In this document: positions 1-50,006 of the stretch, in pieces
How positions within the stretch are numbered: position 1 is the first letter of the stretch
How the letters are laid out: each line of letters starts with the position of its first letter
Assembly: GCA_020432165.1 (NCBI GenBank)
Contig: JAGQGU010000018.1
Span: forward strand, 53,589 to 103,594
Origin: Thermomicrobiales bacterium
Lineage (GTDB): Bacteria; Chloroflexota; Chloroflexia; Thermomicrobiales; UBA6265
DNA: 50,006 nucleotides
Direction: 5' to 3'
Program-made: the position numbers and the translations under genes
Notes under the pieces: model-generated
The model's input: the letters and a program-made list of their open reading frames with translations, nothing else
What the model was told of the DNA's origin: nothing
The model's database searches: none

Positions 1-15
1 CGTTGAGCGGCGTGG

Positions 16-70
16 CCCCCGGGTTTAGCCCGGGGGTTCCAGCCCTCAACACCGCATATAAAATGCGGTG
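16..70. repeat. Two 3'-end palindromes downstream of lysW
   Basis: Two perfect hairpins lie side by side. One at 16-36 has arms CCCCCGGG/CCCGGGGG, and one at 50-70 has arms CACCGCAT/ATGCGGTG around an AT-rich loop. Close relatives of the first occur at 7753-7773, 20388-20408, 25728-25746, 35409-35425 and 46405-46425. Relatives of the second occur at 18765-18782, 40313-40333 and 46162-46182. Both lie just beyond the lysW stop codon, as most other copies lie beyond other genes. There is no T-run, so a simple intrinsic terminator is not supported. Confidence 0.8.
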
Positions 71-82
71 CTACCGGTGGAT

Positions 83-253
83 CTACTCGCCCCAGTCTTC
101 GCCTTCTTCCGGGGCGAGGGCGAGCTCGACGGGATCAACACCCACCACCTCAAGATCAGCACCACACTCACCGCACGGCACGATCTCGCCAACTTCCACA
201 CCCACAACTTCGATCTCAGCATCGCACTCGGGGCAAATCGCTACAGCAGCCAT
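83..253 (-). CDS. lysW: LysW-type amino-group carrier protein
   Basis: This is a 56-residue acidic protein with two CxxC pairs (C7/C10 and C27/C30) that form a zinc ribbon, ending in EDWGE, the C-terminal tail typical of LysW. In known LysW systems the terminal glutamate gamma-carboxyl is joined to the amino group of alpha-aminoadipate (lysine) or glutamate (ornithine/arginine), so the intermediate is carried on the protein. The start at 253 is chosen because AAGGAG sits 7 nt upstream; the frame remains open further upstream but without a comparable site. It lies 104 nt after the second ornithine carbamoyltransferase gene, which favours a role in LysW-dependent ornithine/arginine synthesis. 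The LysX/ArgX ligase and later enzymes are not in this window. Confidence 0.93.
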
Positions 254-357
254 ATCATTTCTCCTTGTTTGCGCTTCCGCGCTACCTGTTACCGAATCCC
301 GACAGACCATCCGTCGGGGATACAAGACACATCATCGACACCATGCCGATATCACCC

Positions 358-1377
358 TCATGACGAAAACGGATTCCGATCGTCATGCAGCACCTGCAGC
401 AACACCGCCTTATGAACATGGAGTCGCGCCTCGGCCTGATCGAAGATGATACTTTGCAGACCATCCGCGACCTCGGGTTCGACTTCCTGTCCACGATGCA
501 ACGGCAGGCAGTGCATGAACACCGCCTCCGGCTTTGCCATTTCCATAATTTCCTGTGTGACCCGATAGGGTGCCAACGCAATCAGTTTGCCCGGAATTAC
601 CGTGCTACCCATGCTTTCGTGGACATCGGTATAGACGGCATCGACTCCTCGTACCGCTTCACGCGCGGTCCCGAACATCTGCAATCTTGCACCGGTCTGC
701 GCGGCCAATGCCTGGGCGGCAGACACGACCTGGGGATCGGGTCCAAATGCATTCGGGGAGGCAACATTCACATTCACACCGCTCCCCAACATGCTCAGCA
801 TGAGGCTGTGGCACATGTTGTTGCCATCACCAAGGTAGGCAAAGGTGAGATTCTCCAGCGTGCCGAAATGCTCGCGCAGGGCGAAAACATCGCTCATCGC
901 TTCCAGCGGGTGATCTTTGCTGGTGAGGGCGTTGAAGACCGGCACGGTGGCACCGCGCGCGAAATCCATCAACTCGGCAGGATCGGCAATGCGGATAGCA
1001 ATGGCATCGACATAGCGGCTGATGATCGCAGCAGTATCGCCCACGGTCTCACCGCGTTTCATCTGGAGATCCTGCGCGCCAAGGAAGATGGCTTGTCCGC
1101 CCATCTGCTCCATGCCTGCCTGGAAGGCCGTACGGGTGCGGGTGCTGGGATGCTGAAAGATCATGCCCAGCGTCTTGCCCATCAACCACATATGGCTGAT
1201 CTGCTTGTTCCTGGTGCGCTTGAGCATGGCGGCAGTATCCAGAATCGCGAGGCGCTCTTCCGGAGAGAGGCTGAGATCGGTGAGGATACTTCGCCCCTTC
1301 AGCGAATCCGTTAATCGCACTTCTTGCTCCTCGCCATCTTCGATCCAGGTCAGGGCTCGTGTCGTCGTTGCATTCAT
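358..1377 (-). CDS. argF: Ornithine carbamoyltransferase paralog with altered HPxQ motif
   Basis: This 339-residue protein of the aspartate/ornithine carbamoyltransferase family would join carbamoyl phosphate and ornithine to give citrulline. Visible motifs are STRTR (78-82, carbamoyl-phosphate loop), DHPLE (155-159), DxxxSMG (251-257, ornithine-binding loop) and HCLP (289-292). The usual HPxQ motif reads HPLE, so the Gln that normally contacts carbamoyl phosphate is Glu. The upstream paralog keeps Gln. The ATG at 1377 is 4 nt after the stop of that paralog and has no strong Shine-Dalgarno of its own, which suggests translational coupling; the open frame upstream overlaps the other gene. The SMG loop argues for an ornithine-like substrate, but a diverged specificity is possible. 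Confidence 0.88.
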   Translation of the reverse strand: MNATTTRALTWIEDGEEQEVRLTDSLKGRSILTDLSLSPEERLAILDTAAMLKRTRNKQISHMWLMGKTLGMIFQHPSTRTRTAFQAGMEQMGGQAIFLGAQDLQMKRGETVGDTAAIISRYVDAIAIRIADPAELMDFARGATVPVFNALTSKDHPLEAMSDVFALREHFGTLENLTFAYLGDGNNMCHSLMLSMLGSGVNVNVASPNAFGPDPQVVSAAQALAAQTGARLQMFGTAREAVRGVDAVYTDVHESMGSTVIPGKLIALAPYRVTQEIMEMAKPEAVFMHCLPLHRGQEVEPEVADGLQSIIFDQAEARLHVHKAVLLQVLHDDRNPFSS

Positions 1378-1381
1378 GGCG

Positions 1382-2461
1382 TTAGCACAGGGTATGCACA
1401 AGAAGAGCCTTGTGCATATGCAGCCGATTTTCGGCCTGATCGTAGATGATGCTGGCCGGACTATCGACCACTTCGCTGGCGACCTCTTCATCGCGGTGCA
1501 TCGGCAGGCAGTGCATGAAGAGCGCCTGCTTTCCGGCGGACTCCATGATCTCTGGCGTGACCTTGTAGGGTGCTAGACTGACTGCGCGATGGGCCGCATT
1601 CTCCTGCCCCATGCTGACATGGACATCGGTATAGACCACATCGGCGTCTTTCACGGCGGCATGAGCATCGGTGGTTGCGCCAATGTGGGCACCAGTGCTG
1701 TTCCCGATCCACTGCGCGTACTGCATAACCTGCTCGCTTGGTGCGTACTCGGCGGGAGTCGCGGCAGTGACAGAAACACCCATCGCCGCACCGGAGAGCA
1801 TGAGACTGGAGACCATATTGTTGCCGTCACCGAGGTAGGCGATCTTCAGGCCCTTCAGATCACCGAAGCGTTCGGTGAGGGTGAGCAGATCGGCCCACGC
1901 CTGCAGCGGATGGCAGAGATTGCTAAGACCGTTCATTACCGGAATGCTGGCGTTCTCGCCCATCTCGACCAGCGTATTGTGATCGTAGACACGGGCAACG
2001 ACGCCATCGACGTAGCGACTGAGGATCTGGGCAGTATCGGCGATCGTTTCACCGCGACTGGTCTGCAGATCGTTCACACCGAGGAAGATCGCCTGACCAC
2101 CCAACTGCGCCATTCCCGCTTCCAATGAAACGCGGGTGCGGGTGCTGGGCATCTGAAAGATCATGCCAATGCTCTTGCCCGTGAGATAGTGATGCGGTTG
2201 ACCGTTCTTGTGGAGTCGCTTCAGGCGCGAAGCCGTATCGATCACCTCGGCAACCTCTTCCGGAGTGAGATCAGTATCGGTGAGCAGATGTCGACCGCGC
2301 ATGCGCGTGCTGACCGAGAATGTCGGCAAAGCAGGCATAGTCGGCCCGCCCAGCAAACTGGTGCGATCAGTGGCCGGACCACTGGAGTTCTGCGTCACAC
2401 TCGGCAACGGCTGCAGCTGCGGTGTACTGGGTGCGAAATCTGTTTTGGCGGTCTGTTCCAT
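1382..2461 (-). CDS. argF: Ornithine carbamoyltransferase, first gene after the T-box
   Basis: A 359-residue carbamoyltransferase with the full ornithine-type motif set: STRTR (106-110), HPLQ (184-187), DVHVSMG (279-285) and HCLP (317-320). It should catalyse citrulline formation in the cytoplasm. The start at 2461 (MEQTAK) follows AAGGGTAGG with 6 nt spacing and lies just after the T-box leader. The frame is open much further upstream, but that part is the structured RNA leader. The first 50 residues are Pro/Ser/Thr-rich and extend beyond the usual start of the family, so an internal start near residue 42 or 54 cannot be excluded. A second carbamoyltransferase gene follows after 4 nt. Confidence 0.92.
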   Translation of the reverse strand: MEQTAKTDFAPSTPQLQPLPSVTQNSSGPATDRTSLLGGPTMPALPTFSVSTRMRGRHLLTDTDLTPEEVAEVIDTASRLKRLHKNGQPHHYLTGKSIGMIFQMPSTRTRVSLEAGMAQLGGQAIFLGVNDLQTSRGETIADTAQILSRYVDGVVARVYDHNTLVEMGENASIPVMNGLSNLCHPLQAWADLLTLTERFGDLKGLKIAYLGDGNNMVSSLMLSGAAMGVSVTAATPAEYAPSEQVMQYAQWIGNSTGAHIGATTDAHAAVKDADVVYTDVHVSMGQENAAHRAVSLAPYKVTPEIMESAGKQALFMHCLPMHRDEEVASEVVDSPASIIYDQAENRLHMHKALLVHTLC

Positions 2462-2524
2462 CGGTAACCTACCCTTGTGGTCGTGCTGACGCCGACTGGT
2501 GGCCACACAGTGTGGCTGCCAATC

Positions 2525-2745
2525 AAAGGGGCGAGAGACGTCGGTTCCCGCGGTACCACCCTTCTTGTGCAGATGCTGCACATCTCTTGGCTGTTGCTTG
2601 TCTGGAGGCCATCCACCCGATCCTACTTGCCAGAGGCTTTCTTCGGTCGGCTGCTCACGGACGCGTTCGGCGGCGGATCGCAGATATCGGGCTTGCACCG
2701 TTCCCGATTCGCTGGTGCGATAGTGCCGCGTACTTCTTCCGATCG
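2525..2745 (-). promoter_or_regulatory. T-box leader (tRNA-sensing), probably arginine-responsive
   Basis: All main T-box parts are visible on the minus strand. Stem I runs from about 2745 to 2644, with a GGAAGAAGTA specifier-loop 5' side and a GGTGCAAGCC distal loop. The 3' specifier side (GAA followed by CGCGTCCGTGAG, 2668-2654) holds the overlapping Arg codons CGC and CGT. A stem II-like region follows, then a stem III hairpin (TGTGCAG/CTGCACA). Next is the T-box motif AAGGGTGGTACCGCG at 2549-2563. The antiterminator folds canonically: AAGGG/CCCTT as A1, a TGGTACC bulge, and GCGGGA/TCTCGC as A2. TGGT would pair with a tRNA ending ACCA. The exact specifier register is not proven from sequence alone. 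Confidence 0.94.
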
Positions 2746-3058
2746 ACGCAGAACTGAATTGTGTGTGGGCTATCTGAGGTGATGGCGCTACTCGGCTGCG
2801 GCCGCTAGCGCCTGGTACGCACCACGCGCTGAAGCGGCCGTTTGGGAGAGCGGGAGTCGCGCTCCTGGCCGTGTATAGGCGCATTCTGTTTCAGCAACGT
2901 ACCAGTCATTGATCTTCTCCAGGGAGAAACTCCCCGTGCGCGATTGAATTCCACATTCGCGAAATCGGCGTCCAGGAGACACCCCACCCCGCACCCACCA
3001 TCAATGTGGGTACGAGGTGAATGTACGATGTCTGCGGCTCATGTGTCAAGTTTCTCAC
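2746..3058. other. Intergenic stretch upstream of the T-box leader
   Basis: This gap separates the end of the MFS gene (3059) from the T-box leader. The arginine-operon promoter must lie here on the minus strand, but I see no -35/-10 pair good enough to call. No convincing gene is present. Confidence 0.6.
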
Positions 3059-4348
3059 TTACGATTGTGAAGTTGCGTCCTGTACGATCTGGTCGAGAAC
3101 GACAGGTTCCACATCGATATCGTCCATCAGACTGAACATGGGGGATCGCAGCATGAAGATAGCGTTGAGGCCGAGAAGAACTGCCAACATGGCATACGCT
3201 GTCGGCAATCCCCAGGCGGAGAGTGCGGGTGTGGCCAACATAATACCCAGCGGCGAAGCAACCATGGCACCGGCACCGATGACACCGCTAACCCGTCCCA
3301 ACAGCTCAGGCTTGGTGATACGGAAGACCATCGCCTGAATCACCGGATTCACCATCCCGGAACCCACGCCCATAAGCGTGAAGGCAATCCAGGAGACCAG
3401 CAGAGGTGGCACGGCGATAAGCAGGATGACCGGTAGAGAAAGCAGCATGAGACTGACACGCATAATGGTGCTGCGCGAGATGCGATCACTCAGCTTCCCG
3501 ACCATCACACTGCCAACGAGTGCACCAGCACCGAGTCCACTAACGGCGAGTCCATAGGCGGTGGCGCTGTCCCACTCAGTCTTGGCCATATAGGGCAGGA
3601 GCACCGCGATCATCGGGGTGAATACCGCATTGATAACCAGCGCACCCGCTGTAAGTGGACGCAGTACCGAGTGCTTCCAAACGTACTGCAAGCCCTCCTT
3701 CATATCCTCGACCATCGAGGGCATCTCTTCACGGGCGACATGCAGATTCGGCACGATCAGCAACATAACAACTGCGGATAGAGCGAAGGCCCCAGCGTTG
3801 ATCCAGAGAACATTGGTAGCTCCCAGGATCGTGATGAGCACACCCGCCAATACCGCGCCAAAGAGCGTTGAAACTGCCGAGAAAATGCCCTGAATAGAGG
3901 TAACCTTTTCGATCTCGATACGTCCACGATCAGCGAGCTGCGGCAACATCTTGCCGCGAGCAGCGTATCCCGGTGCATCGAAGATGGCGCCAGCCACCAT
4001 GAGTGCAAGGAGAATCGGGAAGGTCAACAGATCCATCAGGAAGAGGAGCGGGACCAACGCGACCGTGACACCGCTTATGACATCCGAAAAGATGCTGAGA
4101 AACTTGGGGTTGGTACGGTCGGCAATGGCTCCACCCAGGAAGGACATGACCACACTGGGGAGCATAGTGGCCGCAGCCGTGATACCCATTTTGCCAGCGC
4201 TGCCGGTGAGCTCCAGCACGAACCAGGGAACAGCCAGGCCAGTGAGGTTGTTGCTGATCATCGAGACGAAGCCCGCACCCAGCATTGCGGTGAGCGGTCG
4301 ACGCGCTGGTGAGAACCAACTGTCGACCGCCGGTGTTTGTGAGGTCAT
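3059..4348 (-). CDS. MFS transporter, exporter type
   Basis: This is a 429-residue inner-membrane protein with about 12 hydrophobic segments and a positively charged loop after the second helix pair (GGAIADRTNPK), the usual MFS signature position. It resembles the EntS/macrolide-efflux branch of MFS proteins; the substrate is unknown. The ATG at 4348 overlaps the stop of the upstream small gene by ATGA, which favours this start over the slightly longer frame. It is the last gene of the DUF2089/DUF4097 operon. Four other MFS genes are present in the window at 13328, 19000, 28104 and 43896. Confidence 0.85.
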   Translation of the reverse strand: MTSQTPAVDSWFSPARRPLTAMLGAGFVSMISNNLTGLAVPWFVLELTGSAGKMGITAAATMLPSVVMSFLGGAIADRTNPKFLSIFSDVISGVTVALVPLLFLMDLLTFPILLALMVAGAIFDAPGYAARGKMLPQLADRGRIEIEKVTSIQGIFSAVSTLFGAVLAGVLITILGATNVLWINAGAFALSAVVMLLIVPNLHVAREEMPSMVEDMKEGLQYVWKHSVLRPLTAGALVINAVFTPMIAVLLPYMAKTEWDSATAYGLAVSGLGAGALVGSVMVGKLSDRISRSTIMRVSLMLLSLPVILLIAVPPLLVSWIAFTLMGVGSGMVNPVIQAMVFRITKPELLGRVSGVIGAGAMVASPLGIMLATPALSAWGLPTAYAMLAVLLGLNAIFMLRSPMFSLMDDIDVEPVVLDQIVQDATSQS

Positions 4349-4560
4349 GCTGCCTCTCGCAGTCTGCGCGTAAGTTCGCGGCGGGCGAGTTCCTCGCGGC
4401 ATTCTTCGGCACGACCGTGGATACGATCACCAAGTGCGATCAGCGTGTTCCCGAAGACGCGGCGGATACCACCCAAACCAGACTGGGACGTACGATAGTC
4501 CTTTTTGATGGACTCCTGCTTGCGATCAATCTCGACCTGCAGTGCTTCAATCATGTTCAT
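4345..4560 (-). CDS. Small charged helical protein
   Basis: This 71-residue hypothetical protein is rich in Arg, Glu and Lys, with predicted long helices and no signal peptide or membrane segment. I do not recognise a family. The start at 4560 is supported by GGAGAG 7 nt upstream; a second ATG follows two codons later. It overlaps the MFS gene by 4 nt and lies 141 nt after the DUF4097 gene, so co-transcription is likely. Tight coupling suggests a link with the transporter, but no function can be inferred. Confidence 0.65.
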   Translation of the reverse strand: MNMIEALQVEIDRKQESIKKDYRTSQSGLGGIRRVFGNTLIALGDRIHGRAEECREELARRELTRRLREAA

Positions 4561-4701
4561 GTCAGTTCTCTCCAAATCATTCCTGGGAAGGAATTGCGTG
4601 AGTTCTGACCCCCAATACGCTTCCGAAATGTGGATGGCCCAGCCCCAATCCCGGGCCATCCGTTCAGCCATTTGCATTGTCGCCCCAGAAGGGTGACGGT
4701 A

Positions 4702-6219
4702 TTACGCGTTCTTCTCCAGCTCGGCGAGGGCTTCATCGACACTGATCTCGCCACTCTTCACCTTTTCCAGCAACTCGGCCCGGCGAGTGGCGGTCTCCGG
4801 TGCGGGAGGTGTTTGCGGCGCTTCCGGTGCTTTTGGAGCCTCGGGGGCCGGCGGTGTCTCCGGCTCATTCCCGGATCTGCTGTCATCCACAACGACATTG
4901 AACTTGCTGGCAATATCCTTCAACCAACCCTTGGCGCGTTCGAGCTCGATATCGAGATTGATATTCACATCGCCGGTCTTGTCGCTGGCAGGAGCTTCTT
5001 CCCCATCAACGGGCTGGGCGTGCCGAGGCTGCTCATTGGTGAGCGTCAGGCTGCTATCGAGCGTGGCCTCAATGCGAATATCACCACTGACCGTCTTCGA
5101 GCTGAAATCCACACCGGTGCCCTCACCAATGACCCAATGGCCTTTGCCGGTACTGGTAAATCCCGGTGCATGGGTGTCTCCACTGACGCTCTTGGTACTC
5201 AGGCTGACACCCTCTGCGGGCACGGTGGCCCGAATGGTGATATCGCCAGAGACGCTATCGAATCCGAATGTTCCCTTGTTCGGGAAGGTGGCATCCACCT
5301 GAATATCGCCGGAAACGTTCACAATGCGTCCACCCTTGACGGTGGCATTCTGCAGGCGGATATCGCCGCTGGCACTACGCAGCGTCACCCAGCCGGTCGC
5401 ACCATCCACCTGAATATCGCCAGCGGCATTGTTGGCATCGATCGCGCCCGTGATACCTGAGAGACGAATATCACCATTCGCCGAAGCGGCACTGACATCG
5501 CCAGTGATACCGTTCGCCTGGAGATCACCATTGGCGGTGTGGAGCGCAAGACTCTTGCCACCCTGCACACGCAGATCGCCATTGGCTGTTTTCACATCGA
5601 GTTTGGCATCGACACCGGAGACCTGAATGTCACCGTTGGCGGTCTTGAACCAGGCTTCGCTGATATCAGCCATATGATTCGGTACACGCACGGTGAGATC
5701 GTAGCTAACATCGAGTCCGAACTTGAAGTCCTTGCTGCTCCAGTCGCTACTCTTGAATCCCTCACGAAGCTGGCTCTTGAGCTTGTTGGCGAGTCCGCCA
5801 ACGTGGCTACCAAATTGCCAGTTGGGTCGGAGGGTAACATCGTTGTCGATCTGCTGGAAGAACCAGTGGGTATGATCGGCATCGCCACCATTGGAGCGAT
5901 CGGCCCGAATTTCCACCTGGCTGATATCGGCGCCGACAACATGGATATCACCGTTTGTATTGGTGACGCGCAACATCAATGGAATATCGGCCGAGACATC
6001 GGCAGTAAAGAAAATGCTGTCACCTTCCATGCGGGCTTGATCAGACATGTTCTTGTGCTGATCGCTATCGTCATCGAATGCGGTGAAGCTATCTTCAGCC
6101 TGGGTTGCCGCATCGTCCAACTCGTGCTGGCGATCCTCCAGTTCGCGGGTCATATCTTCAAGTTCCTTGATGCGATCATTGAGATCACGGGTGAGATCGT
6201 CGCTGTTGTGCTGTGTCAT
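4702..6219 (-). CDS. DUF4097 family beta-repeat protein with SHOCT-like tail
   Basis: A 505-residue protein. The N-terminal 60 residues are acidic and probably coiled coil. The central part contains about eleven repeats of the form xANGDI or xVSGDI spaced roughly 15-25 residues, the repeat pattern of DUF4097/YvlB-like right-handed beta structures. The C-terminal 30 residues (LLEKVKSGEISVDEALAEL) form a short helical SHOCT-like motif, preceded by a Pro/Ala/Glu-rich linker. No signal peptide or transmembrane segment is seen, so a cytoplasmic or membrane-associated location is likely. Related proteins (YvlB, LiaX) belong to envelope-stress operons in Firmicutes; that role here is only an analogy. 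It starts 7 nt after the preceding gene. Confidence 0.88.
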   Translation of the reverse strand: MTQHNSDDLTRDLNDRIKELEDMTRELEDRQHELDDAATQAEDSFTAFDDDSDQHKNMSDQARMEGDSIFFTADVSADIPLMLRVTNTNGDIHVVGADISQVEIRADRSNGGDADHTHWFFQQIDNDVTLRPNWQFGSHVGGLANKLKSQLREGFKSSDWSSKDFKFGLDVSYDLTVRVPNHMADISEAWFKTANGDIQVSGVDAKLDVKTANGDLRVQGGKSLALHTANGDLQANGITGDVSAASANGDIRLSGITGAIDANNAAGDIQVDGATGWVTLRSASGDIRLQNATVKGGRIVNVSGDIQVDATFPNKGTFGFDSVSGDITIRATVPAEGVSLSTKSVSGDTHAPGFTSTGKGHWVIGEGTGVDFSSKTVSGDIRIEATLDSSLTLTNEQPRHAQPVDGEEAPASDKTGDVNINLDIELERAKGWLKDIASKFNVVVDDSRSGNEPETPPAPEAPKAPEAPQTPPAPETATRRAELLEKVKSGEISVDEALAELEKNA

Positions 6220-6226
6220 GGTGTTG

Positions 6227-6613
6227 TTACCTTTCTTCTACGCTGATTTCGATGTGATTGCCGTCGTTATCGATATTGATGAGCTTGCCGATAAAGCCTT
6301 CTTCTACACTCCTGCGAACTTCGGTGAAGTCCGGCACTTTGCCGGGAGCGACCTTGTTGGCGAGATTGAGTCCGGTGGTTACGAGTCCGAAGGGAAGCAC
6401 AAGATCGATATCTTCGTTGCCGGACTTGTTGGTGATCTTGATGCGGACACTGCGTGGTCCAACGGGTTTCGGTGGTGGCGGTGGTGCTGCGGTGCGCTCG
6501 AAGCGATCCATTGCTTCCAGCAGTCGCGCTCCCTCATCCGGAGTGATGGTGCCATCCTGCACCATCTGCAGAATGGTGAAGCGCTCATCGGGCAACCCGC
6601 CCTGGGGTGTCAT
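6227..6613 (-). CDS. SHOCT-like domain protein
   Basis: This 128-residue protein has an N-terminal helical motif (ILQMVQDGTITPDEGARLLEAM, residues 14-35, read here as two shorter parts: ILQMVQDGTI and TPDEGARLLEAM). A Pro-rich linker follows, then a mixed alpha/beta C-terminal domain of about 75 residues. The first motif matches the N-terminal module found in YvlB/LiaX-type proteins. Its ATG overlaps the stop of the DUF2089 gene by 4 nt, and the DUF4097 gene begins 7 nt after it, so the three are translated together. It is probably a partner of its neighbours. The C-terminal domain is not assigned. Confidence 0.8.
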   Translation of the reverse strand: MTPQGGLPDERFTILQMVQDGTITPDEGARLLEAMDRFERTAAPPPPPKPVGPRSVRIKITNKSGNEDIDLVLPFGLVTTGLNLANKVAPGKVPDFTEVRRSVEEGFIGKLINIDNDGNHIEISVEER

Positions 6614-7017
6614 GATTGGCTCCTTTCATTGAGGCTCGCCATCAGGGTGGCAGCTGTTTCGGCGGTGATGGTGCCATTGCTCAGGCGTTCGAGAATCGAG
6701 CGACGCTCTTCTCGTTCCTGACTCGGGCGCAGTTTGCGCTGCTCGTTGAAACCAAGCTGATTGACAACATCGTCGAGACGGGCGCGAACCGTGGGATAGC
6801 TGATGCCGAGATCGACTTCGATATCCTTGATGACACCCTTGTTGCGAATAAAGGATTCGAGAAAGTTCAGTGAATCCCCTGGCAGCCGACTGAGGCTATT
6901 GAGAAGGAAGTGACCCTCAATCGCCGTGCCGCAGGTCTCGCACTCCAGTCGAGTGACATGGAGGGGATCGCCGCAGGTGGGGCAATCGGTTCGGACCGGG
7001 TACTGAGGGGTAGGCAT
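6610..7017 (-). CDS. DUF2089 family zinc-ribbon/HTH regulator
   Basis: This 135-residue protein starts with a zinc ribbon (CPTCG then CETCG). A helix-turn-helix-like segment (GISYPTVRARLDDVV) follows, and then a C-terminal helical motif (ILERLSNGTITAETAATLM). This layout is that of DUF2089 proteins, thought to be transcription regulators. The start at 7017 has AGGAG 9 nt upstream. A longer frame to 7113 is ruled out because the -10 box lies at 7114-7119. It is the first gene of the operon and the inverted repeat over its promoter makes autoregulation plausible. Confidence 0.85.
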   Translation of the reverse strand: MPTPQYPVRTDCPTCGDPLHVTRLECETCGTAIEGHFLLNSLSRLPGDSLNFLESFIRNKGVIKDIEVDLGISYPTVRARLDDVVNQLGFNEQRKLRPSQEREERRSILERLSNGTITAETAATLMASLNERSQS

Positions 7018-7113
7018 ATTGATTATCTCCTGATGGGGTATCGCCCCGGCTGAATGGGGCGATTTCCCGAACATCCGTCGAACCGGAGGGGGTCGTTCCG
7101 CTTCGATAGTCAA

Positions 7114-7142
7114 ATCCTAGAACAGGACATTGATAATGTCAA
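7114..7142 (-). promoter_or_regulatory. Sigma70-type promoter with operator for the DUF2089 operon
   Basis: On the minus strand TTGACA (7142-7137) and TAGGAT (7119-7114) are separated by exactly 17 nt. A perfect inverted repeat GACATT-N3-AATGTC (7126-7140) overlaps the -35 box and the spacer, so a bound protein would block RNA polymerase. The AT-rich stretch upstream (7141-7190) repeats TTGATA/TTGACA-like words. Confidence 0.75.
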
Positions 7143-7447
7143 TAGTCATATTGAAAATATTTATATCCATGTTGATATTTATTACTGGTGGGTAGAGATT
7201 GGTGGGGGATAGCTGGTAGATGGTGCGAGATGAATCGGTAGAGGGGCAGCTGGTCTGCCCCAGAGGGGAGGCCAGCTCCCTTGCTACCAATCTCGCCAGA
7301 GACGTTTTATTCGAGACCTGCCTATGAAATAGACGTTGGACCGGCGCGCTGCGCCGGGGGGTCCTGCGGAACCGCTTCGCGGTTCGCAGGATCGTGGCGG
7401 TATAATCCGCTTAGTTATGGTGTGGGAATGCAATCCGGGAGCGCAAA
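7143..7447. other. Intergenic stretch with hairpins before the 93-residue protein gene
   Basis: It holds an AT-rich segment next to the DUF2089 promoter and a spaced inverted repeat (GAGATTGGT near 7195, ACCAATCTC near 7287). Two strong hairpins follow: CCGGCGCGCTGCGCCGG (7341-7357), and a longer one at 7362-7390 (arms CCTGCGGAACCGC/GCGGTTCGCAGG with one bulged base). A TATAAT box at 7401-7406 probably serves the plus-strand gene at 7448, but no good -35 is seen. No gene is recognised. Confidence 0.55.
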
Positions 7448-7729
7448 ATGAGCGGATTCGATATTGGTGATGTAGTGAAGGTGGAGATGCCGCGCGGCAA
7501 GAATAGTCGCGGGGTGGAGGGTGTGCACATGATGTACACCACCAGCCAGGAAGCCAAGTGCGATGGTGCCGTTGGCACGATCACCGATATCAAGCCGGAT
7601 GGCACGCACGGGATTCCGCTCTACCTGGTGGATTTCACGAAGAACGAGAACAGGTGGATGCCGCCGTATATTCGCTACTGGTTCCGGGCGGACTGGATCG
7701 TGAAGCAGGAAGCGAAGGTCGCGCGGTAA
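7448..7729 (+). CDS. Hypothetical 93-residue protein
   Basis: This is a small soluble protein of unknown family, with mostly beta-type sequence and a segment GxVGTITDIKPDG followed by LYLVDF, reminiscent of SH3-like or KOW-like barrels; that resemblance is only an impression. CGGGAG lies about 6 nt upstream of the ATG and a TATAAT box lies 40 nt upstream. It stands alone, convergent with the DNA methyltransferase gene. Confidence 0.6.
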   Translation: MSGFDIGDVVKVEMPRGKNSRGVEGVHMMYTTSQEAKCDGAVGTITDIKPDGTHGIPLYLVDFTKNENRWMPPYIRYWFRADWIVKQEAKVAR

Positions 7730-7747
7730 CACCTCATTCGCTGCGAG

Positions 7748-8635
7748 TCAGCACCCGGGGGTAAACCCCCGGTCCACGTTTGTGATCACGTGAAAATCCG
7801 GGAGTCGATTGCGCATGATTGCGATCGCTTCCGGATTTTCGTCTATCAAAAGGCAGCGACGTCCCAACGATGCAGCGACGGCACCCGTGGTGCCGCTACC
7901 CGCGAAGAAATCCAGCACCCAGTCCCCAGGGTTGCTACTTGCCTGAATAATCCGGCGGAGAATCCCTTCTGGCTTCTGCGTGGCATAGCCAGTCTTCTCC
8001 TTGCCAGTCGGCGAGACGATCGTATGCCACCAAACATCCGTTGGCAGCTTGCCCCGAGCGGCTTTCTCCGCTGTCACCAGTCCCGGTGCCATGTAGGGTT
8101 CGCGATCGACATCCTCACCGTTGAAGGTGTAGTTCTGTGGATCTTTCACATAGACGAGAATTGTGTCGTGCTTGGCAGGCCACTTCTTCTTCGTACGGGC
8201 GCCGTAGTCGTAAGCCCAGATGATCTCATTGAGGAAACACTCACGACCAAAAAGTGCATCCAACAACACCTTGGCGTAATGCACCTCACGGTAATCGAGA
8301 TGGAGATAGAGTGTGCCGTTGGTGCTCAGGAGCCGCCATGCCTCCTCCAGTCTCGGTTCGAGGAACGCCCAATAGTCAGCGAACGCATCGCTATACCCGA
8401 GAACTATCCCCCTCACCTCTTCGTAGCTTTTGCCACCGAAACCGATCCGGGATCCATTCGCGGAACGTCTGGTGGAGATATTCTGCCGCGTCTGTGTCCT
8501 GCCCGTATTGAAGGGAGGATCGAGATAGATGAGGGCGAATGACGCGTCCGGCAGTGCACGAACAACCGCCAAGTTGTCGCCCTGAATGATGGTGTTGGGA
8601 GAATCAGGCGTCCAGATCGGTGTCAGCGAATCCAT
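7748..8635 (-). CDS. Site-specific DNA methyltransferase, beta class
   Basis: A 295-residue protein with the catalytic motif DPPF (39-42), followed by a long middle region, and then the AdoMet-binding motif FAGSGT (244-249). Motif IV before motif I defines the beta class, which includes CcrM- and HinfI-type adenine-N6 enzymes. DPPF fits amino methylation (N6-adenine or N4-cytosine). The start at 8635 overlaps the end of the 54-residue membrane protein gene, so it is the last gene of that coupled chain. No restriction endonuclease gene is adjacent, which makes it an orphan. Its last residues (GFTPGC) are encoded by an intergenic palindrome found elsewhere in the window. Confidence 0.9.
   Translation of the reverse strand: MDSLTPIWTPDSPNTIIQGDNLAVVRALPDASFALIYLDPPFNTGRTQTRQNISTRRSANGSRIGFGGKSYEEVRGIVLGYSDAFADYWAFLEPRLEEAWRLLSTNGTLYLHLDYREVHYAKVLLDALFGRECFLNEIIWAYDYGARTKKKWPAKHDTILVYVKDPQNYTFNGEDVDREPYMAPGLVTAEKAARGKLPTDVWWHTIVSPTGKEKTGYATQKPEGILRRIIQASSNPGDWVLDFFAGSGTTGAVAASLGRRCLLIDENPEAIAIMRNRLPDFHVITNVDRGFTPGC
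7753..7773. repeat. CCCGGGGG-type 3'-end palindrome
   Basis: The arms ACCCGGGGG and CCCCCGGT surround TAAA. It lies between two convergent genes, overlaps the 3' end of the methyltransferase gene, and is followed by CCACGTT, a flank shared in similar form with other copies. Confidence 0.8.
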
Positions 8636-8787
8636 GTCTGCACAACAACAAAGATGCAGAGCATCAACAGGATCACCGCAAAGAGCAGGATAACGACCAG
8701 ACACGAACGTGAGGTGGAGCGGATATCTTCGGGACGAACGAGCGGCGCCGCATCATCGTTTTCCTGCATGTCGACAAGATCGCTCAT
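8623..8787 (-). CDS. 54-residue single-pass membrane protein
   Basis: This short gene begins MSDLVDMQEN and ends QTWIR. It has an acidic N-terminal half and one strongly hydrophobic segment at about 30-50 (LVVILLFAVILLMLCIFVVV). Its ATG overlaps the stop of the phosphatidyltransferase gene (ATGA), and its end overlaps the methyltransferase start by 13 nt. Both overlaps support genuine translation. The family is unknown. Confidence 0.7.
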   Translation of the reverse strand: MSDLVDMQENDDAAPLVRPEDIRSTSRSCLVVILLFAVILLMLCIFVVVQTWIR

Positions 8788-9398
8788 CGCACCTGCTTCT
8801 GCTTGTGAATCTCACCTTCGGCGGCGGCAACCTGATAGACGTGGACGATGCGCCAGACAGCAGTTACATGCGTAAGAATCGCCAGAATCCAGAGTGCCCA
8901 CATCGGTTGCTGAATGATGAGACAGATCGCCAGCAAGATCACGCGTTCGGGACGAGCAAGCAAACCCACACTCGCCTTGTAGCCGAGTGCTTCGGCTCGA
9001 GCGCGCGTATAGCTCACCATGAGTGCGCCGCTACAGGCCACCACGACCAGAAATGATCCGAGGTGATCGTCGCTCGTGGTGTTCAGCCAGACCAGCAAGC
9101 CGACGAAGACAACGATCTCAGAGTAACGATCAATCGTGGAATCGAAGAAGCCACCAAATTTGCTGATGGTGTTCGTCGCCCGAGCGATGGAACCATCCAC
9201 CATATCGAAGGCACTGGCGAAGAGCAGCAGCACACCGGCGATGATGGGGTGCCCGAAACCGAGGATGACCGCCACCACCAGATTGAGTGCCAGGCCAATG
9301 AGCGTCGCCATATTGGGGGTGATCCCCATTCTGGCGCATGCGCGACCGACAACAAGCATTTTGCTACGGACCCACGTTCCGATGGCTTCACTCAGCAT
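8784..9398 (-). CDS. CDP-alcohol phosphatidyltransferase, phosphatidylinositol-phosphate-synthase-like
   Basis: A 204-residue inner-membrane protein with several hydrophobic helices. It has the CDP-alcohol motif: DMVDGSIAR at 65-73, then G83, D86 and D90 within GGFFDSTIDR. It transfers a phosphatidyl group from CDP-diacylglycerol (or an analogue) to an alcohol. The YTRARAEALG segment and the PimA-like neighbour favour inositol-phosphate as acceptor, as in the PgsA1/PIP synthase branch; this is an inference, and glycerol-phosphate remains possible. GAGGAG lies about 8 nt before the ATG. The gene overlaps the 54-residue protein gene by 4 nt and follows the glycosyltransferase gene after 45 nt. 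Confidence 0.88.
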   Translation of the reverse strand: MLSEAIGTWVRSKMLVVGRACARMGITPNMATLIGLALNLVVAVILGFGHPIIAGVLLLFASAFDMVDGSIARATNTISKFGGFFDSTIDRYSEIVVFVGLLVWLNTTSDDHLGSFLVVVACSGALMVSYTRARAEALGYKASVGLLARPERVILLAICLIIQQPMWALWILAILTHVTAVWRIVHVYQVAAAEGEIHKQKQVR

Positions 9399-9443
9399 TC
9401 CGGTCTCTCCTCGCGTGGCACCTCTGTGCCCCCCTGTGTCAGT

Positions 9444-10589
9444 TTACCGGAAATCCGCACGCCACTGCGCATGTCGACCACGTTCTGCAGCGAGAGCGTA
9501 CTCGTCCAGCACCTGCCGTGCCACGCTCGCCCAATTGTATTGCTGGGCATCGACATACCCCTGGGCACCGAGTCGATTCTGCAGATCGTAGTCCGAGAGG
9601 ACACGTACCAGACCAAGCGCGAGTGCTGTTGGATCGCGCGGCTCCACAAGCACACCATTCACATTGTTCGTCATGACGCTGCGATAACCCGCGATGTCAC
9701 TTGCGACCACGGGTTTTCCTGCCGCCATCGGCTCGACCACGGTGTAGCCAAAGCTCTCACCACCGGTGCTGGGAACAGCCATGACATCACAACTGGCGTA
9801 ATAGCGCGCCTTGTCCTCGGCGCTGACGAAGCCCTTGAACTCGATATCGGTAATACCCAGCCGTTCGATCAACCCTTCATACTTTTCGGGCCGTCCGCCA
9901 CCCACCACGATCAGGCGAGCTTTGGGGAACTGCTGCTTCACCAACGGAAATGCCCGGAGCAGGTACTTGAAACCTTTACGGCTCTCCTCAAAGCGGCCGA
10001 GAAAGAGAATGCGCGGAATACCATCGCCCGCCCAGGGAAACTTCTCCACCTGCGGACCGTAGGATGCAACATCGATACCGTTGGGAATGATGCGGTAATC
10101 ACCTTCGAAATACTTGCTCACCAGCTCACGCGCGGGTTCGGAAACGGCGATACGACCGTCTACCCGCCCCAACACGAAACTCATGTACGGCTTAAAAGCA
10201 CTATAGAGTGGCTGCTGCTCGGCGTAGGCATGGAAGGTGGCGATGTTCACGGCATTCGAATTCAGCAACACCATATATGGAAGAACCGGTTGAAGCGGCT
10301 CGTGGCAATGCACAACATCGAAGTGCTCCTGCCGCATGATTCTCTTCACATCGGCATAGAGGGTGACATCGAAGGTCAATCGCATCTTGCTGCCATTACC
10401 GGGAATGGTGATGCTGCGACCGATACCGTAGTAGTCATCGCCAATCTCCAGGCCACCCTTGAGACCGCGTGGAGCCAAAACCTTCACCTCATGGCCAATA
10501 CGCCGATACTCATCGCGCAAGTGCGCGACGTGCTCGGCCACACCACCGGGTTTGTGCATGCTATAGGGCGATACAAGTGCAATCTTCAT
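9444..10589 (-). CDS. GT4 glycosyltransferase, PimA-like
   Basis: A 381-residue GT-B fold enzyme. The N-terminus MKIALVSPYSMHKPGGV matches the sugar-acceptor loop of phosphatidylinositol mannosyltransferase PimA. The C-terminal half has FLGRFEESRKGFKYL and the nucleotide-binding EPMAAGKPVVASD segment (E-x7-E region of GT4). It would transfer mannose from GDP-mannose to a phosphatidylinositol-like lipid at the cytoplasmic face; the substrate is inferred from similarity and from the neighbouring phosphatidyltransferase. The start at 10589 is the conserved MKIALV; the frame runs further upstream without support. The EamA gene ends 32 nt before it. Confidence 0.88.
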   Translation of the reverse strand: MKIALVSPYSMHKPGGVAEHVAHLRDEYRRIGHEVKVLAPRGLKGGLEIGDDYYGIGRSITIPGNGSKMRLTFDVTLYADVKRIMRQEHFDVVHCHEPLQPVLPYMVLLNSNAVNIATFHAYAEQQPLYSAFKPYMSFVLGRVDGRIAVSEPARELVSKYFEGDYRIIPNGIDVASYGPQVEKFPWAGDGIPRILFLGRFEESRKGFKYLLRAFPLVKQQFPKARLIVVGGGRPEKYEGLIERLGITDIEFKGFVSAEDKARYYASCDVMAVPSTGGESFGYTVVEPMAAGKPVVASDIAGYRSVMTNNVNGVLVEPRDPTALALGLVRVLSDYDLQNRLGAQGYVDAQQYNWASVARQVLDEYALAAERGRHAQWRADFR

Positions 10590-10621
10590 ATGCGGAATCA
10601 TAGCAGCAGATTCGGCAGATA

Positions 10622-11578
10622 TCAGTGCCCTGCCGCCGTACCTTGCCGATGATTTGCCCATTGCATAAGAACCAGTCCGAGCACGGCCACACCCCCACCA
10701 AGAAGCTTCCGGGCGGTGAATGCCTCATCGTAAAAGATCCAGCTGATAACACCAGCAACGATCGGTACGAGAATGGTGAATCCCGTAATGGCAACCCCAC
10801 GATGACGAATAGCCCAGCCCCAAACCATATAGGCGACATAGACCGGAAGAATGCACATATAGATGAATGCCAACCAGCTATGTGTACTGACACTTCCCCA
10901 GGATTGGTCGATCATCGCGGGGGTACCGAGGAGTATCAGTGGAACAGAGCCAAGGAGCGTGCTCCACGCCGAATAGGTGGCCGAGTGATATTCACGGACA
11001 AGACGTCGATTCATCACCTGGTAAATGGCGAAGGCGACACCGCCGCTAAAGGCGATGATATTGCCGAGCGGTTTGGAACCGCCATCACCGGAGAAAAGGA
11101 AGATGGTAACACCAAGAATGGCGAGGAGTGCTCCGAGCCAGATCGCGCCAGATTGACGCTCGCCGAGAATGCGCACAATTAGCAGCGAGACGAGTGGCGT
11201 GCTGGTAGCAATCATGAGCGAACCGGCGAAGGGCGAGGTATGCTCCAGCCCGATGATGAAACCCAGCTGATAGCAGGTATAGCCAAGAACACCGGTGAAG
11301 ATAAAGAGCGGAATATCGGCACGCCTGATTCGGAAAAGATCGCGATTACCGCTGCGCTTTGCCGTGATGCCAAGCACCAAAAACGCGATGCTACAGATGA
11401 CAATGAAGCGCGCCGCACCGAAGGCAAGTGGCGACATCTCGCCGTAGAGCGATTTGGTGATAGTGAAGGTGCTTGCCCATACAAAGATGATCGCAATAGC
11501 GGCCATTTCCGGCAGAAAGGGCGTCCCGAGCGTTGGCGTTGTTTGCTCGGTGGTGGAAGGTGCGGTTGTTTCTGCCAT
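10622..11578 (-). CDS. EamA/DMT family transporter
   Basis: A 318-residue inner-membrane protein of about ten transmembrane helices in two EamA repeats (roughly residues 25-155 and 165-300), the drug/metabolite transporter architecture. A polar Thr/Pro-rich N-terminus of about 20 residues precedes the first helix. The substrate is unknown. It is upstream of the PimA-like gene in the same direction with a 32 nt gap, so it may belong to the same transcript. Confidence 0.87.
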   Translation of the reverse strand: MAETTAPSTTEQTTPTLGTPFLPEMAAIAIIFVWASTFTITKSLYGEMSPLAFGAARFIVICSIAFLVLGITAKRSGNRDLFRIRRADIPLFIFTGVLGYTCYQLGFIIGLEHTSPFAGSLMIATSTPLVSLLIVRILGERQSGAIWLGALLAILGVTIFLFSGDGGSKPLGNIIAFSGGVAFAIYQVMNRRLVREYHSATYSAWSTLLGSVPLILLGTPAMIDQSWGSVSTHSWLAFIYMCILPVYVAYMVWGWAIRHRGVAITGFTILVPIVAGVISWIFYDEAFTARKLLGGGVAVLGLVLMQWANHRQGTAAGH

Positions 11579-11760
11579 GTGTGCATTCCGAATAGATGCG
11601 AATCTTTGCGCATTGTAGGTGGTTATGCGGACAGATGTGGTCCGCATTCGGGGGGAAGTGAGACCCACATCCAACTCGCAGATAAACTGCGGGCCTACGT
11701 ATGATCTCTCCAGACATGGGTCCGGGGTTTATCCTCGGGAATCACCGAGGACAGCGACTC

Positions 11761-12537
11761 TCATGCCTCGATAACCAAACCGTCGTAGGCGAGCTCCATA
11801 CCATCGGGCAGTGTGGGATTGATATCGGCGTATTTGCCCATCTCGTGGCCAATATGGCTGAACCAGGTCTGCCGGGCACCAACCTCTTTGGCGAAGGCGA
11901 TGGCTTCCGGCAGGCACATGTGCCCCGGATTCTCGGTGAGTTTCAGCGCAGTGGTAACAAGTACCTCCACACCATCCAGCAATGGCCAGCTTTCCTCCGG
12001 CAAGGTGAGAATATCGGTGATATACGCCAGATTGCCAAAACGATAGCCCAGGATCGGCAGCTTCCCGTGCATAACGGGGATAGGCGTCACGGTGACTCCA
12101 GCGATCTCAAATGGCTGCACCACATCAATCACGGTCACATCCAGACTCGGGATGACTCCATAACGTCCCTTGATCGGCTCCAGCGCGTAGCCGAAGCGTT
12201 GTCGCAGATCGTTGATGGCGTTCGCCGGCACCCATGTGGGAATGCGCTCCTCCTGCCGATAATTGAATGGACGGAGATCGTCGAGTCCGGCAGTATGATC
12301 GCTATGCATGTGGGTGTAGAGCACACCATCGATGCGATCGGGTTTGGCACGAAGAAGCTGTTGGCGTAGATCGGGGCTGGTATCGATAAGGATCGTTTTG
12401 CCATCGATACGTATCAGTGCCGAGGAGCGCAGGCGACTATCGTGAGGATCAGCCGATGTGCATACCGCGCATGTGCAGCCGATAATGGGCACTCCGCCGC
12501 TGGTGCCCGTGCCGAGAAATTCCAGAGTAAGCGACAT
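11761..12537 (-). CDS. MBL-fold metallohydrolase, PhnP-like
   Basis: This 258-residue metallo-beta-lactamase-fold protein begins with LGTGTSGGVP and GCTCAVC, features of PhnP-like phosphodiesterases. The metal motif HMHSDH is at 76-81, and further metal-binding positions include VMHG and the C-terminal FSHIGHEM. PhnP itself cleaves phosphoribosyl cyclic phosphate, but no other phn genes are here, so the substrate is not known. GGGAG precedes the ATG at 12537; an ATG at 12570 is an alternative. Confidence 0.87.
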   Translation of the reverse strand: MSLTLEFLGTGTSGGVPIIGCTCAVCTSADPHDSRLRSSALIRIDGKTILIDTSPDLRQQLLRAKPDRIDGVLYTHMHSDHTAGLDDLRPFNYRQEERIPTWVPANAINDLRQRFGYALEPIKGRYGVIPSLDVTVIDVVQPFEIAGVTVTPIPVMHGKLPILGYRFGNLAYITDILTLPEESWPLLDGVEVLVTTALKLTENPGHMCLPEAIAFAKEVGARQTWFSHIGHEMGKYADINPTLPDGMELAYDGLVIEA

Positions 12538-12616
12538 TGCTGCTCCCGCACGACGCCGGATCGCGTCCATGAGTCATTGTATCCCCGCAGCGAACCATCG
12601 GGCCGTGCTCTGGAGG

Positions 12617-13060
12617 TTATCTTGGTGTCGCCTGGGTGATCGACATGATGGCCGCGGCAGTGATGAAATGCATTGCTACCAGCACCAGGCGGAAGCTGCT
12701 ATCCAGATCGCGGAAAAGGAACGGCACCATCACCAGCAGGATCAGTACGCATAACAGAATAATGGTGAAGAGGCGTGAGGCCCGCGGTGCTCGTTTATCC
12801 AACCAAACCATGAAAGCGCCGAACGCGACCACGGGCAAGACAGAGAAGACAATGACCGAGCCGAGGCTGAAGGCTTCTGTCGATTCCGGCATATCATCCG
12901 GAATCCAGCCAACACCACTTCCCACGAAGAAGAGGGCCACATTCAACACAAGCGATGCGATGGCCGCCCCAAATGTGAAATTCCAGATGAGTTGTGGCGA
13001 GGATGGGGTGGTGACGTAACCGGTTTCCTCTTCCAGATTGACGATTTCCTTCTCGTTCAT
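12617..13060 (-). CDS. DUF6069 family membrane protein
   Basis: A 147-residue protein with four hydrophobic segments, the DUF6069 layout, and a short acidic cytoplasmic N-terminus. A strong AAAGGAG lies 6 nt before the ATG. A distant relative of similar size is encoded at 30325. The function is unknown. Confidence 0.75.
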   Translation of the reverse strand: MNEKEIVNLEEETGYVTTPSSPQLIWNFTFGAAIASLVLNVALFFVGSGVGWIPDDMPESTEAFSLGSVIVFSVLPVVAFGAFMVWLDKRAPRASRLFTIILLCVLILLVMVPFLFRDLDSSFRLVLVAMHFITAAAIMSITQATPR

Positions 13061-13264
13061 GATGAACTCCTTTCCGACAAGGCGTTTGCCCGTTTGGGAC
13101 TACACGGCATCGTCTGGGTCATGTAGCGGGCTCCCTCAGGATACAGGAAGGTCATTTGGGCGGAAGCCGATGGTACAATCGCCGCATGATTACGAATCGC
13201 CACAAACGTGGCTCGTCTCTGGAAATCCCCGATATGGCCGGGGAACCGCTGCCTCACATTCACT

Positions 13265-13319
13265 GACGCTGAGAGGTAGCGGAAGACTGGCGTCCTGCCG
13301 ATCTTCCCGTTTACGGGAG
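13265..13319 (+). promoter_or_regulatory. Structured 5' leader of the MFS gene hiding its ribosome binding site
   Basis: Two hairpins precede the GTG start at 13328. The first has outer arms GACGC (13265-13269) and GCGTC (13290-13294). The second pairs CCCGT (13306-13310) with ACGGG (13313-13317). The Shine-Dalgarno GGGAG (13315-13319) is part of the second stem, so it is occluded when the stem forms. No known riboswitch class is recognised. Confidence 0.5.
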
Positions 13320-13327
13320 ATTTCTAC

Positions 13328-14635
13328 GTGCACAATCGCATACACAACCGTTCTGGACTTTGGGCCAATACCGACTTTCTGCATCTGTGGGGTGCAGAGA
13401 CAGTCAGCCAATTTGGTGCACAGATCAGCACCTTCGCGGTGCCGCTTATTGCCGCAATCACACTAAATGCATCGCCGCTGGAGATGGGTGTCCTCTCCGC
13501 TGCCGGCCCCGCTCCACGGTTACTCATCGGCTTCATCGCCGGAGCCTGGGCGGACCGGTTGCCGCGCCGTCCGATCATGATCGCGACCGATCTCGGCCGT
13601 GTGCTCAGCAGCGCGATCGTGCCGATCGCTGCGCTCTCCGGCTGGTTCAGCTTCAATATTCTGCTCATCGCGGCGCTGCTAAGCGGTCTTCAGTCAGTCT
13701 TTTTCGATGCCGCCTGGAACGCGGTGCTGCCAAATACCGTGCGTCGCGATGAACTGACCGATGCCACCAGCAAGCTGATGGGTACCGCCAGTGTCGCCCA
13801 AATTGTCGGACCTGCTCTCGGTGGCCTCATCGTCGGCTGGATTGGTGGGCCATCGGCGATGTGGATACCGGTGCTTACCTTCGGGATCTCGGCGTGGCTG
13901 CTTTTGCAGATGAAGCAACCGGAGGCACCATCCACCCAAACCACCACCGCGAGCAATATGTGGCACGAAGTACGGGAAGGTCTGCATGAACTCTGGCGCG
14001 ACGATATTATGCGCGCATTGATCAATACCGCCATGGTGCTGAACTTCGGTGGGCTGGTTTTCCTGGCAGTCTACGTGCTCTTCATGACGAATGATCTCGG
14101 GCTCAGCAGTGCAGGAGTCGGCCTCGTCTATGCCAGCGGTGGCGTCGGGGCACTGGTGGGTGCGTTGATCGCACCGTGGGTGGCGCGCAAGATCGGTATC
14201 GGGCAGTCGATTCTCTGGGGTGCAGTGGGGTTTGGATTGGTGAATCTACCGGTGCCACTCGCTTTCTACTTTAAGGAGATTGCTTTGCCGGTGGTGGTTA
14301 TTTGCGAATCGCTCTCGTGGCTGACACTGGCGCTCTTCAATATCAACCGCTTTGCCCTCCGGCAGGCGCTGACGCCAGACCATTTGCGCGGACGCATCGG
14401 TTCCAGCTCGATGACGCTCGTCAGTGGTGCGTCCATGGCAGGGTCGTTGGTGGGCGGCATCGTCGGCGATGTGTGGGGTGTGCACGAGGCCCTTTATGTC
14501 GGCATCTTCTTCATGGCAGTGGCGGGGCTGTGGGTATGGCGCAGCCCGGTACCTGGTATGCGCGAGATACCGGAGGAACGAGGCGGATCACCGCTCCCAG
14601 CCGAAGCTCTCGAACCAGACGCCATCTCCGGTTAG
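13328..14635 (+). CDS. MFS transporter, exporter type
   Basis: A 435-residue membrane protein with about 12 helices and the MFS loop AGAWADRLPRR between helices 2 and 3. The start is GTG, with GGGAG 8 nt upstream. It is clearly related to the MFS protein at 19000: both begin RSGLW-N-DF and share the ASPxxMGxL and RRPIMI segments. The substrate is unknown. The last 48 nt overlap the convergent NUDIX gene on the other strand. Confidence 0.87.
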   Translation: MHNRIHNRSGLWANTDFLHLWGAETVSQFGAQISTFAVPLIAAITLNASPLEMGVLSAAGPAPRLLIGFIAGAWADRLPRRPIMIATDLGRVLSSAIVPIAALSGWFSFNILLIAALLSGLQSVFFDAAWNAVLPNTVRRDELTDATSKLMGTASVAQIVGPALGGLIVGWIGGPSAMWIPVLTFGISAWLLLQMKQPEAPSTQTTTASNMWHEVREGLHELWRDDIMRALINTAMVLNFGGLVFLAVYVLFMTNDLGLSSAGVGLVYASGGVGALVGALIAPWVARKIGIGQSILWGAVGFGLVNLPVPLAFYFKEIALPVVVICESLSWLTLALFNINRFALRQALTPDHLRGRIGSSSMTLVSGASMAGSLVGGIVGDVWGVHEALYVGIFFMAVAGLWVWRSPVPGMREIPEERGGSPLPAEALEPDAISG

Positions 14636-15028
14636 CTCAATGGCACGGCGAACGTAGGGAACCACATTCTCCGGCAGATTGTCCGTGCTAAACCAGCATA
14701 GGTCGTCGCATTTGTGTGGTTCAGCATTATGGATCTCACCAGCCCATTTCTCGGCGACGACGAAGAAATCGATACGTTCATCGTTGCTGATACGATGCAT
14801 GATGCCCGCCACCCTCGAGAAAACCGGATCAAGCTCGACACCGGCTTCTTCCCGCGTCTCCCGGATAGCAGCATCAATCACCTGTTCATCTCCATCCAGA
14901 TGTCCGGCAGGAACACTGTAGTTACCATCTTCATAGCCAGTATTGAAGCGACGAAGAAGCAATACCTTGTTCCCGCGCATGAGCAGGACATGCACAGCCG
15001 CCAGAAATGTGAATCGATCACCTGACAT
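14588..15028 (-). CDS. NUDIX hydrolase
   Basis: A 146-residue protein with a complete Nudix box, GHLDGDE then RETREEAGV (residues 42-64), which binds divalent metal and cleaves nucleoside diphosphate-X bonds. Length and layout are those of small house-cleaning Nudix enzymes; the substrate cannot be told. Its 3' end runs 48 nt into the convergent MFS gene, and the final residues (ESFGWER) lie within that overlap. Confidence 0.9.
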   Translation of the reverse strand: MSGDRFTFLAAVHVLLMRGNKVLLLRRFNTGYEDGNYSVPAGHLDGDEQVIDAAIRETREEAGVELDPVFSRVAGIMHRISNDERIDFFVVAEKWAGEIHNAEPHKCDDLCWFSTDNLPENVVPYVRRAIELTGDGVWFESFGWER

Positions 15029-15150
15029 CGGAAGAGATACCTTTCGTGAACAGAAGCTCCAGAGATTCTAGCCAGCACATCATTGTCGATAGCGTATCAT
15101 CGCGCCGCGCGCATCCAGAGTATGTAAGGGGCACATCTCTCGGTCTGCCA

Positions 15151-15180
15151 TTGGCACTTCGTTTCATGCGACAATACGAT
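15151..15180 (+). promoter_or_regulatory. Candidate promoter of the panE-menG operon
   Basis: TTGGCA (15151-15156) and TACGAT (15175-15180) are separated by 18 nt, 37 nt before the chosen panE start. The match to the sigma70 consensus is moderate. Confidence 0.45.
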
Positions 15181-15216
15181 TAGAACAACCAGTCGATGAT
15201 GATGGGAGTAGTCATA

Positions 15217-16254
15217 GTGAAAATCACCGTTGTCGGAGCAGGCGCCATGGGCTCGCTGGTGGCTGCGCGTCTCACCTCTTCCATGAACTCCCAGGCGGCG
15301 AACACCAATCCGGAATGGAATCTCGATGACGTGCTGCTGTACGGTCGTGCCTCCGAGCATCTCGAGACGATCCGCAAGCATGGTCTGGAACTGACCGAGC
15401 GTGATGGTCAGATCAACAACGTCAAACTTCATGTCAGTGCCGATCCCGCCGATGTGCAGGGCAGCGATGTCGTTATCGTGCTCACCAAAGCCTGGGCGAC
15501 CGGTGAAGCCTGCGCACCACTGGCCCCCTACCTGGAGCGACAGACGATTGTACTCACACTCCAGAACGGACTCGGTAACGCCAACACCCTCCGCGATGTG
15601 CTGACACACAATGGTATTCGTCCGCACGTCTGGATGGGTGTGACCACACAGGCAGCGGTACGCACCGCGCCGGGTAAGGTGGTACACACGACCGATGGCA
15701 TTACCGCGATTGGTCGGCGCACACCGGAAATCAATGATCGCCTCGCCAGTCTGGCAGCGCTGCTGCGCGAAAACGGCTGGCGCACGAACGCCGTGGCCGA
15801 TATCCATCGCTGGGTGTGGCGCAAGCTGGCGGTTAACTGTGCACTGAATCCGACGACTGCGCTTGCAGCCGTGCCAACGCGCGCGGTCGCACAGGATCCT
15901 GATTTGTTGCAGGCTGCCACGATCCTGATCGAGGAGGTGGTCGCGGTCGCGGCCAAGGAGGGTGTGCGGCTGCACACCGAGACGTTGGTGGACACACTGG
16001 TCAATTTCGCACGCTCAACTGCCAATCCCTACACCTCCATGTATGTTGATCTGGAGCAAGGCTTGCGCACGGAGATCGAGGCGATCAATGGCGCCCTGGT
16101 GCGGCATGCGCGCAGACACAATGTGCCGGTGCCGAACAATGTGATGATGGTGCGATTGGTGAAGGCGCACGAGCGTGGACACCGCCCCGAGAGCGGTGAA
16201 TCCAAGGAAGGCCCGAGCTACACTCGCAGTTTTCATCCTGCCCCCCAGGTGTAG
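15217..16254 (+). CDS. panE: 2-dehydropantoate 2-reductase
   Basis: A 345-residue protein of the ketopantoate reductase family, which reduces 2-dehydropantoate to pantoate with NADPH in coenzyme A synthesis. It has the dinucleotide motif VGAGAMGS near the N-terminus, the LTKAW and QNGLGN segments, and a C-terminal helical domain with KLAVNCALNP carrying the conserved Lys and Asn. I chose the GTG at 15217 (VKITVVGAG) because GGGAG lies 8 nt upstream; in-frame ATGs at 15196-15204 would place extra residues before the Rossmann strand. The panC-like gene follows after 21 nt. Confidence 0.9.
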   Translation: MKITVVGAGAMGSLVAARLTSSMNSQAANTNPEWNLDDVLLYGRASEHLETIRKHGLELTERDGQINNVKLHVSADPADVQGSDVVIVLTKAWATGEACAPLAPYLERQTIVLTLQNGLGNANTLRDVLTHNGIRPHVWMGVTTQAAVRTAPGKVVHTTDGITAIGRRTPEINDRLASLAALLRENGWRTNAVADIHRWVWRKLAVNCALNPTTALAAVPTRAVAQDPDLLQAATILIEEVVAVAAKEGVRLHTETLVDTLVNFARSTANPYTSMYVDLEQGLRTEIEAINGALVRHARRHNVPVPNNVMMVRLVKAHERGHRPESGESKEGPSYTRSFHPAPQV

Positions 16255-16275
16255 ACGGCAGCGGAGCCCGATATC

Positions 16276-17109
16276 ATGACCTATCGTCGTATGCTCACAC
16301 TCACCACACCAGAGCAGGTGCGGGATGCCACCATTGGCGCGATGACCATCGGTCTCGTGCCTATCATGGGGACGATGCACGAAGGACATCTGGCGCTGAT
16401 TCGACGTGCTGATCTGGAAAACGACGAAACGGTTGTCGTGATCTTCGATCCGGCTGGCGATGTGCCCGAGATCACACCGAATGATCTGCTTACGGCCAAT
16501 GGTGCCGGTGCCCGTATCTTTTATCGACCCGAGCCAGACACGATCTTTCCACCGGATTTCAGTACGTCGGTGCGTGTACCGGGATTGAGTGCAAACTGGG
16601 AAGGGGCTGCCCGCCTAGGTTATTTCGACCGGGTTACAGCCTTCTTCGTGGTGGTATTGAACCAGCTGCAACCAACGCGGACCTACGTTGGTGAAAAGCA
16701 TCTGCAGCAGTTGATGATCCTGCAACGTGTACACGACGATCTCAATCTCAGCGGCGAGATTGTGCCGTGCGTGACGGTGCGTGATCCCGATGGTCTGCCA
16801 CTGAGCTCGTATAATGCCAGGCTGACCGACGCTGAGCGGCTGGCTGCAGTCGCGATTCCGCAGGCGCTCTTCGCGATGCAACACGCCGCCAGGAGCGAGG
16901 AGAACGCGACGACGCTTGTCGCTATCGGTCGGGAGATTACGGATGCGCAGCCATTGCTGACACTGGAGTATTTGGCGGTAATCGCCCCTGAGACATTTGC
17001 CGAAGTTGATAGCATCTCCGATGGCGATTACGCCATTATCGCTGCCACAATCGGCGAAACCCGCATTCTCGATAATATCCACCTCGGAGCAGGAAACGCG
17101 AATTCATGA
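16276..17109 (+). CDS. panC: Divergent pantothenate synthetase (PanC-like)
   Basis: A 277-residue protein with the PanC fold: VPIMGTMHEGHLALI near residue 29 (HxGH signature kept), VGEKHLQQL, DGLPLSSYN and IGETRILDN. Canonical PanC joins pantoate and beta-alanine with ATP. Several conserved parts differ: the FVNPxQF segment reads IFDPAGD, GHF reads GYF, EKDxQQL reads EKHLQQL, and SSRN reads SSYN. The enzyme may still work, or may be degenerate or altered in substrate. Position after panE supports a pantothenate role. It overlaps menA by 4 nt. Confidence 0.75.
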   Translation: MTYRRMLTLTTPEQVRDATIGAMTIGLVPIMGTMHEGHLALIRRADLENDETVVVIFDPAGDVPEITPNDLLTANGAGARIFYRPEPDTIFPPDFSTSVRVPGLSANWEGAARLGYFDRVTAFFVVVLNQLQPTRTYVGEKHLQQLMILQRVHDDLNLSGEIVPCVTVRDPDGLPLSSYNARLTDAERLAAVAIPQALFAMQHAARSEENATTLVAIGREITDAQPLLTLEYLAVIAPETFAEVDSISDGDYAIIAATIGETRILDNIHLGAGNANS

Positions 17110-18011
17110 GCATTCATGCGGCCGAACGACCATCGACACTGGAAATTTGGTACCTGGCAGCACGACCGAAAACGCTACCCGCGGCGGTGGCTCCGATCGT
17201 TGTAGGTACTGCGGTCGCCATCCATGAGGATGGATTCGTGTGGTGGATCGCGCTACTGGCACTGGTGACGGCGCTGCTGCTGCAGATCGCCGCAAACTTC
17301 GCCAACGATGCTATCGATGCGAAGAAAGGCAGCGACACTGCTGATCGTAGCGGGCCGATGCGGATCACTGCGGCGGGGTTGGTGACCTATCAACAGGTGA
17401 TGAACGCCACCTGGATCACACTTGGTCTGGCGATGATCACTGGTATTCCCTTACTGGTTCATGGTGGCTGGCCCTTCGTCGCGCTGGGTGTCGCCAGTCT
17501 GGTCTGTGCGGTTGCCTACACTGGCGGCCCCTTCCCTATTAGTTATCTGGGACTGGGTGAGGTTTTCGTCTTTCTCTTCTTTGGGCTGATCGCAGTCACC
17601 GGCACGTCCTATCTCCAGACCGGCGAGCTGACGGCGCTGAGTCTGGCGGCGGCGATTCCACCGGGCACGATGATCGTTGGGATTCTCATCATCAACAATT
17701 ATCGTGATCGCGAGCAGGATGCGGCGGTGCACAAACGCACCGTGGCAGTGCGAATCGGTGCACGCAATACACGCATCGAGTACTATGCGATGCTGGTAAT
17801 CACCGCGATCTCACCCTTTGTTTTCTGGGCGATCGGCTGGCTGAACTGGAGCGCTTTACTTACGCTGCTGGCCTGGCCGATGCTATGGCAGCTTGTCCAG
17901 CAGGTGAGGACGCTGCAGGGGCCAGCGCTGAATCGCACACTCGGTCACACCGGCAAAACTGCCCTCGCCTTCAGCGTGCTGCTCGCGGCAGCGCTCATCA
18001 TTTCCGCCTGA
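17106..18011 (+). CDS. menA: 1,4-dihydroxy-2-naphthoate polyprenyltransferase
   Basis: A 301-residue UbiA-superfamily membrane protein that prenylates dihydroxynaphthoate to demethylmenaquinone. The two Asp-rich motifs are visible: NDAIDAKKGSD (67-77) and NNYRDREQD (197-205). About eight to nine helices are seen. The N-terminal YLAARPKTLPAAVAP is typical of MenA. The start overlaps the panC-like gene (ATGA), and menG follows after 13 nt. Confidence 0.94.
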   Translation: MSIHAAERPSTLEIWYLAARPKTLPAAVAPIVVGTAVAIHEDGFVWWIALLALVTALLLQIAANFANDAIDAKKGSDTADRSGPMRITAAGLVTYQQVMNATWITLGLAMITGIPLLVHGGWPFVALGVASLVCAVAYTGGPFPISYLGLGEVFVFLFFGLIAVTGTSYLQTGELTALSLAAAIPPGTMIVGILIINNYRDREQDAAVHKRTVAVRIGARNTRIEYYAMLVITAISPFVFWAIGWLNWSALLTLLAWPMLWQLVQQVRTLQGPALNRTLGHTGKTALAFSVLLAAALIISA

Positions 18012-18024
18012 TCTGAGGTTCACC

Positions 18025-18762
18025 ATGTCATCATCATCTTCCCAATCCGGAGCCATTTCCAGTCAGGCCGATGTCCAACAGATGTTCGATACCATCGTGC
18101 CGCGATACGACCTGATGAACCATGTCATGACCTTCGGCATGGACTTCTTTTGGCGCAGGCGCATGGCGAAAATCGCCAGGATGACCGAGACCGGTCCGAG
18201 TGATTTCGTGGTCGATGTCGCCTGCGGCACCGGCGATGTCGCCTTCGCGATCGAAGCGGTGGGCGTGCCCCTGGTAACCGGACTCGACTATAGCAGTGGC
18301 ATGATCGCGGAAGCGCAGAAAAAGGCGAAAAAGCGACGGAGCGAAGTCAACTTTCTTGAAGGCGATGCTATGGCGATGCCGTTCAGGGATGGCATCGCCA
18401 GCGCTGCCACTATCAGCTTTGGTATGCGCAATCTGCCGGATTACGCCGCCGGTGTGAGGGAGATGACGCGCATCGTCCGCCCGGGCGGACGCGTGATCTG
18501 CCTGGAAGCGACACCATACGATCATCCGGTATTGAAGCATCCCTTCAACTTCTACTTCCATCGGGTGCTACCGCTTATCGGCAAGCTCCTGACCGGCGAG
18601 TATGAGGCCTACAAATATCTGCCTGAAAGCGTGCGCCACTTCCCCAAACCGGATGAACTGGCGGAGATATTCCGCGAGGCGGGTTTGGTGGATGTGCAGG
18701 TAACCATGCTGGGCTTCGGCAGTGTGGCATTGCATATAGGCACGGTGCCCATCGAATCGTAG
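18025..18762 (+). CDS. menG: Demethylmenaquinone methyltransferase
   Basis: This 245-residue AdoMet-dependent enzyme of the UbiE/MenG family performs the last step of menaquinone synthesis. Signatures are YDLMNHVMTFGMDFFWR (28-44), the AdoMet motif VDVACGTGDV (63-72) and ISFGMRNLPD (130-139). It directly follows menA. Since no ubiquinone genes are nearby and menA is adjacent, MenG is the better name. Confidence 0.95.
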   Translation: MSSSSSQSGAISSQADVQQMFDTIVPRYDLMNHVMTFGMDFFWRRRMAKIARMTETGPSDFVVDVACGTGDVAFAIEAVGVPLVTGLDYSSGMIAEAQKKAKKRRSEVNFLEGDAMAMPFRDGIASAATISFGMRNLPDYAAGVREMTRIVRPGGRVICLEATPYDHPVLKHPFNFYFHRVLPLIGKLLTGEYEAYKYLPESVRHFPKPDELAEIFREAGLVDVQVTMLGFGSVALHIGTVPIES

Positions 18763-18764
18763 GT

Positions 18765-18782
18765 CCGCATTTTGTATGCGGG
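18765..18782. repeat. CCGCAT/ATGCGG 3'-end palindrome after menG
   Basis: CCGCAT-TTTGT-ATGCGG begins 3 nt after the menG stop codon. It belongs to the same set as 50-70, 40313-40333 and 46162-46182. Confidence 0.8.
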
Positions 18783-18802
18783 TTTGATCCAGACACCCAA
18801 CG

Positions 18803-18852
18803 TCACCTAGGGGAGGATCCTGAGCGAAGCGAAGGTATCCTCCCGCGTCGAC
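18803..18852 (-). repeat. Composite intergenic repeat, copy 1 (inverted)
   Basis: This is an inverted copy of the 50-nt element that also occurs at 39213, 42684, 42879 and 46224. Its hairpin pairs GGGAGGATACC with GGATCCTCCC, and it ends in GTCGAC. No gene is present between menG and the MFS gene at 19000. Confidence 0.85.
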
Positions 18853-18999
18853 GCCAGTGGCATCGACCATTGCAGCGCATGTTATCGGCGGCGTGGCGCG
18901 CATAGGGGGCAGACAAGCTGCCCCACTAGCAGGTATCATGCCTCGAGCAGATCGGGCAGCGGCTCGATTTCGTCACCACTTCACATCCGGATACATCAC

Positions 19000-20340
19000 G
19001 TGGATTCGATTCGTAACGCCATCCGTCGGCGCTCGGGACTCTGGGACAATCAGGACTTCATCCGCTTCTGGATCGGCGAAACAATCGCCAATTTCGGCGG
19101 ACAGCTCGGCGCTATCGCACTGCCCATCATCGCGGCGGTGACGCTGGGAGCATCGCCGTTCCAGATGGGTTTGCTGGGAGCCAGCACCAATCTGCCGCGC
19201 ATGGTTGTCGGCATCTTCGCCGGTACCTGGGTCGATCGACGCAAGCGTCGGCCGATTATGATCAACGTCAATCTCCTGCGCGCGGCAGTGTTGATGGTCA
19301 TCCCGGTCACATCCTTCTTCGGACATCTGAATTTCGGCATTCTGCTCACCGTCGCGGTGTTGCTCGGCACGCTCAGTATCCTCTTCGATTCCGCCTGGAG
19401 TGCGATGGTGCCAAATCTGGTCGATCGCAAGGATCTGGCCGATGCCAACGGCAAACTCTGGGCGAGCATGAGCTTGGCGCAGATCATGGGTCCGGCGATT
19501 GCTGGTACGTTGATCGCATGGTTGACGGGTCCGAATGTGCTCGCCATCACCGCCATCGGATTGCTGAGCTCTGCCCATTTTATGCGCATGATTCAACGAC
19601 CCGAACCAGATATGAGTACGGGCAGGCAGGCCTCCGCGCGCGAGATTCTGCAGAATATTCGCGAAGGATATCGGGAGCTCATCCGCAATCCGGTGGTGCG
19701 TCCGCTCACAACCACCATGTTTGGCATCAACTTCGGCTCGGGCATTTTCAGCGCGGTCTTCGTGCTCTTACTCACGAATGAGCTCGATCTTTCTACCCGG
19801 GGTGTCGGTGCGGTTTACGCCATGGGCGGGTTCGGTGCGTTGGTCGGCAGCATTGTGGCATCACCCCTGGCCAAGCGCATCGGCTACGGACGTGTCATTA
19901 CCATTGGCCCCTTCATTCAGGGCAGTTGCAATCTCTTCTTCACGGTGGCGGTTTTCACCGGACAGATGTGGGGCGTGGCGCTCGTCGCGATCGGATCGTT
20001 CATCGGCTGGATCTTCCTGCAGGCGTACGATATCAATCGCTTTAGCTTGCGGCAGGCAGTTACGCGACCGAATCTGATGGGACGTGTGGCAAGCTCCACG
20101 ATGACGATCATGTCCGCATCGATGATGGCGGGCGCGCTCATTGGTGGTGCCATCGGTTCGGTTTGGGGTTTGGCACCCGCGTTGGCGCTGGGGGCATTGG
20201 TGCAGATCGCTGCCGGTTTCCTGACGCTGCGGTCGCCGATTCCCGCGATTCAGTCGCTACCGACACCGGAATCGATCGAGATCGTACCGAGCAGCGAGAT
20301 GGTGATGGAAGAAACCGTTGTCGAGAGCGATGTGGCATAA
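19000..20340 (+). CDS. MFS transporter, exporter type
   Basis: A 446-residue membrane protein with about 12 helices and the MFS loop AGTWVDRRKRR. It is a paralog of the MFS protein at 13328. The start is GTG at 19000; the Shine-Dalgarno is weak, so the start is less certain. The C-terminal 30 residues are polar and cytoplasmic. The substrate is unknown. Confidence 0.86.
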   Translation: MDSIRNAIRRRSGLWDNQDFIRFWIGETIANFGGQLGAIALPIIAAVTLGASPFQMGLLGASTNLPRMVVGIFAGTWVDRRKRRPIMINVNLLRAAVLMVIPVTSFFGHLNFGILLTVAVLLGTLSILFDSAWSAMVPNLVDRKDLADANGKLWASMSLAQIMGPAIAGTLIAWLTGPNVLAITAIGLLSSAHFMRMIQRPEPDMSTGRQASAREILQNIREGYRELIRNPVVRPLTTTMFGINFGSGIFSAVFVLLLTNELDLSTRGVGAVYAMGGFGALVGSIVASPLAKRIGYGRVITIGPFIQGSCNLFFTVAVFTGQMWGVALVAIGSFIGWIFLQAYDINRFSLRQAVTRPNLMGRVASSTMTIMSASMMAGALIGGAIGSVWGLAPALALGALVQIAAGFLTLRSPIPAIQSLPTPESIEIVPSSEMVMEETVVESDVA

Positions 20341-20387
20341 GCACGCGTTGCCTCTGGCAGCATGACCGTGGAAGTCGGTGGACTGAA

Positions 20388-20408
20388 CCCCGGGGATCAA
20401 CCCCGGGG
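20388..20408. repeat. CCCCGGGG 3'-end palindrome
   Basis: Two CCCCGGGG units flank ATCAA, followed by CTACGTT. It lies between the convergent ends of the MFS gene and the ABC permease gene. Confidence 0.82.
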
Positions 20409-20423
20409 CTACGTTGGAGCACC

Positions 20424-21212
20424 TCAGGCGCTGGCGCCGGTGTAGTGTTTCACGGCGAAGAGCCAGAACCAGCGGGATGCCGCAACAAAGAGCACGGCCA
20501 GCGCTGCTGTCAGCAATGCGTTCGCGAGGGTCAACGAGCCAATCAGTGCTTGCGCGGGAATGGTGACGGCAAAGGCGATGGGGATGATGAAGGTGAGTGT
20601 TACCCGCAGCCATCCCGGAAAGATCGTAATCGGCCAGGTACCGGCGTTCCCAAACATCGTGTTGAAGATGTTCATGATGTTATCCAGCTTGACGAACCAG
20701 AAGGCCAACGAGGCCAGCACCATCATGAAGCTGTAGACCATCATCAAACCAGCGATCAGCAATCCTACAAAGATCACCACGCTGCCGAACCCCGGAAATC
20801 CGCTGCCGGTCTGGAGGCCGTAAACGATGATTACGATGCCCGCGAGCAACGATGTCAGCGATTGCGGTGCCACCGATTGCACACTGGCGAGCAACTGGGC
20901 ATCGACCGGCTTGGTCAGCAGAAAATCGAAGGTGCCGAGCCGGATACTCTCCAGAAACGCCCCGATCGACGGACTGAAGACCGTGCCGAGGATGCCAGAG
21001 ACAATGGCATGCACACCGACAAGCACGATCAAATCCGCGCGCGACCAGCCTTTCAGGGAATCGGTCTGGTTGAAGACAATCGAGATCGCCAGCAGCTGGA
21101 TCGCGAACTGAATAGCCGCGTTCACAACACCAAGGAAGAAATCGGCCCGATATTGGACGAAGTTCAATAGCCCGAGCCGCAGGTAGGTGCGAATAACCGT
21201 GAATGCATGCAT
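20424..21212 (-). CDS. ABC-2 type permease (second subunit)
   Basis: A 262-residue protein with six hydrophobic segments, of the ABC-2 family permease type often found in pairs (PF06182-like). It should form the membrane channel together with the permease encoded at 21215-22048. The start at 21212 lies 2 nt after the stop of that gene. The exported substrate is not known. Confidence 0.86.
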   Translation of the reverse strand: MHAFTVIRTYLRLGLLNFVQYRADFFLGVVNAAIQFAIQLLAISIVFNQTDSLKGWSRADLIVLVGVHAIVSGILGTVFSPSIGAFLESIRLGTFDFLLTKPVDAQLLASVQSVAPQSLTSLLAGIVIIVYGLQTGSGFPGFGSVVIFVGLLIAGLMMVYSFMMVLASLAFWFVKLDNIMNIFNTMFGNAGTWPITIFPGWLRVTLTFIIPIAFAVTIPAQALIGSLTLANALLTAALAVLFVAASRWFWLFAVKHYTGASA

Positions 21213-21214
21213 GG

Positions 21215-22048
21215 TTAGGCCCCCACCGCGCTGTAGTTGGCTACCGCGCGTTTCCACATCAGCTGCAGCACCGCGACTGCCAGAGCAATCCACGCTATCT
21301 GCATGCCGAAACCGATCCAGAGATCAGCACCGGTAATATTCCCGAGCGCGACCTGAATGGGAAAGTAGATGCTCCAACGGAATGGCAGCACGAATGAGAG
21401 TGTCTGAATCCAGTCCGGCATGACACTGATCGGCGCGAACTGTCCGCCGAGAAAGAGGAAGAAGGCATCGAAGAGCTGATTGAGCGATGCGACCTTTGTC
21501 ATCCAAAATGCAGCCAGGGCCAGACACCATTCGACGATGAAGCGCAGCGCCATCGCCAGTAGCAGGGCGGGAAGAAACGCCATCACACTCTGCCAGGATG
21601 CATTGCCGAAATCGGCCCGAAAGATAACTGCCATCAGAATCGCCGCCGGGATGATACCCGCCAATCCGACCAACTTGTAGGCGAGGCTCTGGCAGACATC
21701 AGCGTGGATGGGATGGACGGGACGCAGCAAGAGTGGCGAGAAGTAACCGCTACGAATGCGCCACTCGAACTCCCACATGTGCCAGATGAAGGTCATGTGG
21801 CTGACGATCATGCTAACCATGAAGTAGGCGGCGTATTCGCCTGCAGTCATGCCAGTATCGCGACCATCGGCTACCGCCTGCCAGACCACAATAAGTACCA
21901 GCGGCTGCATCACCGCGCCGAGCACCCACAGGAAGACCGCGCCGCGATACTGCAGGTTCCAGGCGAGCATAACGCTCATCTCACCGCGATAGAGATCGAG
22001 CAACGCCCGGGGTGATGGCTTGGTGACATCGGGTGATTCCGCGCTCAC
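21215..22048 (-). CDS. ABC-2 type permease (first subunit)
   Basis: A 277-residue, six-helix permease of the same family as its neighbour, with a short cytoplasmic N-terminus and RPVHPIHADVCQ after the third helix. Its start overlaps the ATP-binding subunit gene by 4 nt. Together the three genes encode a complete export-type ABC transporter with two different permeases. Confidence 0.87.
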   Translation of the reverse strand: MSAESPDVTKPSPRALLDLYRGEMSVMLAWNLQYRGAVFLWVLGAVMQPLVLIVVWQAVADGRDTGMTAGEYAAYFMVSMIVSHMTFIWHMWEFEWRIRSGYFSPLLLRPVHPIHADVCQSLAYKLVGLAGIIPAAILMAVIFRADFGNASWQSVMAFLPALLLAMALRFIVEWCLALAAFWMTKVASLNQLFDAFFLFLGGQFAPISVMPDWIQTLSFVLPFRWSIYFPIQVALGNITGADLWIGFGMQIAWIALAVAVLQLMWKRAVANYSAVGA

Positions 22049-23034
22049 GCACCATCTCCTGTCGCGAAAACGTGCTCGATCACTTCCTCAATCGGCGGCT
22101 CGGAGATGGTGAGATCGTCGATCGGCAAATCCGCCAGCAATGCACTTGCGACCACTGCCGTTCGCGCCTTGGGCACGCGTATCTCCCAGCGTGATTCGGT
22201 CGTGCTTACGAGCTCGCCGTACTTGTCGGAAATCGTGGTCACCGGCTCGCTGAACTCAACCGCGATCGTTTTGTGCGGAGAGAAGCGGGAGACAAGGCCA
22301 GGAAGGTCGCCATCGTAGAGCAATGTGCCGTGATGGATGACGATTACGCGCTGGCAGAGTGCCTCGATATCGGCCATGTAGTGGCTGGTGAGCATCACGG
22401 CAGCACCGGTACGGGCGTTGTACTCGGCGACGAACTCCCGAATCTTGCGCTGCATGGAGACATCGAGACCGATGGTCGGCTCATCCAGAAAGAGCACCTT
22501 CGGCTGGTGCAGCAGCGATCCCGCGATCTCGCACTTCATGCGCTCACCAAGGGAGAGATTACGCGCAGGCTTGTTGATCAGCTCCTGCAGATCAAGCCAC
22601 TCGATAAGCTCATCGAGGCGACGCTTGTAGTCATCGTCCGAGATGCGGAAGATCGCCTTGAAGAGCTGATAGCTATCGATAACGGGGATATCCCATTGCA
22701 GCTGATTGCGCTGGCCCATGATGAGCGTCATTTGGGCGAGATAGGCGCGATCACGTTCCCACGGGGTAAAGCCAAGCACGCTCGCCTCGCCTGAAGTGGG
22801 ATGCAGCAGCCCTGAGAGCATCTTGAGGGTGGTCGTTTTGCCGGCACCGTTCGGGCCGAGGAAACCGACGATTTCCCCGGGTGCGATCTCGAAAGAAACA
22901 TCGCGGACGGCGTGGATCTCGCGCATGGTGCGATGAAAGAGCGAGACAACCGCCGCCTTCACTCCGGCTTCACGCTCCGGCACGGTATACGTTTTGCCGA
23001 GATTTTTCACCGAGATGATGGATGCTGAGGACAT
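22045..23034 (-). CDS. ABC transporter ATP-binding protein
   Basis: A 329-residue ATPase with Walker A GPNGAGKTT (60-68), signature NLSLGER (159-165), Walker B VLFLDEPT (180-187) and a switch His in TSHYM. The C-terminal 90 residues form the extra domain seen in ABC-2 exporters of this kind. The ATG at 23034 is preferred over the upstream TTG at 23046. It is the first gene of the exporter operon and is divergent from the regulator at 23144. Confidence 0.92.
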   Translation of the reverse strand: MSSASIISVKNLGKTYTVPEREAGVKAAVVSLFHRTMREIHAVRDVSFEIAPGEIVGFLGPNGAGKTTTLKMLSGLLHPTSGEASVLGFTPWERDRAYLAQMTLIMGQRNQLQWDIPVIDSYQLFKAIFRISDDDYKRRLDELIEWLDLQELINKPARNLSLGERMKCEIAGSLLHQPKVLFLDEPTIGLDVSMQRKIREFVAEYNARTGAAVMLTSHYMADIEALCQRVIVIHHGTLLYDGDLPGLVSRFSPHKTIAVEFSEPVTTISDKYGELVSTTESRWEIRVPKARTAVVASALLADLPIDDLTISEPPIEEVIEHVFATGDGA

Positions 23035-23102
23035 GGTTACCGCCAAATCACATGCGAAAACGTAGAGTCGAAGATCTCGTCAAATGCGCTAGAAGAGAGT
23101 AT

Positions 23103-23118
23103 TATGCACATATGCATA
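23103..23118. promoter_or_regulatory. Palindromic operator between the ABC exporter and ArsR-type gene
   Basis: TATGCA-N4-TGCATA is a perfect 6-bp inverted repeat in the 109-nt gap between divergent genes. It lies 26 nt before the regulator start. ArsR-type proteins bind AT-rich imperfect palindromes of this size, so this is a plausible operator for both directions. Confidence 0.6.
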
Positions 23119-23143
23119 TTTTGCAAGATATGGATCCAGATTG

Positions 23144-24322
23144 ATGAGCACTCCTTTCATCCACGCCTTTCACGATACCAGCCAGCCGCTTTCCATCCGG
23201 GTGGAAAGATCGCTGTATACCGAGGTGAGCAACCATCTGATGATGGTGGACTACGCATCGGTAAATGCTCCCACCCCAACACCATGGGCGTGGGAGGTTT
23301 GGTCGCAATTCGATGAGTACGCACGCGAACTCCTGTGCGATCTCCGCTGTGTCCTCATTCACGGTTTGGCGCTTCAGGAGTTTTGGCTCGGTCGCCAAGA
23401 AGCCGGCACGAGCTGGGGCGACCTGGAGAACGCCATCGCATCAACAAGCAGCGATGATCTGCGTCAATTCGTAGCGGATAGCGTCGTCTCCGGAATCAAC
23501 TACTACCGAGATGAGATGCCTCCGTTGCAGAGGGTAGATGACCTTCTTCCCCCAGACTCAGAGCGTATGACATCCCGTGATCTCTTGCGGGATGATTCTC
23601 TGCTCCGATCGACATTACAAGCAGATCTTGTCAGTTGGAATGTGCCGGATGACCGGCTCGACCATGTGCTTGATCTGGTTCTGACCCCCGATACATTCCG
23701 GTATAGCCTGCTGCAGCTATTGCGAGCACTCTGGCGGTGTGGTTCGGAACAAGCCTGGACGGAATCGGAGGCTATTTATCGCCCGTGGCTGGCGCAGGCC
23801 AGGATAGCGATCCGCAATCATCAGTGGGCCAATGCACGGGATGCCGTGGAGACGATTACCGGTCGTAAGCCTGCGGAGGCAGAAGCGAAACGTGTTGATC
23901 TGGATGCTGCCCACGATGTGGTGTTGATCCCCTGTAGCCATCTGGGGTCGTCGCAGCGGATCACCACCGTTGGTTCGCGCCATATCGTTATGTTCGAACC
24001 ATCACGATCAGCAGTAATCGGCACGGCAACCGATCAACCCGTGCTCTCGGAAGCAGTCAATCTCTTACGCGCGATTACCGATGGTCCGGCATTCTCGCTG
24101 GTGCAATCGCTTGCGTTGGGAGACGAGAAATACGCGCTGCAACTGGCCGATGATGCCCAGATTCATCAGAGTACTGTTTCACGTCATCTGGCGATGTTGG
24201 AACGAGCAGGAGCCGTGGAGGTGCGGCCGGAGGGCAAGGCGAAATACTACCGGCTGGATACCGATCGTATCCGCACCGCGCTGACTGTCATCAGCCAGGC
24301 GATAACCTTGGACACAGAGTAG
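23144..24322 (+). CDS. Large ArsR-type transcription regulator
   Basis: This 392-residue protein is much longer than a standard ArsR regulator (about 100). The last 85 residues form the winged helix: LADDAQIHQSTVSRHLAML is the recognition region and GKAKYYRLD is the wing. The first 300 residues match the long N-terminal domain seen in DUF5937-type ArsR proteins and probably form a ligand or dimerisation domain. The ATG at 23144 is preferred to the TTG just before it. It is divergent from the ABC exporter and likely controls it. Confidence 0.82.
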   Translation: MSTPFIHAFHDTSQPLSIRVERSLYTEVSNHLMMVDYASVNAPTPTPWAWEVWSQFDEYARELLCDLRCVLIHGLALQEFWLGRQEAGTSWGDLENAIASTSSDDLRQFVADSVVSGINYYRDEMPPLQRVDDLLPPDSERMTSRDLLRDDSLLRSTLQADLVSWNVPDDRLDHVLDLVLTPDTFRYSLLQLLRALWRCGSEQAWTESEAIYRPWLAQARIAIRNHQWANARDAVETITGRKPAEAEAKRVDLDAAHDVVLIPCSHLGSSQRITTVGSRHIVMFEPSRSAVIGTATDQPVLSEAVNLLRAITDGPAFSLVQSLALGDEKYALQLADDAQIHQSTVSRHLAMLERAGAVEVRPEGKAKYYRLDTDRIRTALTVISQAITLDTE

Positions 24323-24520
24323 GCGCAACTAGCCATAGTTTATCGGCGATCACTGGTATAGATGAGACTCTCTCCCAATAGCGTTTCTGACGAACGACAT
24401 ATGATGCCGGTCAGCATAGCGCCTGGCTGTCCTCACTTACCATCCCAGGTGACCCGGAACGTGCTGGGGGATATTGAGTACGGGTCAGAAACCATGCTGG
24501 AAAGATCACCTTGGATAGCC

Positions 24521-25114
24521 CTACCGGTCCGCGACTGCCCCAACCGCCGGTGGAACTGCGATCTCGCCAATGTGCCAACGCTCGCCATCATGTGAGACAT
24601 AGGAACGGCTAACGTTCGGGATGACGCGATCGATGACGTGCTTGTCAAAGTTCGAAACAACGCGCAACACCGCGCGAATCCAGCCACCATGCGAGACCAC
24701 CAGAACACGCTTGCCAGCATAGATCTCCGCAAATTCCTCTATCGCCCGAGCCGCACGCTCGTTGAGTTCGGGTGTGGATTCGGCATCCGGCCAAACATGG
24801 TCCGGATAGCGGGCATCGCGTTCGGCGACGGTCAGCCCTTCGACCGCACCGTAGGAACGTTCGCGCAAGTCGGCATTGGTGATGATGACGGATTCATCCA
24901 TACCGAGCGCCCGCGTAATGACTGCGGCCGTCTGGTACGCTCGCTGGAGTGGGCTCGAGACGATGATGTCCCACTCGCTGGCACGCAACTCCCCGGCTAC
25001 CAGATTGGCCTGCTCGATACCGATGCTGTTTAGCGGTATATCGGTGCGACCCTGAAGCCTGCCCTGCACATTCCAATCGGTTTCGCCATGGCGAATAAGG
25101 ATAAACTCGGTCAT
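24521..25114 (-). CDS. Histidine phosphatase family protein
   Basis: A 197-residue phosphoglycerate-mutase-like phosphatase. The catalytic RHGETDWN is near residue 8, the general acid region is ERSYGAVEG, and the second catalytic His is in VVSHGGW. Candidates include alpha-ribazole phosphatase or a general sugar phosphatase; the substrate is undetermined. The ATG overlaps the stop of the upstream homologue by 4 nt. Confidence 0.9.
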   Translation of the reverse strand: MTEFILIRHGETDWNVQGRLQGRTDIPLNSIGIEQANLVAGELRASEWDIIVSSPLQRAYQTAAVITRALGMDESVIITNADLRERSYGAVEGLTVAERDARYPDHVWPDAESTPELNERAARAIEEFAEIYAGKRVLVVSHGGWIRAVLRVVSNFDKHVIDRVIPNVSRSYVSHDGERWHIGEIAVPPAVGAVADR

Positions 25115-25701
25115 GTAGCAGCAATACCTTCTGGCAAGACAGAAATCGCGCCGACGCGCCAACCCTCTTCGTCATGCGTGAGATAGGTACGGCTGCAATT
25201 GGCGATCATCACCTTGCCGTAGCCCTGCTCGCCCATGGTGATCACCTGCAGCACCGAGGTGATCCAGGTCCCGTGGGTAACCAGCGCAATGCGCTGACCA
25301 GAGAAACGCGCGAGATAATCCTCCATGGCACTCATGGAGCGCACATTGAGATCCTCACGCGGCTCTAATCCTTCCCAGACATCGCCTGGATATTGAGCTT
25401 CCCGCTCCTCAAGCGTGAGACCTTCAGCAACGCCGTAATAGCGCTCTATAAGGCGCTCATCCGGGATGATCTCATCGAAGGGATAGTCGATCGCGGCGGC
25501 CACCGGCAGTGCAGTATCCCAGGCGCGCGCCAAGGGACTACTGGCAAGCACGTCCCAACGATCGCCTTCCATATCACCGGCAAGGGCGGCGGCTTGCAGC
25601 AGGCCCGTCTCGTTCAGCGGTGTCTGGCTGACGCCCTGATAGCGATGATCGATATTCCAGTTGGTTTGGCCGTGACGGATGAGGACGAATTCGGTGGTCA
25701 T
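25111..25701 (-). CDS. Histidine phosphatase family protein (tandem paralog)
   Basis: A 196-residue homologue of the next gene with RHGQTNWN, ERYYGVAEG and LVTHGTW. The two proteins share length and layout throughout, including the C-terminal CSRTYLTHDEEGW and VSRSYVSHDGERW segments, so they arose by tandem duplication. The start at 25701 fits the conserved N-terminus. gltX lies downstream on the same strand's upstream side, separated by a palindrome. Confidence 0.9.
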   Translation of the reverse strand: MTTEFVLIRHGQTNWNIDHRYQGVSQTPLNETGLLQAAALAGDMEGDRWDVLASSPLARAWDTALPVAAAIDYPFDEIIPDERLIERYYGVAEGLTLEEREAQYPGDVWEGLEPREDLNVRSMSAMEDYLARFSGQRIALVTHGTWITSVLQVITMGEQGYGKVMIANCSRTYLTHDEEGWRVGAISVLPEGIAAT

Positions 25702-25727
25702 GTGATTCCCCGGATACATACCGAAAA

Positions 25728-25746
25728 CCCGGGGATCAACCCCGGG
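25728..25746. repeat. CCCGGGG 3'-end palindrome after gltX
   Basis: CCCGGGG-ATCAA-CCCCGGG lies 7 nt beyond the gltX stop codon and 27 nt before the histidine phosphatase start. Confidence 0.82.
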
Positions 25747-25752
25747 TCCACG

Positions 25753-27252
25753 TTAGCCCAATTTCTCGCGGGCGAGATCGATACGGGCGATGAGTCGCTC
25801 CTTGCCGACAGCAGCGAGGGTATCGAAGAGGCCCGGGCTCTGGGCGCGACCGGTGGCGGCCACGCGGATCGGCATGAAGACCTGACCGGGCTTCATCTCC
25901 AGACCTTCGGCAAGTTCGCGGAAGGCTGCTTCGGTCTGCTCGTGATCGTCCAGATTCAGATTTGGGAGCAGCTCGGAAGTGGCGTGCAGCACCTTCAACG
26001 CATCGGCCGCTTCCATCTTCTTCGGTACCAGCAACGCGGTATCGTAATCCGGCAACTCATCAATGAGGAAGTAGCTCATCAGATCGGGCGCTTCCGTGAG
26101 GAAGTGAATGCGATCCTTGAGCAACCCGGTCAGGGCGACAACGGTGCCGTACTGCGGGTGATCGCTATTGACCGGAGCCTCGGTAATCATGCCAGCCTCG
26201 ATCAGCCATGGCATGACGCGCAATGCCAAATCCTCGGTGCTGATGTGGTGATTGATCCACTGGGCATTGAGCCAGTCGAGCTTGGCGCGGTCAAACGTGC
26301 TTGGGCTGGGACTCACCTTCTCCAGCGTGAAGTGCTGGAGCAGATCGTCCATGGTGTAAATCTCGGTTTTGCCGTCCAGGCTCCAACCGAGCAACGCCAT
26401 GTAGTTGATCAAGGCCTCGGGGAGGTATCCGGCCTCGCGGAAATCGTTGAGGCTGACGCCACCGTGGCGCTTGCTGAGCTTGCCGCCGTTCGGATTGAGG
26501 ATAAGCGGCATGTGCGCGAAGATCGGCATCTCCCACCCCAACGCCTTGTAGAGCTGCACATGCAGCGGCGCGGTGGGGATCCACTCCGGTCCACGGGTAA
26601 CGTGGGTGATATCCATCTCGTGATCATCCACCACCACGGCGAGGTGGTAGGTGGGAAAGCCATCGGATTTGAGGATAACGAGATCGTCAATCTTGTCGTT
26701 CTGGTAGACGATGTCGCCACGAAGCAGATCGGGCACGATCGTCTCGCCCTCCAGCGGCATGGCGAAGCGGATGACATGGGGCTCGCCAGCATCAAGCTTG
26801 GCCTGAACCTCCTCCGCGCTGAGATTGCGGCAATGGCGATCGTAGCCAGGCGGGAGTTTCTCGCGCTGCTGCTGCTCGCGCACCTCCTGAAGTCGCTCTG
26901 GCGTGCAGAAACAGCGGTAAGCCTTACCCTCACTCACCAACTGCTCGGCAACCTCGCCATAACGATGCTTGCGCTCGCTCTGGACGTAGGGTGCGTAGGG
27001 TCCGCCGACATCTGGTCCCTCATCCCAATTGAGGCCAAGCCAACGCAAGCCTTCCATCAGGTTCTCGGCGGAGCCTTCGATGAGACGCTTGCGATCGGTG
27101 TCCTCGATACGGAGGATAAACTTCCCGGTTTTGCCCTCGCGCCTGGCTTCCCCGTGGGCGAAGAGGACGTTGTACATCACCAGACGGGCCCCACCGATGT
27201 GGAGCGAGCCGGTCGGGCTGGGGGCAAAACGAACGCGGATGTGGTCGGTCAA
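25753..27252 (-). CDS. gltX: Glutamyl-tRNA synthetase
   Basis: A 499-residue class I aminoacyl-tRNA synthetase that charges tRNA-Glu. The HIGH-type motif PSPTGSLHIGG is at 11-21 and KLSKR at 258-262; the C-terminal anticodon-binding domain follows. Cys residues at 114-141 (RCFCT, YDRHC) may form a zinc site. The start is TTG at 27252, with GAAGGA 9-10 nt upstream; no ATG in a suitable place is present. A -10-like TATACT lies at about 27300 on the minus strand. Confidence 0.95.
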   Translation of the reverse strand: MTDHIRVRFAPSPTGSLHIGGARLVMYNVLFAHGEARREGKTGKFILRIEDTDRKRLIEGSAENLMEGLRWLGLNWDEGPDVGGPYAPYVQSERKHRYGEVAEQLVSEGKAYRCFCTPERLQEVREQQQREKLPPGYDRHCRNLSAEEVQAKLDAGEPHVIRFAMPLEGETIVPDLLRGDIVYQNDKIDDLVILKSDGFPTYHLAVVVDDHEMDITHVTRGPEWIPTAPLHVQLYKALGWEMPIFAHMPLILNPNGGKLSKRHGGVSLNDFREAGYLPEALINYMALLGWSLDGKTEIYTMDDLLQHFTLEKVSPSPSTFDRAKLDWLNAQWINHHISTEDLALRVMPWLIEAGMITEAPVNSDHPQYGTVVALTGLLKDRIHFLTEAPDLMSYFLIDELPDYDTALLVPKKMEAADALKVLHATSELLPNLNLDDHEQTEAAFRELAEGLEMKPGQVFMPIRVAATGRAQSPGLFDTLAAVGKERLIARIDLAREKLG

Positions 27253-27367
27253 GGGTGTTGGTCCTTCTTGGTGGTTGGGATTGTGAGTGAGAATTAGTAT
27301 ACGATCGTAGACTATTTGACTACAGGAGTGATTGTAGCGCAGCGACCCACCCCCAGAGGATCGAACT

Positions 27368-28018
27368 CTACCTGGATAGAAATGAGACGATCAATCCTAG
27401 GACAAATACAACACCAAGTATCAAAATGATCAACCACCATGGAACGCAATCAGTGCTGATTTTTTGGCCCTTACCGCTGAGATACACCTCAATAGGACGC
27501 ACCACAGACTCCTGATCCGGATATGCTACCCCTTGATCCGTAGGACAAAATTCCTTGGATACGATTAGCTTGTCAACATTGACAGGATGATGAGGTGTCG
27601 GCTTTACGCGTGCATCACCTCTGGTCTGACGTGCAGCAGGCTTGACTTCTCGTTGCGAGGGTGCATCTTTGGCGGCTCTTTTCTGGCGAGGCTTTTGCCT
27701 TTCCGTAGGTTGAGAAGTAACGGTGACCACCTGTGCCTTGCCTCGGTATGCGACTGGAGAACTCGTAGGTTTCTCTCCGAACCGTGGGTCACCAAATTCA
27801 AAGAACGTCACAAATGGGTGCTCTTCTTTCGTGAACAACCAGCCTTTGTGACTCTCTAACTGTGACATCAGAGAAGATGGAATCTCATCTCCTTTATACA
27901 CACGTCGTTTGTTGAGAAACCGAATCGCGTCAGGATGAACCTGCTTGGTGCCAAAGTACCCCTTGCCAGTGCGGATATAGTAGCCACCATCCTCTTGTCG
28001 CCTTGAGAGCCTTGCCAA
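27368..28018 (-). CDS. Hypothetical tail-anchored protein
   Basis: A 216-residue protein of no recognised family. The N-terminal 75 residues look folded (GYYIRTGKGYFG, HPFVTFFEFGDPRFG). A Lys/Arg/Pro/Gln-rich linker follows (residues 85-145), then a short domain, and one hydrophobic segment at the extreme C-terminus (WWLIILILGVVFVLGLIVSF) after which only a few residues remain. That places the bulk of the protein in the cytoplasm. The start is probably TTG at 28018, with AGGA a few nt upstream. Base composition seems less GC-rich than its neighbours. Confidence 0.65.
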   Translation of the reverse strand: MARLSRRQEDGGYYIRTGKGYFGTKQVHPDAIRFLNKRRVYKGDEIPSSLMSQLESHKGWLFTKEEHPFVTFFEFGDPRFGEKPTSSPVAYRGKAQVVTVTSQPTERQKPRQKRAAKDAPSQREVKPAARQTRGDARVKPTPHHPVNVDKLIVSKEFCPTDQGVAYPDQESVVRPIEVYLSGKGQKISTDCVPWWLIILILGVVFVLGLIVSFLSR

Positions 28019-28103
28019 TTATTCCTACCTTCACCGATTTTGCGCCCAACCCAAGAGTATTGGCGAGCAACCAAATTGGGGCGATCAGAAACTGTCTGCC
28101 CCT

Positions 28104-29375
28104 TTACTCCCCTGTATACCGCACCAACTCCGGAACCCGAACCGCGAGCACCAGCAACACGACGACCAACACCGATCCCGCCAGAAACGTGGTGGCGCCG
28201 ACGCCGATGCCAGCCGCGATCGCGCCCAGCCCAAGCGAGCCGATCGGCATGGCACCGATGGCAAGTTCCTGGATGCCGAGCGCTCTCCCCTGCACCTCGG
28301 GTGGCGATGTCATCAGCATCAATGTAGTTTGCATCACACCAAAAGTGGCGCTGGTGATGCCAACCAGCCCCATCAACACAAACGAGAGCACAACCCGATC
28401 GGAAAGCCCAAAGATCGCCCAGGCAACACCCCATAGCGTCGTGCCGAAAAGAAAGAGCGCACCCTTATATCGGAAATCGCCAAGCGAGGCGATGCAGAAC
28501 GCACCGCAGAAGCTACCCATACCGGCGCACAACAACAACCAGCCAAGTCCTGATGCACCCAACCCAAGTACATCTTTGGCGAAGACCGGCATAAACGAGT
28601 TGTAGACAGGCCAAAGCGTGAAGTTCGCGACCAGTGTCACCGTCAGCACGGCCGATGTCAGTCGACTCTGCATGATGATGCGGAGTCCACCCATCACCAT
28701 GCGCAGAATCGGCTCGTGCTCCTGCCGCACAGACCGAGTGATCGCACCGATCTGCCACACCATCAGCGATGCCGCCAGATACCAGATGCTGGCAAACCAG
28801 AGCGCGGTGGCGGCACCAAAACCACTGAGAACGACGCCGGTCAGGGCCGGCGCCACGCCTTGCATCAATCCCATTGCCATCGAGTTGAGCCCATTGGCGT
28901 TGGCGATATTCCGGCGACCCACCATTTCCAGAATCAGCGACGCTCGCGCCGGCTGCGAGGGAGATTGCGCCAGACCTGTCAATAACCCAATCGACACCAA
29001 TAACCAATAGGGTTCATGACCCAGCGATACACTCAGCGCCAGCAGTACCACGACAACAAACGACCAGACGCTGGCGATCTTGACGATAAGCACGCGATCG
29101 TAGCGGTCGGCAATAACCCCGGACACTGGTCCCAACCACATCGGACAGAGCCGAACGGCGGTAAAGACAGCCAGGAGAAACTCGGAGCCCGTCGTTTCGA
29201 ATACGAGCCAGCTCAGGATGACAATGACTGCCCAGTTGCCGCCTGCGAAGAAGAGATTGGAAAGCCAGAGATAGCGAAAGTCCGGGCTGGACTGGAATGA
29301 TTCCCCCGCCCGAACGAAGACATTGCGTCGACGAATAACCTCAACATCACGTTGCGAAGAGAACGGATCCGACAC
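28104..29375 (-). CDS. MFS transporter, exporter type
   Basis: A 423-residue membrane protein with about 12 helices and the SGVIADRYDR loop. It belongs to the EntS-like MFS branch. The GTG at 29375 is chosen because AAAGGG lies 8 nt upstream; the GTG at 29381 is too close to that site. It is divergent from the NYN gene. The substrate is unknown. Confidence 0.85.
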   Translation of the reverse strand: MSDPFSSQRDVEVIRRRNVFVRAGESFQSSPDFRYLWLSNLFFAGGNWAVIVILSWLVFETTGSEFLLAVFTAVRLCPMWLGPVSGVIADRYDRVLIVKIASVWSFVVVVLLALSVSLGHEPYWLLVSIGLLTGLAQSPSQPARASLILEMVGRRNIANANGLNSMAMGLMQGVAPALTGVVLSGFGAATALWFASIWYLAASLMVWQIGAITRSVRQEHEPILRMVMGGLRIIMQSRLTSAVLTVTLVANFTLWPVYNSFMPVFAKDVLGLGASGLGWLLLCAGMGSFCGAFCIASLGDFRYKGALFLFGTTLWGVAWAIFGLSDRVVLSFVLMGLVGITSATFGVMQTTLMLMTSPPEVQGRALGIQELAIGAMPIGSLGLGAIAAGIGVGATTFLAGSVLVVVLLVLAVRVPELVRYTGE

Positions 29376-29452
29376 GCGCACGACCCTTTCAGCGGATCCG
29401 TAGTGCAGAAGAAGATATCTGCATCTGATCGTACCGTAGAAAAAAGATAGAG

Positions 29453-29545
29453 TATACTGTCTATACCACCTCCACCGTTTCGATGGTGGAGTGCCAGGAT
29501 CGCAGTTGCGATCCTGGCTTTCTTAATTCTGCGGGAGCAAGGCCG
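29453..29545 (+). promoter_or_regulatory. Leader of the NYN gene: promoter, hairpin and terminator
   Basis: A TATACT box (29453-29458) is followed by two hairpins before the start at 29546. The first pairs CTCCACC with GGTGGAG (29470-29491). The second is the intrinsic terminator listed separately. No good -35 was found. A transcript from this promoter would meet the terminator before the gene, so either a very short RNA is made or read-through is regulated. Confidence 0.6.
29493..29524 (+). terminator. Intrinsic terminator inside the NYN leader
   Basis: A perfect 12-bp stem, GCCAGGATCGCA with TGCGATCCTGGC, has a 2-nt loop in linear pairing and is followed by TTTCTT. It lies 22 nt upstream of the coding start and in the same orientation, while the other neighbour is transcribed away from it. 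Confidence 0.85.
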
Positions 29546-30232
29546 ATGTCTCAGGAGGCATCCCCTCAACGAGTAGCCTATTACGTGGATGGTTTTAACC
29601 TCTATCACGGCTGCTTTGCCAATCTATCCAGTCGAGAATCGTGGAGAAAGTTCCGCTGGCTAGATCTCAACACGATGTGCAGCCGGATTTACCCAAACGG
29701 CACTACGGTAGGAATTCGGTACTTCACCGCCACCGTGGATAAAAACGCAGAGGATCCTCAATCATTCATCCGACAACAAACATACCTGCGAGCACTAAGA
29801 ACGACCAAAACTGTGACGATACACCTTGGTCGTTTCTCTACCTATGCAAAACTCCGCATGGTCGCCGAATCGGAGAATCGTCCCGTTATCGCTGCAACAC
29901 CCGAACAATACGCTCTGGTCATTGAGAGTCGCGAGAAGGGATCCGATGTGAACCTGGCGAGCCACCTGCTCCTCGACGGATTTGAGGATACGTATGATCT
30001 TGCAGTTGTCATCACGAATGATTCTGATCTGGCAACACCAATCCGAATGATTCGAGAAAATCTTGGCAAACGCGTGGCTATCGTTAATCCGAGAAAGAGA
30101 ACGGCAATTGACCTCAAGGGTATCGCCAATTCATACAAAGTAATCCGCCGAAGTTGGCTGGAAAACGCCCAGTTCCCCATGACCCTAACCGATGAGAATG
30201 GAGACTTCACCAAACCAGCACACTGGCAGTGA
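29546..30232 (+). CDS. NYN domain ribonuclease-like protein
   Basis: A 228-residue protein of the NYN/PIN-like (LabA/DUF88) nuclease family. Acidic residues expected for metal binding are in YVDGFNLY (D15), KGSDVNLASHL (D134) and ITNDSDLATPI (D159, D161). Such proteins cleave RNA; the target here is unknown. The start at 29546 has GGGAG 8 nt upstream. The C-terminus extends about 40 residues past the core. It stands alone behind a terminator-containing leader, which may be its own regulatory target. Confidence 0.87.
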   Translation: MSQEASPQRVAYYVDGFNLYHGCFANLSSRESWRKFRWLDLNTMCSRIYPNGTTVGIRYFTATVDKNAEDPQSFIRQQTYLRALRTTKTVTIHLGRFSTYAKLRMVAESENRPVIAATPEQYALVIESREKGSDVNLASHLLLDGFEDTYDLAVVITNDSDLATPIRMIRENLGKRVAIVNPRKRTAIDLKGIANSYKVIRRSWLENAQFPMTLTDENGDFTKPAHWQ

Positions 30233-30324
30233 TCGCAACAAATGAGAAGTAGTCTGCACCTACCACTCCCTACCCTGTCTCCACAAGCGGCGATGTTGCC
30301 GCATTTGAATCAGGAGACATATCA

Positions 30325-30753
30325 ATGCCACCTCCCATAGACCGACTCGGCACAGTCGGCATCATCATCACCACAGCAGTGGCCGCCGTGGTCGTCAATC
30401 TCATCATCTATACGATCGGTTCAATAGCCGGTGGAACATATGATTTCACCAATGGTGGGAAGGACTACCATGTCGATCCGTGGACGCTCAGCGGTTTCAC
30501 GGGTATTCCGCTGCTGATCGGTCTCACCGTCGCAGCGCTGTTATCGCGAAAGTGGAGCTGGGTGATCATCGTTGCACTCGTGATCGGGCCATTGGCAGCG
30601 GTCGGGACCATTTTCACCATGACCGTGCCATCGGATCTGGATACCACCAGCAAGATCGCATTGGGAGCAGCGCATGTGTCTCTGGGCTTATTCGCTATCG
30701 GCGGCGTCCTTGCGCTCCGTTCGCGAATACCCAATACGGTTCACAGGCTCTGA
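30325..30753 (+). CDS. DUF6069 family membrane protein
   Basis: A 142-residue protein with four hydrophobic segments and the DUF6069 arrangement. AGGAG lies 8 nt before the ATG. Similar in size and layout to the protein at 12617. The function is unknown; it opens the VOC/YCII cluster. Confidence 0.78.
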   Translation: MPPPIDRLGTVGIIITTAVAAVVVNLIIYTIGSIAGGTYDFTNGGKDYHVDPWTLSGFTGIPLLIGLTVAALLSRKWSWVIIVALVIGPLAAVGTIFTMTVPSDLDTTSKIALGAAHVSLGLFAIGGVLALRSRIPNTVHRL

Positions 30754-30857
30754 GCACGCCGAACACTCCGCAACAAATGAGAAGCACAGCCCAACCCGTT
30801 CCGCTATGATGCAGAGGCAATCGTGCAAACAACGTCTCAATGACAGGAGAAAACCAC

Positions 30858-31277
30858 ATGGCTTCAGTTGGTTCCTATATCAATGTCCCCGGCAATGCGG
30901 ACGAGGCGATCGCCTTCTACGAATCAGTCTTCGATACCAAGGCATTCTCGGTGACTCGATATGGCGATTTCGGCGGTGGCGAGGGTATGCCTGAGCACGC
31001 GCTGTCCAAAGTCATGAACTCGCAGATGCTGATCTTCGGCGACTATCTTCTGCAAGTCTCCGATCACCTGGAGGATTTTGGTGGCCCATTAGCCCTGGGA
31101 AGCAACATCGCGATCGTACTCATGCCGGATTCCCGCTCGGAGACGGACCGGATCTTCGCGCTGCTGGCTGATGGTGGCAATACTCGCTTCGAGCCCGGCG
31201 ACGCCGGTTTCGGCTACTTCGCCGATGTGACGGACAAGTTTGGCGCGAATTGGATGTTCTTCAACGCACCTGAGTAA
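30858..31277 (+). CDS. VOC family protein, PhnB-like
   Basis: A 139-residue protein of the vicinal-oxygen-chelate (glyoxalase) superfamily, PhnB-like branch: YINVPGNADEAIAFYESVF at the N-terminus and FGYFADVTDKFGANW at the C-terminus. The start at 30858 has AGGAG 8 nt upstream, while the ATG at 30840 has none. The substrate is unknown. A homologue lies at 34923, and both share CGCTATGATGCA in the promoter region. Confidence 0.87.
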   Translation: MASVGSYINVPGNADEAIAFYESVFDTKAFSVTRYGDFGGGEGMPEHALSKVMNSQMLIFGDYLLQVSDHLEDFGGPLALGSNIAIVLMPDSRSETDRIFALLADGGNTRFEPGDAGFGYFADVTDKFGANWMFFNAPE

Positions 31278-31296
31278 TGGGGTTTGGAAGCAGTAT

Positions 31297-31327
31297 TGGG
31301 GGTCGGTCAATTCAGGATCGACCCCCA
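31297..31327 (+). terminator. Hairpin terminator after the VOC gene
   Basis: TGGGGGTCG (31297-31305) pairs with CGACCCCCA (31319-31327), followed by a weak T-rich run (ATATTGTTGTTT). It is 20 nt past the stop codon and so probably ends that transcript. Confidence 0.6.
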
Positions 31328-31354
31328 TATTGTTGTTTGGAGAGGTAGGCCATC

Positions 31355-31801
31355 ATGTCGATTCTGCAACTGCACCACATAAGTGTGGTGGTTACCGATC
31401 TCGAGGCGGCAAAGGTGTTCTTCACAGAACTTGGGATGGAGTTGGAGGGCGAAGCACCGATCGAGGGACGATGGGTTGATCGCATCAACAGTATCGATGA
31501 TCTTCGTTGCCAAATCGCGATGATGAAAACACCAGATGGTCTCGGGAGATTGGAACTCACGCAGTTCAGCAATCCACCTGCGATCAGCCTCGACCCAGCA
31601 ATCGCACCACCTAACGCACTCGGATTACGTAGCGTGATGTTCGCGGTGGACGATATCGATGCCACCGTTGCCCGCCTGCAAGCAGTTGGCGGAACACTCA
31701 TCGGCGAGATCGTGCAGTACGAGGAGATTTATCGCCTCTGCTACATGCGCGGTCCGGCAGGGATCATCGTTTCGTTGGCAGAGTCGCTCGGCCAGGATTA
31801 G
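31355..31801 (+). CDS. VOC family protein (glyoxalase/bleomycin-resistance type)
   Basis: A 148-residue protein beginning ILQLHHISVVVTDLEAAKVFF, the typical first betaalphabeta module of VOC proteins, with a second module at about 85-148. Metal positions likely include H8 or H9 and a C-terminal Glu. GGAGAGG is upstream of the start. The reaction cannot be predicted. It differs from the PhnB-like protein before it. Confidence 0.85.
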   Translation: MSILQLHHISVVVTDLEAAKVFFTELGMELEGEAPIEGRWVDRINSIDDLRCQIAMMKTPDGLGRLELTQFSNPPAISLDPAIAPPNALGLRSVMFAVDDIDATVARLQAVGGTLIGEIVQYEEIYRLCYMRGPAGIIVSLAESLGQD

Positions 31802-31915
31802 CCATGGTGAGCAACACAAAGCCTCTCGGTTGTGTCCGATTGGGCCAATGCCATTCGTAGTTAAAGTGAGAGGATACCCAATGGGGGATGTCCTGAATCA
31901 CAGGAGATGACTGCG

Positions 31916-32257
31916 ATGCAGTACCTGATTTCCGTAATCTCTGATGGCACCGAAGTCGACAGCCCTGAAGTGGGTGTTGCCATCGATGCGTTCAACGATC
32001 GACTTATGGCCGAGGGTTACTGGGTGTTCGCCAACGGTCTCGCCGCGCCAGTCGCGGCTACCGTCATCGACAACCGGGGTGAGGAAGTGATATTCACCGA
32101 CGGCCCGTTCCTCGAGTCGAAGGAGCATGTCGCGGGGATCTGGATATGGGAGGTTCCCGATCTGGACGTAGCGCTCAAGCTTGCTACCGAGGCGTCGAAG
32201 GCCTGCGATCGGAAGATCGAAGTTCGTCCGTGCCACAATCACGTTTCCGAGGAGTAA
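31916..32257 (+). CDS. YCII/DGPF domain protein
   Basis: A 113-residue protein with TDGPFLESKE, the DGPF motif of YCII-related proteins that accompany ECF42 sigma factors. The start at 31916 (MQYLISV) has AGGAG 9 nt upstream, and the ATG at 31907 would overlap that site. A close paralog follows at 32398. A remnant of the sigma-factor start follows its stop codon. Confidence 0.9.
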   Translation: MQYLISVISDGTEVDSPEVGVAIDAFNDRLMAEGYWVFANGLAAPVAATVIDNRGEEVIFTDGPFLESKEHVAGIWIWEVPDLDVALKLATEASKACDRKIEVRPCHNHVSEE

Positions 32258-32259
32258 GC

Positions 32260-32301
32260 GTGACCAATGTCCAGGGAGAAATGTCGGATCGGGCCGCCTG
32301 A
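32260..32301 (+). pseudogene. Remnant of a duplicated ECF42 sigma gene start
   Basis: From 32243 to about 32277 the sequence nearly repeats 32737-32771, covering the end of the YCII gene, GTAAGC and the first codons of the sigma factor (GTG ACC AAT GTC CAG against GTG ACC GAT GTC CAG). Homology then stops and a TGA is met after 13 codons. This is best explained by duplication of the YCII-sigma unit followed by loss of the first sigma gene. Confidence 0.72.
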
Positions 32302-32397
32302 AACCCCTTCACCACCGGCGAGTGCCGACAATAGAACCCAACATTGCCGTTCATCGTATTGGAGTATGGATCTCCGCGCGATGGGAAAGGAACCAAG

Positions 32398-32751
32398 ATG
32401 CAATACCTGATTTCCGTCATCGATGATGAGCAGACGATTGTTGCTGGCAATGATTCCGCTGTGCAGGCAGAAATGTCCGCCGTCGACGCTTTCAATGACC
32501 GGCTCAAGGCCCAGGGACACTGGGTTTTCGCGGAAGGGCTTGCCGCGCCCAACACGGCCACCGTCATCGACAATCGCGGCGGGGCATCGGTGATCACTGA
32601 TGGCCCCTTCCTTGAGTCGAAAGAGTTTCTGGGTGGGCTTTGGATCATTGAGGCGCCTGACCTTGATATGGCGATCAAGCTCGCCGCCGAAGGCTCCAGA
32701 GTCTGCAACCGGAAAGTCGAAGTCCGGCCGTTCCACGTTTCCGAGAAGTAA
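32398..32751 (+). CDS. YCII/DGPF domain protein (paralog)
   Basis: A 117-residue protein with TDGPFLESKE and long identical stretches with its neighbour (VDAFNDRL, ATVIDNRG). AAAGGA lies 6 nt before the ATG at 32398; the upstream ATG at 32344 lacks a ribosome site. The sigma factor gene begins 3 nt after its stop, so the two are translationally linked. Confidence 0.9.
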   Translation: MQYLISVIDDEQTIVAGNDSAVQAEMSAVDAFNDRLKAQGHWVFAEGLAAPNTATVIDNRGGASVITDGPFLESKEFLGGLWIIEAPDLDMAIKLAAEGSRVCNRKVEVRPFHVSEK

Positions 32752-32753
32752 GC

Positions 32754-33980
32754 GTGACCGATGTCCAGGAGGCGATCACTCGCGCCCATCATGACGAATG
32801 GGCGCGGGTGGTTGCATCCCTCACCAGGCGGTTCGGTGACCTTGACATCGCCGAAGAAGCGGCAGCTGAAGCATTCGCGACCGCCGTCGAGCGGTGGCCG
32901 GTCGATGGCGTGCCGCCAAACCCCGGCGCATGGCTGACCACCACCGCCAACCGCAAGGCTATCGATCGTCTGCGCCGCGAGAACCGTCGCGACGACAAGC
33001 ACAAGGAGGCCGGGATGCTACACATCGACGATCATCCCGAACCGGCTGGCGCCATTGAGGATGATCGGCTCCGACTGATCTTCACCTGCTGTCATCCCGC
33101 ACTGGCGATGGAATCCCGGGTGGCGCTGACATTACGGATGGTCGGCGGCCTGACGGTGCCCGAGATCGCCCGGGCCTTCCTCGTGCAGGAGAGCGCCATG
33201 GGACGGCGGATTACCCGCGCGAAGACCAAGATCAAGGCGGCTCGCATTCCGTATCGGGTGCCATCGACTGAAGATCTCCCTGCGCGCGTTTCCGGCGTAC
33301 TCGCCGTCCTCTATCTCATCTTCAATGAAGGCTATCTGGCGACCGGTCCCGGCAGCGACCCCATCCGTCCGGGTCTGACCGCCGAGGCGATCCGGCTGAC
33401 CCGCCTGATCCGCACCCTCATGCCAGAGAATGGCGAGGCGACCGGGTTACTGGCCCTGATGCTGCTTACCGAGGCTCGTCGCCCAGCCAGGATTTCGGCA
33501 AACGGCGAGTTGATCACGCTTGAGGAACAGAACCGGGACATCTGGGATGCGGCGTTGATTGCTGAGGGGCACCAACTGGTGCGCGAACGCCTGGCTACCG
33601 GAGTGGCTCCGGGACGCTACCAGATCCTGGCCGCAATCAATGCCGTCCACACCTCCGCCCGCAACTTTCGCGATACCGACTGGTGGCAGGTGGTTGCTCT
33701 TTACGACCAACTCATCCACCTCGATCCCTCGCCGATCGTCGCTCTCAACCGGGCAATTGCGGTCGCCGAACTCGATGGTCCGCAGGTAGCCCTTTCGATC
33801 ATGGATCGGTTGGAGGGCGCGCTGGTCGATTATCACGCCTTCCACGCAACTCGGGCCGATCTTCTACGTCGGTTGGACCACACCGACGAGTCGCGTGCGG
33901 CCTACGACCGGGCCATCGAGCTGGCCGGCAATACCGCCGAAACAGCCTACCTAACCCGTCGACGTGACGAACTCGGATAA
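32754..33980 (+). CDS. ECF42-type RNA polymerase sigma factor
   Basis: A 408-residue extracytoplasmic-function sigma factor. Sigma2 covers about residues 1-75 (DIAEEAAAEAFATAVERW, WLTTTANRKAIDRLR). Sigma4 lies at about 110-165 (LTVPEIARAFLVQESAMGRRITRAK). The rest is a long C-terminal extension with TPR-like helices (about 185-408). This extension together with DGPF neighbours is the hallmark of the ECF42 group, where it replaces an anti-sigma factor. The start is GTG at 32754. Likely targets are the adjacent YCII genes. Confidence 0.92.
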   Translation: MTDVQEAITRAHHDEWARVVASLTRRFGDLDIAEEAAAEAFATAVERWPVDGVPPNPGAWLTTTANRKAIDRLRRENRRDDKHKEAGMLHIDDHPEPAGAIEDDRLRLIFTCCHPALAMESRVALTLRMVGGLTVPEIARAFLVQESAMGRRITRAKTKIKAARIPYRVPSTEDLPARVSGVLAVLYLIFNEGYLATGPGSDPIRPGLTAEAIRLTRLIRTLMPENGEATGLLALMLLTEARRPARISANGELITLEEQNRDIWDAALIAEGHQLVRERLATGVAPGRYQILAAINAVHTSARNFRDTDWWQVVALYDQLIHLDPSPIVALNRAIAVAELDGPQVALSIMDRLEGALVDYHAFHATRADLLRRLDHTDESRAAYDRAIELAGNTAETAYLTRRRDELG

Positions 33981-33993
33981 TACGAGTACATGA

Positions 33994-34779
33994 TTAGCAA
34001 GAATCGCCCTGTGGTTCGGCAGTGAGCTCGGTGGATGCGACGGATGGACGCAGCTTCTGGATCACCCAGATGATCACGCCCAGGAGACCGCTGATACCGA
34101 ATCCGGCGGCCACAATCCACCAAAAGTATTCCGTAGCCGCATCCCCCAGCCAGGCATAAGCCAGACTCTGCGGAATATAACCAAGCAAACTGACAAAGAA
34201 GAAGGTGCGGAATGACATCCGTGTGAGACCCAACAGGTAGCTAACAAAGTCGCTGGGCATACCGGGGATGATACGCACCAACAGCAGCGCCTTGGCACCC
34301 CAGTCATGAAGCCAGCGCTCGATTACCCCATTCTCGTCGATACGTCCGGCAAGGCGTTCGGCCATGGATCGCCCAAAAACTCGCGCGATGCCAAATGCGA
34401 GCGTTGCACCAAGCATCTGTCCGATCACATTCAGAATCGCTCCCGGGATCACACCGAAAACAACACCGTTGGAAAGCTGAACGACCGAAGCAGGGATCGG
34501 TGCGAAAACCGCCTGCAATGTCATCAACAGCACAGAAACTACCGGTGCCCAGGCCCCGAACTGATCCAGATAACTGCGAATGGCTTCCTGATCGCCACTG
34601 GAGAGCACATCCCACACATCCACAACATTTGCGTGGAAGCGATCATTTACCTGAAAGGCAATAACCCCTACCCCAATCAGTGCCAAAAGCACTATCCATG
34701 GCGCTGCGGCTACCCAACGGGCGCGTTGCTTGATGTCGGGCGGTATTTCGTTGTCCAGGGTCTCTACCACATCTCTCAT
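33994..34779 (-). CDS. TVP38/TMEM64 (VTT) family membrane protein
   Basis: A 261-residue inner-membrane protein with five to six helices. The VTT core lies at about 95-215: PIPASVVQLSNGVVFG, GRSMAERL and VRIIPGMPSDFVSYLLG. Relatives include DedA and TVP38 proteins, proposed to act in membrane homeostasis or lipid transport. The gene is convergent with the sigma factor gene with a 13-nt gap and divergent from the VOC gene. Confidence 0.88.
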   Translation of the reverse strand: MRDVVETLDNEIPPDIKQRARWVAAAPWIVLLALIGVGVIAFQVNDRFHANVVDVWDVLSSGDQEAIRSYLDQFGAWAPVVSVLLMTLQAVFAPIPASVVQLSNGVVFGVIPGAILNVIGQMLGATLAFGIARVFGRSMAERLAGRIDENGVIERWLHDWGAKALLLVRIIPGMPSDFVSYLLGLTRMSFRTFFFVSLLGYIPQSLAYAWLGDAATEYFWWIVAAGFGISGLLGVIIWVIQKLRPSVASTELTAEPQGDSC

Positions 34780-34881
34780 GCTGGGAATAATGCACTATTT
34801 GTCGCCTGCAAATGTATCCAAATCGTTACATATATGGCAAATGGCAAGAAATAAGATGTTGCCCGTTCGGTCCCTCGCTAT

Positions 34882-34903
34882 GATGCATGTGTTGATATGC
34901 ATC
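34882..34903. promoter_or_regulatory. Inverted repeat in front of the VOC gene at 34923
   Basis: GATGCAT-N8-ATGCATC is a perfect 7-bp repeat whose left arm overlaps the TATGAT -10-like box. It ends 19 nt before the start codon, a position suited to repression. Confidence 0.5.
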
Positions 34904-34922
34904 AAGATGAAAGGAGCTTCAT

Positions 34923-35357
34923 ATGGCATCAGTCAGTACCTATCTCAACTTTGCCGGAAATACAGAGGAAGCGTTCCGCTTCTATGCCGAGGTGTTCGGC
35001 ACCGAGATTGTTGGCATCTATCGCATTGGTGATATCCCACCGATGGAAGGCATGCCCGCACCGGCAGAAGAGCACAAGAATCTGATCATGAATATCGCGC
35101 TGCCGATCACTGGCGGCCATATGCTGATGGGCACCGATGCTATTGAGGGTATGGGTGGTCCGATCCATGGCTGTAACGATGTTCACATCTGTCTTGCTCC
35201 AGATACGCGAGCTGAAGCGGATCGCATCTTTGCCGAACTTTCGGCAGGTGGCGATGTAGAGATGCCGATTGGTGAGCAATTCTGGGGCGATTACTACGCT
35301 GCATTTACGGACAAATTCGGCAAGCACTGGATGATCAACTGCACCGCGAAGGTGTAG
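34923..35357 (+). CDS. VOC family protein, PhnB-like
   Basis: A 144-residue homologue of the protein at 30858: YLNFAGNTEEAFRFYAEVF and WGDYYAAFTDKFGKHW. AAAGGAG lies 6 nt upstream. Function unknown; such proteins are often annotated as glyoxalase-like. The inverted repeat ahead of it suggests its own regulation. Confidence 0.88.
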   Translation: MASVSTYLNFAGNTEEAFRFYAEVFGTEIVGIYRIGDIPPMEGMPAPAEEHKNLIMNIALPITGGHMLMGTDAIEGMGGPIHGCNDVHICLAPDTRAEADRIFAELSAGGDVEMPIGEQFWGDYYAAFTDKFGKHWMINCTAKV

Positions 35358-35408
35358 ACTCGGGCCTCGCAAGGCGCTTGCGCCTGCGAGTTGCCCGGGT
35401 TGGTAGCG

Positions 35409-35425
35409 CCGGGTTTCATACCCGG
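35409..35425. repeat. CCGGGT/ACCCGG palindrome between convergent genes
   Basis: CCGGGT-TTCAT-ACCCGG lies between the VOC gene and the P1 peptidase gene. A second hairpin (CTCGCA ... TGCGAG) is just before it, around 35366-35391. Confidence 0.7.
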
Positions 35426-35473
35426 TGATCGCCACCCACGCGGGTTCTCCGAACCCTTGGGATGGCGCTACAG

Positions 35474-36412
35474 CTAGATATCCGGATAACAATCCGGCAG
35501 TGAACGACGTACGCGACCATCGGGTCCGTGCGTCGTTTCGGCGTGAAGGGCGCTATTGAGTAAAGCCGATTCCACGGCATCCATCGTGGCGGTGAAGATG
35601 GGGCTAAGCGCCGCATCCGGCAAGCTGCCATCCCTCCGCGTCGAAATCGCGATGGCATAGTCGCCACTGCCATGACTGTAACTCGCGCCCACCCGCGCCA
35701 TCGCAAAGACCGCTCGCCTGGCTACACGTGCCAGCTGACGCGCATCCAGCGAGGCATCGGTCGCAACTACGATCATGCAGCTGCCGAATTCAGGTGAGGA
35801 ATCAATGGGAACGGGATATGGCTTGCCCGCAATCGTGAGCGTCCCACCAAAGTTGGTTTGCGCCAATGCGCCAATGGTGAAGGCGTCGCCATCCTGCAAA
35901 GACACAATGCGTGAGCTCGTACCAATACCACCCTTGAACCCACACATACTGGTGCCCGCACCAGCACCGACGCATCCCTGAACCACTGGTCCGTCAGTGG
36001 CGGACTGGAGCGCTGCAAAGACATGCTCCTCTGCAAGCGGACGGGCGCGGATATCGCTGAGATAGCCATCATTAGTCTCACCCACCACCGGGTTGACCGA
36101 GGTCATCTCCTCGTTGCCCTGCTGCTGCAACATCCAACTCACCAGATGATCCGCCACCCGGAAAGCGCTGAGTGTACCGGTGAGAAGAATCGGTGTCTCG
36201 ATCTCGCCCAACTCCTGGATCTGGGTCACGCCAATCAGCTTGCCATAGCCATTTCCAGCAAAAACTGCAGCGGGAATCGGGAGCGTATCCGGCACAATCG
36301 CGGTTATCCCGGTATTGAACCGCCCTTCCTCACGCACCGTCACCTGGCCCACACGAATACCGGGCACATCGGTAATCGCGTTGTGGACTCCGGAAGCAAG
36401 CACATCAGTCAT
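35474..36412 (-). CDS. P1 family peptidase (DmpA/BapA-like)
   Basis: A 312-residue N-terminal-nucleophile hydrolase. These enzymes self-cleave at a Gly-Ser bond, and the new N-terminal Ser acts as nucleophile in aminopeptidase cleavage of D- or beta-amino peptides. The site EFG-SCMIVVATDA is at 210/211. Other family parts are ITDVPGIRVGQ (residues 13-23) and GAGAGTSMCGFKGGIGTSS (150-167). It is somewhat shorter than DmpA. GAGGGG lies before the ATG. The substrate is unknown. Confidence 0.9.
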   Translation of the reverse strand: MTDVLASGVHNAITDVPGIRVGQVTVREEGRFNTGITAIVPDTLPIPAAVFAGNGYGKLIGVTQIQELGEIETPILLTGTLSAFRVADHLVSWMLQQQGNEEMTSVNPVVGETNDGYLSDIRARPLAEEHVFAALQSATDGPVVQGCVGAGAGTSMCGFKGGIGTSSRIVSLQDGDAFTIGALAQTNFGGTLTIAGKPYPVPIDSSPEFGSCMIVVATDASLDARQLARVARRAVFAMARVGASYSHGSGDYAIAISTRRDGSLPDAALSPIFTATMDAVESALLNSALHAETTHGPDGRVRRSLPDCYPDI

Positions 36413-36502
36413 CGTTTCCCCTCTCCGTCATCGACAGATATCGCGAACATCGTCGTTTCTATCATCAGGACGATTCGCGCTTCGAGCAAGGACACAATCA
36501 CC

Positions 36503-37111
36503 ATGTTTCCGTTTCTGTTGATGCTTTTATTGATACCAACCCCCTCTGCCACACCCGCATCTTCACCGTATGCCGCCGCGTTCGAGGATGCCCGATCCGA
36601 GACCACAAATCCGCTGCAACTCGAGATTTTGGCGGACGATGTCATCACCGCGGACGAATATGAGGCATCTATCCAGGCATTCGTGAGTTGCATGAACGAG
36701 GCGGGCTACGATGTCCACCCGGAACAAGACATGCTGATGCCGGCACTCTATCAGATGGTCTGGACATATCCTGAGACCACACCAGGTGTGGAGGTACCGC
36801 AGTCGGTTTGGACTGCTTACGACACGCAGTTCGACGATTGCTATATGGAGTGGTCGATGCAGGTAGCGGCGCTCTACTCCGCAACGACGTACTTCCCGAA
36901 CGACGAGGATGTCTTCGATGCGAATCTCGCCTGCCTCCATGCAGACAAGTTGGTTCCGGAATCGTTCGATCGTGCTGCGCTGGAGCATGCTGCCATGACG
37001 GGAGATTGGGGACCGGGAGTGAATCCAGGCACGATGGAACTCAGCCTTTGCCTGGTGAATCCTTTCAAAATCGGCATCGAAGTGACCGCAACTCCAACCA
37101 TCAATCCATAA
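36503..37111 (+). CDS. Secreted four-cysteine protein A
   Basis: A 202-residue protein of no named family. It starts with a signal peptide (MFPFLLMLLLIPTPSATP). The mature part has Cys at 63, 113, 144 and 183, probably two disulfides, with the motif ITADEYEASIQAFVSCM. It ends in TPTINP. The next gene is a same-length paralog with Cys at matching positions. AAGGA lies about 10 nt before the ATG. Confidence 0.75.
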   Translation: MFPFLLMLLLIPTPSATPASSPYAAAFEDARSETTNPLQLEILADDVITADEYEASIQAFVSCMNEAGYDVHPEQDMLMPALYQMVWTYPETTPGVEVPQSVWTAYDTQFDDCYMEWSMQVAALYSATTYFPNDEDVFDANLACLHADKLVPESFDRAALEHAAMTGDWGPGVNPGTMELSLCLVNPFKIGIEVTATPTINP

Positions 37112-37219
37112 CCAAACCTTCGATGGTGGCGAGATCTTGCAGATATCCCCCATGTGCCGATTCTGTCCCCACCCAACAATAGAACCAGTCGTAAAAACTG
37201 GAATTCAAAAGGGTGAACC

Positions 37220-37828
37220 ATGATCAAGATTGTCCTCATAGTTGCCATAGCCTTCACCATGATGACCACGGCAACACCATCTGTGGATGACCAGAATCCC
37301 TATGCTGCTGAGTTTGAGGCAGCACGCGCCGCTACGAGCAATGAGCTGCAATTGCAAATCCTGTCCGACGATCAGATCACGGCTGAGGAGTATGAGCAAG
37401 TTGTGATCGCCTTTATCGCGTGCATGGAAGATCATGGCTATACCGTCACGCTCGAATCCGATCCACTCAATCCCGCCATGCCCTACTTCGTCTGGTTAAT
37501 GCCCTCATCTCTCACGGATGAAGAAGAAGCTATCTATGACGATACCTTCGATGCTTGCGCCCACGAATGGAAAACCGAGGTCGAGGTGTTGTATGGATCG
37601 ATCATCGCCAATCCTGAGAACAAGTCATGGGACGAGATGTACTACAACTGCCTGGTACAGAGGGATGTGCTCCCTTCGAGTTTCACACTGGAGGAATTCC
37701 AGGACGCTGAGCTCAGCAATGCGTGGCCGGATGGTGTCGATATCTTCTCCGATGAGTTCGCTGTATGTATCGGTAATCCTGCGAATCCGGTGGAACTTCC
37801 GTTAGCTACACCCACCATCTGGCCATAG
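37220..37828 (+). CDS. Secreted four-cysteine protein B
   Basis: A 202-residue paralog of the preceding protein. It starts with a signal peptide (MIKIVLIVAIAFTMMTTATP). The Cys are at 68, 113, 144 and 183, the last three at identical positions. Shared segments include ITAEEYEQ, the YDDTFDAC region and the TPTIWP tail. The mature protein is acidic and probably exported. The 108-nt gap between the two genes allows separate expression. Confidence 0.75.
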   Translation: MIKIVLIVAIAFTMMTTATPSVDDQNPYAAEFEAARAATSNELQLQILSDDQITAEEYEQVVIAFIACMEDHGYTVTLESDPLNPAMPYFVWLMPSSLTDEEEAIYDDTFDACAHEWKTEVEVLYGSIIANPENKSWDEMYYNCLVQRDVLPSSFTLEEFQDAELSNAWPDGVDIFSDEFAVCIGNPANPVELPLATPTIWP

Positions 37829-37890
37829 AAGCAGTCAAACCGTGCGAAAATGGGGACAATGATTCTGTTCGCTGTTTGATGGAGTGCTTC

Positions 37891-39084
37891 ATGTCCTCTC
37901 GCCTCTTCCCAAATGCCCCTGCCCTCCCTGGTCCGCGCTATCCCCATACGGAGCGGCAGGCGGAGATGATGCGAAAGGCGCAAGAGGTAGCGGTGGTTGC
38001 CGATGCCTATGCGTCTCTGCACGATGAGGATGGGAGTTTTCCGGCAGAAGCCTTCGCGAAAATGCACGAAGTTGGGCTCACGGGTCTCACGGTACCGACC
38101 AAATACGGTGGTATGGGGGCATCGGCCCTCGAAACTCTGCTGGCGATCGAACAATTGGCGCAGGGCGATGGCTCGATGGCACTCATCGCCACCATGCATT
38201 TCAGCCATGTTGGTAGCGCCGGGATCAATACCGATTGGCCAGCTGACGTAAAAGCGATGTTCCTGCGGGCTGTAGTGGAAGAAGGTGCTCTCTACAACAC
38301 GGCCGCCAGCGAACCTGGCCTCGGGAGTCCCAGCCGCGGGGGTGCCTATGCCACGACAGCGATCAGGCAAGATGATGGTTGGCACATCACAGGACACAAA
38401 GCCTGGAGCACCGGCTCGCCCGGGCTGCGCTGGGCCGGAGTGGGCTGCAGCGTCGAGGACGAGCCAGGAACCTTTGTACGTGCCAATTTCCTCGTCCCTA
38501 TGGATACGCCCGGAGTGCGCATTGAAGAGAACTGGGACAATCTCGCCATGCGTGCGAGTGGCAGCCATGATCTGATCCTGGAGGATGCCGTCGTACCCCT
38601 CAGCCATCGCTTGCCCGCTGGTGGCGCCCCCGAGGTGACACCGTGGAGCTTCCTCACCAGCGCACTCTACATTGGTATTGGCGAGGCTGCGCGTAATTGG
38701 AGCATTGCCTGGGCGAAGGATCGGCGACCAACTGCGCTGGGCGGAAAATCTATCGCCGAGCTCGAAGGTGTGCAACTTAAGATCGCCAGGATGGAAACAT
38801 TGCTACTGGCTGCGAGGTCGTCCCTCTACGGCACGGTGGAGGAATGGGAGCATTATCCAGAACATAGGGAATCCCTGGGTGCACAGCTCGCAGCGGCCAA
38901 GGTGATATGCACCAATAACGCCATCGAGATCACCGATTTGGCGATGCGGATCGTCGGGAGTGTGGGTATGCAAAAAGCCTATCCGCTGGAGCGTTACTTC
39001 CGCGATGCCCGCGCCGGGTTGGGGAATCCGCCGATTGATGATGTTGCCTATGGCATCATCGCCCGCGCCACGATTGCCGGGTAG
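37891..39084 (+). CDS. Acyl-CoA dehydrogenase family flavoprotein
   Basis: A 397-residue protein with the three-part acyl-CoA dehydrogenase fold. It has GLTVPTKYGGMGAS in the N-terminal helical domain, ASEPGLGSPSRGG and ITGHKAWSTGSPG in the middle beta domain, and GSVGMQKAYPLERYFRDARAG near the end for FAD/dimer contacts. It may be a dehydrogenase or a DszC/SfnB-like monooxygenase; the catalytic Glu position is not clear to me. The start at 37891 has GGAG 6 nt upstream. No fatty-acid oxidation genes are adjacent. Confidence 0.85.
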   Translation: MSSRLFPNAPALPGPRYPHTERQAEMMRKAQEVAVVADAYASLHDEDGSFPAEAFAKMHEVGLTGLTVPTKYGGMGASALETLLAIEQLAQGDGSMALIATMHFSHVGSAGINTDWPADVKAMFLRAVVEEGALYNTAASEPGLGSPSRGGAYATTAIRQDDGWHITGHKAWSTGSPGLRWAGVGCSVEDEPGTFVRANFLVPMDTPGVRIEENWDNLAMRASGSHDLILEDAVVPLSHRLPAGGAPEVTPWSFLTSALYIGIGEAARNWSIAWAKDRRPTALGGKSIAELEGVQLKIARMETLLLAARSSLYGTVEEWEHYPEHRESLGAQLAAAKVICTNNAIEITDLAMRIVGSVGMQKAYPLERYFRDARAGLGNPPIDDVAYGIIARATIAG

Positions 39085-39385
39085 GTACGTAGGGGCGATT
39101 CACGTCATTCCGAAGCCACAGGCGAGGAATCAGCCGAACGATTGGTAGCCGGGCCAGGGCCAAGTACTCTATACGCACCCCGGGGCCACGTCTCCAGTCT
39201 CGCCATTCCGAAGTCGACGCAGGAGGATACCTTCGCGTTGCTCAGGATCCTCCCCTAGGTGAACGTCCATGTCGCTCTGCTTGGGTTCGGAACGACAACA
39301 CAACGTGCCGCTACCTATAGCCTCGAATTCACCGTACCATTATCAGCAGTGGACATTCGGACACGATCGATCACAGGAGACAAAC
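39085..39385. repeat. Intergenic stretch with composite repeat, copy 2
   Basis: It holds a GTCATTCCGAAG...GAGGAATCA...CGATTGGTAG element (about 39099-39150) and the hairpin element GTCGACGCAGGAGGATACC...GGATCCTCCC (39213-39262). Both recur around 42684-42783 and 46224-46332. No gene is seen; the DapA-family promoter is probably in the last 100 nt. Confidence 0.85.
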
Positions 39386-40312
39386 GTGGCATTACCAGCG
39401 AACTTCGGCGGTGTTGTACCGCCAATCTGCACACCGTTTACCGATAGTGGCGAGATCGATACTGCCTCGCTGGAGCGATTGCTACGTTACCTGATTGATG
39501 GCGGTGTCACCGGTATCTTTGCGCTCGGAACTACGTCCGAAACCGGTGCCTTGACGGATGCTCAACGCACACAGGTGATCGAAACCACCGTCGCGACAGT
39601 CGCTGGCGAAGTCCCGGTAATCGTCGGAGCGTTGGCCTCAGCCACCAATGTGGTGATCGAGTACGCCCAGCAGGCACAGACCCTGGGTGTGGACGCGATC
39701 GTGGCACTAAGCCCGTACTACCACAAGTTCAGTGAAGGTGAGATCGCCAATCACTTCCGCGCCGTCAAGGCGGCCATCGATATTCCGTTGATCGCGTATA
39801 ACATTCCGCAGATGATCGGTACCGAACTCAGCAGCGCCAATGTGGTGACGCTCGCGAAGGAAGGGGTGATCGCGGGTGTGAAGGATTCCAGCGGGAATGA
39901 AGCCAGCTTCCGCGCAAGTGTGCTGAATACACGTGGAATCCAGGGTTTCTCCGTTTTCACCGGTGGCGAGATTACGGTTGACTACTCCATGTTTGCCGGT
40001 GCCGCCGGTATTGTGCCGGGTCTGGGGAATGTCGATCCCGCAGGGTACCGTCGCCTCTACGATGCTGCGATCACCGGGGACTGGGACGCCGCACGCAATG
40101 AGCAGGAGCGACTGGTGAAACTCTTCGCGATTCTGAGCCAGGCGACTCCAGGACGCGTGGGTATCTCCTCTGGCGTCATCGGTGGCTATAAGACTGCATT
40201 GCGGGAGATGGGCGTAATTGACAGCAATGCCATGGCCGTACCCTTCCAGCCACTGAACGTCGAAGAAGCAACAAAGATTCGCGCGATTCTGGTCGAGGTT
40301 GGCCTGGTATAG
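39386..40312 (+). CDS. DapA/NAL family aldolase
   Basis: A 308-residue TIM-barrel protein of the dihydrodipicolinate synthase/N-acetylneuraminate lyase family. Visible are GTTSE (48-52), the active-site Tyr138 in AYNIP, and the Schiff-base Lys166 in GVKDSSG. Substrate assignment (dihydrodipicolinate synthase or another pyruvate aldolase) cannot be made from sequence alone. The start is GTG at 39386, with AGGAG 6 nt upstream. No other lysine genes are adjacent. Confidence 0.88.
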   Translation: MALPANFGGVVPPICTPFTDSGEIDTASLERLLRYLIDGGVTGIFALGTTSETGALTDAQRTQVIETTVATVAGEVPVIVGALASATNVVIEYAQQAQTLGVDAIVALSPYYHKFSEGEIANHFRAVKAAIDIPLIAYNIPQMIGTELSSANVVTLAKEGVIAGVKDSSGNEASFRASVLNTRGIQGFSVFTGGEITVDYSMFAGAAGIVPGLGNVDPAGYRRLYDAAITGDWDAARNEQERLVKLFAILSQATPGRVGISSGVIGGYKTALREMGVIDSNAMAVPFQPLNVEEATKIRAILVEVGLV

Positions 40313-40333
40313 CACCGCATTTTATATGCGGTG
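40313..40333. repeat. CACCGCAT/ATGCGGTG 3'-end palindrome
   Basis: The palindrome begins directly after the TAG stop codon of the DapA-family gene. The arms are identical to those at 50-70, and the loop is TTTAT. Confidence 0.85.
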
Positions 40334-40443
40334 ATCATTGTGAATCTCGATCCGGTCATCGGGCGCAAGGCCCGATGCCACATCATTCTTTGTCGTCACC
40401 CACAAGGGAGTGACGCTACCGATTCTGATGGTGGTGAGGGTGG

Positions 40444-41409
40444 TCATTCCGCGGCGCGTTGCAAGCGGGCGGCGTGTTCGCGGATAGCGATCTTTAACTC
40501 GGGTGGGGAGATGATCTTCATCTCCCACTCCAGTTGCGCGATTCGTGCTGCCAGATAGTTCAGGTTCGAGGAGCTCGCGATCAGTCGCGTGCGATTCTGA
40601 GGTAACTCCTCCAGCACCGCGAATGTCGGCGGAATCTCCTCTCGGGCCCAGTTGATCGGACACTCGAGTTCAATCTCTACCCGCCAGTTCTGCCAGCTCA
40701 GCGCCAGACTCTCCTGAATCGCCTTAATCACATCCAGGTTTTCGGGCATGGCAAAGGGCTTCGGCAGCACATCGACACGGCGAATACGATCGATGCGGAA
40801 GGTACGACGATCATTCCGCAAATGGCACCAGCCGTGCAGATACCAGCGTCCATTCACATTCCCAATCCCATAGGGATCGACCTCACGCGCTGTCTCGTCA
40901 CCAGTCGGACGTCCATACCGAAACCAGACACGCTGGCGGGAAAGCTTCGCCTGAGCCAACGCCGCCAATACGGCGGGTTGCGGAAAGCCGGCGTCGTTCC
41001 AGTCGGCCGCATCCGGGAAGTTGACTTCGGACCGGATCGTTTCGATGCGAGAGGAGAGTTCCTCCGGCAGCACGCGCTCGATCTTGCCCAGCGCCGCCTC
41101 GACCGGTGCCGGTAGGCCGGAGGTGCGATTCGCGGGGATCGAGAGCAACGCCATCGCCAGCCCGAGTGCTTCATCGGCGCTGAACATGAGCGGTGGCAAG
41201 CGGAATCCGGGGCGGAGCGCGTAGCCGCCAGTCCGGCCAGGGGTTGGCTCGACCGGAATACCCATATCCTGCAATGTCACGATATAGCGACGAATGGTAC
41301 GGGTGCTGACATCGAGGCGCTCGGAGAGTTCCGGACCCGAGATACCAGGGCGATCCTGCAGGAGTTCCAGCATGCTGAGTATGCGACTGGCCGGACGCGT
41401 GGTATCCAT
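40444..41409 (-). CDS. HTH and WYL domain transcription regulator
   Basis: A 321-residue regulator. The N-terminal HTH (LSERLDVSTRTIRRYIVTLQ, about 28-47) is of DeoR/HTH_11 type. The central WYL domain includes VWFRYGRPTGDE, GRWYLHGWCHLRNDRRTFRIDR in two parts, and RRVDVL. WYL domains bind ligands or nucleic acid. The start at 41409 has GGAG 5-6 nt upstream. It is divergent from the hydrolase/DinB pair and may regulate them. Confidence 0.9.
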   Translation of the reverse strand: MDTTRPASRILSMLELLQDRPGISGPELSERLDVSTRTIRRYIVTLQDMGIPVEPTPGRTGGYALRPGFRLPPLMFSADEALGLAMALLSIPANRTSGLPAPVEAALGKIERVLPEELSSRIETIRSEVNFPDAADWNDAGFPQPAVLAALAQAKLSRQRVWFRYGRPTGDETAREVDPYGIGNVNGRWYLHGWCHLRNDRRTFRIDRIRRVDVLPKPFAMPENLDVIKAIQESLALSWQNWRVEIELECPINWAREEIPPTFAVLEELPQNRTRLIASSSNLNYLAARIAQLEWEMKIISPPELKIAIREHAARLQRAAE

Positions 41410-41495
41410 ACGATCTCCACAAACAAATGAGGAACGTTTCTGTCCGCATACTACCCTATCCTGCAAATGTTCGTGACGAGATAAAGGAGCAGACA

Positions 41496-42050
41496 ATGAC
41501 AACACAAGGCAATCCCGAGAAATCCGCACTTCTGGTGATCGATGTGCAAAACGGTGTGGTGGCATCGGCGTGGCAACGCGACGATGTGGTGGCCAATATC
41601 AATGCGGTGGTCGCGCGGGCACGAGAGCAGGAGATACCCGTGATCTGGATTCAACATGAAGCAGAGGACCTGCCGCGCGATTCCGAGGAGTGGCAAATCG
41701 TGCCGGAGCTGGTTCCGGGTGACGGCGATCTGCATGTTTATAAGGAATATAGCGATTCCTTCGCGGCCACGGATTTGCAGCAAACATTGAACGATCTGGG
41801 GATCGGTCACCTGGTTATCACCGGTGCCCAGACCAACGCCTGCGTGCGTGCGACCACCTATCGCGCGGCTGGAGAAGGCTACGATGTGACGCTGGTTGGT
41901 GATGCGCACACGACCGATGACATCTCCTGGAACGGCTACGAACTCAGTGCCAAAGCAATGATCGATGACCTGAATCTGACGCTCTCGTTTATCGAATGGC
42001 CGAATCAGAAAGTACAATCCACCACAGCGGCCGAAGTCTTGAATGGGTAA
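41496..42050 (+). CDS. Isochorismatase-like cysteine hydrolase
   Basis: A 184-residue protein with the catalytic triad of the family: D16 in VIDVQNG, K83 in VYKEYSDSF and C116 in TNACVRATT. Such enzymes act on amides such as nicotinamide or on isochorismate; the substrate is unknown. AAAGGAG lies 6 nt before the ATG. The DinB-like gene follows 12 nt later. Confidence 0.9.
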   Translation: MTTQGNPEKSALLVIDVQNGVVASAWQRDDVVANINAVVARAREQEIPVIWIQHEAEDLPRDSEEWQIVPELVPGDGDLHVYKEYSDSFAATDLQQTLNDLGIGHLVITGAQTNACVRATTYRAAGEGYDVTLVGDAHTTDDISWNGYELSAKAMIDDLNLTLSFIEWPNQKVQSTTAAEVLNG

Positions 42051-42062
42051 AGGGAACGCACC

Positions 42063-42599
42063 ATGCCTGGCGTAAACTGGAAGAACGAGCTCATCGATCA
42101 ATTGACCTTCGACTGGGACTACATGTTCCTACCACGCATGGAAGGGCTGACAGACGAGGAATATCTGTGGGCACCGGTCGAGGATGTCTGGACGGTCCAC
42201 GCAGGCGTGAATGGCGAATTGGCCACCGTTGATCCACAGCGGATGGTTGAGCCAGCCCCGTTTACGACCATCGCCTGGCGGCTGCATCACCTAACCCGGG
42301 TATTCGGTGTACGATGGCACGATCATTTTGGCAACGGTATGGATGGCGTTGAATTCGAGATCGGCTTGACTGCCGCCGACGGAATGCGGATTGTGCAGGA
42401 AAGCTATGAGCGTTGGCGGGATTCACTCCTGGCCATGCCGTCGGAACGACTGTCGCAACCATGCGGTCCGATAGAACCATTTCCGGAAGCATCTTTCGCT
42501 GCACTGGTGCTTCACATCAGTCGCGAATGCATCCACCACGCAGCCGAGTGTTGCCTGATTCGCGATCTGTATCGGCAACGAGATACATTGCACATGTAG
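42063..42599 (+). CDS. DinB-like domain protein
   Basis: A 178-residue four-helix-bundle protein of the DinB/YfiT superfamily. Likely metal His are in WRLHHLTRVFGVRWHDHF and HISRECIHHAAE. Many relatives are thiol-dependent transferases, but no activity can be assigned. It is probably co-transcribed with the hydrolase. Confidence 0.82.
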   Translation: MPGVNWKNELIDQLTFDWDYMFLPRMEGLTDEEYLWAPVEDVWTVHAGVNGELATVDPQRMVEPAPFTTIAWRLHHLTRVFGVRWHDHFGNGMDGVEFEIGLTAADGMRIVQESYERWRDSLLAMPSERLSQPCGPIEPFPEASFAALVLHISRECIHHAAECCLIRDLYRQRDTLHM

Positions 42600-42959
42600 C
42601 GCCGTCCCAACGTGGGCGGCGACCATCCGAATCGGCGGCAAATGCCGCCGATATCACCCCCCGAGATTGTCGACGCTGATGGCGTCGACACGGGAGGATA
42701 CCCTCGCGTTGCTCAGGATCCTCCCCTACGTGAATCACGTCATTCCGAAGCCGCAGACGAGGAATCATCCGAGCGATTGGTAGTCAGTCTGGGGCACGCT
42801 GATGAATACGTAGGGGCGAATCCCGAAGGGTATTCGCCCGAATCGGCGGCAATGCCGCCGATATCACCGCCCCCCGGAGTCGACGCGGGAGGATACCTTC
42901 GCGTTGCTCAGGATCCTCCCCTACGTGAATCACACGTCGTTACGTTGGATAGGATGTCA
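42600..42959. repeat. Repeat-rich intergenic stretch
   Basis: Two palindromes ATCGGCGGCA/TGCCGCCGAT (42631-42652 and 42842-42862) each precede a copy of the composite hairpin element (42684-42733 and 42879-42928). The first is followed by the GTCATTCCGAAG...GGAATCA segment to 42783. A GTCGACGC/GGCGTCGAC palindrome lies at 42669-42689. The unit thus appears twice in tandem. No gene is seen. Confidence 0.88.
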
Positions 42960-43745
42960 TCACGGATCACATCCAGGATCCACGTCCGATATCCGCGCGA
43001 TGGTGCAGACGAGCGCGATGTTCTGGCCAGCGTCGGCCTGGAGCAGCGAAATATCATCGGCGGCGTATTCGTAGTCGGCGTCGCGCGCGATCTCTTCCCA
43101 TTGCAGCCATAGCTTCCAACCATCGGGCACGATATCGGCATAGATCACATCCAAACCAGCTTCCTGTTGCCACAAATCACGCCACCAATTCGGGCTATGG
43201 AGGCTCCAGAACTCCTGCTGCCAGAAGGGAATGATGTGCTGCGGCAAGCCGTGCTCGAACTCTGCGACGAGGCCAGGACCGATCATGGCGAGATGACCAC
43301 CGGGCCGCACATAGTGGGCGATGCGACCAGCAAAACCCTCGCCCAACCCAAAGAGATGCCAGGCATCGACACAGACCACGGCATCGAAGAATCCACCTGC
43401 AAAGGGAAGCGTATGTGCCTCGGCCTGAATGGGATAGACGAGATGGTCCAATCCCAGATCCCGCACACGCTGCCAGTTTTCATCCGGGCTGACCCACAAG
43501 TCCGCCGCCCATACCTGCACACCGTATTCCTGCGCGAGAAAGGCCGAACTCATACCCCGACCACAGCCGAGATCAAGCACACGCATCCCTGGCTGCAGAG
43601 GGAGGTGGTGCATCAATTCCTCGGTGAGCCACAGCGGATTGGTACCGAGCATATTCTGCAGCTGCCAGTTCGCATCCCACCGGGATGCACGCGGAAAGCG
43701 CGGATGCTGGATTGTGACAGGGAGCACGTCGTTGGGCTCGGGCAT
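42960..43745 (-). CDS. SAM-dependent methyltransferase
   Basis: A 261-residue class I methyltransferase with the AdoMet loop VLDLGCGRGMSSAFLA (56-71), acidic loop AADLW and motif II region FDAVVCVDAWHLFG. The acceptor is unknown. GGAG lies 7 nt before the ATG. The C-terminal GCDP runs into the repeat-rich gap. Confidence 0.88.
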   Translation of the reverse strand: MPEPNDVLPVTIQHPRFPRASRWDANWQLQNMLGTNPLWLTEELMHHLPLQPGMRVLDLGCGRGMSSAFLAQEYGVQVWAADLWVSPDENWQRVRDLGLDHLVYPIQAEAHTLPFAGGFFDAVVCVDAWHLFGLGEGFAGRIAHYVRPGGHLAMIGPGLVAEFEHGLPQHIIPFWQQEFWSLHSPNWWRDLWQQEAGLDVIYADIVPDGWKLWLQWEEIARDADYEYAADDISLLQADAGQNIALVCTIARISDVDPGCDP

Positions 43746-43851
43746 GGGTGATCTCCGAAAGCGTGATCGCGTTCAACACAAGGATGGTACTTCATTTCGC
43801 GTCCGCCTTTGCCGGGCAAATCTGCGGAGAATCAGGTAGGCTGAACAATGA

Positions 43852-43869
43852 ATCGGCAATGCTGCCGAT
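43852..43869. repeat. Short ATCGGCA/TGCCGAT palindrome in an MFS leader
   Basis: ATCGGCA-ATGC-TGCCGAT is a shorter relative of the palindromes at 42631 and 42842. Here it lies 26 nt upstream of a start codon rather than behind a gene. Confidence 0.55.
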
Positions 43870-43895
43870 TTCTTTCCCTCAACGTTGTGAGATCC

Positions 43896-45125
43896 ATGTC
43901 CGAGACTGTTTCCCTCAAATCGCTCTTCGATGGACCAGGTCGCGCCAGTTTTCTGACCGCGACCGCGATCGGTCGTATCCCGAGCGCGATGCGGACGCTC
44001 TCCTGCATCCTGCTGGTCCAGCAACTCACGGGCAGTTACGGTTTGGCTGGCGTGATCGGCGCGACGCTCACGCTGATGGCTGCATTATTCTCACCAGTAC
44101 TGGCACGGTTAATTGATACCCGCGGTGAGCGTGGGGTGTTGATCTGGTCCGCATTGGCCAGCATCATCGGGGTAATTCTGCTGATCGCCGCTGCGTATAG
44201 CGATCTACCGAGCTATTCGATGTTGCTTGGCGCAGCGGTCATCGGTGGTAGCGCGGTGCAATTCGGATCGCTGAGCCGGGCTCGCTGGGTACAGGAGCTG
44301 GGCCGCGGTCGGGCTCTGGAACGCGCGTATTCGCTGGAATCGATGATCGATGAGGGCGGATTCGTCGTCGGTCCCATGCTGGTAGTTCCACTCTGTCTGC
44401 AAGTCCACCCCACTGCGGGTATCCTGGTTGCCACCGTTTTCACGATAGTCGGTACGGCATTGTTGCTACGATCAGGCGATTCGAAGCAGAACGTGGCGAT
44501 ATCGACGCCGATCGTCAATGGTGAGAATCGTCATGGCGACTCGATCATCCGCATTCGTTCGATCCAGTTGATCATCGTGGCGCTATTGGCCATGGGATAT
44601 CTCTTCGGTTCGGCCGATATCGTCATCGTCGCTTTCGCGGAGGATTACGGTCAGCCGAATGCCGCCAGCTATATCGCCGCGGTCTTCGCGCTTGGATCAC
44701 TGACCGGTGCCGCGCTCTACGGCATGCGCTTGTGGCCAGGCAGCACCCGCCTAAAGATTTTGGTCACCTACTGGTGGATTGGACTTGGCACGATCCCGAT
44801 TCTGCTCGCACCAACACCGGTGATGATGGCGGTGGCAGTCTTTGTCTGCGGCCTGGCGATCAGTCCGGGACTCATCGTCAGCAATCTCTTTGTGGAACAG
44901 GTCGCACCTGCTCACAAGCTCACCGAGGCATTCGCGTGGCTGGGCTCAGCGCTGGCGACTGGAGCCGCCATTGGCTCGATTGTGGCTGGCTATCTCATCG
45001 ATGAGCTGGGTGTTCGCAGCGGTCAATGGAGTGCAGTGGCAGGTGGTCTGCTCTGCGGCACATTGGCAGCTGTGGGATGGAACGCGTTCCGCACACATGA
45101 GGATATGCCACAGCACCCCGATTAA
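43896..45125 (+). CDS. MFS transporter
   Basis: A 409-residue membrane protein with about 12 helices and ARLIDTRGERG at the conserved loop. It lies apart from the other MFS genes in sequence. The start at 43896 (MSETVSL) fits the family, although its ribosome site is weak. The substrate is unknown. Confidence 0.82.
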   Translation: MSETVSLKSLFDGPGRASFLTATAIGRIPSAMRTLSCILLVQQLTGSYGLAGVIGATLTLMAALFSPVLARLIDTRGERGVLIWSALASIIGVILLIAAAYSDLPSYSMLLGAAVIGGSAVQFGSLSRARWVQELGRGRALERAYSLESMIDEGGFVVGPMLVVPLCLQVHPTAGILVATVFTIVGTALLLRSGDSKQNVAISTPIVNGENRHGDSIIRIRSIQLIIVALLAMGYLFGSADIVIVAFAEDYGQPNAASYIAAVFALGSLTGAALYGMRLWPGSTRLKILVTYWWIGLGTIPILLAPTPVMMAVAVFVCGLAISPGLIVSNLFVEQVAPAHKLTEAFAWLGSALATGAAIGSIVAGYLIDELGVRSGQWSAVAGGLLCGTLAAVGWNAFRTHEDMPQHPD

Positions 45126-45165
45126 TTGCGGAATCCGCGCAACGTGCGATACTGCCATAGAATGA

Positions 45166-45189
45166 CACCGCTTCGATAGCGAGGCGGTG
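45166..45189 (+). promoter_or_regulatory. Hairpin in the ilvE leader
   Basis: CACCGCTTCG pairs with CGAGGCGGTG around ATAG. It ends 27 nt before the ilvE start. A weak promoter (TTGCGG at 45126-45131, GATACT at 45148-45153, 16-nt spacing) is just upstream. No T-run follows. Confidence 0.45.
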
Positions 45190-45216
45190 ATTGGCGTGTG
45201 CAGAAGGATCAAGATC

Positions 45217-46149
45217 ATGGCGTTCAGTGAGCAAATGGAATACGCATATTTCGAGGGCAAGATTGTGCCATTCACTGAGGCCAAGATCAGCATCGGTACT
45301 CACGCGGTCCAGTACGGCACCGGTGCCTTCGGCGGTATTCGCGGATATCTCTCCAGCGATGGCAAGGCCGTGAATATCGTGCGACTCACCGATCACACCA
45401 CCCGTTTGCTGCGAAGCTCAAAGCTGCTGCGGATGGATCTGCCCTTCACGCCGGCGACGATGGCGGAGGCGATAGTCGAACTCACACGCAAGAATGCGCC
45501 GAAGACGGATAGCTACTACCGTCCCTTCGTCTACAAGGCGAGCGTGGAACTGACACCGCGTCTGCAAAACCTGAAGGACGAGTTCGCCTGCTACATGCTG
45601 CCGATGGGCGACTACCTGGATACCAAGCGCGGTATGAATATGATCGTCACCAGCTGGACCCGCACCGAGGACAACATGATCCCGAGTCGCGGCAAAATCA
45701 CGGGTAGCTATATCAACGCCAGTTTCGCCAAGGATCAGGCGATGGCCTATGGCTGCGATGATGCGATCATGCTGAACTCGCGCGGCAAGGTGGCCGAGGG
45801 TAGCGCTGCCAATCTCTTCATCGTGCGCGATGGGGTGCTGATCACCGCACCAATCAACGGCGACATTCTGGAAGGGATCACCCGTCGGAGTGTGCTCGCA
45901 CTGGCGAACGATCTGGGGCTAGCGGTTGAGCAACGCGAAATCGATCGCAGCGAATTGTACATCGCCGATGAAGTCTTCTTCTGCGGTACGGGTGTGCAGG
46001 TGGCGTGGGTGCAGACGATTGATGGTCGCACCATCGGTAACGGCGAACGCGGTGCCATCGCGAAGCAGCTGTACGATGCGTTGTTCAGCATCTTCCGCGG
46101 TGAATCTGCAGATCACAGCGAGTGGGTTACCCGCGTCGAAATCGGGTAA
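45217..46149 (+). CDS. ilvE: Branched-chain amino acid aminotransferase
   Basis: A 310-residue fold-type IV PLP aminotransferase that converts branched-chain 2-oxo acids to Val, Leu and Ile with glutamate. The PLP Lys is probably K160 in SRGKITGSY. Further family segments are GAFGGIRGY and EGSAANLF (194-201). The start at 45217 has GAAGGA about 8 nt upstream. No other branched-chain genes are near. Confidence 0.93.
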   Translation: MAFSEQMEYAYFEGKIVPFTEAKISIGTHAVQYGTGAFGGIRGYLSSDGKAVNIVRLTDHTTRLLRSSKLLRMDLPFTPATMAEAIVELTRKNAPKTDSYYRPFVYKASVELTPRLQNLKDEFACYMLPMGDYLDTKRGMNMIVTSWTRTEDNMIPSRGKITGSYINASFAKDQAMAYGCDDAIMLNSRGKVAEGSAANLFIVRDGVLITAPINGDILEGITRRSVLALANDLGLAVEQREIDRSELYIADEVFFCGTGVQVAWVQTIDGRTIGNGERGAIAKQLYDALFSIFRGESADHSEWVTRVEIG

Positions 46150-46161
46150 GGGTGGAGGTAG

Positions 46162-46336
46162 CATCGCATTTTATATGCGGTGCGCGATCATTCTGAAGCG
46201 CAGCAATGGTCGACGCCATGGGCGTCGACGCGGGAGGATACCTTCGCTCTGCTCAGGATCCTCCCCTACGTGAGTCGCGTCATTCCGAATCCTGAGTGTA
46301 ACGAAGGGGAGGAATCAACCGAACGATTGGTGGCCT
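46162..46336. repeat. 3'-end palindrome and composite repeat, copy 5
   Basis: The palindrome CATCGCAT/ATGCGGTG lies at 46162-46182, 12 nt after ilvE. A GTCGACGCC/GGCGTCGAC palindrome (46209-46229) leads into the composite hairpin element (46224-46273). The GTCATTCCGAAT...GGAATCAACCGAACGATTGG segment follows to about 46332. The rest of the gap up to 46404 shows nothing further. Confidence 0.85.
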
Positions 46337-46404
46337 GATAACTTGAGGGATACCTACAAATATCCTCTTCCTCGAAACGCGTAGTCAGAGAGACCCACTT
46401 CATA

Positions 46405-46425
46405 CCCCGGGGCTGAACCCCGGGG
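46405..46425. repeat. CCCCGGGG 3'-end palindrome after accA
   Basis: Two CCCCGGGG units flank CTGAA and are followed by CTACGTT, 15 nt beyond the accA stop codon on the minus strand. Confidence 0.82.
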
Positions 46426-46439
46426 CTACGTTTCCTCTG

Positions 46440-47294
46440 CTACACCGTTGTCCAGGCGCCCATCACGCGGTATTTGTCATAGCGCTTGTCCAGCATGGCG
46501 GTGATGGATGCGTCGTCATCCTTGTTCCACTCGGCGATGACCTCGTTGAGGTGATGCTCGATGCGTTCGCCAACCGTCTGGATGGTATCGCGTGGAGCCT
46601 CGTGCGCCGGAATTGGCTCAAGAATGAGCTCATCGATCATACCGAAGCGCTGCAAGTCAGCAGCCGTGACGCGCATGGTGGCAGCAGCCTCGGCCGCCTT
46701 GCCGGCATCCTTCCACAGGATCGCGGCACAGGCTTCCGGTGAAGCGACAGCGTACACCGCGTTCTCCAGCATGAGCATGCGATCGCCCAAACTGATACTG
46801 AGTGCGCCACCAGAACCACCCTCACCGATAACAGTACAGATAATGGGCACGCGGGTACCGATCATCTGTAGCAGACATTCGGCAATGGCCGTAGCCTGGC
46901 CACGCTCCTCGGAGCTGATGCCAGGATCGGCACCGGAGGTGTCGACAAAGGTGATGATCGGCAAAGCGAACTTCTCGGCATGTGCCATCAGGCGGCGGGC
47001 CTTGCGGAATCCCTCCGGACGCGGCATACCGAAGTTCCGCTCCAGATTCTCCTTGGTATTCGTGCCGCCCTGATGCCCCAGCCAAACGACCGAACGGCCG
47101 CGGAAAGTACCGAGGCCACCGATGAGCGCCTGATCATCACCAAACGAGCGATCGCCACGCAGTTCCACCACGCGCTCAAGCAGTTCATTTACGTAATCCA
47201 GCGTGGCTGGTCGATTCGGATCGCGCGCAAGGCGAACGCGATCCATCGCGGTCAGCGTGCTTTCGGGTGCGGTCACCACGATTTCATCGGTCAT
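46440..47294 (-). CDS. accA: Acetyl-CoA carboxylase carboxyltransferase alpha subunit
   Basis: A 284-residue subunit of the carboxyltransferase that makes malonyl-CoA for fatty acid synthesis. Family segments are FVDTSGADPG, GEGGSGGAL and ASPEACAAILWKDA. Its ATG overlaps the accD stop by 4 nt, so the two subunits are made together. The biotin carboxylase and carrier genes are not in this window. Confidence 0.94.
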   Translation of the reverse strand: MTDEIVVTAPESTLTAMDRVRLARDPNRPATLDYVNELLERVVELRGDRSFGDDQALIGGLGTFRGRSVVWLGHQGGTNTKENLERNFGMPRPEGFRKARRLMAHAEKFALPIITFVDTSGADPGISSEERGQATAIAECLLQMIGTRVPIICTVIGEGGSGGALSISLGDRMLMLENAVYAVASPEACAAILWKDAGKAAEAAATMRVTAADLQRFGMIDELILEPIPAHEAPRDTIQTVGERIEHHLNEVIAEWNKDDDASITAMLDKRYDKYRVMGAWTTV

Positions 47295-48262
47295 GCCTCA
47301 CCTCCAGCCGGAACCTCGACGACAACGGTCTCTTCTTCCTCGATGGGTTCATCCGCCAGCAATCCCTTGGGATAGCCAGTCTGCGCGGTTGCAGGGCGGC
47401 CAACATAGTGATCGGAAAGGATAGTGAGGGTATGGCGGATATTGCCGCGCTCAATAATCTGATCGATCATGCCGTGATCCAGCAGGAACTCGGCGGTTTG
47501 GAAGCCTTCCGGCAATTTCTGACGGGTGACCTGCTCAATCACGCGCTGACCGGCAAAACCGATGAGCGCACCAGGTTCGGCGAGCATCACATCAGCAACG
47601 GTCGCGTAGCTGGCGGGAACACCGCCGTAGCAGGGATCGACGAGTAACGAGAAGTGCGGCAAGCGATGCTCGCCAAGACGATGGAAGGCTGCGATGGTTT
47701 TGGCCATCTGCATGAGGGAGTAAAGCCCTTCATGCATACGTGCCCCACCGGAAGCGTTCACGGTGAGCACCGGCATATTCTGATCGACCGCACGTTCGAC
47801 GGCACGCACCAGCTTCTCTCCGAAAACGCTGCCCATGCTGGCACCGAGGAACTTGAACTCCGCCACCACCAGCGCGATCGGGCGGCCATTGATCGTGCCC
47901 TTGCCGGTGATGAGGCTTTCGTTTTCGGCGGCTTTCTTCTGGGTCTTGACCAGCTTGTCCTTGTAGCTTCCGCCGGGCTCGACGAACTCGAGGGGATCGA
48001 CTGGACGAATCTCGGTGTCCCACTCCTCGAAGGTGTTGGCATCCACCAGCAAATCAATGCGTTCACGGGCAGTTAGCCGAAAGTGGTAACTGCATTTGGT
48101 GCAGACACGCCCATTACGCTCGAGCTCACGCGTATAGAGAAGCTCTCCGCATTTCGGACATTTGGTCCACAAATCTTCGGGGATCGTCGGCGCATCCTGA
48201 CCGCGCTCATCGGTCTTGGTAAGCGGCCGAAATTTTCCCTGGCGCTGAAAGAAAGATCGCAT
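47291..48262 (-). CDS. accD: Acetyl-CoA carboxylase carboxyltransferase beta subunit
   Basis: A 323-residue subunit with the N-terminal zinc ribbon CPKC (35-38) and CTKC (54-57) and the crotonase-like core, including SGGARMHEG and GGVPASYA. It pairs with AccA. The C-terminus ends in an acidic tail (EPIEEEETVVVEV). The ribosome site before the ATG at 48262 is weak, but the start agrees with the family. Confidence 0.94.
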   Translation of the reverse strand: MRSFFQRQGKFRPLTKTDERGQDAPTIPEDLWTKCPKCGELLYTRELERNGRVCTKCSYHFRLTARERIDLLVDANTFEEWDTEIRPVDPLEFVEPGGSYKDKLVKTQKKAAENESLITGKGTINGRPIALVVAEFKFLGASMGSVFGEKLVRAVERAVDQNMPVLTVNASGGARMHEGLYSLMQMAKTIAAFHRLGEHRLPHFSLLVDPCYGGVPASYATVADVMLAEPGALIGFAGQRVIEQVTRQKLPEGFQTAEFLLDHGMIDQIIERGNIRHTLTILSDHYVGRPATAQTGYPKGLLADEPIEEEETVVVEVPAGGEA

Positions 48263-48364
48263 ATCGGTGTGCCCCCACCTCCACGCGAAAAAGCGTGGGG
48301 ATGACGCGAAAACAGGCGCTTAACACTGCGCAATTTCTGGAAACAGAATACAACGGATTCAGGA

Positions 48365-48931
48365 TCAGCGTGTTGGATCACCGGAATCATCGGTCTGACG
48401 ATAATCCCGCAATACATTCAGAGCAGCGGTGCGGGCAGTATCCTGCGCGTTCTCCATCGCGTGAATATCGGCCTCGACCTCGTCGGTTGGTCGACGCATA
48501 AGCTCGCCGCCGAGTCGACGGACGATTTGGTCCACCGCACTCCCCTTTTCGTTCTCCACTTCGCCAATCAGGGCGGTGCTCCCAACGGACATATCCTTGG
48601 AAATCATCTGAAAGAGCGTCTTGTCGTTCAAAATCTCTTTGGCATCACGCATGCCGCCGACAAAGGCCCCGCCTGCCCAACCGAGGAGCACACCGAGCGG
48701 ACCACCGAGAATACCGATGAGCGAGCCGATGATGCCACCGGTCACACTGCCACCGTAGTTCTTGATGGCAGCATCCTTAACCACCATATTGCCTTCCAGA
48801 TTGCGATGCATCACGGTCAGACCGTTGATCTTCAGCTCGCCATCGAGGGCAGCGCGTTTGATCTCGGAAAATGCCTGATATGTTTTGCTTTCGTCATCAA
48901 ATGTGGCAACGATGATATTGGATACGGCCAT
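48365..48931 (-). CDS. DUF1269 family protein
   Basis: A 188-residue protein with a ferredoxin-like N-terminal part (NIIVATFDDESKTYQAFSEI). A Gly-rich hydrophobic stretch follows (GGIIGSLIGILGGPLGVLLG, residues about 65-84, then WAGGAFVGG), typical of DUF1269 membrane-associated proteins. The C-terminal part is helical and charged. Function is unknown. AGAGG lies 8 nt before the ATG. It is divergent from csoR. Confidence 0.82.
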   Translation of the reverse strand: MAVSNIIVATFDDESKTYQAFSEIKRAALDGELKINGLTVMHRNLEGNMVVKDAAIKNYGGSVTGGIIGSLIGILGGPLGVLLGWAGGAFVGGMRDAKEILNDKTLFQMISKDMSVGSTALIGEVENEKGSAVDQIVRRLGGELMRRPTDEVEADIHAMENAQDTARTAALNVLRDYRQTDDSGDPTR

Positions 48932-49051
48932 GTATGGATCCTCTCAAGCATGCAGTCTCTCTGATTATTCTGGCATATCAACCGGAAAATTGGGCAAATG
49001 TGCTACCGTATTTAGCGGAGACGTTCCACCACCTTCATCCAGAGCAGAAAC

Positions 49052-49390
49052 ATGCACACAGAAACATCATCAAACATTGACGAATCGGTAGCCACATCTT
49101 CATGCCATCACAGCGATTCTTACGCTGCCGACAAGGCGAAGCTGCTGAGTCGGCTGGCACGAGTAGAGGGCCAAATCCGTGGAATCGCGCGGATGGTGGA
49201 GGATGATCGCTACTGTGTAGACATTCTCACGCAAATCTCGGCCGTGAACTCTTCTATGCAGAAGATTGGATTGCTATTGCTGGAAGATCACATCCGCGGT
49301 TGCGTGGTCGGCGCTGAAGGCGATGATCTGGATGCCAAGCTGGACGAGCTCAACGCCGCCATTGCCCGCTTCACCAAGAGTATCGGGTAA
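49052..49390 (+). CDS. csoR: CsoR/FrmR family metal-sensing repressor
   Basis: A 112-residue all-helical DNA-binding protein (DUF156). The copper ligands of CsoR are present: C55 in DRYCVDIL, H80 and C84 in EDHIRGC. The N-terminal tail contains SSCHHSDSY, an extra possible metal-binding cluster. In CsoR, Cu(I) binding releases DNA. No copper exporter or chaperone gene lies next to it, and a terminator follows 68 nt after the stop. Confidence 0.88.
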   Translation: MHTETSSNIDESVATSSCHHSDSYAADKAKLLSRLARVEGQIRGIARMVEDDRYCVDILTQISAVNSSMQKIGLLLLEDHIRGCVVGAEGDDLDAKLDELNAAIARFTKSIG

Positions 49391-49457
49391 GGATTATCCT
49401 GTTTCAGGCATAACCTGGAGAGGGAATCCCTCTCATCTGTAGATCCCAACTATGCAC

Positions 49458-49500
49458 AAGAACCGCCTAACGATCATTGCATCGTCGGGCGGTTCTTTCT
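49458..49500 (+). terminator. Intrinsic terminator after csoR
   Basis: AAGAACCGCC (49458-49467) pairs with GGCGGTTCTT (49488-49497), with an inner ACGAT/ATCGT stem, followed by TCT. It ends the csoR transcript. Confidence 0.85.
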
Positions 49501-49590
49501 GTACTCTCAAAATACGGCAATCATCAAGCTGATCGACTAGGGGATCACATCAGCTCTGTGAGGATATACCGATCATCGCCAAGGCGATGA

Positions 49591-49761
49591 TTACATCGGC
49601 CAGCCGAATGGGTGAGAATTGCGATCGTGCTGGGCCAAATCACGGCGGGCTTCGTCGGCTGTCGGGTAGCCAGCGCCGGTGCGAAGAACGCTACCGTAAT
49701 AACGATTGAAACGGCCGGTGCGGCGATCAACGCTGCCAAAAATCTTGCGGAAGATGTTCAT
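49591..49761 (-). CDS. Small 56-residue basic protein
   Basis: A short protein beginning MNIFRKIFGSVDRRTG and ending HPFGWPM; basic, Arg-rich, with no membrane segment and no recognised family. The start at 49761 has GGAGAG just upstream, and the strong promoter at 49829-49857 excludes a start further upstream. Confidence 0.65.
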   Translation of the reverse strand: MNIFRKIFGSVDRRTGRFNRYYGSVLRTGAGYPTADEARRDLAQHDRNSHPFGWPM

Positions 49762-49828
49762 GTTGCTCTCCAATGTCAACTTCATCGGTGACGGACAGAG
49801 AACGTCGTAGTCAAATCTGTCTACCCCA

Positions 49829-49857
49829 AGTATAGGAGTGTCCGTGCGTGTTGTCAA
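49829..49857 (-). promoter_or_regulatory. Strong sigma70-type promoter of the 56-residue protein gene
   Basis: On the minus strand TTGACA (49857-49852) and TATACT (49834-49829) are 17 nt apart. Directly upstream lie an almost perfect palindrome CATAATCG/CGATAATG (49861-49876) and a wider repeat CAATACC/GGTATTG (49855-49861 and 49890-49896), a possible activator or repressor site. Confidence 0.75.
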
Positions 49858-50006
49858 TACCATAATCGCGATAATGTGATGACAATGTTGGTATTGCGGC
49901 ACAAGTGCATGATGTGATTGCATACAGATGCGAGGTTCCTCCTCAGCGGTGCCGAAAACATCGACGATGACACTGCTCAAGCGTAGTAACTGTCCTGTCA
50001 AGAGTT

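Follow-up and report, generated by a model that had tools for sequence, protein, structure and literature searches.

An arginine T-box predicted to control translation of argF in Thermomicrobiales, with a leader held in the frame of its gene

Results

The argF locus and the leaders compared

The window, by which we mean the whole analysed stretch of 50,006 nt of a Thermomicrobiales genome, carries an arginine gene cluster near one end, on the minus strand. The genes and the start codon that concern the leader are:

1382–2461, minus strand: argF, ornithine carbamoyltransferase, 359 aa (TIGR00658, 377 bits, above cut-off)
2461–2459, minus strand: argF start codon ATG (direct reading)
358–1377, minus strand: second ornithine carbamoyltransferase paralogue, 339 aa (TIGR00658, 336 bits, above cut-off)
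83–253, minus strand: LysW carrier protein (TIGR01206, 65.5 bits, above cut-off)

The tandem carbamoyltransferases (358–2461, minus strand), both copies of which score as the ornithine type, are followed by LysW, a LysX-like protein, LysW-lysine hydrolase, two LysX and argC. Between its start codon and the OTC domain, the ArgF of the window has a tail of about 50 residues rich in Pro, Ser and Thr (2461–2300, minus strand), the sequence of which is poorly conserved across the family.

Twenty-two argF leaders were compared, namely that of the window and those of 21 homologues, all from one family (Chloroflexota, Thermomicrobiales). The 21 ArgF homologues share 59–84% protein identity with the window ArgF, and the near relatives with named records are Chloroflexia/Thermomicrobiales metagenome assemblies. 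A pattern search found no T-box motif in the leaders of argF homologues from another family of the order (L060–L067), and therefore the arrangement described below may be confined to one family.

An arginine-specific T-box

2524–2755, minus strand: T-box leader, from Stem I to the antisequestor (RF00230, full-length match, 77.2 bits, E 4.5e-17)
2663–2665, minus strand: specifier CGC (Arg) with a purine next, read as GAA-CGC-G; the triplet is itself an Arg codon in the frame of argF
2555–2558, minus strand: T-box bulge UGGU, complementary to the tRNA-Arg end ACCA (direct reading)

The initial annotation had proposed a T-box ahead of argF, and a covariance search finds one, with RF00230 matching at 2755–2524. 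The match came from a permissive Rfam scan and its 77.2 bits lie under the curated gathering score of 93, which is why a default Rfam scan of the window gives an empty list. Nine matches to RF00230 were obtained in the whole genome and two of the nine exceed the gathering score. T-boxes are present in all 21 genomes searched, that is, the genome of the window and 20 relatives.

The specifier CGC follows the S-turn GAA in 22 of 22 argF leaders, always in phase 0 to argF. How the triplet should be read can be judged from other T-boxes of the same genome, where the specifier comes directly after GAA (GAA-UGG for trpE, GAA-CUC for leuS and GAA-GAC for aspS); GAA-CGC of argF is therefore read as Arg, and these controls rule out the alternative of an Ala specifier (GAAC-GCG). 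Four tRNA-Arg genes were found, all ending in ACCA, complementary to UGGU. Among the tRNAs of the genome is tRNA-Arg(GCG), whose discriminator A matches UGGU. Judged by its sequence, the argF leader is a real T-box with an arginine specifier.

Two pairings that share one strand

2559–2563, minus strand: AAGGG of the T-box motif, 5′ strand of the antisequestor (RNAalifold consensus helix, 22 leaders)
2525–2531, minus strand: CCCCUUU (A1′), common to antisequestor and sequestor (direct reading and alignment)
2468–2476, minus strand: argF ribosome site AAGGGTAGG (AAGGG(TAGG)), 3′ strand of the sequestor (complementary to A1′, compensatory changes in 22 leaders)

On the minus strand these motifs lie where the initial annotation had put them (AAGGG at 2563–2559, CCCCTTT at 2531–2525, the ribosome site at 2476–2468). 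The antisequestor and the sequestor exclude each other because one strand, CCCCUU, is common to both. All 22 argF leaders have CCCTT(C/T) and a complementary AAGGG before the start codon (AAAGG in L055); in the aligned leaders this appears as CCCUU(C)GG complementary to CCGAAGGG directly 5′ of the argF start. Standard pairs occupy 92% of the alignment cells of the two tested helices, versus 29–53% when the partners are slid. In the sequestor, three pairs have changed on both sides within the 22-leader alignment, with CUUCGACUCA/UGAGUCGAAG in L054 and CUUCCG/CGGAAG in L059 as examples. The competing antisequestor is the RNAalifold consensus over the 22 leaders and shows double changes in two pairs. 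The mutually exclusive pairings of A1′ suggested by the initial annotation are thus borne out by the comparison of related leaders, in which the pairing of A1′ with the ribosome site is kept in 22 of 22.

The duplex energy of the sequestor against shuffles gives a mean z of -2.7 across the 22 homologous leaders, of which the window has the weakest sequestor; taken alone, the window sequestor has only 5 bp and a duplex z of -0.4 against shuffles, not above chance. Folding the window leader as a single sequence is uninformative (z 0.5). A comparison of the minimum energies of the two states with forced pairs gives mixed results, in part because the stem finder settled on wrong GGG sites.

Absence of a terminator

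The lack of a T-run after the leader, pointed out by the initial annotation for the window, holds for all 22 argF leaders: none has a T-run after the T-box motif, and an intrinsic terminator was found in none. Six other T-boxes of the genome (L001–L004, L006 and L008) end in a hairpin and a T-run, and therefore the argF leader differs from them in output. The six belong to leuS, trpE-like, valS-like, aspS-like, thrS and pheS-like genes, named from the downstream proteins and specifiers, leuS and thrS alone being queries. The argF leader is almost certainly a translational T-box. As a separate observation, T-boxes of the transcriptional and of the translational type seem to coexist in a single genome.

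The leader keeps the frame of argF

2462–2890, minus strand: open stretch of the argF frame through the entire leader (143 codons), in the +1 register of the uORF described below (open in 22/22)

Upstream of the start codon the argF frame is open for 143–210 codons in 22 of 22 genomes, and both other forward frames of the leader have stops in all 22. By dinucleotide shuffling, an open argF frame is expected by chance at a mean of 0.10 per leader. The distance from the T-box motif to the start codon is a multiple of three in every leader, and the S-turn AGTA, the specifier, CCGAAG, AGTAGG and the T-box motif each hold one phase to the argF start in all 22. Spacings of neighbouring landmarks vary widely, for instance from 18 to 48 nt and from 59 to 167 nt, with the phase unchanged. 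Parsimony on the ArgF tree requires no fewer than 36 length changes in the T-box leader, spread over four variable segments, and each is a multiple of three; the same is true of 15 more that fall between Stem I and the uORF motif. Random indel lengths would give 36 multiples of three with a probability of 3^-36 = 7e-18. Indel errors of assembly would destroy such a pattern, not create it.

The T-boxes of leuS and thrS in the same family served as controls. Their motif phases are 11/8/4 for leuS and 8/8/8 for thrS and the frames often close early; the frame constraint is therefore a property of the argF leader, not of T-boxes at large. The constraint itself is shown by a strong signal in the comparison of genomes. 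To our knowledge, translation is the only known cause of multiple-of-three indels over some 400 nt, and the constraint is very probably due to translation.

Substitutions in the argF frame of the leader are spread evenly over codon positions, with no coding signature. The GC content by codon position is 0.72/0.65/0.69 in the leader versus 0.69/0.45/0.87 in argF. The absence of a codon-position signature indicates that the leader is not constrained at the level of its amino-acid sequence; which residues it encodes is of little consequence, as would be expected for a frame used rarely or only to reach argF. Owing to the same flat pattern, +1 frameshifting is not presented here as a proven case. 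A protein function of the leader-encoded stretch was ruled out on this ground as well. An antisense gene behind the shared phase was also ruled out, for the antisense frames have stops in most leaders. A conserved start codon with a ribosome site was found in the argF frame of none of the 22 leaders.

An arginine-rich uORF in front of the T-box

2805–2909, minus strand: uORF of 34 codons, Arg-rich leader peptide MTGTLLKQNAPIHGQERDSRSPKRPLQRVVRTRR, stop TAG at 2807–2805 (22/22 homologues)
2914–2920, minus strand: uORF ribosome site GGAGAAG (direct reading; a G-rich/GGAG block in homologues)
2850–2865, minus strand: GGAG (2865–2862), 6 nt, then UCC-CGC (2855–2850), candidate +1 shift site (conserved motif, putative function)
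2799–2840, minus strand: hairpin at the 3′ end of the uORF, CGGCCGCU...AGCGGCCG (direct reading; similar inverted repeats in homologues)

In all 22 genomes the uORF starts with ATG or GTG followed by A, with a G-rich ribosome site upstream. The peptides have 20–44 residues including 4–12 arginines, typically in the form ...SRSP..RRP.RR.RPTR. On average 26% of the uORF residues are arginine; the two remaining frames reach 18% (Wilcoxon p 0.0003) and 8% (p 4e-5). Termination is by UGA, UAG or UAA, in most cases directly after an Arg codon. Relative to the uORF, which it overlaps, the argF frame stands in the +1 register in 22 of 22.

A candidate for a shift from the one frame into the other lies within the uORF. 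NCC followed by C is present in 22 of 22, and the next uORF codon, which would occupy the A site, is CGN in 21 of 22, the exception being L045 with CAA. Every genome has an SD-like GGAG/GGGG block about 4–7 nt before NCC-C, and the frames on either side of the site are conserved. At about 5–6 nt, the SD-like spacing exceeds that of the RF2 frameshift site. Re-pairing of tRNA-Ser from UCC to CCC would be imperfect at the candidate site. The SD-like block is also able to form a small hairpin with CUCCC, which could explain part of the conservation.

Directly upstream of the uORF, 11 of 22 genomes have argG, identified by eye from the sequence of its C-terminus and ending on the AUGA of the uORF. 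It was not seen upstream in the other 11, the window included. Eight of the loci with argG (L040, L043, L046, L047, L050, L053, L057 and L058) have argG and argF in the same frame, separated by just one in-frame UGA, and read-through of this UGA would give an ArgG-ArgF fusion.

Discussion

An arginine T-box that governs translation, together with reading of its leader in the argF frame by ribosomes that shift by +1 from the uORF, is on balance the probable account of these observations. The first part would work as follows. Uncharged tRNA-Arg would bind through the specifier CGC and through its ACCA end on UGGU; CCCCUU would then pair with AAGGG of the T-box, and the argF ribosome site would be free. 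With charged tRNA-Arg, CCCCUU would cover the argF ribosome site. We infer such a tRNA-dependent switch exposing the ribosome site from the either/or pairing and the specifier.

The second part would begin in the uORF, where a shortage of Arg-tRNA would slow decoding of the CGC codon at NCC-CGN and induce a +1 shift. The shifted ribosome would cross the T-box in the argF frame and open the sequestor, the outcome being either an N-terminally extended ArgF or help to initiation at argF's own site. Since a conserved start codon accompanied by a ribosome site is lacking in the argF frame of the leader, a +1 shift from the uORF is our first choice for the entry into this frame, and we regard it as about evenly balanced between true and false. 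That a shortage of arginine would act twice, through uncharged tRNA on the T-box and through slippage into argF at a hungry Arg codon of the uORF, is more tentative still. The site of the shift, its dependence on arginine starvation and the fate of the product are, like translation of the leader itself, inferences. If true, two arginine sensors, one binding the tRNA and the other decoding the codon, would act in one RNA on one output.

Entry into the leader could also be gained in other ways. Ribosomes might read through the stop of argG, to produce an ArgG-linker-ArgF fusion, or initiate weakly at a non-AUG codon. The 11 of 22 genomes with argG upstream, its UGA overlapping the AUG of the uORF and lying in the argF frame, speak for read-through. 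Citrulline passes from ArgF to ArgG, and a fusion would make sense in this respect. However, the frame is kept in the other 11 of 22, including the window, where argG is not visible, and in those 11 stops still close the argF frame at or near the start of the uORF. Initiation within the leader meets the difficulty that the argF frame offers no start codon that is conserved and has a ribosome site. We consider this way of translating the leader unlikely.

It is improbable that the leader is untranslated, being an ordinary translational T-box whose shared phase results from chance or common descent. Such a view would accommodate the lack of constraint at the amino-acid level in the leader, and translational T-boxes are already known (PMC7583486). 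Nevertheless, it would have to accept at least 36 length changes in four segments that are all multiples of three, expected at 3^-36 = 7e-18 for random indel lengths, while in the same family the T-boxes of leuS and thrS do not keep phase.

We give equally little credence to the uORF being a classical leader peptide alone, at which stalling on Arg codons alters the folding, with the common phase merely making rare accidental initiations or shifts harmless. The Arg-rich uORF, its conserved stop position and the hairpin over its end agree with such a peptide, and the speF leader with its Arg codons is comparable in principle (PMC6386406). By itself, however, a leader peptide does not predict multiple-of-three indels over some 400 nt. 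A transcriptional T-box, acting through a terminator or Rho, is very improbable, though some action of Rho may occur. The six further T-boxes examined in the genome resemble transcriptional ones, but the argF leader is followed by no T-run in 22 of 22, and the strand with which its CCCCUU pairs in the alternative state is the ribosome site of argF, with compensatory changes.

T-boxes that hide an SD have been known, mainly in Actinobacteria (PMC7583486, PMC7778990). As in the actinobacterial ileS T-box of those reports, uncharged tRNA would stabilise the antisequestrator of the argF leader and the alternative fold would cover the ribosome site. Unlike ileS, the argF leader has a long Stem I (a full RF00230 match), arginine specificity, argF as its target and a host in Chloroflexota; in addition, it shares the frame of its gene and follows an Arg-rich uORF. 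T-boxes of Chloroflexi were reported for ileS, trpE and a trpB-like gene of Dehalococcoides (PMC2494555, PMC3766115), and the portions of these reports consulted describe no arginine T-box and no translational output. The initial annotation had offered the layout as a possible novelty. This stands only in part: hiding of the SD is an already known kind of T-box control, while no arginine T-box of the present layout was found in the literature. Neither was a T-box in frame with its gene, nor one joined to a codon-matched uORF; in all three cases the search reached few subscription papers and the absence is unproven. Chloroflexota would be added to the hosts of translational T-boxes, here with arginine specificity and a long Stem I. 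What is unusual is the frame constraint and the uORF, both of which go beyond the account of the initial annotation.

T-boxes are described as noncoding leaders. As far as the literature was found, the argF leader, if our reading is true, would be the first T-box also read by ribosomes, and direct sensing of tRNA would be tied to codon-level sensing in one leader. Shifted ribosomes that open an initiation site have a precedent. In the ermC leader ORF, ketolide-induced frameshifting opens the mRNA structure and permits initiation of ermC, and UCC_UGA and CCC_UGA are known +1 shift sites (PMC5009743). The argF uORF would similarly sense trouble in translation, and shifted ribosomes would open a downstream structure to allow initiation; in contrast to ermC, the cue would be the supply of Arg-tRNA, the structure would be a T-box and the shifted frame would enter the gene itself. 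The metE and ppe2 B12 riboswitches of Mycobacterium tuberculosis also combine a switch with a translated uORF and an AUGA overlap, the uORF lying in or after the switch and ppe2 being reached by termination-reinitiation (PMC11260477). The argF leader differs from both: its uORF precedes the switch, which senses tRNA and itself lies in phase with argF.

A further contact may exist in the leader, from the loop of the antisequestor to a segment a short way downstream:

2488–2542, minus strand: GACGUC (2542–2537) with GGCGUC (2493–2488), possible loop-to-downstream pseudoknot, weak (alignment)

The duplex energy of this pairing, taken as GACGCY/RGCGUC, is not above that of shuffles (mean z 0.1). 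In the alignment, as GACGYC/GGCGUC, 92% of the cells are paired and one pair has double changes. The double change, from C-G to U-A between 2542–2537 and 2493–2488, occurs in L055 and L058.
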